From: a virus
DNA length: 46,214 nt
Virus record (IMG/VR): IMGVR_UViG_3300046001_006201
Location: 1 to 46,214 of that record
Strand: one strand, 5' to 3'
The notes under the pieces are model-generated. The model searched no databases and was not told the DNA's origin. It worked only from the letters and a program-made list of their open reading frames with translations. Below, piece after piece: positions 1 through 46,214 of the stretch; positions within the stretch are counted from its first letter, which is position 1, and each line of letters begins with the position of its first letter. The position numbers and the translations under genes are program-made.

Positions 1-2472
1 GGATATACATATTACAGTTTTATTGGCAGTAACAGTCGGACCGCCATTTTTACCAGTAAATGATAGACTAGCCGCATTATTTCTAATAATAACAATATCA
101 TCTGTACTAAAACTAGAATTCCAGTTATAATACGTACCGGTATTAGTCGGAATACTACCAGATGTAATACAAATGCCAATTGTAGTTGGAAAATTACCAG
201 TTACAGTTCCGTTTACAGTTAGATTATTTAACTCTGTATCTTCACTTACTGTTAAGTTACCTGTTACATTAATATTACCATCTCTTAAAATAATACTACC
301 TTGATCCGAATCAATATTATAAAATTCGCTTGCACTAGCATCATAATATGTTGTTGTATTACCAATAATATTAACAGTTCCAGTTAAATTAATAGTCCCA
401 GTTAAATCTGTAATACCACTAATATAATGTTTTGTAGCTAATGCATAAATACCATAATTTGTATTAGCTGTAATTTGTGTATAAAAAGGTGTTGCACTCG
501 CAGTATTGTTATTAATATATAAAGCCACTCTAGATGTAGTGTCAGATGAAGTAACATCAATAATAGAAATACCACAAGAATATTTACCATAAATACCACT
601 AATATCAATAGCGATAGATGATGCTGTTGATGAAAATGTTGATAAATGTATACCTCTATTAATACTTGAACTCGTTGTGGTTGTAGTTAATAAAGAATTT
701 GATACTTTAAATCCTGTTATTGATGATTTTGCAGAAATATTATCAATACAGACCCCATATGAATCACTATCAGATTGAATTGAATTAAAACGTAATCCAT
801 AAGAATCACCAGCAGTACCACTTGATGCATTATTTCCAATAGGTCCAATATAAATACCCATTGAAGCTTTTGCTGATGTTGTTCCTGTTGCATTTATACC
901 GGTAATGTATAAACCATACGCATTGTTTTGGGTCGTTAATGTTCCAAAAGACATAAACCGACCTTCTTGTTTTACTGTACTTGAACCAGCGTTCAGTGTA
1001 ATATCACCAAACTTTATACCATATACTTTATATGTATTATTTATAGCATTTGTATTATTATATTCAACAACTAGATCATCAGATCTAAGAATACTATATT
1101 CCGGAGAATATGTTTTTGAAGTTACAGCATATGTAATAGTTTTATCTCTAAAACGAAAACCCCAATATTCAGTACCAGCACCTGAGTCCACAATTCCATA
1201 CGGTGTTGATGGATTATTCAGGGTTGTTGGTGCCCAAACACTAATACGACCTTGTTCATCAAAATTCATATTAGGATATTGAGTTAGATAATCAGACGAT
1301 ACTGCAATAGCAAAATGTTTTCTACCCGCAGCTACATTTAAAACTGGACCAAATTTATTATATAAAAATGAACCAGTACTTGGATTTCTTCTGTTAATAG
1401 CATTAATCATAACAAGTTCAAGTGATGATTGAACTACATTAGAAGAATTATAATCGGTAAATGTCAATCTACCGGTTTTTCCACTGGTGCCAACATTATC
1501 AATTGTAATACCACAACTTGCTGTATCTAGTACAATTGGACTCGGTATATCTGTTGCAATTGCACTTGTTGTATCAGAATAAACTTTTAATATACCGGAT
1601 GAAACCCATGATGTAGTATCTGTATCGTATCGTAAAGTCCAATTATTCTTAGTAGCACCACCACCCAAATTAAAATTACCTGTAAGATCTGCATAATCTA
1701 AATAACCAAAAGATAATGTACTTGCAGTTGCGTGTTTACTTGTTTTTAAATATTTGTTTGGTTGAGTACCTGAAGTGTAATTATAGGTTAGAGAACCAAC
1801 AGTTGTTGATCCTTCTGTGCGTAATATACTTCTAGCAGAAGCACCAGTTAAGCTTGTAATTGAAGTACTAGGAGTAAGATCCGCAATATCATTCGCAGTT
1901 AATTGTCTAAAACCTATTCCACCCTCTTCGGCGGCACTTACTAAAACTTTATTAACTAAAGTATCATTTTTATATGAAAGTTCGTATATTTTATTACCAA
2001 ACTCAGGGGTAGGGTTATTTGTTATATGGGACGGTCCACTGGGAAAGTGGCTCATATCATGATACAAGTTCTCCGATGCAAGATCAGTATAAAAAATACA
2101 TTGAGGGTTTCTTGCAACGTGTTCTAAATGCATCCAGTGTAGACGAGAACCAGTCACAGCCGCTTCATCGCTGTAATCCACACCACTTGAACTTCCAAGA
2201 TCATAATAACCTAATCTAGATATGTTAAAAGTATTTAAAGATGGAATTCTTATTGTTCCACCTGTTACATCAGATGTTATACTATGATTTGGACCATCAA
2301 TATCATGTGGAGCTAAAGAAGCACCAGATGATAAAAATGATAAACCCGGATTTGTAGATCCATCACCAACATAAAGTATACCAGTATCAAAATCAATTGC
2401 TGGTTCACCCGCGTCAAGAATTGGAATAGTTACTGTACTAGCTCTTTTTATTTGAATTAAAGTATTAGGCAT
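1..2472 (-). CDS. Tail fibre / receptor-binding structural protein, C-terminus outside window
   Basis: This minus-strand frame is open from an ATG at 2472 (AGGAG upstream) to the left edge, giving 824 codons without a stop. The first 45 residues (IQIKRAS, then LDAGEPAIDFDTG and LYVGDG) match the N-terminal module common in myovirus fibres, where a short repeat ends in 'GE.....T..LYIGDG'. The rest is rich in Thr, Ser, Asn and Gly with recurring short beta-like units such as NLTVNGTVTGN, as expected of a trimeric beta-structured fibre. It probably acts outside the cell in host recognition. The C-terminal tip is not visible, so specificity cannot be judged. The family call is by composition and N-terminal motif only. 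Confidence 0.75.
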   Translation of the reverse strand, partial: MPNTLIQIKRASTVTIPILDAGEPAIDFDTGILYVGDGSTNPGLSFLSSGASLAPHDIDGPNHSITSDVTGGTIRIPSLNTFNISRLGYYDLGSSSGVDYSDEAAVTGSRLHWMHLEHVARNPQCIFYTDLASENLYHDMSHFPSGPSHITNNPTPEFGNKIYELSYKNDTLVNKVLVSAAEEGGIGFRQLTANDIADLTPSTSITSLTGASARSILRTEGSTTVGSLTYNYTSGTQPNKYLKTSKHATASTLSFGYLDYADLTGNFNLGGGATKNNWTLRYDTDTTSWVSSGILKVYSDTTSAIATDIPSPIVLDTASCGITIDNVGTSGKTGRLTFTDYNSSNVVQSSLELVMINAINRRNPSTGSFLYNKFGPVLNVAAGRKHFAIAVSSDYLTQYPNMNFDEQGRISVWAPTTLNNPSTPYGIVDSGAGTEYWGFRFRDKTITYAVTSKTYSPEYSILRSDDLVVEYNNTNAINNTYKVYGIKFGDITLNAGSSTVKQEGRFMSFGTLTTQNNAYGLYITGINATGTTSAKASMGIYIGPIGNNASSGTAGDSYGLRFNSIQSDSDSYGVCIDNISAKSSITGFKVSNSLLTTTTTSSSINRGIHLSTFSSTASSIAIDISGIYGKYSCGISIIDVTSSDTTSRVALYINNNTASATPFYTQITANTNYGIYALATKHYISGITDLTGTINLTGTVNIIGNTTTYYDASASEFYNIDSDQGSIILRDGNINVTGNLTVSEDTELNNLTVNGTVTGNFPTTIGICITSGSIPTNTGTYYNWNSSFSTDDIVIIRNNAASLSFTGKNGGPTVTANKTVICIS

Positions 2473-2515
2473 GTTTATAAATCTCCTGATAATTATTTTA
2501 AATTTGTTAAACTAT

Positions 2516-3160
2516 TTAACCTAAATCACCACCATCGACAATAAATTCTTTCCAATATCCCAACTGTTCTATCTGATATGTAAAAGGTGAATACTCTAAT
2601 AAAAATTCTGTAGCTGATGTAATAACACCACCAGAATTTTTTACAACTTTAGCAATCCATATAGGTGCCATAACATCATAATCTAAATCATCTTCTTGAA
2701 CAAATGCTACTGTTGCTGCAGGTTCACTTGTTTTAACAGTACCATCATTATTATATGGATCAAAAATCACACATAAATAACAGTATGTTGTTACACTTGG
2801 CATAAAACTCCATGTATTATATCCATTTGGTGACCAACGTGAATATGTATCATAAAGATCGATTACAAAATCATCAACTTCAATTAATGTATTTTTAATA
2901 ACAACAGAACCACCAGTTACCGATAAAAGAGGGGATACAAAACCACATGTAAATGAAACATCAGATGGATCATATATTCTACCAGTTGCAAATGGAATAT
3001 CATTAAATATACTACTCATTCTATATGAATTATATCCAGTTTCAGCATCATTACCAATTCGTACAAATAAATTATATACTTGTATCCATTTGCCTATACT
3101 CTCTGGAGTATCATCACAAAAAGGAGATAAATATTGAACTTGGTTCGGTGTAACGCTCAT
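2516..3160 (-). CDS. Putative virion structural protein, paralogue A
   Basis: This 214-residue protein has no function I recognise. It starts with TPNQVQYLSPFCD and ends in IVDGGDLG. The next gene upstream has the same design (TPDQIRSLDPYSD at the start, the same last seven residues), so the two are paralogues in tandem, separated by one base. The middle is beta-rich (SVVIKNTLIEVDDFVIDL, 18 residues) and aligns with VIKDDTLIHVKNSAYLDF in the neighbour. Its place between prohead protease and tail fibre suggests a virion component, such as a baseplate or fibre-attachment protein; that is inference. Confidence 0.6.
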   Translation of the reverse strand: MSVTPNQVQYLSPFCDDTPESIGKWIQVYNLFVRIGNDAETGYNSYRMSSIFNDIPFATGRIYDPSDVSFTCGFVSPLLSVTGGSVVIKNTLIEVDDFVIDLYDTYSRWSPNGYNTWSFMPSVTTYCYLCVIFDPYNNDGTVKTSEPAATVAFVQEDDLDYDVMAPIWIAKVVKNSGGVITSATEFLLEYSPFTYQIEQLGYWKEFIVDGGDLG

Positions 3161-3161
3161 T

Positions 3162-3785
3162 TTAGCCTAAATCTCCACCATCAACTATAGGTAGTGTAAA
3201 CTCGTAGTTTGGTCGTTTAATTTCAGCATTACCATTTAATTCATCTGTATCTGTTAATGATACTGTACTAACAACATAGTTACCCGAAGTACCAGTTACA
3301 TTTGCAGTTCCGAGATAAACATATAAAGCTCTATTACTTAAAAATGTAGAACGCTTAGATGGTTTTAATACAACATATTTTGCAGTTGGTGCTGGAATTG
3401 ATCTTGTATATTGATAATCAATTAAAATTAAATATGCACCAGTGGAATCAAATACATTATAACCACTTCCACTACCAGCATAAATATCAGGATCTGTGAA
3501 ATCTAGATATGCTGAATTTTTTACATGAATTAATGTATCATCTTTTATAACAATACCCGGACCAACTTGAACCGCTTTATTAGCAGTCCAACTATATGTA
3601 ACACCAGCAATTACAACAGAACTTGATGATGTTTGTTTAGTTAAAGTAAATTCTTGGCTATCAAAAGGCATAATCGTGTCTTCACCACCGGTAAAAATAC
3701 GATTGAACCTGTTTATAGTATTTGAAAATCTATGATCCGAATATGGATCTAAAGATCTTATTTGGTCTGGTGTTACAATTGCCAT
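3162..3785 (-). CDS. Putative virion structural protein, paralogue B
   Basis: This 207-residue protein is the paralogue of the gene immediately downstream. Both have a TP(N/D)Q start, a central VIK(N/D)TLI strand and the C-terminal VDGGDLG. Its ATG overlaps the last base of the protease gene's stop codon, so translation is probably coupled. No catalytic motif or membrane segment is visible. Predicted beta-rich content and position among head and tail genes suggest a structural role, perhaps alternative or partner subunits of one virion structure. Confidence 0.6.
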   Translation of the reverse strand: MAIVTPDQIRSLDPYSDHRFSNTINRFNRIFTGGEDTIMPFDSQEFTLTKQTSSSSVVIAGVTYSWTANKAVQVGPGIVIKDDTLIHVKNSAYLDFTDPDIYAGSGSGYNVFDSTGAYLILIDYQYTRSIPAPTAKYVVLKPSKRSTFLSNRALYVYLGTANVTGTSGNYVVSTVSLTDTDELNGNAEIKRPNYEFTLPIVDGGDLG

Positions 3786-4537
3786 TAGATAAATAATCCC
3801 ATTAATTTATTTTTTCTGGTTTCAATCATTCTGTCGTAATCGTTTGGTAAATAACATACACCGTTTTCAGTGCAAATATATTCATTCGTTGATTCAACTA
3901 CTGCTGATAAATCAATTGACTCATAAATCATTTGTGAAATTTCATCGGTAACTTTAATAGCACTATAATCTGGTTGAACATTATTTCCTGAAAAGTTCAT
4001 ACCTTCTGAAATTTTGGTCATTTTTGCGGTTGGGTGTGAAGGAAATGAAACACTGTCCCAAGTAACTGTGTGTAAAGGACCAACCACTTTAAAAGTCTGT
4101 TGACCATTTTCAAAAACTGGACGAAGATCACCCATACCACGATATGAGAAACCAACAGGAATTCCCTGTTCAGCTAATCCTCTTAAAATTTGACCATTTG
4201 GTGTATTTGTAGTTTCTAACACACCAACTAATGAATTTCCATTCCAACCTAAGTCAGTAATAACGTGTGAACATTCTTTATATAAAACAGTTAACTGTCT
4301 TGAAGGATTTTTGCTAATTGGGTGATCTAATTCACCTACAAATTCTTTACCTTTAATACGAGGCATGATTTTATCAATAGATTCTTGTAGGGTTGACTTA
4401 TCATAGCTTCTTTTATTTCTGTTAATATCACCGGCAGTCTGTAGAACACACTCCATGCGAATGTAATTTTTATTCTTAAAAGTCTTAATATTTTTTGGGT
4501 ATGACTTCATTTGTGTATTATCGTTTAATATGTACAT
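3785..4537 (-). CDS. 21: Prohead core protease, T4 gp21-like (peptidase S80 family)
   Basis: The protein, about 250 residues, carries the hallmarks of T4 gp21-type prohead proteases: a DINRNKRSY segment near the start, GELDHP (with the expected catalytic His) about 90 residues in, and GFSYRGMG (with the expected Ser) in the middle. In T4 this serine protease sits in the prohead core and cleaves scaffold and capsid precursors before DNA packaging. Downstream of the portal and a scaffold-like gene, the order resembles T4 20-67-68-21. An in-frame GTG lies 15 bases further upstream (4552), but GGAG and GGAA spacing favours the ATG at 4537. Confidence 0.85.
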   Translation of the reverse strand: MYILNDNTQMKSYPKNIKTFKNKNYIRMECVLQTAGDINRNKRSYDKSTLQESIDKIMPRIKGKEFVGELDHPISKNPSRQLTVLYKECSHVITDLGWNGNSLVGVLETTNTPNGQILRGLAEQGIPVGFSYRGMGDLRPVFENGQQTFKVVGPLHTVTWDSVSFPSHPTAKMTKISEGMNFSGNNVQPDYSAIKVTDEISQMIYESIDLSAVVESTNEYICTENGVCYLPNDYDRMIETRKNKLMGLFI

Positions 4538-4560
4538 ATTATTATATTCCACTCCCTGAA

Positions 4561-5634
4561 TTAAGTTTCATTTAATTCTTGCTGTTTTAATATATTAATT
4601 TGAGTTAAAATTGTCATTATAAATCTTTTATACTTCATTATAATATCGTCTACTTGACTTACATATGAATCTAAGTTTGATATAATTATTCTAAAATATT
4701 CAATAGCTTCATTTAATTTATCTTCGACTTTATTATATTGTAATTTTAATTCTTTTTCTAAAAGACCTCGAATTCTCATTAATTGTGAATTAATTTTCTT
4801 TAATTCGTTTATTCTAGAAATATCTTCTACAGAAACTGGTCTACCACCTGTAACTTCAGATGAATTACCAACTCTCGTTTCAGGACTCTTTTCATCAGAA
4901 TATGAACTACCATATGGATCTGCTTGATACGCATCATCATACATATTGGTATCATCTTCTTCACCGGGGACTGGTGTTCCCATAGCAGCGGGATCTTGTG
5001 GTGGTGGTCCCATAGCTGCAGGGTCAGCACCTTGTTCTGGTGGTGCTCCCATAGCTGCAGGATCAACCGGTGGTGCTCCCATAGCTGCAGGATCAACCGG
5101 TGGTGCCATATTTGGATCCATTGGTGCTGGTGCTGGTGCTCCACCCATAATACCGGGATCTAGCTCACCTTCGTCTTCGTATGGCGCTGCTTGTTGTGGT
5201 GGTAATGCTGGTTGTTCCATTGATTGTATATCAGGAGAAGCTAACTGAGGCTCATCTTCATATGGTGGAGCAACTTGTCCCGCTCCGGGTGCTGCAGGAG
5301 GTGCTTGTGGCATCTCAGGTGCAGGTACTGGTGGAGCTTGAGGTGCTGGTGCTCCACCCATAATACCGGGATCTAGCTCACCTTCGTCTTCATAATATGG
5401 TGGTTCATTTGTAATCCCAGTAACAGGATTAGGAACTGTATTATAATTATTTAAAACAGCATCTTTACTCGGAAGAGGCAATTCTTCCTCATCTTCATAA
5501 TAAGTCAATTTAGAATCTTCCACGGGTGGTTCAATTCTAGTCTGAAGAGGTAGTTCTGGATCATACGCTTTTTTATATAAATCTTCGTCATCCGAGAATT
5601 CGTCTTCATAAATAAATTGTTGGTTATATTTCAT
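4561..5634 (-). CDS. Repetitive acidic/Pro-rich prohead core or scaffold-like protein
   Basis: The 357-residue product has two parts. Residues 1 to about 245 hold five spaced copies of a (Y)YEDE acidic motif, two of them inside the repeat YEDEGELDPGIMGGAPAP, plus a run of P-(A/V)DPAAMGAPP units. The last 100 residues are predicted helical coiled coil (ISRINELKKINSQLMRIRG and on). It lies between portal and prohead protease, where T4 has its core proteins gp67 and gp68. Scaffold or core function is therefore likely, with the YEDE stretches as possible docking or cleavage sites. A TATAAATA late promoter and GGACAAAT lie upstream. I did not recognise a named family. Confidence 0.55.
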   Translation of the reverse strand: MKYNQQFIYEDEFSDDEDLYKKAYDPELPLQTRIEPPVEDSKLTYYEDEEELPLPSKDAVLNNYNTVPNPVTGITNEPPYYEDEGELDPGIMGGAPAPQAPPVPAPEMPQAPPAAPGAGQVAPPYEDEPQLASPDIQSMEQPALPPQQAAPYEDEGELDPGIMGGAPAPAPMDPNMAPPVDPAAMGAPPVDPAAMGAPPEQGADPAAMGPPPQDPAAMGTPVPGEEDDTNMYDDAYQADPYGSSYSDEKSPETRVGNSSEVTGGRPVSVEDISRINELKKINSQLMRIRGLLEKELKLQYNKVEDKLNEAIEYFRIIISNLDSYVSQVDDIIMKYKRFIMTILTQINILKQQELNET

Positions 5635-5663
5635 TATGCAAATTATCCTTAAATTGACTAAAA

Positions 5664-5688
5664 ATTTGTCCTACTTTATATATTTATA
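5664..5688 (-). promoter_or_regulatory. T4-type late promoter TATAAATA with GGACAAAT downstream
   Basis: On the minus strand, TATAAATA at 5688-5681 is followed after 9 bases by GGACAAAT at 5671-5664, about 30 bases before the start of the scaffold-like gene. TATAAATA is the known T4 late promoter consensus, which fits a head gene. The GGACAAAT octamer recurs in other leaders of this window. Confidence 0.6.
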
Positions 5689-5704
5689 ATGTGTTTTTAA
5701 TTAA

Positions 5705-7777
5705 TTAAAACCCACCACCCATGCCACCCATAGGCATACCCATACCACCACCCATTCCACCAGCATCATCATTTGGACTTGGATTACCACGTTTCTCCAA
5801 GGTATCTTTAATCTTAGCATCTTCAATTTCTTCCCAATCGAATGATAAGTACTTCTTACGAAGAACATCTTTATCAATATCAAGAGAAGGTCCAAGTTCA
5901 ATAATTCTGGAAATATTTTCAAGATTTTCTAATTCGTTACCAATAAATAACATTTTAGGCGGCGGTAATGAAATTTGAATTGTATCTGGAATTTTCTTAC
6001 CATGTAAAGTTTTATGTAAATTATTGAAAAAATTAAAAAGGTGCTTATTAAATATTGATTGATAATATAAAATTATTTCAGCAAATAGAGCAGATTCGTG
6101 AGCAAGTGTAGTTTTTCCATTGATATTATCTTCTATACCAATATATGCTGGAGGAACATCTAAACTTGAAATTAATTCATCTCTAAAAAATTTCAGTTCA
6201 TCCGTCATATCTCTTATATTACTTGATGTTGGAATTGTTTCAAACTCAACTGAACGTTTACCATTACGAGTTGTAATAATATAGTCTTCAAAGTTGGTCA
6301 TCATTGTTGGAATTGAACTGATATTAGATAAACTACCCATAGAAAACTTACGCTTACGTAAAGCTTCTTTTAAGTGAGTAATCATGTTATTTGAATTTCT
6401 AGGAAGATTTGATTCAATATAAATAACACGCTTATCAACAGAATCTGTAATACGTCGAACTGTAATAGCAGTTTTCAATGCAATTAGTTCTTTGGCTGCG
6501 TGCATTGACTTTTCAAATATTCCTTCACCGTAAGGAAAGTTAATTCGTTCATTAATTAAAAAGTGTTCCATACGTTCAGGTGGAACATATCGAATTTTAA
6601 TATTAGTTTTATCAATGTTATCATCAAGATCTGAAATCAATCTAGCTAAAATTTCTTTCATTTCTTTTTTATTTACTTTTAAATCTTTTGTATTAACGTG
6701 TTTTTTAATTGTTTTAACTAAGTCTGCATAAACACCATCTACACCCATAAATAGTTCATTATTTAATCCTGCAGCAATTGGAACAGCACCGGCACTAGCA
6801 TATGAAATACCAGATGAGGACATTGCACCTAAACCCATACCAGATTGACCTTCAATTCCCTCAGGTAAAATCAGATATCCAAGATTAATTTTAAATCGTT
6901 CGGATTGTAATTTAACTACTCTGCGAGGATCATGTTGTAATATTCTTATTTCAGAAATATTTCTGTATAATTTACTTTTATCTTTATCCTGAATAGCTTC
7001 ATATAAAAGTGAGTCTGAATCCAGTACATCTTCAACAATTTCAATACTAAACTTAGCTACTCGGTCATCAAAAATAGGATGATCAGCATTAATCGATTTT
7101 TGTTCGTTTAATTGTTTGTATCTAATTTCATAGTCCATATCTGCTTGCATTACAGGTGCTGGACCATCAAAGTTATTATTTTCATGTAATAACTTTTCTT
7201 GTAAATACATTGTCTGTGTTATAGGAATTTCTTTTGACTTATATGAACAAAACTCGACAAATTTATCACCGTATTTTAAAGTTTCTGTAATAATGCTGTC
7301 TAGATATGTATCAAATTTTATCTCTTTATTGAGAATTCTAAGATTATTTAAAATTTCATTGGTTTCTTCAGCTTCAGAGTTATCATCTGACATAAACTTT
7401 AAACTAGTTTTAGTAACGTTATCTGGTGACATAATACCTGAAACTAAAACTCGGAGTGCTCGTGAACACTGGGGAATATTATATAAAACCTCCTCAGCAT
7501 TTCCATATCGTCCATAACGTTGTAATGTATCAGGTGAATTTAATATACCAGATGTAACTTCTTTACCCATTGATGTTGTATCAACATTTTGAGTAATATA
7601 CTGTTTCATCGTTTCTGCATAATTAATAGTATTTCTATTAATATCACTGACAGATAGTCGATCTAAAGATTTTCCAATCTCACGATCAATACGACTATAA
7701 TCTTGACCCGATATAAAACTAAGTCTAATATCTGTTAAGGCTTTAGATAGTTTATTTGCAATTGTATGATTACTCAT
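5705..7777 (-). CDS. 20: Portal vertex protein, T4 gp20-like
   Basis: This 690-residue protein is the dodecameric portal through which DNA enters the capsid and to which the neck attaches. The segment SSLDVPPAYIG followed by a conserved helix (TTLAHESALFAEII) near residues 560-595 is the typical T4-like portal signature, as is the upstream YVPPERMEHF region. Length is above T4 gp20 (524 residues); the extra sequence includes an insertion around residues 285-345 with a Gly/Ser/Ala-rich GMGLGAMSSSGIS stretch, and a Gly/Met-rich tail (GGMGGGMGMPMGG) at the C-terminus. It heads the portal, scaffold, protease order. The function is confident; the roles of insertion and tail are unknown. Confidence 0.9.
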   Translation of the reverse strand: MSNHTIANKLSKALTDIRLSFISGQDYSRIDREIGKSLDRLSVSDINRNTINYAETMKQYITQNVDTTSMGKEVTSGILNSPDTLQRYGRYGNAEEVLYNIPQCSRALRVLVSGIMSPDNVTKTSLKFMSDDNSEAEETNEILNNLRILNKEIKFDTYLDSIITETLKYGDKFVEFCSYKSKEIPITQTMYLQEKLLHENNNFDGPAPVMQADMDYEIRYKQLNEQKSINADHPIFDDRVAKFSIEIVEDVLDSDSLLYEAIQDKDKSKLYRNISEIRILQHDPRRVVKLQSERFKINLGYLILPEGIEGQSGMGLGAMSSSGISYASAGAVPIAAGLNNELFMGVDGVYADLVKTIKKHVNTKDLKVNKKEMKEILARLISDLDDNIDKTNIKIRYVPPERMEHFLINERINFPYGEGIFEKSMHAAKELIALKTAITVRRITDSVDKRVIYIESNLPRNSNNMITHLKEALRKRKFSMGSLSNISSIPTMMTNFEDYIITTRNGKRSVEFETIPTSSNIRDMTDELKFFRDELISSLDVPPAYIGIEDNINGKTTLAHESALFAEIILYYQSIFNKHLFNFFNNLHKTLHGKKIPDTIQISLPPPKMLFIGNELENLENISRIIELGPSLDIDKDVLRKKYLSFDWEEIEDAKIKDTLEKRGNPSPNDDAGGMGGGMGMPMGGMGGGF

Positions 7778-7799
7778 AGTTATAAAAATATCCTATAAA

Positions 7800-8291
7800 T
7801 TATTGAAACATATCAAGTTTTGTTTTTTGGGTTGTCTTTTTTCTTTTTGATGGGACATCATTTAAAATATCCAAGTGTTCATTATTTTCAGTTTCAAAAG
7901 AACCCGATTCCAAATCAATTATTTGAGATGAATAAAATTCACTTAAATCTAATATTAGTGCATCTGTGCTACCAAACATCTTTGATAAATCAGCAATAAT
8001 ATTTTTACCACACATTTCAACAGTTCTATTTATAAATCTTTTTTCTAAATTATTTAAAAGTTCTTTTTTATCCATATTTGTTGTTCTACTTGTATATAAA
8101 ACTGAAATTTCTTGTTTATATAAAGTTTTAAACGAATTTTCTTTTGAATAGATATAAATAGACCACAATTCAGAGAATCTTCTGAATAGTAAATTTCGTT
8201 CATAATTAAATAATAGCTTATTAATTATAAAAGTTAAATAAATTATGTATAAAAAAATAAAAATATATATAAAAAATTTAAAATATTCCAT
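7800..8291 (-). CDS. Small membrane-anchored protein of the head operon, unknown function
   Basis: This 163-residue protein starts with a strongly hydrophobic segment (residues 4-29, FKFFIYIFIFLYIIYLTFII) that predicts one membrane anchor. A charged helical region follows, then a Lys-rich C-terminus (PSKRKKTTQKTK). It is packed between the portal gene (23 bases away) and an acidic small gene (2 bases away). No family is recognised. The anchor suggests action at the inner membrane, perhaps in prohead initiation, which in T4 occurs on the membrane; that is inference. Confidence 0.6.
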   Translation of the reverse strand: MEYFKFFIYIFIFLYIIYLTFIINKLLFNYERNLLFRRFSELWSIYIYSKENSFKTLYKQEISVLYTSRTTNMDKKELLNNLEKRFINRTVEMCGKNIIADLSKMFGSTDALILDLSEFYSSQIIDLESGSFETENNEHLDILNDVPSKRKKTTQKTKLDMFQ

Positions 8292-8293
8292 TG

Positions 8294-8785
8294 TTAAATC
8301 TCTTCAGTTTCAACAACTTCATCTAAAATTTGTTCTGTTTCAAAAATTTCATCAGAATCATCTTCTTTATCTGTTGTTTGATATAAAGAATTTTCTTCAC
8401 TTAAATCGGAGAATAGTGTTGACGAATCATCAATTTGATTTATTAAATCATCATTCAACACATCGTCTTCATCATCCGTATAATCTACATCGTCTACATC
8501 GTCATATATAACAGCAGAAATTTCTTCAGTTGGTTTAATTTTCTTAACATTATTATTTGAGTGTGATTCTTTTGATATAGTTTCTTCAATTTTTGAAATA
8601 TGAACTGCGCTTATTTGAGATGGATCTATGAAGATTAGATCTGAATTTGTTTGAAATACCATAATCTTTTTTGAATTTAAAAGTCGTGATAATTTTTCTT
8701 GAATTGATTCGAGCGTTTCTGAATCATCTGTTAACACAATTTTTGAATTATTTGTTTTTAGAAAGAACGTGTACTTTTGTTTCAT
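8294..8785 (-). CDS. Acidic two-part small protein, unknown function
   Basis: The 163-residue product has an N-terminal part of about 85 residues that alternates strands and helices (YTFFLKTNNSKIVLTDDSE, then ISAVHISKIEE), resembling a small beta-sheet domain. It is followed by a long acidic, probably disordered tail (DDVDDVDYTDDEDDVLNDD). It lies 2 bases from one neighbour and 3 from the other in a tightly packed head-gene operon. I recognise no family. The acidic tail could act in assembly or as a DNA mimic, but nothing decides this. Confidence 0.55.
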   Translation of the reverse strand: MKQKYTFFLKTNNSKIVLTDDSETLESIQEKLSRLLNSKKIMVFQTNSDLIFIDPSQISAVHISKIEETISKESHSNNNVKKIKPTEEISAVIYDDVDDVDYTDDEDDVLNDDLINQIDDSSTLFSDLSEENSLYQTTDKEDDSDEIFETEQILDEVVETEEI

Positions 8786-8788
8786 AAT

Positions 8789-9070
8789 TTAAATATCCTT
8801 TTTGAATCTACGAGATGGTCTAACTAATTCGTCTGAAATAACAGTTTTTGTTATTATAGGTTTATTATCATTTTCTTTTGTTATATTTTCTTCATTCAAT
8901 TTAATGAATTTATAATGTTTCACACCTTTGGCACGCATTAACGTTTCCCATTTTGAAACATCCGATTGTTTTAAAAATATTTTCTTTGGTGTTCGAATTA
9001 TTCTACCAGATTCATGTATAAAAGTAAAATTTAAATCTTTAATATCTAAACAGTACATTTCTTCACTCAT
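8789..9070 (-). CDS. Small protein of unknown function in head operon
   Basis: This 93-residue protein has an N-terminal beta-like section (YCLDIKDLNFTFIHESGRII) and a basic C-terminus (RPSRRFKKDI). No motif or membrane segment is visible. The gene lies 17 bases downstream of the cupin gene and 3 bases before the acidic protein, so it is co-transcribed towards the portal. The function is unknown. Confidence 0.55.
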   Translation of the reverse strand: MSEEMYCLDIKDLNFTFIHESGRIIRTPKKIFLKQSDVSKWETLMRAKGVKHYKFIKLNEENITKENDNKPIITKTVISDELVRPSRRFKKDI

Positions 9071-9087
9071 ATTTTATATACCTATGT

Positions 9088-9705
9088 TTATAGATCCAAT
9101 TGATCTGAAATTTTCTTTAGTTTTTTGTCTCTTTGTTGGTGTTGCTTTTTGATTACTGTTTTATCCGCTGTGAATAGACCACCATTTCTGGAATTTGTAT
9201 CAATACCATCTCTATCAGGTTGGGTTGATAGTTTTTGTGTTATATGACCTAGTGTTGACCATTCGTGTAAATAATTTTTAATTAAACTTAATTTGTTGCT
9301 GATATTTTCAGATAACTCACCATCAAATTTTTCATCATCTTGTTTTGCAATATCTTTTGTTGCGTGAACAGTTTGATCTTTATGATTTGGTGGTGAATAA
9401 ATTGAATAGAGTTTTAAATCTACACTACCAGTGTTTAATATGTTATGTTTAGACCCTGCTGGTACACTTATAGAAAATCCTGTTTTGAATGGATATTCTT
9501 TTCCATTAATTTTTGAAACTCCACTACCTTGCTCAATCTTAAAGAATTGATCTACAGTATGAACTTCCACACCAATATCTTCTCTTGGTGGAATACTCAT
9601 TAAAACTAATTGTGAATGTTCAGATGTATATAGAACTTTTCTAAAGTCACTATTATTTATAGTTTCTTTTTCTACATCAATTACTAAACCGTGTTTATCA
9701 CTCAT
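9088..9705 (-). CDS. Cupin-domain protein with C-terminal extension
   Basis: Residues 20-115 form a cupin barrel: EVHTVDQFFKIEQGSG gives cupin motif 1 (H49 and Q53 in ligand positions) and VPAGSKHNILN gives motif 2 (H87). A conserved YSPPNHKDQTVHATK segment follows, as in the small bacterial cupin-2 family of mannose-6-phosphate-isomerase type. Residues 120-205 are an extra charged helical tail not needed for a cupin. Cupins bind metal and act as isomerases, dioxygenases or plain binding modules, and the substrate here is unknown. As the first gene of the portal operon it may be a virion or head-processing component rather than a metabolic enzyme (inference). AAGGG precedes the ATG. Confidence 0.75.
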   Translation of the reverse strand: MSDKHGLVIDVEKETINNSDFRKVLYTSEHSQLVLMSIPPREDIGVEVHTVDQFFKIEQGSGVSKINGKEYPFKTGFSISVPAGSKHNILNTGSVDLKLYSIYSPPNHKDQTVHATKDIAKQDDEKFDGELSENISNKLSLIKNYLHEWSTLGHITQKLSTQPDRDGIDTNSRNGGLFTADKTVIKKQHQQRDKKLKKISDQLDL

Positions 9706-9748
9706 AGGTTTACCCTTAATTTGTTTGTATTATACATTGTTTAAATAT

Positions 9749-9786
9749 AAAAATCCAGATCATTATAAAATGATCTGGATTTTTTA
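9749..9786 (-). terminator. Rho-independent terminator (bidirectional)
   Basis: AAAAATCCAGATCAT pairs with ATGATCTGGATTTTT around a TATAAA loop. It has T-runs in both directions and sits just beyond the start of the cupin operon, downstream of the acidic-protein gene on the minus strand. Confidence 0.85.
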
Positions 9787-9817
9787 TATAATGTATTCAG
9801 ATACTATACTTAAAAAA

Positions 9818-10663
9818 TTATAGAATGTCTTCGTCTAAGTAATCAGATAAGTCAGCGTCAAATTCACCAGATTCTTCTAAGGAATCATCAAAATCTTCAT
9901 AAAGAATACTATCTGTATCGGAAATTACATCAGAAAAATCATCGGAGTTTTCGGATAAGTCATAACCTAAGATGCTATCAACTTCATCTTCAATAAGCTG
10001 TGTCTGCTCAAGTAATGTATTGAGATTAACAATATCATCTTCGCTATTTTCAAGTAAAGAAATTGGAGACTGACCATATGAATCATAAGACTCTTCAACA
10101 TATTCATTAACTAAGTCTTCATCAAAGTAATCTTCTTCAAGACTCATTAATTCATAGCCTTCTTGAAGTGAATCATCGTCTTCATCATCGTCGTCATCTT
10201 CATCTTCTTCACGAACGGCTTTGAGTTCTTCAGCGTCTGCACTTAACTTACTTAAATTTTCTTCATCAATATTGTCATCTTCGGCTTCTTGAAGAGCAAG
10301 TAGTTGAAGTTGGTGAATTCTGCTTGTGTTCTGAACTTCAGTTTCAACTAATGTATCTCTATAAGAGTAGTCACCAAGTGAATCATATGGTGCATATTCT
10401 GACTTCTCACCAGTACCAAAAACTTTATCAAACATTTCATGAAATTCGGTCTTTGATAAATCACCACCTGCAATCTTCTTTGAAATTGCATCTAAATCAG
10501 ATGATTTAAGTGTAGTAGGCATTTCACCCTTACCGGTCCAATTATAGATATCCATAACTGGATTGCTTAAGGTAGTTAAACTTGCCATATCTGGCATATC
10601 TGCACCAGATTCAGTTAAACTCTTAAGGTAATTTAATTTATCATTATTGAAATCTCTATACAT
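9818..10663 (-). CDS. Highly acidic protein of unknown function
   Basis: The 281-residue protein starts MYRDFNNDKLNYLKS at an ATG with a perfect AAGGAG seven bases upstream. A longer in-frame start at 10714 has no such signal. The C-terminal half is dominated by Asp and Glu, including EEDEDDDDDEDDD, with very few basic residues. The N-terminal half is mixed helical with FHEMFDKVFG. It has its own leader with GGACAAAT, a long untranslated region and a strong terminator after it, so it is a monocistronic and probably highly expressed gene. The composition suits a scaffold-like or nucleic-acid-mimic protein, but no family is recognised. Confidence 0.6.
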   Translation of the reverse strand: MYRDFNNDKLNYLKSLTESGADMPDMASLTTLSNPVMDIYNWTGKGEMPTTLKSSDLDAISKKIAGGDLSKTEFHEMFDKVFGTGEKSEYAPYDSLGDYSYRDTLVETEVQNTSRIHQLQLLALQEAEDDNIDEENLSKLSADAEELKAVREEDEDDDDDEDDDSLQEGYELMSLEEDYFDEDLVNEYVEESYDSYGQSPISLLENSEDDIVNLNTLLEQTQLIEDEVDSILGYDLSENSDDFSDVISDTDSILYEDFDDSLEESGEFDADLSDYLDEDIL

Positions 10664-10770
10664 ATTTATTCTCCTTAATTTTTTAATTATGTATTTAATC
10701 GTTGAGTTGTTCAAACTTATAAGTTGTTTATTTTCAAATACTTATATTGCTTATTTTCAATTTTACAATT

Positions 10771-10778
10771 ATTTGTCC
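10771..10778 (-). promoter_or_regulatory. GGACAAAT leader element
   Basis: GGACAAAT (minus strand) lies about 108 bases before the acidic-protein ATG in a non-coding stretch of 131 bases. It matches the octamer seen in other leaders. No TATAAATA or clear -10 box is visible next to it. Confidence 0.4.
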
Positions 10779-10794
10779 TAAACATAAAATAAAA

Positions 10795-12321
10795 CTACAA
10801 AGTGAACTGGGAATTTACTGTGGCGACTGGTGTTGTTGGTACTCCATATGACGGAGATTCTTGAAATTGATAGTTAAATGCGGATTTTCCATTTCTTCGT
10901 TTTTCTAACAATAGTGTGGATGTTGTACCTGTTTCACCACCTCTATTTTTAAGAATACTTAATCTAACTTTTGTTCCAACAACCATTCCACCGCTTGCAT
11001 CTGTAAATTGAGATTCTTCTTCGTCAGTTCTTTGTAAAAATGCAAGAAAATCTGTATCGTTTGCTTTTTCCATAGATTCGGACATACTTGTAAATGATGG
11101 TTTACTATTATTATAACCAGAACGATTTAATTGAGTAGCAGTTACAACAGGAACATTATTCATAATTGCCATACGTTTAAACCCGGATGTAACTTCACCA
11201 AGCTCATGTCTATATTCAGTATTATTATTACCACTTCGAATTAAATCCAAGTAATCAATATAAATTGACTTTAAATCGTAGTTTTGAATTACATCATCAA
11301 CAATAGATTCAATTTCAGATAATCTTACCATTCGAGCAGGAACATAATAAAATAAGATATTTGAATTGATTGCATTTAAACTTTGCAGAATGTCTGTTTT
11401 AAGATTAAAGTTTGGATTGTTTTTAATTTCAAATAAAACTTCAGCATGTACACGACCTGTGTAAGCACAATAATATCGAATTAAACTTTCATCAATTAAA
11501 TTTTCTGCAGTTATATATAAATGTGCTTCCTTCTTACCAGTAGGTGAAGGTGTAGTATACATTGAATTCATTTCTTTATTTTTAATTTTTACGGTATTTG
11601 CTAATATATTTAATAGCATAACAGATTTACCAACACCCGTCTCACCACCAAACATATAGACACGACCAGATTCAAAACCACCGAAGGGAAGACTTTCATC
11701 TATAATACTAAAACCAGAACGAATTGAATTATTTTTAAATTGATTTTTAAAGCGTTCTAAAATGGAATCAAAGTTATCATGAAATAAATCCAGTGAAGAC
11801 GCTTTTGAAATACTTTCAATACGATTTAATTCTTTTAATCCAATATGTGTTTTATTAATTATCTGTTCAAAATTTTCTAGTAAAGAATTTAAATCTTCAT
11901 AATTTCCATTTTCATATTCTTCAATAGCAGTTTTTAAGTTAGGAATATTCTTACCAAGATAAAAACCTTTTCTTTTAGGAATAATTGTTTTGGTTAATAA
12001 ATTATCTAAAATTTCATTACTCTTATACTTTTCATTTTCAAGTAGAAGACCATGTAAGTCAGCATACTTTCCATTTGAAGTAATCTCTTGAATTTTATTA
12101 ACTGAAAACTCTTCGGAATTTTTGTAACGAAACTTAGAAAGATATACAACAAAATTTATTTTATTTCTTGAATTGAGTGGTCTTTGTTCTTCTGGTGTAG
12201 ATTGAACATATGAATGAAATATCGAATAGATAGATGATAGCATTTCCTTTGAGCGAGGGTACTCAATAGGCATAGATATACATACATCAAAGCATGTATT
12301 TACAAATCGTTCGGATATCAT
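10795..12321 (-). CDS. 41: Replicative DNA helicase, T4 gp41/DnaB-like
   Basis: This 508-residue protein has a RecA-type ATPase in its second half: Walker A GGETGVGKS (residues 225-233), Walker B SIYIDYLDLI (352-361), and ATQLNR (395-400), the DnaB motif preceding the DNA-binding loop. It would be the hexameric 5'-3' helicase of the phage replisome. The N-terminal 190 residues are helical and divergent, as in gp41. A hydrophilic insertion of about 20 residues (near 246-265, TTPSPTGKK) follows the Walker A helix. It is transcribed from its own sigma70-like promoter, separated from the kinase-like gene upstream by a terminator. Confidence 0.85.
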   Translation of the reverse strand: MISERFVNTCFDVCISMPIEYPRSKEMLSSIYSIFHSYVQSTPEEQRPLNSRNKINFVVYLSKFRYKNSEEFSVNKIQEITSNGKYADLHGLLLENEKYKSNEILDNLLTKTIIPKRKGFYLGKNIPNLKTAIEEYENGNYEDLNSLLENFEQIINKTHIGLKELNRIESISKASSLDLFHDNFDSILERFKNQFKNNSIRSGFSIIDESLPFGGFESGRVYMFGGETGVGKSVMLLNILANTVKIKNKEMNSMYTTPSPTGKKEAHLYITAENLIDESLIRYYCAYTGRVHAEVLFEIKNNPNFNLKTDILQSLNAINSNILFYYVPARMVRLSEIESIVDDVIQNYDLKSIYIDYLDLIRSGNNNTEYRHELGEVTSGFKRMAIMNNVPVVTATQLNRSGYNNSKPSFTSMSESMEKANDTDFLAFLQRTDEEESQFTDASGGMVVGTKVRLSILKNRGGETGTTSTLLLEKRRNGKSAFNYQFQESPSYGVPTTPVATVNSQFTL

Positions 12322-12359
12322 AATATATACCTCTTTCGGTGAAGTTCTCTGACTCTAAA

Positions 12360-12388
12360 ATTATACCACGTTCTATAAGGATTTGCAA
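12360..12388 (-). promoter_or_regulatory. Sigma70-like promoter of helicase gene
   Basis: On the minus strand, TTGCAA (12388-12383), a 17-base spacer and TATAAT (12365-12360) preceded by TGG (extended -10) lie about 40 bases before the helicase ATG. This is close to the bacterial housekeeping consensus and suggests early transcription by host polymerase. Confidence 0.75.
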
Positions 12389-12398
12389 ACGCAACGAC

Positions 12399-12432
12399 AA
12401 AAAAATCCCTACAACTATAAAGTTATAGGGAT
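12399..12432 (-). terminator. Rho-independent terminator after kinase-like gene
   Basis: ATCCCTACAACT and AGTTATAGGGAT form a 12-pair stem with one mismatch around an ATAA loop, followed on the minus strand by seven T residues. It separates the UvsX/kinase transcript from the helicase promoter. Confidence 0.85.
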
Positions 12433-12453
12433 AAAAAAATAATTAAATTTAAA

Positions 12454-13005
12454 TTATATAAATCTTAACACGTCTTTATTTTTCATATATGGTAGTAATT
12501 TATCATATATTGAAATCATATTATCTTCAACTCTTAATCTAAAAGCACTATCATTACCATCTCGAATTCCATCATTAAACATATAGTTATTTTTATCGGA
12601 TTGTTTAAAGAAAATGTAATCATACGTGTGAATAAAGCTTTTTGTTAATTCAATTTTTTGTTCAACTAGATGATTGAATCCAGCAGTTTTTGAATAACCA
12701 ATACTATCAACTATAGTTCTATCTGTTATTACAATGCTATATCGCATAGCCATTTCTAGTTCAGTTTTAATTTGATTTGTAAAGATCCAGAGTTGACTTT
12801 CCTCTGTAGTTTGTTTATTTATTTTAAATGGAGATTCACTTGCCAATTCAGTGAGTATATGAATTGAACGATCATTACATCTTTTTTTACAACGAGTTGC
12901 CATATCAAATACAGAGGTTGTTTTTCCAGTTCCATGTGTTCCAGAAAATGCAACTTTATTTACATCATGTAAATTATCTAATATAAGTTCAACAGGATTC
13001 ATCAT
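12454..13005 (-). CDS. P-loop ATPase, nucleotide/nucleoside kinase-like (AAA_28/NadR-like)
   Basis: The protein of about 183 residues has a clear P-loop, SGTHGTGKTT (about residues 21-30), then ILTELASESPF and a central VITDRTIVDSIGY, which resembles the D-R motif of thymidylate-kinase-like and NadR-type P-loop kinases. It probably phosphorylates a nucleoside, nucleotide or related small molecule. The substrate cannot be read from the sequence. The start is one of two adjacent ATGs near 13005, ten bases after GGAG; an upstream TTG at 13014 is less likely. It is co-transcribed with uvsX (20 bases apart). Confidence 0.65.
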   Translation of the reverse strand: MMNPVELILDNLHDVNKVAFSGTHGTGKTTSVFDMATRCKKRCNDRSIHILTELASESPFKINKQTTEESQLWIFTNQIKTELEMAMRYSIVITDRTIVDSIGYSKTAGFNHLVEQKIELTKSFIHTYDYIFFKQSDKNNYMFNDGIRDGNDSAFRLRVEDNMISIYDKLLPYMKNKDVLRFI

Positions 13006-13025
13006 ATAAAACAAACTCCAAAATT

Positions 13026-14267
13026 TTAATCTTCAAGAAAAGAAGGTGTGTCATCAACTTCAACAGATTTTTCTTCTAGTAGAATTTCTTTTTTCTTGGT
13101 AGGATTTTGCCAAATTACTGGTTCAGATTCTGCAGTACGAACTTCGGGATCCCAATAGATACCATCAATATCACCACCAGCATTCTCTCGCTTAAACTCT
13201 TCAATTGCCTTTGTTAAATCTGCATCAAACGCTGCACGAAATTCAGCATCTTCTGTATAAAGATTACTAGCTTGCTTTTGACGAAATGATTTTGTTGGAT
13301 AAGACTTTAAACGACATGAAGCACCAGCATCAATATACTTACGTGCCTTAAGAAATTCATAGTTAGTCCAAAAATTTGAAAACCCAAGAGTTGCATTAAA
13401 ATTGATTGTAATTGGAATATTTGGTGAAGACGCTTTATTTTTAATTGCACGAACTTTTACTGGTGACATTGTATATCCATATGGATCATTTGCATAGGAT
13501 GGTCCTTGTTCTACTTCAAATAACTGATATGCATTGAAGTTGACAGTTTGACCACCGGGAAGCGTCTGGTCTTGTTTCATAAATCGCATATCTGCTGCGG
13601 CTGGCATCCCCGTCATATTTAATTTCTGACGAAGTTGGTTTACAGCAACAAGAGCAATATTATATTTTACCAGTTTATCAATGTATTTTGGAATTAACCG
13701 AGCAAGTACATTTGCACGACGAGCACCATCTGTATTGGATAGCTCATCCGATGCGAGCATATCTTCAGTTTGGGTGTTTGCTATACTATCCCAAATGATA
13801 AGTGATGGGATTTCCATTAATTCTGGTTGTGAACTTTTAAATGCACATATCTGTTCGACACACTTAAATAACTTTTCAACAGTAAGACCATTAACAATGT
13901 GAACTGGTTGTGTACATCCAAGTTCTTTTAATCTCTTTTGAGACATACTTTCTTCACTATCGGCATAAATTGTGATAAATTTATCACCCCAAATTTTTTG
14001 TCCGCTTTTAATGAATGATGCCAGTAATGTACTTTTACCACTTCCGGGTTTACCAATATACATAGAAAATTTACAAGGAATTCCACCATCTGTAATTGCG
14101 TCTAATAAATCGATACCCGATGGAATCTTTACAATATCATCTGTTAGAGAACTTTCAATATCACTATTGGAAAGAAATGCTGAAAATGCTGCACTTATAG
14201 CATCCGTTTGTGTCATATCAATATTAATTGATTCTGATGAATTGCTTGACTTTTTAGGACGAGCCAT
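13026..14267 (-). CDS. uvsX: UvsX/RecA-like recombinase
   Basis: The 413-residue protein has the RecA-fold core of T4 UvsX: IPSGIDLLDAITDGGIP, Walker A GKPGSGKST (72-80), the catalytic Glu region YADSEES (101-107), Walker B PSLIIWDSIANT (near 155), and VAVNQLRQK leading to the mobile DNA-binding loop. It forms filaments on single-stranded DNA for strand exchange and recombination-dependent replication. The N-terminus is Ser-rich and probably flexible, and the C-terminus acidic (DDTPSFLED), as in many RecA-like proteins. AAAGG precedes the ATG. It is slightly longer than T4 UvsX (391 residues). Confidence 0.9.
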   Translation of the reverse strand: MARPKKSSNSSESINIDMTQTDAISAAFSAFLSNSDIESSLTDDIVKIPSGIDLLDAITDGGIPCKFSMYIGKPGSGKSTLLASFIKSGQKIWGDKFITIYADSEESMSQKRLKELGCTQPVHIVNGLTVEKLFKCVEQICAFKSSQPELMEIPSLIIWDSIANTQTEDMLASDELSNTDGARRANVLARLIPKYIDKLVKYNIALVAVNQLRQKLNMTGMPAAADMRFMKQDQTLPGGQTVNFNAYQLFEVEQGPSYANDPYGYTMSPVKVRAIKNKASSPNIPITINFNATLGFSNFWTNYEFLKARKYIDAGASCRLKSYPTKSFRQKQASNLYTEDAEFRAAFDADLTKAIEEFKRENAGGDIDGIYWDPEVRTAESEPVIWQNPTKKKEILLEEKSVEVDDTPSFLED

Positions 14268-14284
14268 TAAAAATTACCTTTCGA

Positions 14285-14656
14285 TTAACTTGCTTTTTGG
14301 TTTTGGTCTAACTCTAATATTTTTTTAGATAATTCACGAATATCAACATAACCATCTTTTTTTGATGTTTCATTTTCAATTTCATCATCGAGTTTAGTTA
14401 TAAGCTCATATTCGAGTTTAACACTGGCATCAATAGTTTTACGAATATTTAATTCACTATTTGTTGCTTCAGTTTTTGTCTTGGCTACTTCTGAGGCTCT
14501 ACTTAATGCAGAACCACGACTTCTAAAATCATCGTTGGTTAATTTGAACTGATCGAGAGATTTTCTATTCTCAATATTTTGTTCTAAAAGTTGGTATAAT
14601 CCTTTTCGATTGGCTTCGATCTCTGCGATTATTAGTTTTTTACGCTCTCTACTCAT
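14285..14656 (-). CDS. Small coiled-coil protein upstream of uvsX, unknown
   Basis: The 123-residue, charged, almost wholly helical protein (KKLIIAEIEANRKGLYQLL, LEYELITKLDDEIEN) has no recognised domain. It ends 17 bases before uvsX. Position and size would suit a recombination mediator such as UvsY (137 residues in T4), but I see no real sequence similarity, so that is a guess. A TTGCTT-17-TATAAT promoter lies so close that its transcript would start at about the ATG. Confidence 0.5.
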   Translation of the reverse strand: MSRERKKLIIAEIEANRKGLYQLLEQNIENRKSLDQFKLTNDDFRSRGSALSRASEVAKTKTEATNSELNIRKTIDASVKLEYELITKLDDEIENETSKKDGYVDIRELSKKILELDQNQKAS

Positions 14657-14662
14657 ACTTTT

Positions 14663-14691
14663 ATTATACTTCCTTTTCGGTTAAAAAGCAA
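14663..14691 (-). promoter_or_regulatory. Possible sigma70 promoter giving a near-leaderless mRNA
   Basis: On the minus strand TTGCTT (14691-14686), a 17-base spacer and TATAAT (14668-14663) are followed 6 bases later by the ATG of the coiled-coil gene. AAGGAAG within the spacer might instead be a weak ribosome-binding site. Confidence 0.45.
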
Positions 14692-14692
14692 A

Positions 14693-15151
14693 TTATAGCT
14701 CATCAAAAGTCTTATATTCGTTGTCATAATATGTATTTTTTGGTAAGTGTCTTAAATTATTAGATTTAATATCCTTCATTTTAATTGAATGTAAATCTCG
14801 TTGTGCTTTTACATTACTTAACTTAACTTCATTAATTTTTTCAGCTATTCTTACTACACACAAGTTTGGATCTTCATTTAAGGTACAAAACTTTTTAGAT
14901 TTTTCTAGTTCAGATATTTTTAATTTATTTATTTCAAGTAAACATACATACTTTAATTCACCAGAATAATTCTCACATAATGAACGTCTAAATTCTTTTC
15001 TGTGAATTACATTCTGAATAATATCATTGATTTTTAATCTGTATTCAGTACCATGTTTTTTCTGATAGTCATTAACTCTATGTATCATTTCCATAGACGA
15101 ATTAGCTAGAAATGATAATAGTAGACTTTCATTCAATTGTTTATATGTCAT
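14693..15151 (-). CDS. Hypothetical helical protein
   Basis: This 152-residue protein is basic and helical, with four spread cysteines (in RSLCENY, YVCLLE, KFCTLN and NLCVVR). The pattern C-x9-C, C-x9-C could hold disulphides or a metal, but no known motif matches. It lies between the terminase-like gene (11 bases upstream) and the UvsX group. The function is unknown. Confidence 0.5.
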   Translation of the reverse strand: MTYKQLNESLLLSFLANSSMEMIHRVNDYQKKHGTEYRLKINDIIQNVIHRKEFRRSLCENYSGELKYVCLLEINKLKISELEKSKKFCTLNEDPNLCVVRIAEKINEVKLSNVKAQRDLHSIKMKDIKSNNLRHLPKNTYYDNEYKTFDEL

Positions 15152-15162
15152 AATAACCTCGA

Positions 15163-15873
15163 TTATACGATTATAAAATCTGTATCGTTTGTTAAATTGA
15201 TTTGCAAAAACTTATCTTTAATAACTTTATTGACCGAGTTTTGATTAATACGAGAATCATTGCGGTCTTCAAGAATATTGAAATATATAACATCATTTGC
15301 TTTTTTAATATTATCATATATTTCATCAAATAATAAACTTCTCATACATTGATTCATAAAAACAATATCAATATCAGATTCACTTAAAATTGTTGATATT
15401 TTTTGTTTGGTTGTTTTAAGAAAAAGTTTTGAGTTATTAAATATATTTAAAGTAAGCTTATTTATATTTAAACTGTTTTTTTCATTAATACCATACTCTG
15501 GATAGTAATCAATATGTATTGTTTTTAATATTATTTTTGTTTCGGCAATAAAATCTTTTAATAAATTATCGTTTGGAAATACAATTAGTATTTTGATATT
15601 TGGATTATAAATTAAAAACCATATAATTAATAGTTTTTGAATTTGAGTTACATGAGAATAATTAAATGTTGTAACAAATACTTTATTTTTATTTAATAAA
15701 CTATCAATTACAAATATTTGATTGCTTGTTAAATTTATACTACGCATCTTTTCAGTTATAAAGAAAATCGGGTCTAATCTCAATCGTTCTGAATATGACT
15801 CTTGTTCATAGTCTTTGGTATAAAAATTTCTTTGAAATAAAGTGTTAAAAAAGTTTTTAATGCGTGAAATCAT
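15163..15873 (-). CDS. Terminase-like ATPase-fold protein lacking Walker A (degenerate)
   Basis: The 236-residue sequence looks like the N-terminal part of a T4 gp17-type large terminase: a DPIFFI motif at 34-39, LTSNQIFVIDSLLNKN in place of the 'L...Q..ll......N' segment, strand FVTTFN, then helix and a PNIKILIVFPNDNLLKDFI segment where terminases have 'N..i.i.a......'. The loop that should read R-x2-GK-S/T is NYSHVTQIQKLL, so no P-loop exists, and VFMNQCMRSLLF replaces the Walker B IDE. There is no nuclease domain. It may be an inactive regulator or relic. A remnant with the same start (MISRI) lies between the GH9 genes. The similarity is by eye and tentative. Confidence 0.45.
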   Translation of the reverse strand: MISRIKNFFNTLFQRNFYTKDYEQESYSERLRLDPIFFITEKMRSINLTSNQIFVIDSLLNKNKVFVTTFNYSHVTQIQKLLIIWFLIYNPNIKILIVFPNDNLLKDFIAETKIILKTIHIDYYPEYGINEKNSLNINKLTLNIFNNSKLFLKTTKQKISTILSESDIDIVFMNQCMRSLLFDEIYDNIKKANDVIYFNILEDRNDSRINQNSVNKVIKDKFLQINLTNDTDFIIV

Positions 15874-15908
15874 ATTCAGTTCTCCTATTTAAATTAAATT
15901 AACATATT

Positions 15909-18227
15909 TTAGGGTAAATAATATAGTCCATGTAATTCTGATATTGGTTTAGGTGTTCTCGCTTTTAAACTTAAACTTGGTTTCCAACCATTTGATAATA
16001 ACATTGTAGCACAAAACAATGTTCCACTCATTGTTTCTTGTATAGTAAATTCACATTGTCTTGTACTTAAACTTTTATGTGCAGCCCAACTTCTCCATAA
16101 TGGAACCTCTGGAGTTTTAAATTCGACTACTCCAGTTGGACTAGGTGATGTCCACGCAGTTGCTCTCAGGTCACCATACATACCACCAGTAATACCGTAT
16201 ACAGTAATTCCCGGAACTGGGTCATCAATGTTATCATTATTACTAACTTCGTGTTGAATGTCAATAGGATACACCTGACCTACACCAGTTGTCCAACACA
16301 TTCCCATTGGATTTACACCAAACATATAATCCACGTTTAAAATAGCAGCGTCTAAATATTTAGTGTTGTTTGATAATAAATATGCAATAAATAATGGTTT
16401 AGCTTCATTACACATATTACTTGCACCCCAGTCCAGTAGTTTATCCTTTTCTGGAGGCCAAGTACAACGATAAGCCATTTTATCAATGTTAACTAAAATG
16501 GAGTCCGCATAATCATAGAACCACTTTTTAATATATGAAGCCTTTTCAGATTCCTGAATATAGTTTAACATACTATAACATATCCAAGGACTATAATCTT
16601 TATTCATATAAGGCCATTTATAAGGAGATCTTAATTGAGGTATTAATTGATGTAAACCTTCTAGATATTTTATGTCACCTGTTCTTTTATGTAATCGCGC
16701 TTTTGCATGTGCTAAAAATGGTAATATATGAGCTTCGGTTTCAGTAAAGGTTTTTTCATAATATGTACCCGCACCTCGATTTGTTCTTGCACCAATTGTA
16801 ATAGTACCTAAACTATTTTTTGGATCACTACCAAATTTATATGCCTTTTCTGCATATGATAACCATTTTGCAGAATTATAAGGTGCATATGGAAGAATCA
16901 TTTCAGAAAACATTGCTGCTGCAGCGGCAAATAAAAGAGAATCCCAACGAGTTCTTTTTGCATAAGCATATTTAACATTTGCTGAAATTGTTGGGTGTGT
17001 ATTTGTTTCAATAAAACCTGATACTCCACCCTTATCATCCATACTATTCAACCACCCCTTAAGACTCCATTCAACTTCGTCTAAAATATCGGGATAAACA
17101 TTCATAGATTCGGGTATGTTTAATTGAAAATTTGTGTGTTTACTTTTTTGTAATTCGTATGCATATAGCATATCAAAAGTAACAGTATAATGATAGTTAT
17201 TACGATCCCAATCTGCTGCATCGTGATTGCCACCAATTGTTGATTTTGTAGCTGGACTAGTACTATCTCTTAGTGTAGCGCCAATAATATCAAATCGTTC
17301 TAATCTTGGTGTAGCTTCTTTGAAGTATTGAAAATAACCGGGAAATGCAACCATATCAGATTCATGAATTTTAGTATCATGACATTTGATTCGAGGCCAA
17401 TTAGTAAATGGAGCTTTTAATTCAATACCACATCGTTGATGATAAATTCCACGCATTGCAGTATAATATAATTCACCATATACATCATTAGATTGTTTAA
17501 ATGACCAAGAACGTCCTACACCGGGAACTTTAATATAATATTCACCAACATTTTTAAAATCGGTGAAATTCATTTCATAAACATATTCACCCGTAATATA
17601 TTTACCTGATGCTAATTTAGTAGCAGAATCTCGTAAAGTAATAGGTCCAGAAAATTCAACTATATTTGTTCTTGCATTTATAATTTGAAACTGTAAACCA
17701 CTTACATCAAATTCGAGTGGTCCATATTCATTAATATGACAACCTAAATATGCAAACTTTCTAGGAGCGTTTGGAAGATAACCTAGTTGGTTCACTTTGA
17801 TGGCTCGTGAAATTTGGTTTTCATTAAAATCAATTGAAATTGTAAGATCTTTAATTTGAATAGATTTTGTATCAGATGGTAATTTTAGATAACAATAATG
17901 AGCATAGTCTACTTGTGTAGGAAATTGTTTTTGAGTTGCACCTAAACTTACAATTGTTCTACCCATAGCAGATGGTTCTGGTGAAAATGATGATTTAATA
18001 TCAAGATCTTGTTCGCCTATATTTAATCTAGCTTGTGCTATGTATTTATCTCTTATTGCATATGCTTTGAATCTTGCATTGTAATCAGTATATTGAAACC
18101 ATTTATTATATTCTACTAAAAAAGTATTATCACTCAATCTTTCAATTTCATTCATTACATCTTCTTGTGATGATAAAATGATGATAACCCATTGATTTGT
18201 GAGATACAATGTTTTTAAATGTTTCAT
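15909..18227 (-). CDS. Glycoside hydrolase family 9 (endoglucanase-like), copy 1
   Basis: The 772-residue protein has three parts. Residues 1-140 are a domain shared only with copy 2. Residues 142-245 (AIKVNQLGYLP, KFAYLG, YYIKV) are the Ig-like domain preceding many GH9 enzymes. From 250 to the end is an (alpha/alpha)6 GH9 barrel starting YYTAMRGIYHQRCG. The catalytic Asp pair is in GGNHDAADWDRN (332-343, D336 and D339) and the general acid is likely E726 in CEFTIQET, matching the GH9 'E.AI' motif. GH9 enzymes cleave beta-1,4-glucans such as cellulose. No signal peptide is visible, so it is probably virion-bound or released by lysis, attacking host exopolysaccharide (inference). Confidence 0.8.
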   Translation of the reverse strand: MKHLKTLYLTNQWVIIILSSQEDVMNEIERLSDNTFLVEYNKWFQYTDYNARFKAYAIRDKYIAQARLNIGEQDLDIKSSFSPEPSAMGRTIVSLGATQKQFPTQVDYAHYCYLKLPSDTKSIQIKDLTISIDFNENQISRAIKVNQLGYLPNAPRKFAYLGCHINEYGPLEFDVSGLQFQIINARTNIVEFSGPITLRDSATKLASGKYITGEYVYEMNFTDFKNVGEYYIKVPGVGRSWSFKQSNDVYGELYYTAMRGIYHQRCGIELKAPFTNWPRIKCHDTKIHESDMVAFPGYFQYFKEATPRLERFDIIGATLRDSTSPATKSTIGGNHDAADWDRNNYHYTVTFDMLYAYELQKSKHTNFQLNIPESMNVYPDILDEVEWSLKGWLNSMDDKGGVSGFIETNTHPTISANVKYAYAKRTRWDSLLFAAAAAMFSEMILPYAPYNSAKWLSYAEKAYKFGSDPKNSLGTITIGARTNRGAGTYYEKTFTETEAHILPFLAHAKARLHKRTGDIKYLEGLHQLIPQLRSPYKWPYMNKDYSPWICYSMLNYIQESEKASYIKKWFYDYADSILVNIDKMAYRCTWPPEKDKLLDWGASNMCNEAKPLFIAYLLSNNTKYLDAAILNVDYMFGVNPMGMCWTTGVGQVYPIDIQHEVSNNDNIDDPVPGITVYGITGGMYGDLRATAWTSPSPTGVVEFKTPEVPLWRSWAAHKSLSTRQCEFTIQETMSGTLFCATMLLSNGWKPSLSLKARTPKPISELHGLYYLP

Positions 18228-18261
18228 TATAATTAAATTCCTTTTAAATGTAATATATAAT

Positions 18262-18269
18262 ATTTGTCC
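18262..18269 (-). promoter_or_regulatory. GGACAAAT leader element of GH9 copy 1
   Basis: TGGACAAATATTATATATTA (minus strand) directly follows the terminator T-run and ends about 20 bases before the GH9 copy 1 start, where AAGGAATTTAATTATA precedes the ATG. The same arrangement is duplicated before copy 2. Confidence 0.45.
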
Positions 18270-18271
18270 AC

Positions 18272-18311
18272 AAAAAAATAAAATTCATATAAAATGTATA
18301 TGAATTTTATT
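18272..18311 (-). terminator. Rho-independent terminator between GH9 copies
   Basis: ATAAAATTCATAT pairs with ATATGAATTTTAT, and on the minus strand it is followed by a run of seven T residues. A near-identical copy stands before GH9 copy 2. Confidence 0.85.
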
Positions 18312-18337
18312 CTATTAATAATGGTATTTTATCTAGC

Positions 18338-18445
18338 TTATTCAGTAAGTTTATTATTAAACCAGTTTATGAAGTCTTCTTGGTTGTATTTACCACCTTT
18401 TGATCCATTAAGTTCTTTTGGAATAATTCTAATAGTTCTTTTAAA
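18338..18445 (-). pseudogene. Gene remnant: orphan C-terminal coding fragment
   Basis: The minus-strand frame 18445-18338 reads like a protein C-terminus (PKELNGSKGGKYNQEDFINW, then FNNKLTE and stop). It has a stop two codons before the recognisable part and no start codon. With the short MISRI-type frame upstream it makes up the 330-base space between the GH9 copies. It is probably the 3' end of a gene lost by deletion. The parent family is not recognised. Confidence 0.45.
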
Positions 18446-18453
18446 TTACATAT

Positions 18454-18537
18454 TTATTTAATAAGTTTAATGTCATATAATTTATCTAAGTTATTATCAA
18501 TAAATGTAATCGTTCTGAATATAATTCTTGAAATCAT
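18454..18537 (-). pseudogene. Short frame related to the 5' end of the terminase-like gene
   Basis: A 27-residue frame starts MISRIIFRTITF. The DNA around its start (TAAATATG, AAATGAATATGATTTCA, then TATTCAGAACGATT further in) resembles the start region of the 236-residue gene at 15873 (MISRIKNFF) and its early coding part. Both follow a GH9 gene at the same distance. This suggests that GH9 and its downstream gene were duplicated together and the second copy then decayed. It could still be expressed as a tiny peptide. Confidence 0.4.
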
Positions 18538-18572
18538 ATTCATTTATCATATTTAAATTAAACTAAAACGTT

Positions 18573-20879
18573 TTATGGTAAGTAATATAAACCATCTAAT
18601 TGTTCTTTTGGTTTTGGTTTCCTATACTTTAATTCTTCATTTGGATACCAATTATCTGACAATAACATTGCAGAACTAAATATAGTTGCACTCATTGTTT
18701 CATGAATTGTAAACTCACACTGTTTTACATTTGAAGTTTCATGGCATGTCCAACCTCTCCAAGTAGGAATTGATTTTGGAACTTTAAATTCAACTGGTCC
18801 TGCTGGACTTGGAGAATTATATACTTGTTGTCTCATTTCATATGAAACACCGCCAGTAACTCCATAAATTCCAATACCGGGAACCGGATCATCAATTTTA
18901 TCATCTGTACTAACTTCATGTTGAATATTAATAGGATATGCTTTTCCAATTCCCGTTGTCCATGACATACCCATTGGATTGACACCTAACATAAAATCTA
19001 GATTTAATATAGCAGCATCTCTATATTTTTTATTTCCAGTTAATTTTTCGGCAATAAATAAAAATCTAGACTCATTACAAACATTACTTGCACCCCAAGC
19101 TAACCAAAAATCTTTTTCTTTAGGCCAAGTACAACGATAAGGCATTCCTTCAACATGTTTCATTAAATATTCAGCCGGATCTATAAACCACTTTTTAGTT
19201 AATGATGCTTTTAATGTATCTGGAATATAATTTAATAATCCATACGCAAACCAAATTGAATAATCTTTATTATTGTATGGAAATTTTGCTGGTGGTTTAA
19301 TTTTTGGAATTAATAAATCTAATCCTTTTAAATATGATGGATCATTCATCATTCTACTCATACGAACTTTTGCATGAGCTAAAAATGGAATAATATGGTC
19401 TTCAGTTTCTGTAAATGTATATTCTCCATATAATCCTGTATTATGATCTATGTATGGAATTTTAATTGTACCTAAACTATTTGCGGGATTATTACCGAAG
19501 CTATAAGCTTTTCTTGCATACCATTCCCATTGTTTAGCGGCTCCGGCATCAATTGGTCTACAAAATTCAGCTAACATTGCAGCAGCAGATGCAAACATCA
19601 ATGAGTCCCAACGAGTTCTAACTGAGAATGCATAAGCACCATCTACGGTGATCTTTGGGTGTGTAAATGTTTCTACCATTCCAGAAATACCACCAGCGGC
19701 ATTCATACTACGTTTCCATACACCTAGTCCAAATGCAGCTTCATCTAAAATATCAGGTAGAATATTACTAGACTCTGGAATATTTAATTGATTTCTTTTA
19801 AATTTTTGAGGTTGTAACTCATATGCATATAACAGATCAAATACATTAGTATAATGCATACTATTTCGATCCCAATCTGCTGCGTCATGCCATCCACCTA
19901 TAACATTACTGACTGTACTAGATGTATCTGTAGTATAAGCATAAACACTAAATCGTTCATATGGATTTGGTCTTCCAGCAAATGATCTTGGAAATTCTAC
20001 ATATTTAGATTCACACACTGGAGCACTATGACACTTAATTCGAGGCCAATTAGTATAGGGTGCTCTTAATTGTACACCACAACGTTGATGATACATACCT
20101 CTAGTTGATGTATAAAATACTTCACCATAAACATCTGGAGTATGTTTAAATGTATATGATTTACCTACTCCGTCAACTTGTATATAAAATTCCCCTTCTT
20201 CAATTAAAGATGAAAAATTAAGTTCATATACAAATTCACCATTTAAACTTTTTCCACTTTCTCCTGTGCTATCCATATCACGTAGTGTAATTGGACCGGT
20301 AAAAGCAATTTCACCAGTGTTAGCATTCACTATATCAAAACTTGTAGAATCAATTATTAATGGACCTACATCATAAATATGACATCCGATATATGCAAAT
20401 TTTTTAGTAGCACTTGGTAGATATCCTACTTGATTAACTTTTATAGCTCGTGATAATTCGTTATGTTTGATATCTATTGTTTGACCTTTAACAGTAACTG
20501 ATGTTGTATCTTCTGGTAATTCAAGGTAACAATAATGTACGTATTCAGTATTTGGTCCACCAATTGTTTCTGAGTTACCAATACCAACAAGATTTCTACC
20601 TAATCGAATTGGAACTGGTGAATAAGATTCGGGTAAATCTAAATCCTGTTCACCAACATTCATACGTGCTGCCGCAATATGAACATCTCTAATTTTATAT
20701 ATTTCATTTCTTGCTCTGTAGTCTAGTCTTTCATCATCAAAACTATCTACATACAATTTAATCTGAGGGTAATATTTACCACCAGTTAATCGATCTATTT
20801 CAGCTACAACATCATCTAAACTTGATATAACTAAAATTTTCCATCGATCTGTCAATGATATGGTTTTTATAATTTTCAT
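18573..20879 (-). CDS. Glycoside hydrolase family 9 (endoglucanase-like), copy 2
   Basis: This 768-residue paralogue of the downstream GH9 protein has the same three-part design: a private N-terminal domain (KIIKTISLTDRWKILVISS, GEQDLDLPESYSP), an Ig-like domain beginning SRAIKVNQVGYLP, and a GH9 barrel from VFYTSTRGMYHQRCG. The catalytic motif GGWHDAADWDRN is closer to the GH9 consensus GGWYDAGDYGK than copy 1, and the C-terminal acid is in CEFTIHET. The start at 20879 follows AAGGAATTTAATTATA, identical to copy 1. Both copies keep every key residue, so both are probably active, perhaps with different glycan specificity or forming hetero-oligomers. Confidence 0.8.
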   Translation of the reverse strand: MKIIKTISLTDRWKILVISSLDDVVAEIDRLTGGKYYPQIKLYVDSFDDERLDYRARNEIYKIRDVHIAAARMNVGEQDLDLPESYSPVPIRLGRNLVGIGNSETIGGPNTEYVHYCYLELPEDTTSVTVKGQTIDIKHNELSRAIKVNQVGYLPSATKKFAYIGCHIYDVGPLIIDSTSFDIVNANTGEIAFTGPITLRDMDSTGESGKSLNGEFVYELNFSSLIEEGEFYIQVDGVGKSYTFKHTPDVYGEVFYTSTRGMYHQRCGVQLRAPYTNWPRIKCHSAPVCESKYVEFPRSFAGRPNPYERFSVYAYTTDTSSTVSNVIGGWHDAADWDRNSMHYTNVFDLLYAYELQPQKFKRNQLNIPESSNILPDILDEAAFGLGVWKRSMNAAGGISGMVETFTHPKITVDGAYAFSVRTRWDSLMFASAAAMLAEFCRPIDAGAAKQWEWYARKAYSFGNNPANSLGTIKIPYIDHNTGLYGEYTFTETEDHIIPFLAHAKVRMSRMMNDPSYLKGLDLLIPKIKPPAKFPYNNKDYSIWFAYGLLNYIPDTLKASLTKKWFIDPAEYLMKHVEGMPYRCTWPKEKDFWLAWGASNVCNESRFLFIAEKLTGNKKYRDAAILNLDFMLGVNPMGMSWTTGIGKAYPINIQHEVSTDDKIDDPVPGIGIYGVTGGVSYEMRQQVYNSPSPAGPVEFKVPKSIPTWRGWTCHETSNVKQCEFTIHETMSATIFSSAMLLSDNWYPNEELKYRKPKPKEQLDGLYYLP

Positions 20880-20914
20880 TATAATTAAATTCCTTATAAA
20901 GGTTAATATATAAT

Positions 20915-20922
20915 ATTTGTCC
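20915..20922 (-). promoter_or_regulatory. GGACAAAT leader element of GH9 copy 2
   Basis: TGGACAAATATTATATATTA on the minus strand follows the terminator, as before GH9 copy 1. The two leaders are nearly identical for about 80 bases. Confidence 0.45.
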
Positions 20923-20924
20923 AC

Positions 20925-20963
20925 AAAAAAATAAAATTCATATACATTTTATATGAATTTTAT
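20925..20963 (-). terminator. Rho-independent terminator after actin-like gene
   Basis: ATAAAATTCATATA and TATATGAATTTTAT form a stem followed by seven T residues on the minus strand. It is 34 bases downstream of the actin-like gene and a duplicate of the terminator at 18272-18311. Confidence 0.85.
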
Positions 20964-20996
20964 TCTATTAATAATGGTATTTTAATATATTTATTT

Positions 20997-22070
20997 TTAA
21001 GCTTTCTTATTTTGGATCCATTGAGAGTAGATTAAACATCCTAAAGAAATTGCACTTAATGGATCTTTTGCATGTCTAATCTCACTAATCTCAATTGGAA
21101 AATCTTTAATCTCGGAGAACTTTTCTTTAAACACATCAACAAAATCACCAATTAGCGATGTTCCACCAGCAATTACAATTGGGATTGGTTCGTCAAGATC
21201 AATACTATCGGCATTTTCTTTAAATTGTTCTTCAATGTGTTCTACAACATATGATATTAATTGTTGATATGCAAATGCGATTGCTTGTCTTGCAACTTTT
21301 TCTTTTTTATGAGTATTTGAATTTACAGGATTCTTAATACTCATATCGGGTTTTTCTTTAATTGATGTAATTTTATTTGGAATCATTCCAGTTGCTTGTC
21401 CGGCATAAGAATCTATGAAGTCGCCACTACGACCAACCGAAAATGCGAAGATCAAAGCTCCCTTATAAGATAAACAAATATTAACTTGTCCAGCACCGAA
21501 TGAAATTCCAATACCAGTAAAGTTCTCAGATGAACATTCTGAAAAAATAATACTTTGACCTTCGTTCAACGGGATGACATCGGTAAAGCCAATATTCTTG
21601 AAGATCTGCTTAAAAATTTCAGTATGAAAATGGAGTGGTGCAATTTCTTCAGTATCACATGGCTGGCTTGGTACAGAAAACACAACCTGTCCACCAGTAA
21701 CTTCTTCATTAATAATATTCTTAATCATTGCTGTAATTATGGGTGCAGCATTTGATTCAGATGGACTGAGCATTCCTTTTGACATAGGACGATTAATTTT
21801 TGAATTAAAAATATTAGCCAGCTTCAAAGCATCTTCACCTACAACTGCATGAAAATCAATTTCACCATTTTCATCTAATTGTGTGATAAAGTCCAATTTT
21901 GAGCTTGCCATTTCACTTGATGAAATTTGACTATCTTCAACAAAGATAAACATGTCACGAATCGAATTAATTTCAATTTGACTATCTTCATTAACTTTTG
22001 CACAAACTAGATTTCCAGTTCCAATATCGAAACCAGAAATTAAATACTTTTCCGTTGCAGACTTCGCCAT
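20997..22070 (-). CDS. Actin/ParM-fold ATPase (phage actin-like protein)
   Basis: The 357-residue protein has the signature of the actin/Hsp70/MreB fold: phosphate-1 loop GFDIGTGNLVCAK at the start, phosphate-2 loop GIGISFGAGQVNI in the middle, and the adenosine motif IVIAGGTSLIG near residue 300. It ends in basic QNKKA. Length fits ParM/StbA-type filament formers better than Hsp70. Such proteins polymerise with ATP to move or position DNA; some large Bacillus phages carry actin homologues (Alp family). No ParR-like partner is visible, and a non-filamentous role cannot be excluded. The start at 22070 follows AAAGGATTTATTT; it has a strong sigma70 promoter and its own terminator. Confidence 0.75.
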   Translation of the reverse strand: MAKSATEKYLISGFDIGTGNLVCAKVNEDSQIEINSIRDMFIFVEDSQISSSEMASSKLDFITQLDENGEIDFHAVVGEDALKLANIFNSKINRPMSKGMLSPSESNAAPIITAMIKNIINEEVTGGQVVFSVPSQPCDTEEIAPLHFHTEIFKQIFKNIGFTDVIPLNEGQSIIFSECSSENFTGIGISFGAGQVNICLSYKGALIFAFSVGRSGDFIDSYAGQATGMIPNKITSIKEKPDMSIKNPVNSNTHKKEKVARQAIAFAYQQLISYVVEHIEEQFKENADSIDLDEPIPIVIAGGTSLIGDFVDVFKEKFSEIKDFPIEISEIRHAKDPLSAISLGCLIYSQWIQNKKA

Positions 22071-22119
22071 AAATAAATCCTTTAAATAATGATGGACTAA
22101 ACTAAAATTTATATAAAAA

Positions 22120-22149
22120 AATATACCATATAACATATATATTTGTCAA
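22120..22149 (-). promoter_or_regulatory. Strong sigma70 promoter of actin-like gene
   Basis: On the minus strand a perfect TTGACA (22149-22144), an 18-base spacer and TATATT (22125-22120) stand about 50 bases before the ATG. The sequence also contains the ACAAAT core of the recurrent leader octamer. Confidence 0.7.
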
Positions 22150-22170
22150 ATTAAAAAATAAAACTAACTC

Positions 22171-22209
22171 AAAAAAATCCCCCAATCAGCTATAATAGCA
22201 GGGGGGGGT
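22171..22209 (-). terminator. Terminator of small membrane-protein gene
   Basis: A run of eight C's (minus strand) pairs with GGGGG around an inner GCTAT/ATAGC stem and ends in seven T residues. It stands 6 bases after the stop of the 61-residue gene. Confidence 0.8.
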
Positions 22210-22215
22210 TTGGAT

Positions 22216-22401
22216 TCAGAACCAGATCCGCCAGACCTTGAAGTCCACGACCCAGTTTACAAAACCCGCAAATGACTTGTCTTCAGCATCGCAAGCCTCG
22301 CTTTCCTTGTAAAGCTTCCACGACTCCATAACCACCATCTTCACACATGTGAAGAATCCAATGATCGCGACAACACCGATAACGTCGGTAACAAATGACA
22401 T
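22216..22401 (-). CDS. Small single-pass membrane protein (early-type leader)
   Basis: The 61-residue protein has one predicted transmembrane helix (about residues 6-28, VIGVVAIIGFFTCVKMVVM), followed by a charged stretch and an aromatic C-terminus (VVDFKVWRIWF). Its base composition is clearly more GC-rich than the neighbourhood. It is monocistronic: a 90-base leader, AAGAAGG before the ATG, and a strong terminator. The leader resembles that of the hydrophobic gene at 37221, although the proteins do not align. Function is unknown; high expression and membrane location suggest action on the host envelope. Confidence 0.65.
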   Translation of the reverse strand: MSFVTDVIGVVAIIGFFTCVKMVVMESWKLYKESEACDAEDKSFAGFVNWVVDFKVWRIWF

Positions 22402-22426
22402 AGCACAAACCTTCTTATTTTAAAGC

Positions 22427-22490
22427 TATTTATAGTCGAATCCACACAATCCAACTAATAAAGCTTAGACAATAATTAATATATATAGTC
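22427..22490 (-). promoter_or_regulatory. Early-type conserved element and TATAAATA box
   Basis: On the minus strand GACTATATATATTAATTATTG (22490-22470) is followed by TCTAAG and, closer to the gene, by TATAAATA (22434-22427). A second, shorter CACTATATATATC copy lies upstream at about 22519-22507. The region could serve two promoters, one early and one T4-late. Confidence 0.55.
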
Positions 22491-22521
22491 AAATTTCTCT
22501 TATAAAAGATATATATAGTGA

Positions 22522-22683
22522 CTATGAATTTGAATTATCAGTTAATTTTAACTTAGTCTTTTTCTTTTTTTTATTTAAAATATTTTTAGCTTGCTGTAAT
22601 TTCATTGGTTTTGTGTCATAAGATTCATATGGACTTAAATTAAACATACTCATTGACATTTCATTCACTATTTTCGTACTCAT
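22522..22683 (-). CDS. Small basic protein overlapping nuclease gene
   Basis: This 53-residue frame starts inside the last codons of the nuclease gene (overlap 23 bases) and reads MSTKIVNEMSMSMFNLSPY and on to a Lys-rich tail (LNKKKKKTKLKL). GGATATTG lies shortly before the ATG. Overlap and composition suggest a translationally coupled small basic protein, perhaps nucleic-acid binding. No homologue is recognised. Confidence 0.5.
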   Translation of the reverse strand: MSTKIVNEMSMSMFNLSPYESYDTKPMKLQQAKNILNKKKKKTKLKLTDNSNS

Positions 22684-23311
22684 TTTCAATATCCTTAAGT
22701 TTATTTTTTATCGTTTTAATTCGAATTAAAGATGACTTTAAATTCAAATATTTATTTTCATCATATGTGTCATTGATAAAATCATCAAATTTAAATAAAA
22801 CTATATCTACAAATTCATTTTCTTTAACTTCAAAAGTAAACTGCATATAGTTACAATAATTATTTTCAATTAAATCTACAAATAAAATTTCAAAAGCATG
22901 TAAAGTAGTTACACCTATAATTGGTTTAAAATCTTGTTTGTATATTAAAAATGGAACTTTATCATATTCCAATTCATCATTAAACTCACAATCTTTATGT
23001 AACTTTTTATACCAATCTAACACTAAACAATTATTTGTAAATAAATTGGTTAAATCGACTTTCTTATATGATTTACATTCCACATTAAACAAATCAAAAA
23101 ATAGTTTACTTTCGTCGGATGTACTACTCAAATCACCTACATTATGATTTATTTTAATTCCTTTTTTCTGTTTATTTGTTGCGAATGCGCCTGAGCTTAT
23201 AGAACGCCACACTGTATCTGAATTTTCATTGTGTGTTATATATAAAGATAATTTTTTAGAAATATCTCTTTCAAATTTATTACCCTTAGATTTACCGTTA
23301 ACTTTTTTCAT
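22661..23311 (-). CDS. PD-(D/E)XK nuclease, phage putative endonuclease/resolvase-like
   Basis: The 216-residue protein has the pattern of a well-known phage PD-(D/E)XK family: GKSKGNKFERDISKKLS (first helix with Glu), VWRSISSGAFATNKQ, GDLSS (catalytic Asp), and FNVECKSYKK (E-x-K), followed by helical DWYKKLHKD and FLIYKQDF. Proteins of this design cut DNA and are often annotated as Holliday-junction-resolvase-like. It may trim or resolve phage DNA or attack host DNA. The start at 23311 after GGAGTATATTATT is preferred over an upstream in-frame start at 23347. All catalytic residues are present. Confidence 0.75.
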   Translation of the reverse strand: MKKVNGKSKGNKFERDISKKLSLYITHNENSDTVWRSISSGAFATNKQKKGIKINHNVGDLSSTSDESKLFFDLFNVECKSYKKVDLTNLFTNNCLVLDWYKKLHKDCEFNDELEYDKVPFLIYKQDFKPIIGVTTLHAFEILFVDLIENNYCNYMQFTFEVKENEFVDIVLFKFDDFINDTYDENKYLNLKSSLIRIKTIKNKLKDIENEYENSE

Positions 23312-23351
23312 AATAATATACTCCAGTTTGTATGAATATACTATCATAAAA

Positions 23352-23388
23352 CAAAATAAAACTCAATTCAATACGAATTGAGTTTTAT
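23352..23388 (-). terminator. Rho-independent terminator
   Basis: AAAACTCAATTC pairs with GAATTGAGTTTT around a five-base loop, with a T-rich tail on the minus strand, between the Pro/Ala-rich protein and the nuclease. Confidence 0.85.
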
Positions 23389-23412
23389 TTATATAGTTAA
23401 AATGTATTTATA

Positions 23413-24144
23413 TTATCTTTGTTGTGCTGCCATAGCTGCTTGTTTTGCGCGTGCGGCTGCTCTCAATCTCTCGACTTCTTGTGCTGCAGCATTGACTTGT
23501 GGTCTATATGTTGGTACTGGAGCGGGAGCTTGTACGGGTGCCTGTGGAGCAACTGATGCTGCCATAGGAACTTGGGGTCTTGCTACAGGTGCTGGAGCTT
23601 GTGTTTGAGTTGGAGCTTGTGTTGGAGTTGGAGTTGGAGCGGTAGGAGCATTTAATTTTGCATTATTTTGTTTAATAAGTTCATCATATTTTTGTACAGC
23701 TTTTTGTTGATCTCTTTTGTATATATCAGTGGTATCTTTTGTGTACTGATCTGAAGCTCTATATTTATTTTGATTAATTTGATTTTGTTGTGCGATTCTA
23801 CCATCAAGTTGTGGAGTACTTTTACCCCATTGACCCATTTTATCACCAAGCCATTGAGAAGTTCTATTTATTGGATTGTATCTACCTGAACCTGCAGCGC
23901 CAGCTACTGTATTGACAGTGGAATCCCATGCCTTACCAGCACCTGTACTTATGGCGTTACTTGCACGATTTGCTTCAGCGCCAGCAAAGTTTTTCATTCT
24001 ACCAAAAAATCCGGGTTGTTTTGCCTGTGGTTGTGGTGCTCTAGCTTGTTGCATGTCTTGTCGTCTTTGTGTAACTGTAGGTGCTGTACCAGCTTCCATA
24101 ATTTCATATTGTCTAAGTAATTCACCAAAAAATTTATCTGACAT
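23413..24144 (-). CDS. Ala/Pro/Gln-rich probable virion or internal head protein
   Basis: The 243-residue protein starts with a short helical segment (FFGELLRQYEIMEAG). Low-complexity stretches rich in Ala, Gln and Pro follow, including PTPTPTQAPTQTQAPAP, and a helical AQEVERLRAAARAKQAAMA end. Low Cys and mixed basic character suit an internal head, tail-tape-associated or linker protein. It is co-transcribed after the putative connector gene and ends at a terminator. The function is not recognised; the low-complexity sequence could mislead similarity searches. Confidence 0.5.
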   Translation of the reverse strand: MSDKFFGELLRQYEIMEAGTAPTVTQRRQDMQQARAPQPQAKQPGFFGRMKNFAGAEANRASNAISTGAGKAWDSTVNTVAGAAGSGRYNPINRTSQWLGDKMGQWGKSTPQLDGRIAQQNQINQNKYRASDQYTKDTTDIYKRDQQKAVQKYDELIKQNNAKLNAPTAPTPTPTQAPTQTQAPAPVARPQVPMAASVAPQAPVQAPAPVPTYRPQVNAAAQEVERLRAAARAKQAAMAAQQR

Positions 24145-24172
24145 ATCTATTATCCTTTTATTATTAATTATA

Positions 24173-24895
24173 TTAATCTACCATTATTAAAATTTCGGGG
24201 ACTGAGTTATCTGACATTTTATCAACAATTCGTTGACGTAAATCTTCACCTCTTTGTCTCAAATCTTCACCATTAAGAGGAATTGAACCAAATGGTGTCT
24301 CTATATTACCACCACCGTAGTGTGATCTCATATTACCAAGTTTAAGCATCATATGAGCTAAACATAAATCCATAAACGTCATTTCTAAAGCTTGTGGAAT
24401 TTTAGATAAATCTTCCGGCTGCATTCGTTCATATTCAACCACGAAAGAATCATCACCAACATTATTTGGTAATATTTCTATAATATTTGGTGCTATATAT
24501 CTATAAACACGATCATAGTCTGAATATTTTTTAAATAACTTAGATTTGAATACAGCTAATGAAAACCACTTATAATGTTCTAATGAATACGGACCAACTA
24601 GGGGGTGTCCTGTCCATAACTCATTGGTAACATTGAAGTAACAATATACTACATTAAAAATATCAAGACCTTCTTCATCATAAAAATAATATTGATTCTC
24701 TTTACCACTAACTTTATATGAAGATTCTGCGGGATATACGGGTGCGCGTTCCCAATCAGGAAAATACGTGCTGAATTCAGAAAGCGCAGTTAACTTTAAA
24801 TACTCTTGAATTTGTTCATCTGTATCTTCAATGAATGTTGAAGGTAATGATAAATTTGCCTTCACATAACTTAACACTCGATTCCATCTTAACAT
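24173..24895 (-). CDS. Putative neck / head-tail connector structural protein
   Basis: The 240-residue protein resembles a structural protein found in many T4-like phages. Features are LPSTFIEDTDEQIQEYL at the start, a YYFYDEEGLDIFNVVYCYF core, LVGPYSLEHY, and a C-terminal PFGSIPLNGEDLRQRGEDL helix. It is probably a virion neck or connector component, judged by this remembered pattern rather than by a named motif. A TATAAATA late promoter lies directly upstream with a very short leader (about 14 bases, containing AGGA), consistent with late expression. Confidence 0.5.
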   Translation of the reverse strand: MLRWNRVLSYVKANLSLPSTFIEDTDEQIQEYLKLTALSEFSTYFPDWERAPVYPAESSYKVSGKENQYYFYDEEGLDIFNVVYCYFNVTNELWTGHPLVGPYSLEHYKWFSLAVFKSKLFKKYSDYDRVYRYIAPNIIEILPNNVGDDSFVVEYERMQPEDLSKIPQALEMTFMDLCLAHMMLKLGNMRSHYGGGNIETPFGSIPLNGEDLRQRGEDLRQRIVDKMSDNSVPEILIMVD

Positions 24896-24909
24896 ATATA
24901 TGTATCCTA

Positions 24910-24928
24910 TATTTATAAATATTTGTCA
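24910..24928 (-). promoter_or_regulatory. T4-type late promoter of structural gene
   Basis: On the minus strand GACAAATATTTATAAATATAGGA contains TATAAATA (24917-24910), 14 bases before the ATG. The upstream GACAAAT resembles the recurrent leader octamer, here in front of the late box rather than after it. Confidence 0.6.
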
Positions 24929-24943
24929 CTTTTTTTAAAATTA

Positions 24944-26143
24944 TTATTGTAAAGTATATTCAATTAAAGGTAAATCAAAATTACAATCAGCCATACTTAA
25001 AATGTGTTTTTTAGTTGATTCTTTATTTTGTAATGTATTTAAAGTATTATTTTCTTCAAATTTACTTAAAATGTCAATATTAACTCGTTTGAGTTCTGTA
25101 TTTAATTTTTCTAGATATCTACATAAACATTCATAACTTATCATTTTATACGAATTTGTTATTAAATCATTTTTGGTATATGCTAATTGCCAATTAGGAT
25201 CAAGTTTATCATAATAATCTTTCTTACACATATTCAGTAACTGACCACCACTATTAACCCGATCTTCAATTTCATCAAGCGAACCAAGTAAAACTGAGGT
25301 TACTTCATCATTAGTTAACATTTTGATTGCAGTTTTTTCACCAATTTTAGGAAGTCCGGGAATGCTATCACTAGCATCACCACAAAACGCCATCAACACA
25401 TTGATATAATCAGAATTAAATCTAGACATTAATTCAATATATTGTGCTTGCTTGTTAATATTAGTTGTATTTTTTGCAGGTTTAACATATTTAGCCAAAT
25501 ACGAGTTTTTATCATATATAGTAACTTCACTAGATTTTTTTGAAAACATAATTGTATTTGGTATATTTAATATTTGATAATGGTCTTTATCTGTAGATGA
25601 TATAACGTGGTATATATTGTCCATATCTTTATAATTACGAGTTATTAAATAATAAGGAATAAAATCAGACTCAATTCGATCTAACTCTAAAAAATAAACG
25701 TTATCACATGTTTGAGTTACTATTTTAGCAACAGCCCAATTTTGATGTTTTATTTTATCAACTTCTTGTGATACTTCCGCTAAAAAAGTACTTTTACGTA
25801 TTTTACGATTTTTCTTGTAATCTTTATATATTCCTGTGTGATATTTAGATTCACCACCAGATTCATTACATATAAATATCTTATACTTTAAATTTTTATT
25901 GTTGAAAAATGTTTTCCATTGATATATAGTGAAAAAAATCGATTGAAATATAGATGTATCGATATGTGGATTCTTTTGTGTGTTATATAAAATTTCTTTT
26001 AAATAATCTTCTATAAATAACATAGTTGATGAATTTTTCAAATCTATATAAAAATGAACAGTATCAATTTTATTTGACATATTATCTAATATATTTGTAC
26101 AGGGATTCATAGAAAATAAAACTGGTTTAACATTATAGTACAT
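24944..26143 (-). CDS. 5'-3' exonuclease / flap endonuclease-like (T4 RNase H type)
   Basis: The protein of about 399 residues has a FEN-superfamily layout: FYIDLKNS with the first metal-binding Asp, an arch-like YHTGIYKDYKKNRKIRK, LELDRIESDF in the 'E..D...A/D' position, SSTDKDHYQIL (the conserved D-x-D loop), and GDASDSIPGLPKIGEKTAIKML, the helix-hairpin-helix for duplex binding. Such enzymes remove RNA primers and flaps at the fork. The start at 26143 follows GAGG, which lies in the arm of a stable hairpin, so translation may be controlled. Longer than T4 RNase H (305 residues), with an extra C-terminal 100 residues of unknown role. Confidence 0.8.
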   Translation of the reverse strand: MYYNVKPVLFSMNPCTNILDNMSNKIDTVHFYIDLKNSSTMLFIEDYLKEILYNTQKNPHIDTSIFQSIFFTIYQWKTFFNNKNLKYKIFICNESGGESKYHTGIYKDYKKNRKIRKSTFLAEVSQEVDKIKHQNWAVAKIVTQTCDNVYFLELDRIESDFIPYYLITRNYKDMDNIYHVISSTDKDHYQILNIPNTIMFSKKSSEVTIYDKNSYLAKYVKPAKNTTNINKQAQYIELMSRFNSDYINVLMAFCGDASDSIPGLPKIGEKTAIKMLTNDEVTSVLLGSLDEIEDRVNSGGQLLNMCKKDYYDKLDPNWQLAYTKNDLITNSYKMISYECLCRYLEKLNTELKRVNIDILSKFEENNTLNTLQNKESTKKHILSMADCNFDLPLIEYTLQ

Positions 26144-26150
26144 AAAAAAT

Positions 26151-26207
26151 AAACCTCGTGTTAGAGTTGGTATTACATTAATAATACCATATAACCCGAG
26201 GTTTAGC
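26151..26207 (-). terminator. Long hairpin overlapping exonuclease ribosome-binding site
   Basis: AAACCTCG at 26151 pairs with CGAGGTTT at 26207 and encloses a second stem (GGTATTA/TAATACC). On the minus strand the structure is followed by ATTTTTT, so it can terminate the small upstream gene. Its last arm contains the GAGG used by the exonuclease, suggesting attenuation or translational control. Confidence 0.65.
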
Positions 26208-26227
26208 AAAGTCGTTTTTAATAAAAT

Positions 26228-26434
26228 TTACATGATATTGATTAAAAAGTTCTTATATTCATCTTCGTCTATATTAAAATTACCAGATTCATTATATGTA
26301 TGTAAGCCGTATTTTTCATTTTCTTGTATAGCTGACTCGGTTAAAGAATACTCGTTAGTTTTTACAATACTTCTATTATTCTCAACAAAAGACTCGAATA
26401 CCATATCAATTAATTCACTATCTATATTTTTCAT
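26228..26434 (-). CDS. Small acidic protein, unknown
   Basis: This 68-residue acidic protein (pattern MKNIDSELIDMVFESF, ending DEDEYKNFLINIM) has no recognised motif. AAGGAGATTTGTAA precedes the ATG, and the leader carries GGACAAAT. It precedes the exonuclease and is separated from it by the long hairpin. It may be a small regulator; nothing more can be said. Confidence 0.55.
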   Translation of the reverse strand: MKNIDSELIDMVFESFVENNRSIVKTNEYSLTESAIQENEKYGLHTYNESGNFNIDEDEYKNFLINIM

Positions 26435-26462
26435 TTACAAATCTCCTTAAATTGTTTACAAT

Positions 26463-26519
26463 TATAAATATTTGTCCTGTTAATTACAAATATATATTAA
26501 GTATATTTCTAGGACAAAT
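26463..26519. promoter_or_regulatory. Divergent intergenic region with GGACAAAT on both strands
   Basis: GGACAAAT occurs on the minus strand at 26477-26470 (toward the acidic small gene) and on the plus strand at 26512-26519 (toward the phosphoesterase gene). TATAAATA also reads on the plus strand at 26463-26470. The symmetrical use argues that the octamer belongs to transcription or leader function. Confidence 0.5.
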
Positions 26520-26546
26520 TTTATATGTTATTTTGAAAGGTTTAAT

Positions 26547-26972
26547 ATGTCTTACTCAACAGAAAAATTTGTTCTACATGAACATGATGCAAAAACCGCA
26601 AATTTGCACTATGACCTCAGAATCACAATTCCAAATCGTGATACACTCGCAAGCTTCGCGCTTCCTAGCGCAAAAGTACCCGAAAAGCCGGGAGATAAGC
26701 TTCTCGCAGTACGTACTCACGACCACGGACGTTCATGGCTCAATATAGACCATATGGTAATACCTAAAGATGAGTATGGGGAAGGTACGATAAAGGTTAA
26801 ACAGCGTGGTGTTTGTGAAATTCAAGGCTGGTCGAATAATTACATTACATTTGTAATAAAAGGTGATGATAAAGATTTGTTAAGTGGTCGCTACGCTCTA
26901 ATAAAATTTAAAGGTTTAAAGAGTGGTGACCGAGATAATTTGTGGATTTTTTTGAAGACACGCCAACAATAA
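26547..26972 (+). CDS. Stand-alone LigD-type 3'-phosphoesterase (PE) domain
   Basis: The 141-residue protein matches the N-terminal phosphoesterase module of bacterial DNA ligase D: FVLHEHDAKTANLHYDLRI (8-26, with H13, H21, D23, R25), VRTHDHGRSWLNI in the position of the LigD 'V.DHP' motif, IPKDEYGEGTIKVKQRG for 'IP.GEYG.G', and a final NLWIFLK. LigD PE is a metal-dependent nuclease/phosphatase that removes 3' ribonucleotides and 3' phosphates to give clean 3'-OH ends for ligation. No ligase or polymerase domain is fused here. It begins a plus-strand run and AAAGG precedes the ATG. A role in end repair of phage DNA is inferred. Confidence 0.8.
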   Translation: MSYSTEKFVLHEHDAKTANLHYDLRITIPNRDTLASFALPSAKVPEKPGDKLLAVRTHDHGRSWLNIDHMVIPKDEYGEGTIKVKQRGVCEIQGWSNNYITFVIKGDDKDLLSGRYALIKFKGLKSGDRDNLWIFLKTRQQ

Positions 26973-27011
26973 TGATAAAATTACACAAGATAACAGGGAA
27001 GTTCGTTCGAT

Positions 27012-28142
27012 ATGTTTTTAACCAAATTACAGAGTAGTAATAAAAAATTAGTCCATTATTTAGACACCCTTAAACCAAAAAAGGTCTTATTTATATTTGA
27101 CCATGGTTTGGGGGATTTTCTCATGTTTGTAAATATATTCGACTATTTAATTAAACAATATCCCGATACAGAATTTACATTGGGATATAATGAAAAATTT
27201 GATTATGGGTTTATACATAAAAATACATACAAATTAACATCAAAAATAAATTTAAATTTTAATGAACTATATTTTGCTAAAACTGTTCAAGATAAATATG
27301 ATATACCAAAATTAGAAGAAGAGTTTGATATTGTTGTTGATTTAATATTTCCTGAAACTCCAAGATCTATGACTAAAATGGATGTTTGTTTTCAGTATGA
27401 AATTGGATTTAAAAATGTAGAATGTCCGAATGCAGGTTCATATAAAATATATAAGAATGATGTTGCTCAATTACAAGATAGTAATATAGTTGGACTACAT
27501 TGTGTCACTAATACTGGAGTTAAGATGAAATCGCTATCTCCAGAAGAGTGTAGATCATTATATACCATAGTACATAATATGGGCTTTACTCCAGTAATAT
27601 TTCATACTAAATTTAAAGCATCAAGTCCAGAGTACTTAGCATATAATTTTGATTGGGTTCCTAAACGAGCTTTGATTGATCGTGATAATGTTCCTGATAT
27701 GATGACAGAAATCGCAAAATGTAAATATTTTATTGGTGTATTGTCTGGTCCATTATGTTTGGCTCAAAATATATTAGGTGACACTCGATGTATTTCAATT
27801 TTAAAACAAAAATATCCTATCAATACTTACTTACATAATTCAAAAATAGCAACCATACGAAGTGTAAGCGACAGTACAATTAAAGCTGCAATTTATTCAT
27901 TAAATAATTTAAAACATGGTGATGATATTGTTGTTAAATTACCAAACTTTGAAGAAAATCCAAATCTAGTATTAATAGATGGTGAATTATATGAAAAAGT
28001 AAGATCACTTCCAAAGAAACATCCATCCTTACCAGAGGGATTATCAGAACAAGAAAAAATAATGAGACTCAGAGAAATAAACAGACGTGGTATTGCACCA
28101 CCACTTGAAACAAAACTGGTAAAAAAATTAGTAGAATATTAA
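27012..28142 (+). CDS. GT9/heptosyltransferase-like protein, paralogue 1
   Basis: The 376-residue protein looks like a GT-B fold enzyme of the ADP-heptose:LPS transferase (GT9) type: KKVLFIFDHGLGDFLMFVN replaces the typical 'iL.i...giGD......', and the second half has VGLHCVT and a FIGVLSGPLCLAQ segment like the GT9 'D.G..H.A.a'. It shares KLV.YL..L.P.KVL.IFDHGLGD with the gene at 44370, so they are paralogues. Followed by a methyltransferase and a glycosyltransferase, it probably takes part in building or altering a glycan, on the host surface or on phage DNA. The acceptor is unknown. Confidence 0.6.
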   Translation: MFLTKLQSSNKKLVHYLDTLKPKKVLFIFDHGLGDFLMFVNIFDYLIKQYPDTEFTLGYNEKFDYGFIHKNTYKLTSKINLNFNELYFAKTVQDKYDIPKLEEEFDIVVDLIFPETPRSMTKMDVCFQYEIGFKNVECPNAGSYKIYKNDVAQLQDSNIVGLHCVTNTGVKMKSLSPEECRSLYTIVHNMGFTPVIFHTKFKASSPEYLAYNFDWVPKRALIDRDNVPDMMTEIAKCKYFIGVLSGPLCLAQNILGDTRCISILKQKYPINTYLHNSKIATIRSVSDSTIKAAIYSLNNLKHGDDIVVKLPNFEENPNLVLIDGELYEKVRSLPKKHPSLPEGLSEQEKIMRLREINRRGIAPPLETKLVKKLVEY

Positions 28143-28155
28143 TCGGAGAAATAGA

Positions 28156-28758
28156 ATGCAAATTTATAATTCAAAACAAGATCTGTGGTTTATGGCTTGG
28201 GAAAAGTGGAACCCAGTGAAAAGATACACTGAAGAATATCAGGAACGTGCAGCAACAACCAATTATTATAATCCTGAAGTTTTTAGACTCAGAAAAAATT
28301 GGGTAACATCAAATTGTGATATTAATCAAAGCTTCGATTACGGTTGCGGAATGAAACCGTTTCACTATGATTTTGAAACCAATACATCACCGTGTAAAGG
28401 TTTGTGGGATATGTACACAGATCCGTTCACAAAATTTGATAGAACATCTTTTTTAAATTCAAAAACTTTGTTATTATTTGATGTCTTGGAACATATATAT
28501 GACCCACATTCATTTTTATTAACTTTACCACAGAGAAGATTATTAATGACTATTCCTGTACACCCAAAGGAAAAGTTAAATAGTATTGAAGATATTGAGG
28601 GTTGGAAACACACTCGTCCCGGTGAGCATTTTATTTATGCAAATGAAGCTGGAATTGTTGATATTGTAACTAATGCTGGTTGGAAAGTTTCTGATAAAGG
28701 TTTTTGGGAATGTCCCCCACGTGAAGATATTTTAAGCCTAGTTTTAGTTAGAGAGTAA
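28156..28758 (+). CDS. SAM-dependent methyltransferase-like protein
   Basis: The 200-residue product shows class I methyltransferase features: FDYGCGMKPF (SAM motif I), LLLFDVLEHIYDPHSFL (motif of the Methyltransf_11/23 group), LLMTIPVHP after it, and a late GEHFIYANEAGI like the 'H....s...l' segment. It lies 13 bases after the GT9-like gene and 6 bases before a glycosyltransferase, so a sugar or small-molecule substrate is likely. Motif I is short (YGCG instead of D.GCG.G), but the overall pattern is good. Confidence 0.65.
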   Translation: MQIYNSKQDLWFMAWEKWNPVKRYTEEYQERAATTNYYNPEVFRLRKNWVTSNCDINQSFDYGCGMKPFHYDFETNTSPCKGLWDMYTDPFTKFDRTSFLNSKTLLLFDVLEHIYDPHSFLLTLPQRRLLMTIPVHPKEKLNSIEDIEGWKHTRPGEHFIYANEAGIVDIVTNAGWKVSDKGFWECPPREDILSLVLVRE

Positions 28759-28764
28759 ATTTAT

Positions 28765-29670
28765 ATGAGTATAATTTTTGGTAGTTTAGATGCAAGTTGG
28801 AAACCAAGGCAATGTTCCGAAAACATGGACAACGGTTATTCGAATATAGCAATAGCAGTAGATGGTTATTGGAGAAATTTATATAATGAAATTGATAATG
28901 AACATGATGTAGTTCTTTGTTGTTGTGCGGAAATATTACAAGCATACCATAAAAAACTTCAACGACCAAAAAAATGGAAAAAGTTTATTGTAATTCAGGA
29001 AGCTGGTACGATTATTAATAATTATCAATTAGTTGATTTTTATACAAATGGTCATATGAATATTGACGGCTATCTATATCATTCTAGTAAATTAAAAAAC
29101 ATGTTTGAAGCTTTAAATAAACCGGTGTATAAATTTAATACTCCATATCCGTTTAAATATGTTAATTCAAATTTCTCAACAGGTAAGTATAATAATAAAA
29201 TATGTTTGAATGTAAGTAAGTTATATACAGATGATTCCAATATTTTAGGTACAATTAGATTGTGTCAATTATTACCTGAATATAATTTTATATCTTATTG
29301 TACGGAACATATGCAGATAAATTCATATTTAAATAAATTGAATGTAACAAATTGGAAAGTACTACCAGCCTTAGCTTTTAATAATTACTTAAACGAGGTT
29401 AAAGATTGTGGTTTATTTGTATCTCTAGATAATCGGCATACTTGGGGTAGATTTCAATTAGATGCCGCAGCTATGAATAAACGTTCTGTTGGTGCTTATA
29501 GTGAAACACAACAATTATTTTATCCTAAAGACTATATGGTAGATTTTACTGAAATTAATAAGTTGGTAGAATTAGTCAAAGAAAATTTTGGAAAATCATA
29601 TACAGCTAACGATGATATGATATATTCAGTATCACACGACAACTTTAGAAATGTAATTAATACAATATAA
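28765..29670 (+). CDS. GT-B glycosyltransferase-like protein
   Basis: The 301-residue protein shows a GT4-like C-terminal half: KICLNVSKLYTDDSN, NWKVLPALAFNNYLNEVKDCGLFVSL and WGRFQLDAAAMNKRSVGAYSET, where GT4 enzymes have 'G....EA.a.g.PvV'. The N-terminal half (VLCCCAEILQAYHKK, FIVIQEAG) would be the acceptor domain. It is the third gene of the glycan cluster. Sugar donor and acceptor are unknown, and the EX7E motif is not obvious, so the fold call is moderate. Confidence 0.55.
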   Translation: MSIIFGSLDASWKPRQCSENMDNGYSNIAIAVDGYWRNLYNEIDNEHDVVLCCCAEILQAYHKKLQRPKKWKKFIVIQEAGTIINNYQLVDFYTNGHMNIDGYLYHSSKLKNMFEALNKPVYKFNTPYPFKYVNSNFSTGKYNNKICLNVSKLYTDDSNILGTIRLCQLLPEYNFISYCTEHMQINSYLNKLNVTNWKVLPALAFNNYLNEVKDCGLFVSLDNRHTWGRFQLDAAAMNKRSVGAYSETQQLFYPKDYMVDFTEINKLVELVKENFGKSYTANDDMIYSVSHDNFRNVINTI

Positions 29671-29698
29671 CCAACCGTTACGGAAAGATACTTATTTT

Positions 29699-30928
29699 AT
29701 GAAACATTACATCATTGATACAAACGTTCTTATTACAGACCCGAATGCAATTACAAATTTATTAGATAACGGTACAAATAAAGTTACAGTTCCAATCAAT
29801 GTTTTAACAGAATTAGATAAATTAAAAAATGATATAAAGGTTGGTTATCTTGCTCGCAATGCAATAAATGAATTAATAAAACTTAAAGATTTAGATAAGG
29901 TTTCTATTTTAGGTGCAGATTCTGAAGACTGGATAAATAATTATTTAGAATCTCCAGATGGTAAAATTTTAAACAATGTATTAAAAGGGAAATTTAGTCC
30001 TAAAGATGAAAACATATTCTTAACAAATGACAATCTATTTTCAATAACATCTGAGCAGATATTTTCAAAAAAGAAAGCCAAAATCAAAGTTGAGTCATAT
30101 AATACAAAAGGTGAATATATATCAGATCCTGTATTATTCAATGGATTTTTAAAAAGTAGTAACATTGAAGATAACTTTATCAATGTAGCTAATTATTTCA
30201 CGTGGAATGAAGGTAAACTAAATTTTAATCATAAAAAGAATTCTCGTCCAGTTGTTGAACAAAAGGTATGGACATTATCTCCACGTCACTACACACAAAA
30301 AATGATGATTGATCTTATTCTTAATGACGATATCTCACTTGTAAGTGTACAAGGTACTGCTGGATATGGTAAGAGTGTACTTGCTCTTGCATGTGCTCTT
30401 TATGAAACCTTTGAAAAACATAAATATAAAAAGATTGTATTTGTGAAACCTATGTTTGAAATTGGTAATTCAATGGGATTTTTACCGGGGGATGTCAATG
30501 ATAAAATTAGTAGTTATTTTGAATATGCTTTAGAATTACTATTGTTTCTAAGTGATCAAAGAAAAGCCACTAAAATATTTAATGATCCACAGAATTATAA
30601 AAAGATTGATGAAAAGGCATTTAAATTTATGCCACTTAACTTTATTCGGGGTATGAATCTGAATGAAACTCTTCTTATATGCGATGAATTTCAAAATGCA
30701 AATAAGCACGAATTAAAATCTATTCTAACTCGATGTGGTGAAGGTACAAAAGCTATTATTCTAGGTGATGTTAATCAAATTGATAATCCGGCTGTAAATA
30801 AACAAAATAATGCAATCAGTCATTTAGTTAGAAACTTATTACCAAATGATAAATATGCTCATATTGTACTTAGTGGAAAGCAGTCACGTGGACCAGTTTG
30901 TGATATGATTCTTAACTCAGACATTTAA
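29699..30928 (+). CDS. phoH: PIN-PhoH fusion ATPase
   Basis: The 409-residue protein joins a PIN ribonuclease domain (YIIDTNVLI with D7, E38 in VLTELDKLK, D111 in LTNDN) to a PhoH P-loop ATPase (LSPRHYTQKMMIDLI, Walker A GTAGYGKS at 219-226, KPMFEIGNSMGFLPGD, Walker B LLICDEFQNA, and LGDVNQID). This PhoH2 architecture is known as an RNA helicase/RNase in bacteria. PhoH is a frequent phage gene of uncertain role. GGAAAG precedes the ATG and a terminator follows. All motifs look intact. Confidence 0.85.
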   Translation: MKHYIIDTNVLITDPNAITNLLDNGTNKVTVPINVLTELDKLKNDIKVGYLARNAINELIKLKDLDKVSILGADSEDWINNYLESPDGKILNNVLKGKFSPKDENIFLTNDNLFSITSEQIFSKKKAKIKVESYNTKGEYISDPVLFNGFLKSSNIEDNFINVANYFTWNEGKLNFNHKKNSRPVVEQKVWTLSPRHYTQKMMIDLILNDDISLVSVQGTAGYGKSVLALACALYETFEKHKYKKIVFVKPMFEIGNSMGFLPGDVNDKISSYFEYALELLLFLSDQRKATKIFNDPQNYKKIDEKAFKFMPLNFIRGMNLNETLLICDEFQNANKHELKSILTRCGEGTKAIILGDVNQIDNPAVNKQNNAISHLVRNLLPNDKYAHIVLSGKQSRGPVCDMILNSDI

Positions 30929-30944
30929 ATAAAAAATAAACAAA

Positions 30945-30984
30945 AAAATAACCCGAGATATAACTAATCTTGGGTTATTTTTTT
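30945..30984. terminator. Bidirectional terminator between phoH and small minus genes
   Basis: AAAAATAACCCGAGAT pairs with ATCTTGGGTTATTTTT around ATAACTA, with T-runs on both strands. It ends both the phoH transcript and the convergent minus-strand operon. Confidence 0.85.
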
Positions 30985-30991
30985 AATATAT

Positions 30992-31087
30992 TTATTTTGG
31001 AAAAAATGCATTAACTATTTTTTGATCTTTTTCATATGTAAACAACACACCATTTTTATTAAGTTTACCAACACACATGAGCTTCAT
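30992..31087 (-). CDS. Tiny protein overlapping upstream stop (ATGA)
   Basis: This 31-residue frame, starting MKLMCVGKLNKNG, overlaps the stop of the gene before it in ATGA, a common arrangement for coupled translation, with GAGG ten bases upstream. It ends at the terminator. No homologue is recognised; it may be a real small protein. Confidence 0.4.
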   Translation of the reverse strand: MKLMCVGKLNKNGVLFTYEKDQKIVNAFFPK

Positions 31088-31410
31088 GATACATATTCCT
31101 CATAAATTTGGGTTGTATACTTACGGGTTTCTTCAACTGCAAAATTATATGACAATGAAATTTCATCATCATAGGTATTATCTTCTGTATGATAATGTCC
31201 TTTTCCCGGTCCACCATTCCAATATGAAAACTTATTTTCATATAAGTATTCGATATTAAATTCGTTTAATTTTTTTACAAAATGATCAATAAAATAGTCT
31301 GAAAATTCTTCATCTAATAATGTAGAATTACTATGATTATTCTGTTCGGATATATCAGACCAAATCGACTTTAGGCTCTCTACGTTGGTGCATAGCTTGA
31401 TAATACTCAC
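31084..31410 (-). CDS. Small acidic protein, GTG start, unknown
   Basis: The 108-residue acidic product has a Trp/Gly segment (SYWNGGPGKGHYHTED) but no recognised domain. Its only usable start is a GTG that lies 56 bases inside the preceding gene, with AAGGA 12 bases upstream. The large overlap could instead reflect a programmed or accidental frameshift joining the two frames. Confidence 0.5.
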   Translation of the reverse strand: MSIIKLCTNVESLKSIWSDISEQNNHSNSTLLDEEFSDYFIDHFVKKLNEFNIEYLYENKFSYWNGGPGKGHYHTEDNTYDDEISLSYNFAVEETRKYTTQIYEEYVS

Positions 31411-31669
31411 AAGTATTAATTCCTTCTTCTTGATGTGTTATGTGTAAACTTCTATATTCACGCATTATAGGATAATTACGAATAATATGACAATTTTCAA
31501 AATCATGACCCATTTCATAATTCGATTTCAATTTATAATGAAATCGATTAAACAAAATTTCACTTTTATAGGTTTTTGTTTCTTTTGTGTGATCACATTC
31601 ACTCAGAGTTTTAAAACGTGGTTGTAAGCATCGCGTATCCATGTTATCGGGAAATTCGTTTTCTTTCAT
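31355..31669 (-). CDS. Small His/Cys-containing protein, unknown
   Basis: The 104-residue hydrophilic protein contains scattered Cys and His (TRCLQP, ECDHTKE, HDFENCHII, HITHQEEGINTCEYY), which could bind a metal, though no standard zinc motif is seen. GGAAGG lies shortly before the ATG. It is the middle gene of a four-gene minus-strand group driven from about 32.2 kb. Confidence 0.5.
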   Translation of the reverse strand: MKENEFPDNMDTRCLQPRFKTLSECDHTKETKTYKSEILFNRFHYKLKSNYEMGHDFENCHIIRNYPIMREYRSLHITHQEEGINTCEYYQAMHQRREPKVDLV

Positions 31670-31705
31670 TACTTAAAAACCTTCCAAGTTTGATTGTTTA
31701 TTTAT

Positions 31706-32161
31706 TCAAGGTTTGAGTTTATTATAAATGGATTCTAACGCGGTTTGTACTGTATTAAGTTCTGCACACAAGTCCCTATTAGTCTGAAATAATTCTTCGA
31801 TTTTATCTCTATATGAAATTTCACGATCAACCGTGTCATAAATATATTGTAACGATCTACTATAGTGCATGTGATAATGTTTTACACGACCATCGTTTTT
31901 AGTTTCTTCAAGATTTGAATTACACCCCCGTTCAATTGAAGTCTCAAGAAATATATATTGTTCTTCAAGATCATTATACTTCTTTTTCAAATCACTCAGT
32001 TCTTCTTTAACTTTATTGTATTCTCCAATCGATACATCATTTAAATCAAAAATATATGGTTCCATCTTTACTTCTTTGTCTTGTACAACAGGTGATACTT
32101 TTGTTTGATATTTATTTAAAAACAATTCTAAATCAACAATAAATTTTTTCAATTCAGACAT
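31706..32161 (-). CDS. Coiled-coil protein, early-type promoter
   Basis: The 151-residue protein is largely coiled coil (VKEELSDLKKKYNDLEEQY, IEELFQTNRDLCAELN) with a His-rich HYHMHYSRS stretch between helices. A perfect AAGGAG precedes the ATG. Upstream lies the conserved early-type element on this strand (32230-32210), so it is probably the first gene of an early operon. The function is unknown. Confidence 0.55.
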   Translation of the reverse strand: MSELKKFIVDLELFLNKYQTKVSPVVQDKEVKMEPYIFDLNDVSIGEYNKVKEELSDLKKKYNDLEEQYIFLETSIERGCNSNLEETKNDGRVKHYHMHYSRSLQYIYDTVDREISYRDKIEELFQTNRDLCAELNTVQTALESIYNKLKP

Positions 32162-32209
32162 TCATTTCTCCTTTTGTTTACAATAAAAAATAAGCTTCAT
32201 ACACTTATA

Positions 32210-32268
32210 CAATAATTAATATATATAGTTGTGTGAAGTCATTATATATATTAATTATTGTATAAATA
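32210..32268. promoter_or_regulatory. Divergent early-type promoters in a 60-base inverted repeat
   Basis: ACAATAATTAATATATATAGT on the plus strand (from 32209) is mirrored by ATTATATATATTAATTATTGT (to 32261). Each arm carries the conserved early element facing its gene: minus toward the coiled-coil gene, plus toward the 56-residue gene. TATAAG (minus) and TATAAATA (plus, 32261-32268) follow directly. The central spacer is about 18 bases. Confidence 0.6.
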
Positions 32269-32295
32269 TTTCCTTCAACTTAAAAGGATTTTTTT

Positions 32296-32466
32296 ATGAC
32301 CCAAATGCAAAAGATTGAAGGGATGGGTTACAAAGTAGTAACCAACCCATTCAATTCCAAACTCCAAATCGTCAAATTTGACGAAGAATTTGGAATGAAA
32401 CCCATTTCCCCATACTTTACCAAAAAGGAATTGGGAAAACAAATCAAAAATATTATCAACAATTAA
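32296..32466 (+). CDS. Small protein, 56 aa, early-type promoter
   Basis: ATG at 32296 follows AAAAGGATTTTTTT. The 56-residue product starts MTQMQKIEGMGYKVVTNPF and ends KQIKNIINN, with a mixed beta/helix look. No homologue is recognised. It is the first gene of a plus-strand group after the divergent early-type promoter. Confidence 0.6.
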   Translation: MTQMQKIEGMGYKVVTNPFNSKLQIVKFDEEFGMKPISPYFTKKELGKQIKNIINN

Positions 32467-32489
32467 ACATCAACTCAAAGGAGACAGCA

Positions 32490-32657
32490 ATGACTTTTTT
32501 TGAATGGGGAAAGAAACATGCTGAAAATCTAGGAAAGAATTTTAATGAACTTAATTTCAAATCACCATATGATTTAAATACAGAAATACAATATCCACCG
32601 AGTAAAGACCAAGTGCATTTTGCTATGCTTTTGAATAAGCATATTCAAAACAATTAA
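32490..32657 (+). CDS. Small protein, 55 aa
   Basis: ATG at 32490 follows AAAGGAGACAGCA, a strong ribosome-binding site. The 55-residue protein starts MTFFEWGKKHAENLGKNF and ends HFAMLLNKHIQNN, mostly helical. It is 23 bases downstream of the previous small gene and probably co-transcribed. The function is unknown. Confidence 0.6.
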   Translation: MTFFEWGKKHAENLGKNFNELNFKSPYDLNTEIQYPPSKDQVHFAMLLNKHIQNN

Positions 32658-32695
32658 ATAATCAACCTGTAGATCAACGCGGTAAAGGAAGAAAA

Positions 32696-32932
32696 ATGCA
32701 TAATCAGTCTGATGTTTCGTTTCAAGCAACCATTAATATTGAAGTAAATAAGATTATTAATGAAAGTGATGCACCAGCTAGAAAGAAATATACACAGACC
32801 AGTAAATCCACATCTCTTGCTGCTGCGGGTGAAACACCTCTAGTTAGAAACTCGCGGGAACAAGCTCTTACTGGTGGTAGTCGTCCTAGTTCCCACTATT
32901 TTCCATCTGCTACTATATCAACAAAGGATTGA
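32696..32932 (+). CDS. Small Ser/Thr-rich protein, 78 aa
   Basis: The 78-residue protein starts MHNQSDVSFQATINIEVNK and has a Ser/Thr/Ala-rich, probably flexible second half (TSKSTSLAAAGETPL, GGSRPSSHYF). AAAGGAAG precedes the ATG. No domain is recognised. It is third in the small-gene operon and ends 5 bases before the next start. Confidence 0.5.
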   Translation: MHNQSDVSFQATINIEVNKIINESDAPARKKYTQTSKSTSLAAAGETPLVRNSREQALTGGSRPSSHYFPSATISTKD

Positions 32933-32937
32933 AATTA

Positions 32938-33378
32938 ATGTTTGTAGAAACGAAGTGTGTAAAATGTGGTTCTGTCATCAATCTTGATGTTGGTGAAATG
33001 ACCAAAGAAGAAGCCATGGTCATGGTTAAGAAATTGGATAAGCAGCCACGCGAATGTCCGGGGTATCATACTGAACTAAGTGGGTGGAATTATTATTGGA
33101 ATTTGGAACAAGCCATTAATGATGCATATGATAATAATAATTTTAAAGAAATAATCATTCAATCCGATTTTGATTTTGTTAAGGAATTACTTACCAAAGG
33201 ATGTGAAGTTATTGACGGTGGACAAAACAAAGTCCCCGAATTAAATCTGAAAAGCATTCATGATCATAAAGATTTGATACACCTTGGATTTGGTGATTTT
33301 AAAGATAATGATAATATTTTTCTTAGAAAAGATTCTCCAATCGGAACTAGATACTATTTGAAATCTTCAAACACATAA
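32938..33378 (+). CDS. Zinc-ribbon-like small protein
   Basis: The 146-residue protein opens with FVETKCVKCGSVINL (C7-x2-C10) and has C40 in RECPGYHTE, which may complete a zinc site with a nearby His. Two helical/beta segments follow (FKEIIIQSDFDFVKELL). The ATG at 32938 after AAAGGATTGAAATTA is preferred over a TTG upstream. It is the last gene of the operon, followed by a terminator. The function is unknown. Confidence 0.6.
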   Translation: MFVETKCVKCGSVINLDVGEMTKEEAMVMVKKLDKQPRECPGYHTELSGWNYYWNLEQAINDAYDNNNFKEIIIQSDFDFVKELLTKGCEVIDGGQNKVPELNLKSIHDHKDLIHLGFGDFKDNDNIFLRKDSPIGTRYYLKSSNT

Positions 33379-33386
33379 CAAATAAA

Positions 33387-33427
33387 AATAAACGGTATAT
33401 CACATTGGTATACCGTTTATTTTTTTG
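33387..33427 (+). terminator. Rho-independent terminator
   Basis: AATAAACGGTATA pairs with TATACCGTTTATT around nine bases and is followed by TTTTTT, just after the zinc-ribbon-like gene. Confidence 0.85.
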
Positions 33428-33447
33428 TTTATTTTTCTCTTATAAAT

Positions 33448-33606
33448 TTATATATCTAGTTCTTCAAAGTAATGATTCATACCACTAATTTCTTCTTCTA
33501 GTTCTTCAATATATTTTAACAAACTAGGTATATGACGTAATAATGAAGTGTCATCCGAATTTTTTTTATACTTAAAATTAATTGCTTGTAATTCTTCACG
33601 TGTCAT
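33448..33606 (-). CDS. Small acidic helical protein, 52 aa
   Basis: The frame runs from ATG 33606 to TAA 33448 and reads MTREELQAINFKYKK, ending in an acidic coiled-coil stretch (YIEELEEEISGM). The ribosome-binding site is weak (CGGAT). It lies between two better supported units with nothing else in the 280-base space, so I accept it with moderate confidence. Confidence 0.5.
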   Translation of the reverse strand: MTREELQAINFKYKKNSDDTSLLRHIPSLLKYIEELEEEISGMNHYFEELDI

Positions 33607-33655
33607 AAAAATCCGTTCTATATGGTTTGTTAAAAATAGTTTAATATATAGTTAT

Positions 33656-33901
33656 TTACCAAAATCCTTTTGGGCATTTTTCTTTATTTAATTTTGTTTT
33701 AGCTCTTAAAAAACATCCACATATACCACACTTAAAATTTGGTTTTTGAGTAATTTTGTTTTTACTATCGTTCAAATGAGGACATGTTCTACAAATATTT
33801 AATCTATCATATATAACTTCTTTTGGTGCTTGTAGAGATGATATATTGCTAGAAATGATACCAACAGTTCCATCTATAATTTGTTTTAATGTATATGCCA
33901 T
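33656..33901 (-). CDS. Cys-rich zinc-binding protein of a common phage type
   Basis: The 81-residue protein has CRTCPHL (C37, C40) and KCGICGCFLRAKT...KCPKGFW (C58, C61, C63, C76). The pattern C-x2-C, C-x2-CGC, K(T), CP...W recurs in small T4-like phage proteins and probably folds around zinc. It is downstream of the Ig-repeat virion protein gene, 29 bases away. Its role is not known to me. Confidence 0.6.
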   Translation of the reverse strand: MAYTLKQIIDGTVGIISSNISSLQAPKEVIYDRLNICRTCPHLNDSKNKITQKPNFKCGICGCFLRAKTKLNKEKCPKGFW

Positions 33902-33930
33902 ATTATTATTCTCTTATAAAGTTATATTAA

Positions 33931-35418
33931 TTATATCATAAAATTACTATATGTGCCAGTATTTCTTCGTCTCACTATTGATGGTGCAGGTTCCTCTATT
34001 ACAGTAATATTAAAATATAATGAATCTGCTATAGCTAAGATTGGTTCTTGTGGACTATCAAAGTAATCATTATAATTTACATAATAATTAACACCAATCT
34101 GAAGTCTAAATCTATATTCTCCGGGGGATTTTCCTGTAGTATTATATGTAAAACTATAATCTGATGTAGTATCACTACCATATAAAATATTTGGTGTTGT
34201 ATAAACATCTGAATAAAAACTAACTGTAGAAAATGAACCTATTGTTCCAACAGATGTTGTATCATTAATTATATCTATTAGTAATCCTTCCTTGAATATA
34301 GAATAAAAGTCTACAAATGGATAATCGCTATCAGGAACTTCATGTACAACTTTAAAATTTGTAACTGAACTAGTATCATTTTGATATAACGTTATATTTA
34401 TTTCTGATGTTGTATCACCGTTATATAAAAAATATGGATTTGTATCTAGTATTGGAGTTGTATCTATTACTTCAATATTAAAATATAAAATATCAAATAT
34501 TTCAGCATCAATAATTTCATCACCATCTTTATCAATAATATCTAGTAAAATTAAACCTCTTCGGTATGTATTACCTACAACTAAATTAGTTGTATTATAA
34601 GACATTACATGATCAGATAATATATATGATCCTGAAGTTCCTGCGTGATTATAAACAGGAGTTGATAAATAATTTGATACATAAGTTCCAGCATCGATAT
34701 TGGAAAATGTATCACTAAATCCAGCACCTGATGGATCTGGTGCCACGGGTCCAGTATAATATGCACCACATGTGTAACCATATGTTTCGAGATCATATCC
34801 ATCTAAAATTTGAAATGTTGTAGTAGGATTGGTTACTTCAGGATTTAAATCTAATGTCACAAAAACTTCGGATGTATTATCTCCATTATAATACAGTCTA
34901 GGATTAACTATATTATAATGAATTCTTAATTTAATAGAATCAATATATGATGTATAGCAATCTGCACTAAAGTCATTCATAGCATCGAGTTTTATACCAA
35001 ATGTTGATGACTCAGCTATTGCTTGTGTTATATCAGTCGTTGATGCTGCATAGTAGCGAAGATTTGTATTTTCATAACCCCAATCTGTTATAGGATTATT
35101 AGTTTCAAAATCGCTACCATTATATCGAGCAATAGTTATATTAGATTTAACATTATTAGTATCTGAAACACTATGAAGACTTACCTGTATTTCAAATTCA
35201 GCACCAACAAACTCAGTACCCAACGGAGTTTCAGCATTAAAACCAGTAGCAATTATATAATTTGTATTTGCGTTATAACACAACATACTTGCTGACTGAG
35301 TTTTAGTACCCGTTAAGGTTGTGAGATAGTTTATATTAGACCAAGTTGTATCGGGTGCATTTATAAGATTATTTTCAACCGTTATACTAGTTGGTAAAAA
35401 CCAGCTTGTTGTTGCCAT
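33931..35418 (-). CDS. Virion structural protein with Ig-like repeats
   Basis: The 495-residue protein has an N-terminal beta domain of about 170 residues (ATTSWFLPTSITVENNL, ending DSIKLRIHYNI) and then two or three Ig-like repeats marked by YYNGDNTSEVFVTL, FLYNGDTTSEINITLYQ and LYGSDTTSDYSFTYN, each ending in a (L)YFNI.VI strand. Such repeats decorate capsids, tails and fibres and bind surface glycans weakly. The composition (Thr, Tyr, Asn, Asp; almost no Lys) is typical of exposed phage proteins. It sits away from the other virion genes, among small early-type genes. Confidence 0.6.
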   Translation of the reverse strand: MATTSWFLPTSITVENNLINAPDTTWSNINYLTTLTGTKTQSASMLCYNANTNYIIATGFNAETPLGTEFVGAEFEIQVSLHSVSDTNNVKSNITIARYNGSDFETNNPITDWGYENTNLRYYAASTTDITQAIAESSTFGIKLDAMNDFSADCYTSYIDSIKLRIHYNIVNPRLYYNGDNTSEVFVTLDLNPEVTNPTTTFQILDGYDLETYGYTCGAYYTGPVAPDPSGAGFSDTFSNIDAGTYVSNYLSTPVYNHAGTSGSYILSDHVMSYNTTNLVVGNTYRRGLILLDIIDKDGDEIIDAEIFDILYFNIEVIDTTPILDTNPYFLYNGDTTSEINITLYQNDTSSVTNFKVVHEVPDSDYPFVDFYSIFKEGLLIDIINDTTSVGTIGSFSTVSFYSDVYTTPNILYGSDTTSDYSFTYNTTGKSPGEYRFRLQIGVNYYVNYNDYFDSPQEPILAIADSLYFNITVIEEPAPSIVRRRNTGTYSNFMI

Positions 35419-35433
35419 ATTATATCCTTAATA

Positions 35434-35802
35434 TTATAAATTATTTAATGCTGAAAGTGTATTGAACATATCACCACTTTCAATTGTTTTTGACTTATCT
35501 TCTTTTGTACTTATAATAGACTCAGTTTTTTCAATAACTGGAATAAACACTTCATCTTTTTTAATACGTCTCTTACGAGTTTTTGATGTATCTTCTGATT
35601 CAGTATTAATATTTGAAATATTACCTGAAGAAATTGCATTTAAAATTAAATTCAACTTTTCTTCTATGGTATTTATTTTATTCAATACTTCTGTGTCTTG
35701 TTTATCTTCTACAGCTTCGAATTGAGTTGAATAATTTTTAAATAGATCTGCAATTTTTCTATCTACAATTCTATTTATATCTGAGTTAAAATCTGCATTC
35801 AT
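35434..35802 (-). CDS. Small helical protein, unknown
   Basis: The 122-residue product starts MNADFNSDINRIVDRKIAD at an ATG preceded by AAAGGAAAATAAA; an upstream in-frame start overlapping the previous gene is less likely. It has a coiled-coil N-terminal half and a basic patch TRKRRIKKDE. It lies 15 bases before the Ig-repeat protein and may be its partner or assembly helper (inference). Confidence 0.5.
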   Translation of the reverse strand: MNADFNSDINRIVDRKIADLFKNYSTQFEAVEDKQDTEVLNKINTIEEKLNLILNAISSGNISNINTESEDTSKTRKRRIKKDEVFIPVIEKTESIISTKEDKSKTIESGDMFNTLSALNNL

Positions 35803-35821
35803 TTTATTTTCCTTTAGTATT

Positions 35822-36121
35822 TTAGTGCATGTCACTACCGTCTTTTAATTCATATAATTTATATCGTGTATGTCCATATGTCACTCGATTTTTTTCTTCA
35901 TCTATATATGATATATATCCATCACCAACGATTGGTTTCTCTCTTGTTTCCGCACTATCTATAATAGCACTGTCATAGAATATTGTAACATAATATGTAG
36001 TATTCAAGACTTTCATTCTGTTCATAATAATATCTTCAAACATATTATATGATACACCACATACAAAATAAATAAGTAATCCTATAAACGCTTTATATAA
36101 ATATTTTAAAAACTTTTTCAT
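35822..36121 (-). CDS. Small membrane-anchored protein
   Basis: The 99-residue protein starts at ATG 36121 (AGGAAGG upstream) and has a hydrophobic N-terminal anchor (residues 11-25, AFIGLLIYFVCGVSY) after a Lys-rich start, then a soluble beta-like part (YYVTIFYDSAIIDS, GHTRYKLYEL). Orientation would place the soluble part outside the inner membrane. The leader carries GGACAAAT at 36151-36144 directly after a terminator. The function is unknown. Confidence 0.55.
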   Translation of the reverse strand: MKKFLKYLYKAFIGLLIYFVCGVSYNMFEDIIMNRMKVLNTTYYVTIFYDSAIIDSAETREKPIVGDGYISYIDEEKNRVTYGHTRYKLYELKDGSDMH

Positions 36122-36143
36122 TTTGATATATACCTTCCTATTA

Positions 36144-36151
36144 ATTTGTCC
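36144..36151 (-). promoter_or_regulatory. GGACAAAT leader element
   Basis: TGGACAAATTAATAGG (minus strand) stands 23 bases before the ATG of the membrane-anchored protein and shortly after the terminator of the gene upstream, the same order as at the GH9 genes. Confidence 0.45.
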
Positions 36152-36167
36152 ACAATATAATTTTAAC

Positions 36168-36207
36168 AAAAAAATAAGGGAGTGTATGTATTATACACCC
36201 CTTATTT
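36168..36207 (-). terminator. Rho-independent terminator
   Basis: AAATAAGGG(A)GTGTAT pairs with ATACAC(C)CCTTATTT and is followed by seven T residues on the minus strand, 10 bases after the 272-residue gene. Confidence 0.85.
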
Positions 36208-36216
36208 GTACTAAGT

Positions 36217-37035
36217 CTACTTTCCATTATCCAGAATTGCTTGAACAATGTTTGTATCGATGATTTGCTCTTTGATTTTCTCATTGAGCGACTGAATAAG
36301 GTCATTTGTCAACAAATTCATAGCATTGAGTGTATGAATTGCTGTGTAAATATCCTTATGAACAATATGCTCGAAATTGATATTCAACCCATCATCAAGC
36401 GGTTTAACTTGAAGTTCTTTGATTACTGGTTGAGCTACATGTTCCAATTGAACTTCATGTTCAGTTACAATAGGTTCCGATGGTACTTCAGTTTCTTCAT
36501 AATCCGATTGAATATCACATGTACTTGTATATTCATTGACTAAAGTGATATTTTTCTGAAGTTGCAAAAGTTCATCCGGAAGTTTGGCTCTGAACTTGTA
36601 TGAAATCTTACTCGCATATATATCAGACTTTTCGAGATCCAGAACATCCCTCATTAATGTGGTCCTGTACGCTTTAATGAGTTCGTAATCATTCAATTTA
36701 TATGTAGAACGAATACACAATGTAATTGCACCCCATTCACAATTTTTCCTATTTGTTGACCACACTTTTCTAATACCATGTCGAAATAGCCAACTATTAG
36801 CTGCTACATAATCATTCGATCTTACACATTTACTATCAAATTTACATACAGAACCCACCTCATGTTTCATGAGTTCTTTAATAAGATGCTTCACTCGAAA
36901 TGGTAGCGTTCCCAATTCTTTAGCGGCTGGTGTACGTCCGCTGTTAACCCGTTTCAGTTTTTCTTCCATTGAAGATGTATAACTATGGATTGGGTTTGTT
37001 GTTTCTTCTACTTGCACCAAATTATTTTCAGTCAT
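36217..37035 (-). CDS. Orphan protein with early-type promoter, distant relative of the 43.2 kb gene
   Basis: The 272-residue protein has a central basic region (SNDYVAANSWLFRHGIRKVW, then CEWGAITLCIRS, KLNDYELIKAYR) and an acidic linker followed by a helical C-terminus. The central part aligns loosely with RINRIAFYCGLRTV, NWVCIPI and NEYEIHF in the 236-residue protein at 43171, suggesting a shared small nucleic-acid-binding-like domain. It is driven by an early-type element at 37121-37102 on this strand. The function is unknown. Confidence 0.5.
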   Translation of the reverse strand: MTENNLVQVEETTNPIHSYTSSMEEKLKRVNSGRTPAAKELGTLPFRVKHLIKELMKHEVGSVCKFDSKCVRSNDYVAANSWLFRHGIRKVWSTNRKNCEWGAITLCIRSTYKLNDYELIKAYRTTLMRDVLDLEKSDIYASKISYKFRAKLPDELLQLQKNITLVNEYTSTCDIQSDYEETEVPSEPIVTEHEVQLEHVAQPVIKELQVKPLDDGLNINFEHIVHKDIYTAIHTLNAMNLLTNDLIQSLNEKIKEQIIDTNIVQAILDNGK

Positions 37036-37101
37036 ACTCTCATTCTCCTGTTTTTGGTTGAATTATTTTCCGTAATAAAAAATTTAAACTAGTTACTCAT
37101 T

Positions 37102-37200
37102 CAATATTAAATATATATAGTAAATTTTCATTATATATATTAATTAATGTCTAAGTTATATTAGTTGGGTTTGTGTGGAATCTGACTATATATACTTTAA
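37102..37200. promoter_or_regulatory. Divergent early-type elements and conserved leader
   Basis: The minus-strand copy ACTATATATATTTAATATTG (37121-37102) faces the 272-residue gene. The plus-strand copy ATTATATATATTAATTAATG (37130-37149) is followed by TCTAAG, TTAGTTGG, TTGTGTGGA and GACTATATATA toward the hydrophobic gene. The plus leader matches that of the 22216 gene over about 85 bases. Confidence 0.6.
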
Positions 37201-37220
37201 AAGAGTGAAGGATTAAACCC

Positions 37221-37406
37221 ATGGCACTATTGGGATTAATTATTATGCTTGTCATCGCCATTGCTGCGGTGGCGGCGCTTGTCGCGGCAATGGCAACCCT
37301 AATCCGTATGGCGGCTTTGGGGGTTGTTGCGGCGGCGGGATTGGCGATTGTGGCGGCGGGGGTGCTGGTGGTGGCGATGGCGGTGCTGGTTGTTCTAGGC
37401 TGCTGA
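37221..37406 (+). CDS. Very hydrophobic Ala/Val-rich small membrane protein
   Basis: The 61-residue frame from ATG 37221 (GAAGGA nine bases upstream) is almost entirely Ala, Val, Leu, Gly and Ile, enough for two membrane helices, with one Arg in the middle (TLIRMAALG). It is strikingly GC-rich against the phage background. The same DNA in another frame reads a Gly/Cys-rich sequence without a normal start, so frame choice rests on start and ribosome-binding site. It shares its leader with another small membrane-protein gene. A holin-like or envelope-targeting role is possible but unproven. Confidence 0.55.
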   Translation: MALLGLIIMLVIAIAAVAALVAAMATLIRMAALGVVAAAGLAIVAAGVLVVAMAVLVVLGC

Positions 37407-37434
37407 TTGTAATCTAACAATAAAGGATGATACA

Positions 37435-37605
37435 ATGGATCCGTTTATAGTGTTTATTGGATTTTGCATTATTTGTGCCACCGTGGTGTTGTCTGTGACT
37501 GAACCCATCCTATACTGGATGGATGGGTTCAAGTTGAAGAAGGAGCGGATGAGGATGGCGCGGGTTCGGAGGCGTGAGAACATCAGATACAGGAACTGGT
37601 ATTAA
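37435..37605 (+). CDS. Small membrane protein with basic tail
   Basis: ATG 37435 follows AAAGGATGATACA. The 56-residue product has one transmembrane helix (residues 3-20, PFIVFIGFCIICATVVLS), a short loop and a strongly basic tail (KLKKERMRMARVRRRENIR). The orientation is probably N-out, C-in. It follows the hydrophobic gene by 28 bases and ends at a terminator, so the two may work together. No homologue is recognised. Confidence 0.65.
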   Translation: MDPFIVFIGFCIICATVVLSVTEPILYWMDGFKLKKERMRMARVRRRENIRYRNWY

Positions 37606-37616
37606 TAGTTCCAACA

Positions 37617-37646
37617 AAATGGTGTCCACGTAGGATACCATTTTTA
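37617..37646 (+). terminator. Rho-independent terminator
   Basis: AAATGGTGTCC pairs with GGATACCATTT (one mismatch) around ACGTA and is followed by TTTTATTT. Confidence 0.7.
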
Positions 37647-37687
37647 TTTCACAACAATTGTAAATAATTTAAACAAAGGAAATAAAA

Positions 37688-38014
37688 ATGAACTTCAATA
37701 AAAAAAATGCAGCGTTTGCGGTGTTTACCGTTATGGCTTTTCTCTGGAACAATCTTATTAAAATTGCTCCAACTCCAGATGAGGGTATTCCGGAGTTTGA
37801 AGAGTTTGAAAAACTTCTCGATGAAGAGGATGCTCGTAAGTATCAGCAGATTTATATGAATTGTATGGAATTCATTGATGCATACCATGATGATGGTGGG
37901 GGTGATGTTGAGCGTTGGTTTGATGGTATTAAGCGTTCGATCATGGGGGAAATTCGCTCTCCTAGAACTAGAGTATTCCTTCTGCGGATACTCAACGAGA
38001 GCTATGACGAGTAA
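37688..38014 (+). CDS. Small acidic protein with hydrophobic N-terminus
   Basis: The 108-residue protein has a moderately hydrophobic start (KKNAAFAVFTVMAFLWNNLI), perhaps a signal anchor. An acidic region follows (EFEEFEKLLDEEDARKY), then a helical C-terminus (RWFDGIKRSIMGEIRS). AAAGGAAATAAAA precedes the ATG and a strong terminator follows, so it is a self-contained unit. The function is unknown. Confidence 0.6.
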   Translation: MNFNKKNAAFAVFTVMAFLWNNLIKIAPTPDEGIPEFEEFEKLLDEEDARKYQQIYMNCMEFIDAYHDDGGGDVERWFDGIKRSIMGEIRSPRTRVFLLRILNESYDE

Positions 38015-38016
38015 AC

Positions 38017-38053
38017 AAAATTCCCCATCAGTAACATGGTGGGGAATTTTTTT
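38017..38053 (+). terminator. Rho-independent terminator
   Basis: AAAATTCCCCA pairs with TGGGGAATTTT and is followed by TTT, between convergent genes. Confidence 0.85.
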
Positions 38054-38060
38054 GTATAAA

Positions 38061-38717
38061 TTAATATGTTATAAATTCACAATTTTCGTATATATTTTTT
38101 AAATCATTTTCAGGTTTATTATAAAATTGTTTTGTATTTGATTGTTTTTTAAAGTGAGTCTCATATAAATAATCAATCACAAAAAATAAATAATAGTTAT
38201 TTGAATTTAATAGTTTATAACTTTTATCTATTGCTAACTTATTTAAAGCATTAAAACTGGAACTTCCGTAACATTCTGTGTTAATGTTTGTATAGTTAGA
38301 TTGGTATGTAATTGTTTTTGATTCTTCATATTCTATAAACGGATTATAAGGAATCATAATTACAGATGGTTTATAATGTAATGAGTCCCATAACCAAAAA
38401 TCATTTACACCAGTATTTAAAACCAATAAGTCAAAATTGTTTGGAATAATATTTTTTGTAAGTTGGGAATTAATGTTATCCCTCGAAATGTTTATATTAA
38501 GTATATCATTGTTTAATAAATAGTAATCTGTATTAGCAATCCATAGACCCTTCCATTTATTTTGTTTAAAGTATATGGTGTGGTCGTTTTTATTTTTTTG
38601 CTTATTAAATCCAATTTCAACATAAAACTTATTAGCAATACCAATAACATCAAATATAGATTTGATATGATTCGTATATAAATTTGTATATGAAATGGGA
38701 TTTTTATTTTTTGACAT
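38061..38717 (-). CDS. FkbM-like methyltransferase homologue, probably degenerate
   Basis: The 218-residue protein is a paralogue of the 231-residue gene at 40134. Both have N(K)(F/Y)YVE(I/F)GF, a (W)(K/N)GLW block, FDLLV(L/I), ND(F/L)W(L/I)W and a late YG.S.FNAL or YFGGSFDAL motif. In this copy the acidic residues expected at the SAM site are lost (LNTGVND instead of IDVDYND, and IANTD instead of MDVSP), so catalysis is doubtful. The sequence is very AT-rich and Asn/Tyr-rich, consistent with relaxed selection. It lies alone and convergent with a small acidic gene. Confidence 0.5.
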   Translation of the reverse strand: MSKNKNPISYTNLYTNHIKSIFDVIGIANKFYVEIGFNKQKNKNDHTIYFKQNKWKGLWIANTDYYLLNNDILNINISRDNINSQLTKNIIPNNFDLLVLNTGVNDFWLWDSLHYKPSVIMIPYNPFIEYEESKTITYQSNYTNINTECYGSSSFNALNKLAIDKSYKLLNSNNYYLFFVIDYLYETHFKKQSNTKQFYNKPENDLKNIYENCEFITY

Positions 38718-38772
38718 TATAAATTTCTCGCACTTTATTATAGTCAGTTTTTACTAAAAAATCAAATACAAT

Positions 38773-38792
38773 TCACTATATATATTTATTAC
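38773..38792 (+). promoter_or_regulatory. Early-type element before 27-residue gene
   Basis: TCACTATATATATTTATTACTG is followed by TATACC and AAAGGAGG; it matches the conserved early-type element and gives a leader of only about 25 bases. Confidence 0.55.
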
Positions 38793-38816
38793 TGTATACC
38801 ATAAAGGAGGCTGAAA

Positions 38817-38900
38817 ATGTCCATATTTCGAAAACTGATTGAGGTGATCAATGACCTGTTTCCAAAAAAAAGTGAAAAGGGTCACGATTTCTTCAAGTAG
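38817..38900 (+). CDS. 27-residue peptide gene with own promoter and terminator
   Basis: ATG 38817 follows a perfect AAAGGAGG and the frame ends at TAG 38900. The amphipathic product starts MSIFRKLIEVINDLFP and ends basic (KKSEKGHDFFK), like short membrane-binding helices. An early-type element lies 25 bases upstream and a GC-rich terminator begins 4 bases after the stop, so this is a complete transcription unit for a very small protein. The function is unknown. Confidence 0.65.
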   Translation: MSIFRKLIEVINDLFPKKSEKGHDFFK

Positions 38901-38903
38901 GCT

Positions 38904-38945
38904 AAAAGCGCGATGTCTGTGATAACATCGCGCTTTTTATTTTTG
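38904..38945 (+). terminator. Strong GC-rich terminator
   Basis: AAAAGCGCGATGT pairs perfectly with ACATCGCGCTTTT around CTGTGATA, then TATTTTT. Confidence 0.9.
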
Positions 38946-38978
38946 GGGTATAAATAATTCAACTTAAAGGAAACTATC

Positions 38979-39527
38979 ATGTATCATGCAGCAGATAAAG
39001 TAGAAATTAACGATGTGAAAGAAATTCGTGAAAAGAATTTGTTTTCAAATATGATGCGTATCATAAAGTTGAATGAAAATGAAATCACACATTTCAAACC
39101 CTATGATTCGGATTTGATTAATTTTGACATTCTAAACTATGATATTAATTGTGCTTTAATTTCGGAAAGATATAAATATGTAAATCTTCCGGATGCATAT
39201 GATATTTTTGAAGAACTATTTTCAAAAGTCACGAAGTTGATGGATGATGTTAAAGACCAATTACAGAATCTCACTCCGGAAATTGATGATAGTATTACTT
39301 GGTCTGCGGTTAATGATGAGGACTTTGACAGTATTTATTATAGTACTGTTATTGATGACCTGAAACTTGAATATACTCTTGGAGAGGTAGACTATTCGAT
39401 AACAATCAAAACAACATATCCAAATAAACCTTTAATTTTCATATTATGTAACCTTCCCGACGAACATGCAGCAAAGTCTATGTTGTTGTATGTTTACAAT
39501 AAAATAAAAGAATACGATATTAAATAA
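38979..39527 (+). CDS. Orphan protein, 182 aa
   Basis: The 182-residue acidic protein starts MYHAADKVEINDVKEIREK after AAAGGAAACTATC. Predicted structure is alternating helix and strand, with VDYSITIKTTYPNKPLIFIL near the C-terminus. No domain or membrane segment is recognised. It is followed 107 bases later by the CARF-like gene, with no terminator between them, so the two may share a transcript. Confidence 0.55.
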   Translation: MYHAADKVEINDVKEIREKNLFSNMMRIIKLNENEITHFKPYDSDLINFDILNYDINCALISERYKYVNLPDAYDIFEELFSKVTKLMDDVKDQLQNLTPEIDDSITWSAVNDEDFDSIYYSTVIDDLKLEYTLGEVDYSITIKTTYPNKPLIFILCNLPDEHAAKSMLLYVYNKIKEYDIK

Positions 39528-39593
39528 ACACACCAATATATACCAGTTGTTCGTTAGTTATATTTTATTTGTATACTCAAAGGAGATAACCCC

Positions 39594-39611
39594 ATGACCC
39601 TATATCCATAA
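39594..39611 (+). other. Mini-ORF (MTLYP) with strong ribosome-binding site
   Basis: AAAGGAGATAACCCC precedes ATG ACC CTA TAT CCA TAA. The five-codon frame ends 23 bases before the CARF-like start, which has its own GGAGG. It could be a leader peptide that tunes translation of the downstream gene, or a relic of a start. Confidence 0.4.
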
Positions 39612-39634
39612 ACTACTAACTGGAGGAATATCAC

Positions 39635-40090
39635 ATGAGACTACTGTTGAGTTGGGTTGGAAGTTGTGATCTTGAAAAATTAGGTCACGCAGGTCCAATT
39701 TTTGATATCATACGAGATTGTGAAATAGAGAAAGCAATATTCTTATTTGATCATAAGAGATCCAAGAAATTGATAGAATCTGGTAGGTTTGCACCCAATC
39801 TGAAAAAGAATTACCCAAAAGTACATATGTACACGAAGAGAGCATATATCGACAATCCAAGTGACTTAGATTCCATTTATGAAGTAACTCAAGGATTGTT
39901 AAAATGTCATTATAAGAGTGATGTATATGTTAATCTTTCTTCGGGATCTGGCTGTATGTGTGCAGCTTGGGTACTTGCGATTGAGAGGATTTGTAAAGAT
40001 AAAATTCCAACACTCATCGAGACTTCTACTAGAAATGGAACTCGAATAATGAAATCCCCATTTAAGGTGAATACAAATACAGTACAATAA
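39635..40090 (+). CDS. Stand-alone CARF / RtcR-sensor-like Rossmann domain protein
   Basis: The 151-residue protein resembles the sensor domain at the N-terminus of RtcR-type sigma54 regulators and other CARF proteins: LLLSWVGSCDL (4-13), GPIFDII (20-26), KAIFLFD, DNPSDLDSIYEVTQGLL, and VNLSSGSGCMCAAWVLA (99-115), the position of the CARF 'N.TGGTK.M' loop, then LIETSTRNGTRIMKSPF. CARF domains bind cyclic oligoadenylates or related RNA-end signals; some are ring nucleases that destroy them. No effector or DNA-binding domain is attached, so it may sequester or degrade a defence signal (inference). GGAGG precedes the ATG. Confidence 0.55.
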   Translation: MRLLLSWVGSCDLEKLGHAGPIFDIIRDCEIEKAIFLFDHKRSKKLIESGRFAPNLKKNYPKVHMYTKRAYIDNPSDLDSIYEVTQGLLKCHYKSDVYVNLSSGSGCMCAAWVLAIERICKDKIPTLIETSTRNGTRIMKSPFKVNTNTVQ

Positions 40091-40095
40091 TATAA

Positions 40096-40134
40096 ATAAA
40101 TCCCCGGTAGATTAAGTTCTACCGGGGATTTATT
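40096..40134. terminator. Bidirectional terminator between convergent genes
   Basis: AAATCCCCGGTAGA pairs perfectly with TCTACCGGGGATTT around TTAAGT; T-rich tails occur on both strands. Confidence 0.9.
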
Positions 40135-40829
40135 TAGTAATCTATGAATTGCTTATTCGATGTTGGGTGTGTATGTTTATCTGGATTAGGTGGGACGTAT
40201 AAAGTATATATGTCATCAGGTATTGTAAAATTACCTTCAACTAATTCATTTGGTACAAATAACATATTTGCATCTGAACACCCAATTAATTGATAATTTT
40301 TTTCTTTAGATAATTTTAATAATGCATCGAAACTTCCACCAAAATATTGGTCACACTCAGTTATAATCAAATCGGGATCATATACAACAACTTTACTTTC
40401 TCCGGGTGGTATAAATAAGTTATATTCAATCATTAATAGTCTTGGTTTATATTTTTCATTTAATGCTTTCCAGATCCATAAATCATTATAATCAACATCA
40501 ATGACCAACAAATCAAATATTTCAGGTACATTATATAACTCAAATAATTCATTAATATTTTCAGCAGTTATTTTATGAATTTTTACGTCGGTATTTTTTT
40601 GTTTATCATAAAATGTAGTTGGACTTACATCCATCCACAAACCATTCCAACCATGATATTTTTTCAAAAATGTTGTATTATCGTATAGTTCCTCAATATC
40701 AGTAAAACCAAATTCAACATAATATTTGTTAGTGGTTCCAATTTGATTAAATATATTTTCAAGTAAACCTGAGAATATATTTTTTTCAGGATAATCAACC
40801 TCTATAAAATCATTAATATTTGATATCAT
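40134..40829 (-). CDS. FkbM-like methyltransferase family protein
   Basis: The 231-residue protein has NKYYVEFGFTD (SAM-motif-I position), GWNGLWMDVSP, EIFDLLVIDVDYNDLWIWKAL (acidic motif), RLLMIEYNLFIPPGESKV and CDQYFGGSFDALLKL. These match a phage and bacterial group annotated as FkbM-like, which O-methylate sugars or other small molecules. It keeps acidic residues that its paralogue at 38061 has lost. It is co-oriented with, and 34 bases after, the RNR gene, but no functional link is evident. A sugar substrate would fit the glycan genes elsewhere in the window. Confidence 0.6.
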   Translation of the reverse strand: MISNINDFIEVDYPEKNIFSGLLENIFNQIGTTNKYYVEFGFTDIEELYDNTTFLKKYHGWNGLWMDVSPTTFYDKQKNTDVKIHKITAENINELFELYNVPEIFDLLVIDVDYNDLWIWKALNEKYKPRLLMIEYNLFIPPGESKVVVYDPDLIITECDQYFGGSFDALLKLSKEKNYQLIGCSDANMLFVPNELVEGNFTIPDDIYTLYVPPNPDKHTHPTSNKQFIDY

Positions 40830-40863
40830 TTTAAACCCTTTATGCAGATGTGTTTAACTTATT

Positions 40864-42852
40864 TTAAATTGTACACTTATCACCATCACAGAACTTTTCA
40901 ATAATATCCTGAGTTTGTTTAAAATCAAAATTAATTGGTTTTATTTTTTTGCTCATTTCTTCAAACTGTTCTACTGTAATAGTTTCATATGGAGCTTGTA
41001 CATATCCGTGTTCTGATAATGGTAAGAAGGATACAGTTTTAAATTGGTCTTCATACATTTCAATTACATTTTTAAGATATTCAGATTCATCTTTTGTGAA
41101 TGTAACAGTTTGTGAAACTGAGTTATCCGACCAAAGAGATTGAATTTTAGACCCTAGTTGCATTTGTTCCCATACCGACACATCAGATTTACCCTTATAA
41201 AAGTTTTCAGCTTTTACAGGTACTTCAAATACAATTGAACGATCACCGTATGCGGAAACTTCCCAATTGTAACCAGCATTCTTAACAGCTTGAACTAACT
41301 GTGTATTAGTTTCTTCAATACGAATACGTCTAATATAATATTCAGAATGTTCAAAGTGAATTCCGGGTGTTGCACCCATAAGTAATGATGTACTACCTGC
41401 TGGCTTTACGGTACTGAGTTTAATACTACGTTGAATACAAAGCCAGTCTGAATATTTTTTATCAAGATTTCTTAAGTATTTATAACCATGATCACACCAC
41501 TTGAAGTATTCTGTGGCACCATGCTTTTGAATAGCTTGTACAATACCAGATTGTGAAATACCAATTCTTCTATTTTTAAGAATTTTAGAATTTGTGGTGG
41601 GTAAATGTGTGGGAACTAGTGTAACAGTTTTACAATACAAAAATGCATATTTAATACTTCGTTTAAAATCTTCAAATGAATCATGTCGTGCTGGAAATAC
41701 ATCACTGATATTACAAAGTTCTTCAGATTCTAAACTAATTTCACCACAAGGATTTAAGAGTGTAGCTTTACCATCAATACCCTCTTGATAACCATCTTTC
41801 ATACGACCATAATTTTGCATACGGTGTTTGTATAAAATTCCGGGTTCACCAGACTTTTTAATTGTATCTATAATTTCAGTATAATCCATACCATCTTCAG
41901 CATAAATTGAATTATTACTTGCCCACCTATGTGACATTAATTCTTCTGAATATAAGTCTGGATCTTTTAATGAAATGTATTCCTTATCGTCATAATTACC
42001 AAAAGCGATTTGTGCGGTTCTTCTTTTTCCACCAGCTACAACACACACACCAACAACATTCATAATATCAACAATATCACTTGATGTAATATTATTATCA
42101 ACTCTACCAGCCATTAATTTCTGAATTTTTTCAATACAATCAATCAATGGTTGTGGACCGGGAGCAATACCACCTGATGTTACAATTGGTGAACCAGTTG
42201 GTCGAATTTGAGAATAATCAATTGTTGTAGGAAGGTGTTCTTTGCCTACATATGACTCTAGAACCACACGTAGGACTTCACACCACCCTTCACGCGAGTC
42301 TTCTACAACAAATGGTTTATCAGTGGTTTTAGGTTTTACGAATCGAAACTTACCAGCACCTTCGGTGTCAAACCCTACGCCGACTCCGCACATTGAAACG
42401 TCCATCATAAATACATATGGGTCAGAAAAATTAGTACTATTTGTTGAAACTGCAGAGCAATTGAATAACCCCATAGATCCACGTTTAAATACAACATCAC
42501 CCATATTCGCTAATCCGCGACCGGGGGGAATAAATTTAAAATTAAACATTCGTGTATACATTTCTTGAGCAGACTTTTGCGCTTTATGTGCAGCCCAAAG
42601 AAGACGTAAATTCTTACAATGATTTAATTGAATTGTATAACATGCTTCTACAACACGCTTTACAGTTTCCCACCATTCTTCAGTTCTATCTTCACCTTCA
42701 ACTCTAGCAGCATAAGTTCTTTTATAAGTTAATTTACCGAGTGGACCCCATTCTGGTTCTACACCCTCGTATTCTTTAATAAAATTTTCACTTAACTTAA
42801 AACGTTCTTTAATAGGGTAAATCCAATTTTCCATATTATCTTTAACACTCAT
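40864..42852 (-). CDS. nrdJ: Ribonucleotide reductase, class II (adenosylcobalamin-dependent)
   Basis: The 662-residue protein is like the monomeric B12-dependent ribonucleoside-triphosphate reductases. It has FIPPGRGLANMG, GLFNCSAVS with the first active-site Cys, MCGVGVGFDTEG, LLNPCGEISLESEELCN with the catalytic Cys and Glu, VKPAGSTSLLMGATPGIHFEHS, and the C-terminal redox pair in FCDGDKCTI. It reduces ribonucleotides to deoxyribonucleotides for phage DNA synthesis, needing cobalamin from the host but neither a small subunit nor oxygen. No NrdA/NrdB pair and no intein is visible. It has a sigma70 promoter and a leader of about 100 bases. Confidence 0.9.
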   Translation of the reverse strand: MSVKDNMENWIYPIKERFKLSENFIKEYEGVEPEWGPLGKLTYKRTYAARVEGEDRTEEWWETVKRVVEACYTIQLNHCKNLRLLWAAHKAQKSAQEMYTRMFNFKFIPPGRGLANMGDVVFKRGSMGLFNCSAVSTNSTNFSDPYVFMMDVSMCGVGVGFDTEGAGKFRFVKPKTTDKPFVVEDSREGWCEVLRVVLESYVGKEHLPTTIDYSQIRPTGSPIVTSGGIAPGPQPLIDCIEKIQKLMAGRVDNNITSSDIVDIMNVVGVCVVAGGKRRTAQIAFGNYDDKEYISLKDPDLYSEELMSHRWASNNSIYAEDGMDYTEIIDTIKKSGEPGILYKHRMQNYGRMKDGYQEGIDGKATLLNPCGEISLESEELCNISDVFPARHDSFEDFKRSIKYAFLYCKTVTLVPTHLPTTNSKILKNRRIGISQSGIVQAIQKHGATEYFKWCDHGYKYLRNLDKKYSDWLCIQRSIKLSTVKPAGSTSLLMGATPGIHFEHSEYYIRRIRIEETNTQLVQAVKNAGYNWEVSAYGDRSIVFEVPVKAENFYKGKSDVSVWEQMQLGSKIQSLWSDNSVSQTVTFTKDESEYLKNVIEMYEDQFKTVSFLPLSEHGYVQAPYETITVEQFEEMSKKIKPINFDFKQTQDIIEKFCDGDKCTI

Positions 42853-42961
42853 ACAAAACTCCTTTTAAAAATATGATAACAATTTGTCTTACATGTGTCG
42901 AGGAAAATTTTGATTATAATAGGTTCTATATGACCTTTAATTTCCCGTAAGACCCATAAAA

Positions 42962-42990
42962 ATTATAGCATAGTATCGGTAAAAACGCAA
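42962..42990 (-). promoter_or_regulatory. Sigma70-like promoter of RNR gene
   Basis: On the minus strand TTGCGT (42990-42985), a 17-base spacer and TATAAT (42967-42962) stand about 110 bases before the RNR start. The leader contains AGACAAAT at 42889-42882 and AAAAGGAG before the ATG. Confidence 0.7.
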
Positions 42991-43008
42991 ATATTCACAA
43001 TGTAAAAT

Positions 43009-43044
43009 CACTATATATATTAATTATTGACTGTATAATATGTT
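43009..43044 (+). promoter_or_regulatory. Early-type element before 43.2 kb operon
   Basis: CACTATATATATTAATTATTG followed by ACTGTATAATATG; this is the best match to the conserved early element and has a TATAAT -10 box directly after it. Confidence 0.6.
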
Positions 43045-43074
43045 TAATTTTTTCCACAAAAAAGGAGTAATACA

Positions 43075-43086
43075 ATGCTTTACTAG
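43075..43086 (+). other. Mini-ORF (MLY) with strong ribosome-binding site
   Basis: AAAAAAGGAGTAATACA precedes ATG CTT TAC TAG. The three-codon frame lies 85 bases before the 236-residue gene. With the five-codon frame at 39594 it suggests regulatory minimal ORFs or decoy ribosome sites. The rest of the 318-base space before 43171 holds the RNR promoter and the early element; no other gene is visible. Confidence 0.35.
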
Positions 43087-43170
43087 AAATTAATTCTCAA
43101 CAAGGAAACTACTGGAATAGAAAAACACTTCAAAATAATTTTTACTTATTCTTAAAAAGGAAAACGTTTA

Positions 43171-43881
43171 ATGAGCAATCATAGTTACATCATGAACCGG
43201 AATGAAAAACTTAGCAATCTCAAGTCCCGTGTGTTCGGGAAACAGCAGCTTAACAAGAATCGAATAATGGTAGACGAATTCATTCGCCGTGACGGTCATG
43301 CTCTTCCACTGGATAGGGTTGAATATGACCTTCTTTCTCAGATGAAGAATTCAACCACATATACGAAAGTAAATGTTCTCGCAAATACGAATGTGAAGCG
43401 AATAAATCGTATTGCATTCTATTGTGGACTCCGAACTGTCATCAAGTTTGATTTCAATCAGGACAATTGGGTGTGCATTCCGATTGATGAAAACTTCATG
43501 ATTGAGAATGAATACGAAATTCATTTTCAATCTAATGTGTCTGAAATTATTCAAGCTGCTGTTGAACTGGAATATGTGTACAAGGCTAAGGTCGCCAAGT
43601 TTGATGATGACCAATTGATGCGGGAATATGAAAAGAAAACCCACGGTGGCGTTATTAGTGCATTGAATGAGATTGGAAACTCATTCACCGAACAAATCAA
43701 GATTAACAAAAACATTCATGATATCATCACAAACTTTGAAACGGTTATCCTTCAACTGAGTAAGATGGATATCATGTGTGATACCATGAAGTCATTGGTT
43801 AATAATAAATTCAATGATAATGTGAAAAACTGCGATATTGTATCCTATGTTCTTCGTAAGAAGACTAATTGTAAGGTATAG
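43171..43881 (+). CDS. Orphan protein, early-type promoter, 236 aa
   Basis: The 236-residue, mostly basic protein starts MSNHSYIMNRNEKLSNLKSR and has RINRIAFYCGLRTVIKFDF, NWVCIPI and NEYEIHFQ in the middle, then a helical C-terminus (EIGNSFTEQIKINKNIHDI). The middle loosely matches the 272-residue protein at 36217. Codon and base use is more GC-rich than in the late genes. It is the first gene of a two-gene unit ending at a strong terminator. A nucleic-acid-binding role is possible but not shown. Confidence 0.55.
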   Translation: MSNHSYIMNRNEKLSNLKSRVFGKQQLNKNRIMVDEFIRRDGHALPLDRVEYDLLSQMKNSTTYTKVNVLANTNVKRINRIAFYCGLRTVIKFDFNQDNWVCIPIDENFMIENEYEIHFQSNVSEIIQAAVELEYVYKAKVAKFDDDQLMREYEKKTHGGVISALNEIGNSFTEQIKINKNIHDIITNFETVILQLSKMDIMCDTMKSLVNNKFNDNVKNCDIVSYVLRKKTNCKV

Positions 43882-43888
43882 AATAATC

Positions 43889-44290
43889 ATGTATGATAAC
43901 AATATTGTAAGCGACAATGTACAATTGTGTTTGGTAAGTAATTGGAAGCACGTTTTGTCATTTAACGTATATCTAACACCGGGATTGTTTAGGATATATC
44001 ACATCGATGTCGATCCAACTCAGTTGGAATTTGTTGATGGTCTTACACCGGGAAGTAGATTGGCACCGGAATCTGTTATAAACGACCTTGTTTATACGGA
44101 ACCGGTTAAAATATATTTATCCGATGTATACTACCAACTCAGCGAAGAAAAAATTATTATTCGCTGTACGGTTGTTCCTGAAAAGGAAACCATCGTGAAG
44201 TCTGAGTTGATCGTAATTGGTAATGAAATCATCAATGAATTGATCGACTCTGGTTTTACAACTGAATCTGGTACTCCATACTTCTACTAA
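43889..44290 (+). CDS. Orphan beta-rich protein, 133 aa
   Basis: The 133-residue protein starts MYDNNIVSDNVQLCLVSNW at 43889; an in-frame start at 43838 would overlap the previous gene by 44 bases and is less likely. The sequence alternates strands (KVLSFNVYL-like, FRIYHIDVD, IIIRCTVVPEKE) and contains PGSRLAPES. It lies 7 bases after the upstream gene, with a weak ribosome-binding site, suggesting coupling. The function is unknown. Confidence 0.55.
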   Translation: MYDNNIVSDNVQLCLVSNWKHVLSFNVYLTPGLFRIYHIDVDPTQLEFVDGLTPGSRLAPESVINDLVYTEPVKIYLSDVYYQLSEEKIIIRCTVVPEKETIVKSELIVIGNEIINELIDSGFTTESGTPYFY

Positions 44291-44335
44291 AAAATATGGG
44301 GGGAATTCGTTCCCCCCATATTTTCTTTTTTTATT
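44291..44335 (+). terminator. Very strong terminator with TTCG tetraloop
   Basis: AAAATATGGGGGGAA pairs perfectly with TTCCCCCCATATTTT around TTCG, an especially stable loop, followed by CTTTTTTT. Confidence 0.95.
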
Positions 44336-44369
44336 AATTAATGTTATAATAGTGAAAAAGGATTTTAAC

Positions 44370-45323
44370 GTGAAAACTATATTTGTCGAAAATTTTGAAG
44401 ACCAAGCAAAGAAAAAATTAGTATACTATTTAAATAGCTATTCACCCGAAAAAGTATTATTAATATTTGATCATGGACTTGGTGACCTTATTGAATTCAT
44501 GAATATATATGAAACTTTGAAGAAAGATTTTCCAAAATGGGATTTCTATATTGGTCATCACCCATCATTGGATTATGAATATCTATCAAATAAAATATAT
44601 AAGATAAAAGAAGTTAATCCAAATTATATGATCCCATATCAGAAAAGTGTTGTTCAAATTGTGAATAATGTATTTAATCGATATGATAAGGATGAGTTTT
44701 CAAATACATTTAAAATTGTATGTGTTATTAATTTTAAAGATTATAGACATCCGATTTTAAATACTTCTATTAAAATAAATCGTTCTAAAAATGATGTTTG
44801 TAAAGTATTAGAAATTGGCTATGATGATAACAAAGTTTTAGAACAATATGTGTCACCATTTAAAACAAAATTAAATAATGAAAATTCAAAACGAGTTATG
44901 TTTCACGTTGGTGGTCACACAGATAAGTCAACTAAAAATCCATCAGATAATGATATGAAATTAATTTGGAATGAAATTGTTGAGGCTGGTTATGAACCGT
45001 TTGATGTTCATATGAATCACACTTCAACTATAGTTGGATGTGATATTCCATTACCAGATTATATTTCACCTGAGCAAACTATTAGGCACACCAAAGGTAG
45101 TTTAAAACTTTTAGTTGATACTATACTAACATGTAAATATGCAATTGGTGTTGCATCAGGTCCAATTTTATTAGCAAACACAATCTTAGGTAATAATAAT
45201 TGTATTGGACTGGAAAGTCATTTTAAGTTTACTGATTATATTACTTATAATTGTCCAGAGAGTATTTGTATACAACCCTATAAACCCAATAGTATTTATA
45301 ACTGGTTAAAGCAACAGGATTAA
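44370..45323 (+). CDS. GT9/heptosyltransferase-like protein, paralogue 2
   Basis: The protein of about 317 residues is the paralogue of the gene at 27012: KLVYYLNSYSPEKVLLIFDHGLGDLIEF at the start (donor/acceptor loop of GT9 type), RVMFHVGGHTDKST in the middle and CKYAIGVASGPILLAN near the end. A GTG at 44370, seven bases after AAGGA, is the likely start; another GTG at 44352 is in frame. It is directly followed by a cytidylyltransferase gene, suggesting that an activated sugar is made and used locally. The acceptor is unknown. Confidence 0.6.
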   Translation: MKTIFVENFEDQAKKKLVYYLNSYSPEKVLLIFDHGLGDLIEFMNIYETLKKDFPKWDFYIGHHPSLDYEYLSNKIYKIKEVNPNYMIPYQKSVVQIVNNVFNRYDKDEFSNTFKIVCVINFKDYRHPILNTSIKINRSKNDVCKVLEIGYDDNKVLEQYVSPFKTKLNNENSKRVMFHVGGHTDKSTKNPSDNDMKLIWNEIVEAGYEPFDVHMNHTSTIVGCDIPLPDYISPEQTIRHTKGSLKLLVDTILTCKYAIGVASGPILLANTILGNNNCIGLESHFKFTDYITYNCPESICIQPYKPNSIYNWLKQQD

Positions 45324-45330
45324 TAATATT

Positions 45331-45927
45331 ATGAATAAAACAAAAGATTCAATAATTGAAAATAAAATTTTACCAGCTTCTTATATTGCAGAACTAGTTC
45401 GTGAGTTTGAAGAAATTCCATCGTATATGGGTAAGAGTGCTGTATTGGGAGGGTGCTATGATTGTCTACATCCGGGGCACCTAGATATGATTTCTCGTGC
45501 ATATGGATATGAATTTGAAGATGGTACATATATTGATACTATTATCATAGCATTAAATTCAGATGTATCAGTTAAGATTTTAAAAGGTCCAAATAGACCA
45601 ATTATAACTCAAGATGACCGAGCATTTAATTTAGCTAGTTTACAGTATGTTCATTATGTAACTATATTTGATGAACCTGTTATTGATAATGTATTAAAGA
45701 CAATTAAACCGAATTATTTTATTAAATCTGATCAGTATTCATATGACATTATGACGGATACTGAAAAACAAATATTTAAAGATTATAGTATAACACCATT
45801 ATTTTTACCGTTCTATAATGAGTACTCTACAACTCATCTTATAAACCAAGTGGAAGCTAATTTGAAAGGTCTTAAATGCATATGTGCGGAAAGACTAAGT
45901 ACAAATGGACATAAACAGAATACATAA
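45331..45927 (+). CDS. Cytidylyltransferase (RfaE/HldE-C or TagD-like)
   Basis: The 198-residue protein is a nucleotidyltransferase of the RfaE-domain-2/GCT type: LGGCYDCLHPGHLDMI holds the HxGH motif (H47 and H50 region), IIALNSDVSVKILKGP.RP.I follows as in HldE, then DDRAFNLASLQYV, IFDEP and PNYFIKSDQY. Such enzymes join CTP or ATP to a sugar or polyol phosphate. The C-terminal 25 residues extend beyond the family. It follows a GT9-like gene by 7 bases, in line with a short sugar-nucleotide pathway. The exact substrate is unknown. Confidence 0.75.
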   Translation: MNKTKDSIIENKILPASYIAELVREFEEIPSYMGKSAVLGGCYDCLHPGHLDMISRAYGYEFEDGTYIDTIIIALNSDVSVKILKGPNRPIITQDDRAFNLASLQYVHYVTIFDEPVIDNVLKTIKPNYFIKSDQYSYDIMTDTEKQIFKDYSITPLFLPFYNEYSTTHLINQVEANLKGLKCICAERLSTNGHKQNT

Positions 45928-46084
45928 TTTAAAAAAGCATAACAGAATACAAAAACTAGCACCAAAACGATATCGAGTTTGGTGCTTTTATTGTGATGGA
46001 GCATTGGTAGCCGAAGGTGAAAGATGTTTTAATTGTAATAAGTATCATTTTAAGAACAGGCACTTTAAATTTAAAAAGGATTAA
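45905..46084 (+). CDS. Small zinc-ribbon protein
   Basis: The 59-residue basic frame overlaps the end of the cytidylyltransferase gene by 23 bases. It contains WCFYCDGALVAEGERCFNC, a C-x2-C...C-x2-C zinc ribbon, with Lys/Arg-rich flanks (KKHNRIQKLAPKRYR, KNRHFKFKKD). GGAAAG lies 11 bases before the ATG. It probably binds zinc and perhaps nucleic acid or protein; no named family is recognised. Confidence 0.6.
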   Translation: MDINRIHNLKKHNRIQKLAPKRYRVWCFYCDGALVAEGERCFNCNKYHFKNRHFKFKKD

Positions 46085-46087
46085 ACC

Positions 46088-46214
46088 ATGAATAAGCTAT
46101 ATGAAAAACAAAGAAAACGAATTCCTGTTATATCTTTTTCATTAGATTCAAATACAAATATTTTTTCATCTTTACAATTTGATATAGATGAAAATAAATT
46201 TTTAATGAATTCCT
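46088..46214 (+). CDS. Partial gene at right edge, unknown
   Basis: ATG 46088 follows AAAAAGGATTAAACC and the frame stays open to the end of the window (42 codons, MNKLYEKQRKRIPVISFS and on). The visible part shows no recognisable motif. It is co-oriented with the genes before it. Confidence 0.5.
   Translation, partial: MNKLYEKQRKRIPVISFSLDSNTNIFSSLQFDIDENKFLMNS

Follow-up and report, generated by a model that had tools for sequence, protein, structure and literature searches.

The closest described enzymes are the Ig-GH9 endoglucanases, represented by CelD of C. thermocellum (1CLC/4CJ0), the metagenomic enzyme 3X17 and BoGH9A (6DHT). For the GH9 family an inverting mechanism is expected, and in CelD and T. 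fusca Cel9A the His and Arg of the H-x-R motif take part in forming the active site. Besides cellulases, the family includes xanthan-specific enzymes, i.e. bacterial exopolysaccharide can serve as substrate (PMC10881899). GH9 genes have likewise been reported in viral contigs from deep sediment (PMC8725595) and from the rumen, where the viral enzyme is 79.5% identical to a Ruminococcus enzyme, is active on CMC and was read as the product of an auxiliary metabolic gene (PMC10465536). Moreover, Erwinia phage S6 encodes adjacent GH48 and GH5 cellulases, and the cellulose of its host is the first receptor (PMC9544554).

Here, we analysed a virus record of 46,214 nucleotides in its full length, referred to as the window, which harbors two tandem genes termed GH9A and GH9B. 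As the preliminary description had stated, both copies are intact and each comprises an Ig-like and a GH9 domain. The reading frames lie on the minus strand, and Pfam identifies the domains as CelD_N and Glyco_hydro_9. The genes, domains and active-site positions are as follows.

15909..18227, minus strand: GH9A, 772 aa; PF00759 92.8 bits, E 3.9e-26; PF02927 46.5 bits, E 6e-12
17814..18227, minus strand: GH9A N-terminal alpha+beta domain, residues 1-138; profile A5, E 8.8e-44
17514..17807, minus strand: GH9A Ig-like CelD_N domain (Pfam)
16191..17480, minus strand: GH9A catalytic domain, Pfam span, with D336 and D339
16248..16256, minus strand: GH9A Q-H-E replacing the GH9 H-x-R (alignment and signature pattern)
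16050..16052, minus strand: GH9A E726, predicted catalytic acid in CEFTI (alignment)
18573..20879, minus strand: GH9B, 768 aa; PF00759 92.2 bits, E 5.9e-26; PF02927 49.1 bits, E 1e-12
20460..20879, minus strand: GH9B N-terminal alpha+beta domain, residues 1-140; profile A5, E 2.8e-45; own model with pLDDT 92.8
20163..20450, minus strand: GH9B Ig-like CelD_N domain (Pfam; numbering shifted by the 15 residues of the GTG start)
18888..20129, minus strand: GH9B catalytic domain, Pfam span, with D332 and D335
18915..18923, minus strand: GH9B Q653-H654-E655 replacing the GH9 H-x-R (ungapped alignment to CelD and BoGH9A)
18714..18716, minus strand: GH9B E722, predicted catalytic acid in CEFTI (alignment; structural register with CelD)

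The length of GH9B was counted from the ATG codon, and an alternative GTG is located 15 codons upstream. All Glyco_hydro_9 and CelD_N scores of both proteins exceed the Pfam gathering cut-offs (27.7 bits for Glyco_hydro_9), and the sole match in NCBIfam was CelK, far below its cut-off. In both proteins an N-terminal domain of about 140 residues is followed by the Ig-like domain and the GH9 catalytic domain, and they are 54% identical along their whole length. Elsewhere in the window record no GH9 match was found. With a probability of about 0.5, we interpret GH9A and GH9B as duplicated, virion-carried beta-glycan depolymerases that act outside the cell, with a coat of sugar polymer that covers or surrounds the host as the probable target.

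The AlphaFold2 model of GH9B, based on a 23-row alignment, has a mean pLDDT of 90 and shows the (alpha/alpha)6 fold of CelD. The closest structure is CelD itself (4cj0_A, Z 35.3, rmsd 3.0, 498 residues aligned), followed by 3X17, BoGH9A and other Ig-GH9 enzymes, and non-GH9 folds appear from Z 13.8. A structure search of BFVD yielded one match below E 0.001, with an rmsd of 30. The Asp pair and the distal Glu noted in the preliminary description are present in both proteins within the motifs GG[WN]HDAADWDRN and QCEFTI. Asp pair D332/D335 of GH9B, corresponding to D336/D339 of GH9A, aligns to GWHDAGDY of CelD. The sequence-profile matches end before the distal Glu of CEFTI, which is conserved in the family and stands in the right structural register against CelD. 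Neither the Asp pair nor the Glu varies in the 14/14 full-length members or in the wider 23-row set.

A different result was obtained for the H-x-R motif. In an ungapped alignment, GH9A and GH9B have Q-H-E where CelD has PHDR and where BoGH9A and 3X17 have PHHR, and all 14 full-length relatives carry Q-H-[EDAGK] at this site, i.e. the replacement extends to the whole branch. Correspondingly, the classical H-x-R signature did not match GH9A or GH9B, whereas the classical GH9 controls L065 and L083 were matched. The second signature, E-x-[STA]-x3-N, did not match either protein, its Asn being replaced by Thr, whereas the controls L065, L068, L075, L079, L083 and L085 were all matched; both patterns are of the PROSITE type. 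As the fold is present and H-x-R and the signatures are absent, the proteins are to be placed in the GH9 fold family and not in the classical cellulase group. Owing to the replacement, cellulose as the substrate, and with it the label cellulase, should not be assumed, and because it runs throughout the branch, the proteins need not act on the known substrates of GH9. A characterised member of this branch was not found in the sources consulted. The two replacements could also indicate that GH9A and GH9B are non-catalytic glycan-binding proteins, i.e. receptor binders that make use of the GH9 scaffold. We consider this quite unlikely, since the Asp pair and the Glu, which binding alone would not require, are invariant in both sets, and identical replacements occur in secreted bacterial enzymes.

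The window belongs to a T4-like phage and probably represents a fragment. It encodes a T4-type portal, a prohead protease, UvsX, a DnaB-like helicase and PhoH, in addition to thymidylate kinase and a class II ribonucleotide reductase. The latter (40864-42852, minus strand) has its nearest relatives in mycobacteriophages, with 39% identity, and is here part of a T4-like genome. A 245-kb contig, L001, shows the same gene order with a single GH9 copy, and the identities between both amount to 75% for Volactin, 66% for DnaB, 62% for UvsX and 56% for GH9. Two genes flanking the GH9 pair are syntenic in L001.

20997..22070, minus strand: actin-like (Volactin) gene; PF25216 E 3.5e-60
15163..15873, minus strand: short TerL-ATPase-like gene; phrog_675 E 0.006

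The Volactin family is known for its link to cell shape in Haloferax, and the counterpart of the window gene in L001 is located at 7975-9051. The huge phages LR745208 and LR756511 likewise possess a Volactin-like gene (30-34% identity), yet no GH9 was found in them. The product of the TerL-like gene (L001 copy at 12410-13150, phrog_5989 E 5.7e-9) resembles just the N-terminal ATPase part of the large terminase, and its place is conserved in both phages. When further phages of the lineage were sought via the actin-like or the TerL-like gene, L001 alone was retrieved. In the window and in L001, the GH9 genes are flanked by Volactin and by TerL-like/UvsX, DNA-metabolism genes, without a recognisable tail module; a tail sheath was not found in L001 with PF04984, so that the tail genes of this contig were not located.

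Several further features of both contigs were observed. Between the PDDEXK and Volactin genes, the window contains a membrane-protein-like ORF of about 60 codons with a GC content above its surroundings (22217-22402, minus strand), followed by a strong terminator-like hairpin. The PhoH gene of L001 (618-2969) aligns with that of the window in two parts, separated by an intein-like insert, and at 3133-3817 of L001 ORFs overlap in several frames with a composition unlike the rest of the contig, possibly due to a foreign insert or an assembly join. At L100 17170-19511 (245-kb phage), two related tandem genes with FGP...GWEV motifs are perhaps glycosyltransferase-like.

Given that the nearest full-length relatives outside phages are bacterial, GH9A and GH9B could be host DNA in a chimeric contig. 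This is very improbable, as the same gene occupies the same place in the independent contig L001, and the DNA shares the AT-rich composition of the phage (window GC 30%), in contrast to 40-65% GC in the bacterial relatives.

The two genes are preceded by similar control regions, and the remnant of a third gene lies between them; like the strand and the replaced H-x-R motif, these features do not appear in the preliminary description.

18228..18335, minus strand: cassette before GH9A; terminator-like hairpin 18272-18308, promoter-like GGACAAATATTATATATT at 18252-18269, RBS
20880..20987, minus strand: cassette before GH9B; hairpin 20925-20961, promoter-like sequence 20905-20922, RBS
18347..18510, minus strand: HNH endonuclease gene remnant, frameshifted and with an internal stop; E 1e-14 with the intact gene of L001 as tblastn query

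The two 108-bp cassettes are identical at 100/108 positions, whereas the first 300 coding bases show just 60% identity. Nearly the same control cassettes in front of proteins that are only 54% identical suggest co-expressed enzymes, which may cleave at different sites or prefer different variants of the substrate. Both reading frames are open with intact active-site residues, dN is 0.40 and synonymous sites are near-saturated; selection on both genes is supported. For dating the duplication, the synonymous sites proved unsuitable due to this saturation (same codon 0.60, expected 0.54). The T4-type late promoter TATAAATA was likewise dismissed, as it occurs in the window just somewhat above chance and is found before neither GH9A nor GH9B. 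In L001, an intact HNH endonuclease gene precedes GH9. The tree groups GH9A with the L001 copy weakly (90/67), in agreement with the HNH sequence, remnant or intact, that precedes each of them.

A scan of 84,980 species genomes revealed the whole architecture (query residues 3-768) in bacteria at about 40-48% identity, namely in Hydrogenedentota, Planctomycetota, Chlamydiota, one gammaproteobacterial MAG and one Puniceicoccaceae MAG. Reading of the ORF translations at the Waddliaceae and Parachlamydiales loci revealed ordinary chromosomal housekeeping neighbours. Glycosyltransferases were seen beside L013 and near L009 only, and exopolysaccharide gene clusters as a general rule near the bacterial relatives were discarded, being seen at these two loci alone. 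Bacterial relatives with a judgeable start possess a signal-peptide-like hydrophobic segment at the N-terminus. The copies of the window and L001 start directly at the N-terminal domain without a signal peptide, and their best 15-aa Kyte-Doolittle mean is 1.2-1.3, versus 1.6-3.2 in the bacterial ones. We conclude that GH9A and GH9B originate from a secreted enzyme of environmental bacteria and that the signal peptide was lost in the jumbo-phage copies.

These results bear on the N-terminal domain, which the preliminary description had regarded as private to the two proteins and as a possible virion anchor. On its own, the domain is modelled with confidence (pLDDT 92.8) and is of the alpha+beta type. 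A sequence-profile search against the PDB retrieved nothing, and a fold name was not assigned because the best structural matches were too weak (Foldseek E 0.06; VIA Z 5.5 to trigger factor). The same domain is present in the secreted bacterial enzymes, and its profile matched GH9 genes only in the three phage records covered, i.e. the window fragment, the 245-kb contig L001 and the contig L002. Being common to secreted enzymes and not found in any other gene of these records, it lends no support to a virion anchor and belongs to the enzyme family itself.

The secretion of the enzyme by the source bacteria, together with the published interpretation of viral GH9 genes in the rumen and deep sediment (PMC10465536, PMC8725595), would be in line with an auxiliary metabolic role, in which beta-glucan from plants or algae is broken down by the infected cell to feed phage production. 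We regard this as unlikely for GH9A and GH9B, since without a signal peptide the product would stay inside the cell, where polymers do not enter, though other export routes are possible. Such a role suits the phage contig L002 better, as its GH9 retains a hydrophobic, signal- or anchor-like N-terminal segment.

The preliminary description had called GH9 unusual as a phage depolymerase, which is correct in part. Its rarity was borne out, with one weak match among 50,697 phage records; on the other hand, viral GH9 genes are already on record (PMC10465536, PMC8725595), and phages are known to employ tandem cellulases of other families (PMC9544554). A candidate close relative from an annotated phage was rejected, as it is a 27%-identical piece of a classical GH9 in an unverified 6-kb fecal record, which may be bacterial DNA. 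GH9A, GH9B and the L001 copy group together with full support (100/100), and this clade is nested with proteins of Hydrogenedentota (96/96). The contig L002 is a different phage, with GH9 upstream of the terminase large subunit gene, and its protein groups elsewhere (100/100). Wider profiles revealed L105, L106, L102 and the classical GH9 of MT837902 as additional carriers; L107 and L108 repeat the match to L106. GH9 relatives hence occur in three or more further phage lineages, in one case among tail genes. The tree forces five label changes, or four without MT837902, which we read as five separate phage gains, at least four of them among IMG/VR contigs when MT837902 is left aside.

L105 6219-10172 and L106 6207-10160: tail-module protein of 1317 aa with LamG-like, CelD_N and GH9 domains

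In these siphophage contigs, GH9 forms the C-terminal part of the protein, which lacks a signal peptide, and the two proteins share 44% identity across the N-terminal 630 residues. Both genes directly follow phage tail-repeat genes (PF12789 in L105), and the L105 contig also encodes a tape-measure protein (E 2.5e-84) and terminase. An AIDA-stalk adhesin-like gene is located at 2286-3815 of L105. L105 and L106 provide the best support for a tail enzyme; as a separate acquisition, they are no proof for the window proteins. L102 encodes a GH9 without signal peptide in the vicinity of a putative endolysin gene (identified by a weak match), an arrangement that would fit release at lysis. In the same manner, GH9A and GH9B could be soluble proteins made in the infected cell and freed at lysis to thin the matrix for progeny spread without being virion parts. 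The L102 arrangement, the lack of a signal peptide, of tail context in the window and of an anchor domain, and the terminator- and promoter-like cassette of each gene point in this direction; since the cousins in L105 and L106 are built and placed like tail proteins, we hold it to be possible but less likely than carriage by the virion.

Taken together, the predicted fold, the invariant Asp/Asp/Glu, the synteny-kept descent in L001 and the recurrent gains would argue for virion-carried depolymerases, and the lack of a recognisable tail module around the genes and of a visible anchor domain, together with the hydrophobic N-terminal segment of L002, argue against carriage by the virion. The phage enzyme pair is real and well conserved; its fold is ordinary, the altered motif and the repeated uptake by phages less so. 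As depolymerases, GH9A and GH9B, presumably catalytically active, would attack a beta-linked glycan of the host envelope or the surrounding matrix. The cousins in L105 and L106 suggest that the virion delivers them, which would permit cleavage before or during adsorption. This idea is plausible and not unprecedented. More tentatively, and perhaps with one chance in three at most, the branch without H-x-R, and hence directed at a glycan other than cellulose, may have been taken up repeatedly as a virion-borne depolymerase, the jumbo-phage duplication covering two coat types of hosts that are poorly known (possibly Hydrogenedentota and Lentisphaerota). Should the proteins be depolymerases, they would give a clue to the chemistry of the coats that uncultured huge phages encounter, and perhaps to the hosts of these phages, and would add an enzyme type distinct from the GH9 cellulases characterised so far. 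Since unrelated phages have repeatedly taken up the enzyme, its role can be tested by a comparison of the tail-linked copies lacking a signal peptide with the secreted ones of bacteria.

Compared with the known systems, GH9A and GH9B share with the Ig-GH9 endoglucanases CelD, 3X17 and BoGH9A (Z 35, 34 and 33) the Ig-like CelD_N domain, the (alpha/alpha)6 GH9 domain and Asp/Asp/Glu, but are just 22-26% identical to them and differ by Q-H-E, the extra N-terminal alpha+beta domain and the lack of a signal peptide. The secreted GH9-like proteins of Hydrogenedentota, Planctomycetota and Chlamydiota (L009-L017) show the same architecture at 43-48% identity, with Q-H-[EDAG] and a C-terminal ...YYLP/WYLP, but possess a signal peptide and are encoded on cellular chromosomes. 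The rumen viral GH9 is likewise a GH9 gene in a viral contig, and the text of that paper does not place the enzyme in the branch of GH9A and GH9B (PMC10465536). The tail-module proteins of L105 and L106 belong to the same wider branch, including the pre-Ig domain, and also lack a signal peptide; they differ by their 1317 aa with an extra N-terminal part, the LamG-like domain and their separate acquisition. Finally, the neighbouring genes gp094 and gp095 of Erwinia phage S6 likewise encode a pair of beta-1,4-glucan hydrolases, for which N-terminal attachment to the virion has been proposed; although these are GH48 and GH5 enzymes of a member of the Schitoviridae and not GH9 (PMC9544554), this phage offers the nearest working model for GH9A and GH9B.
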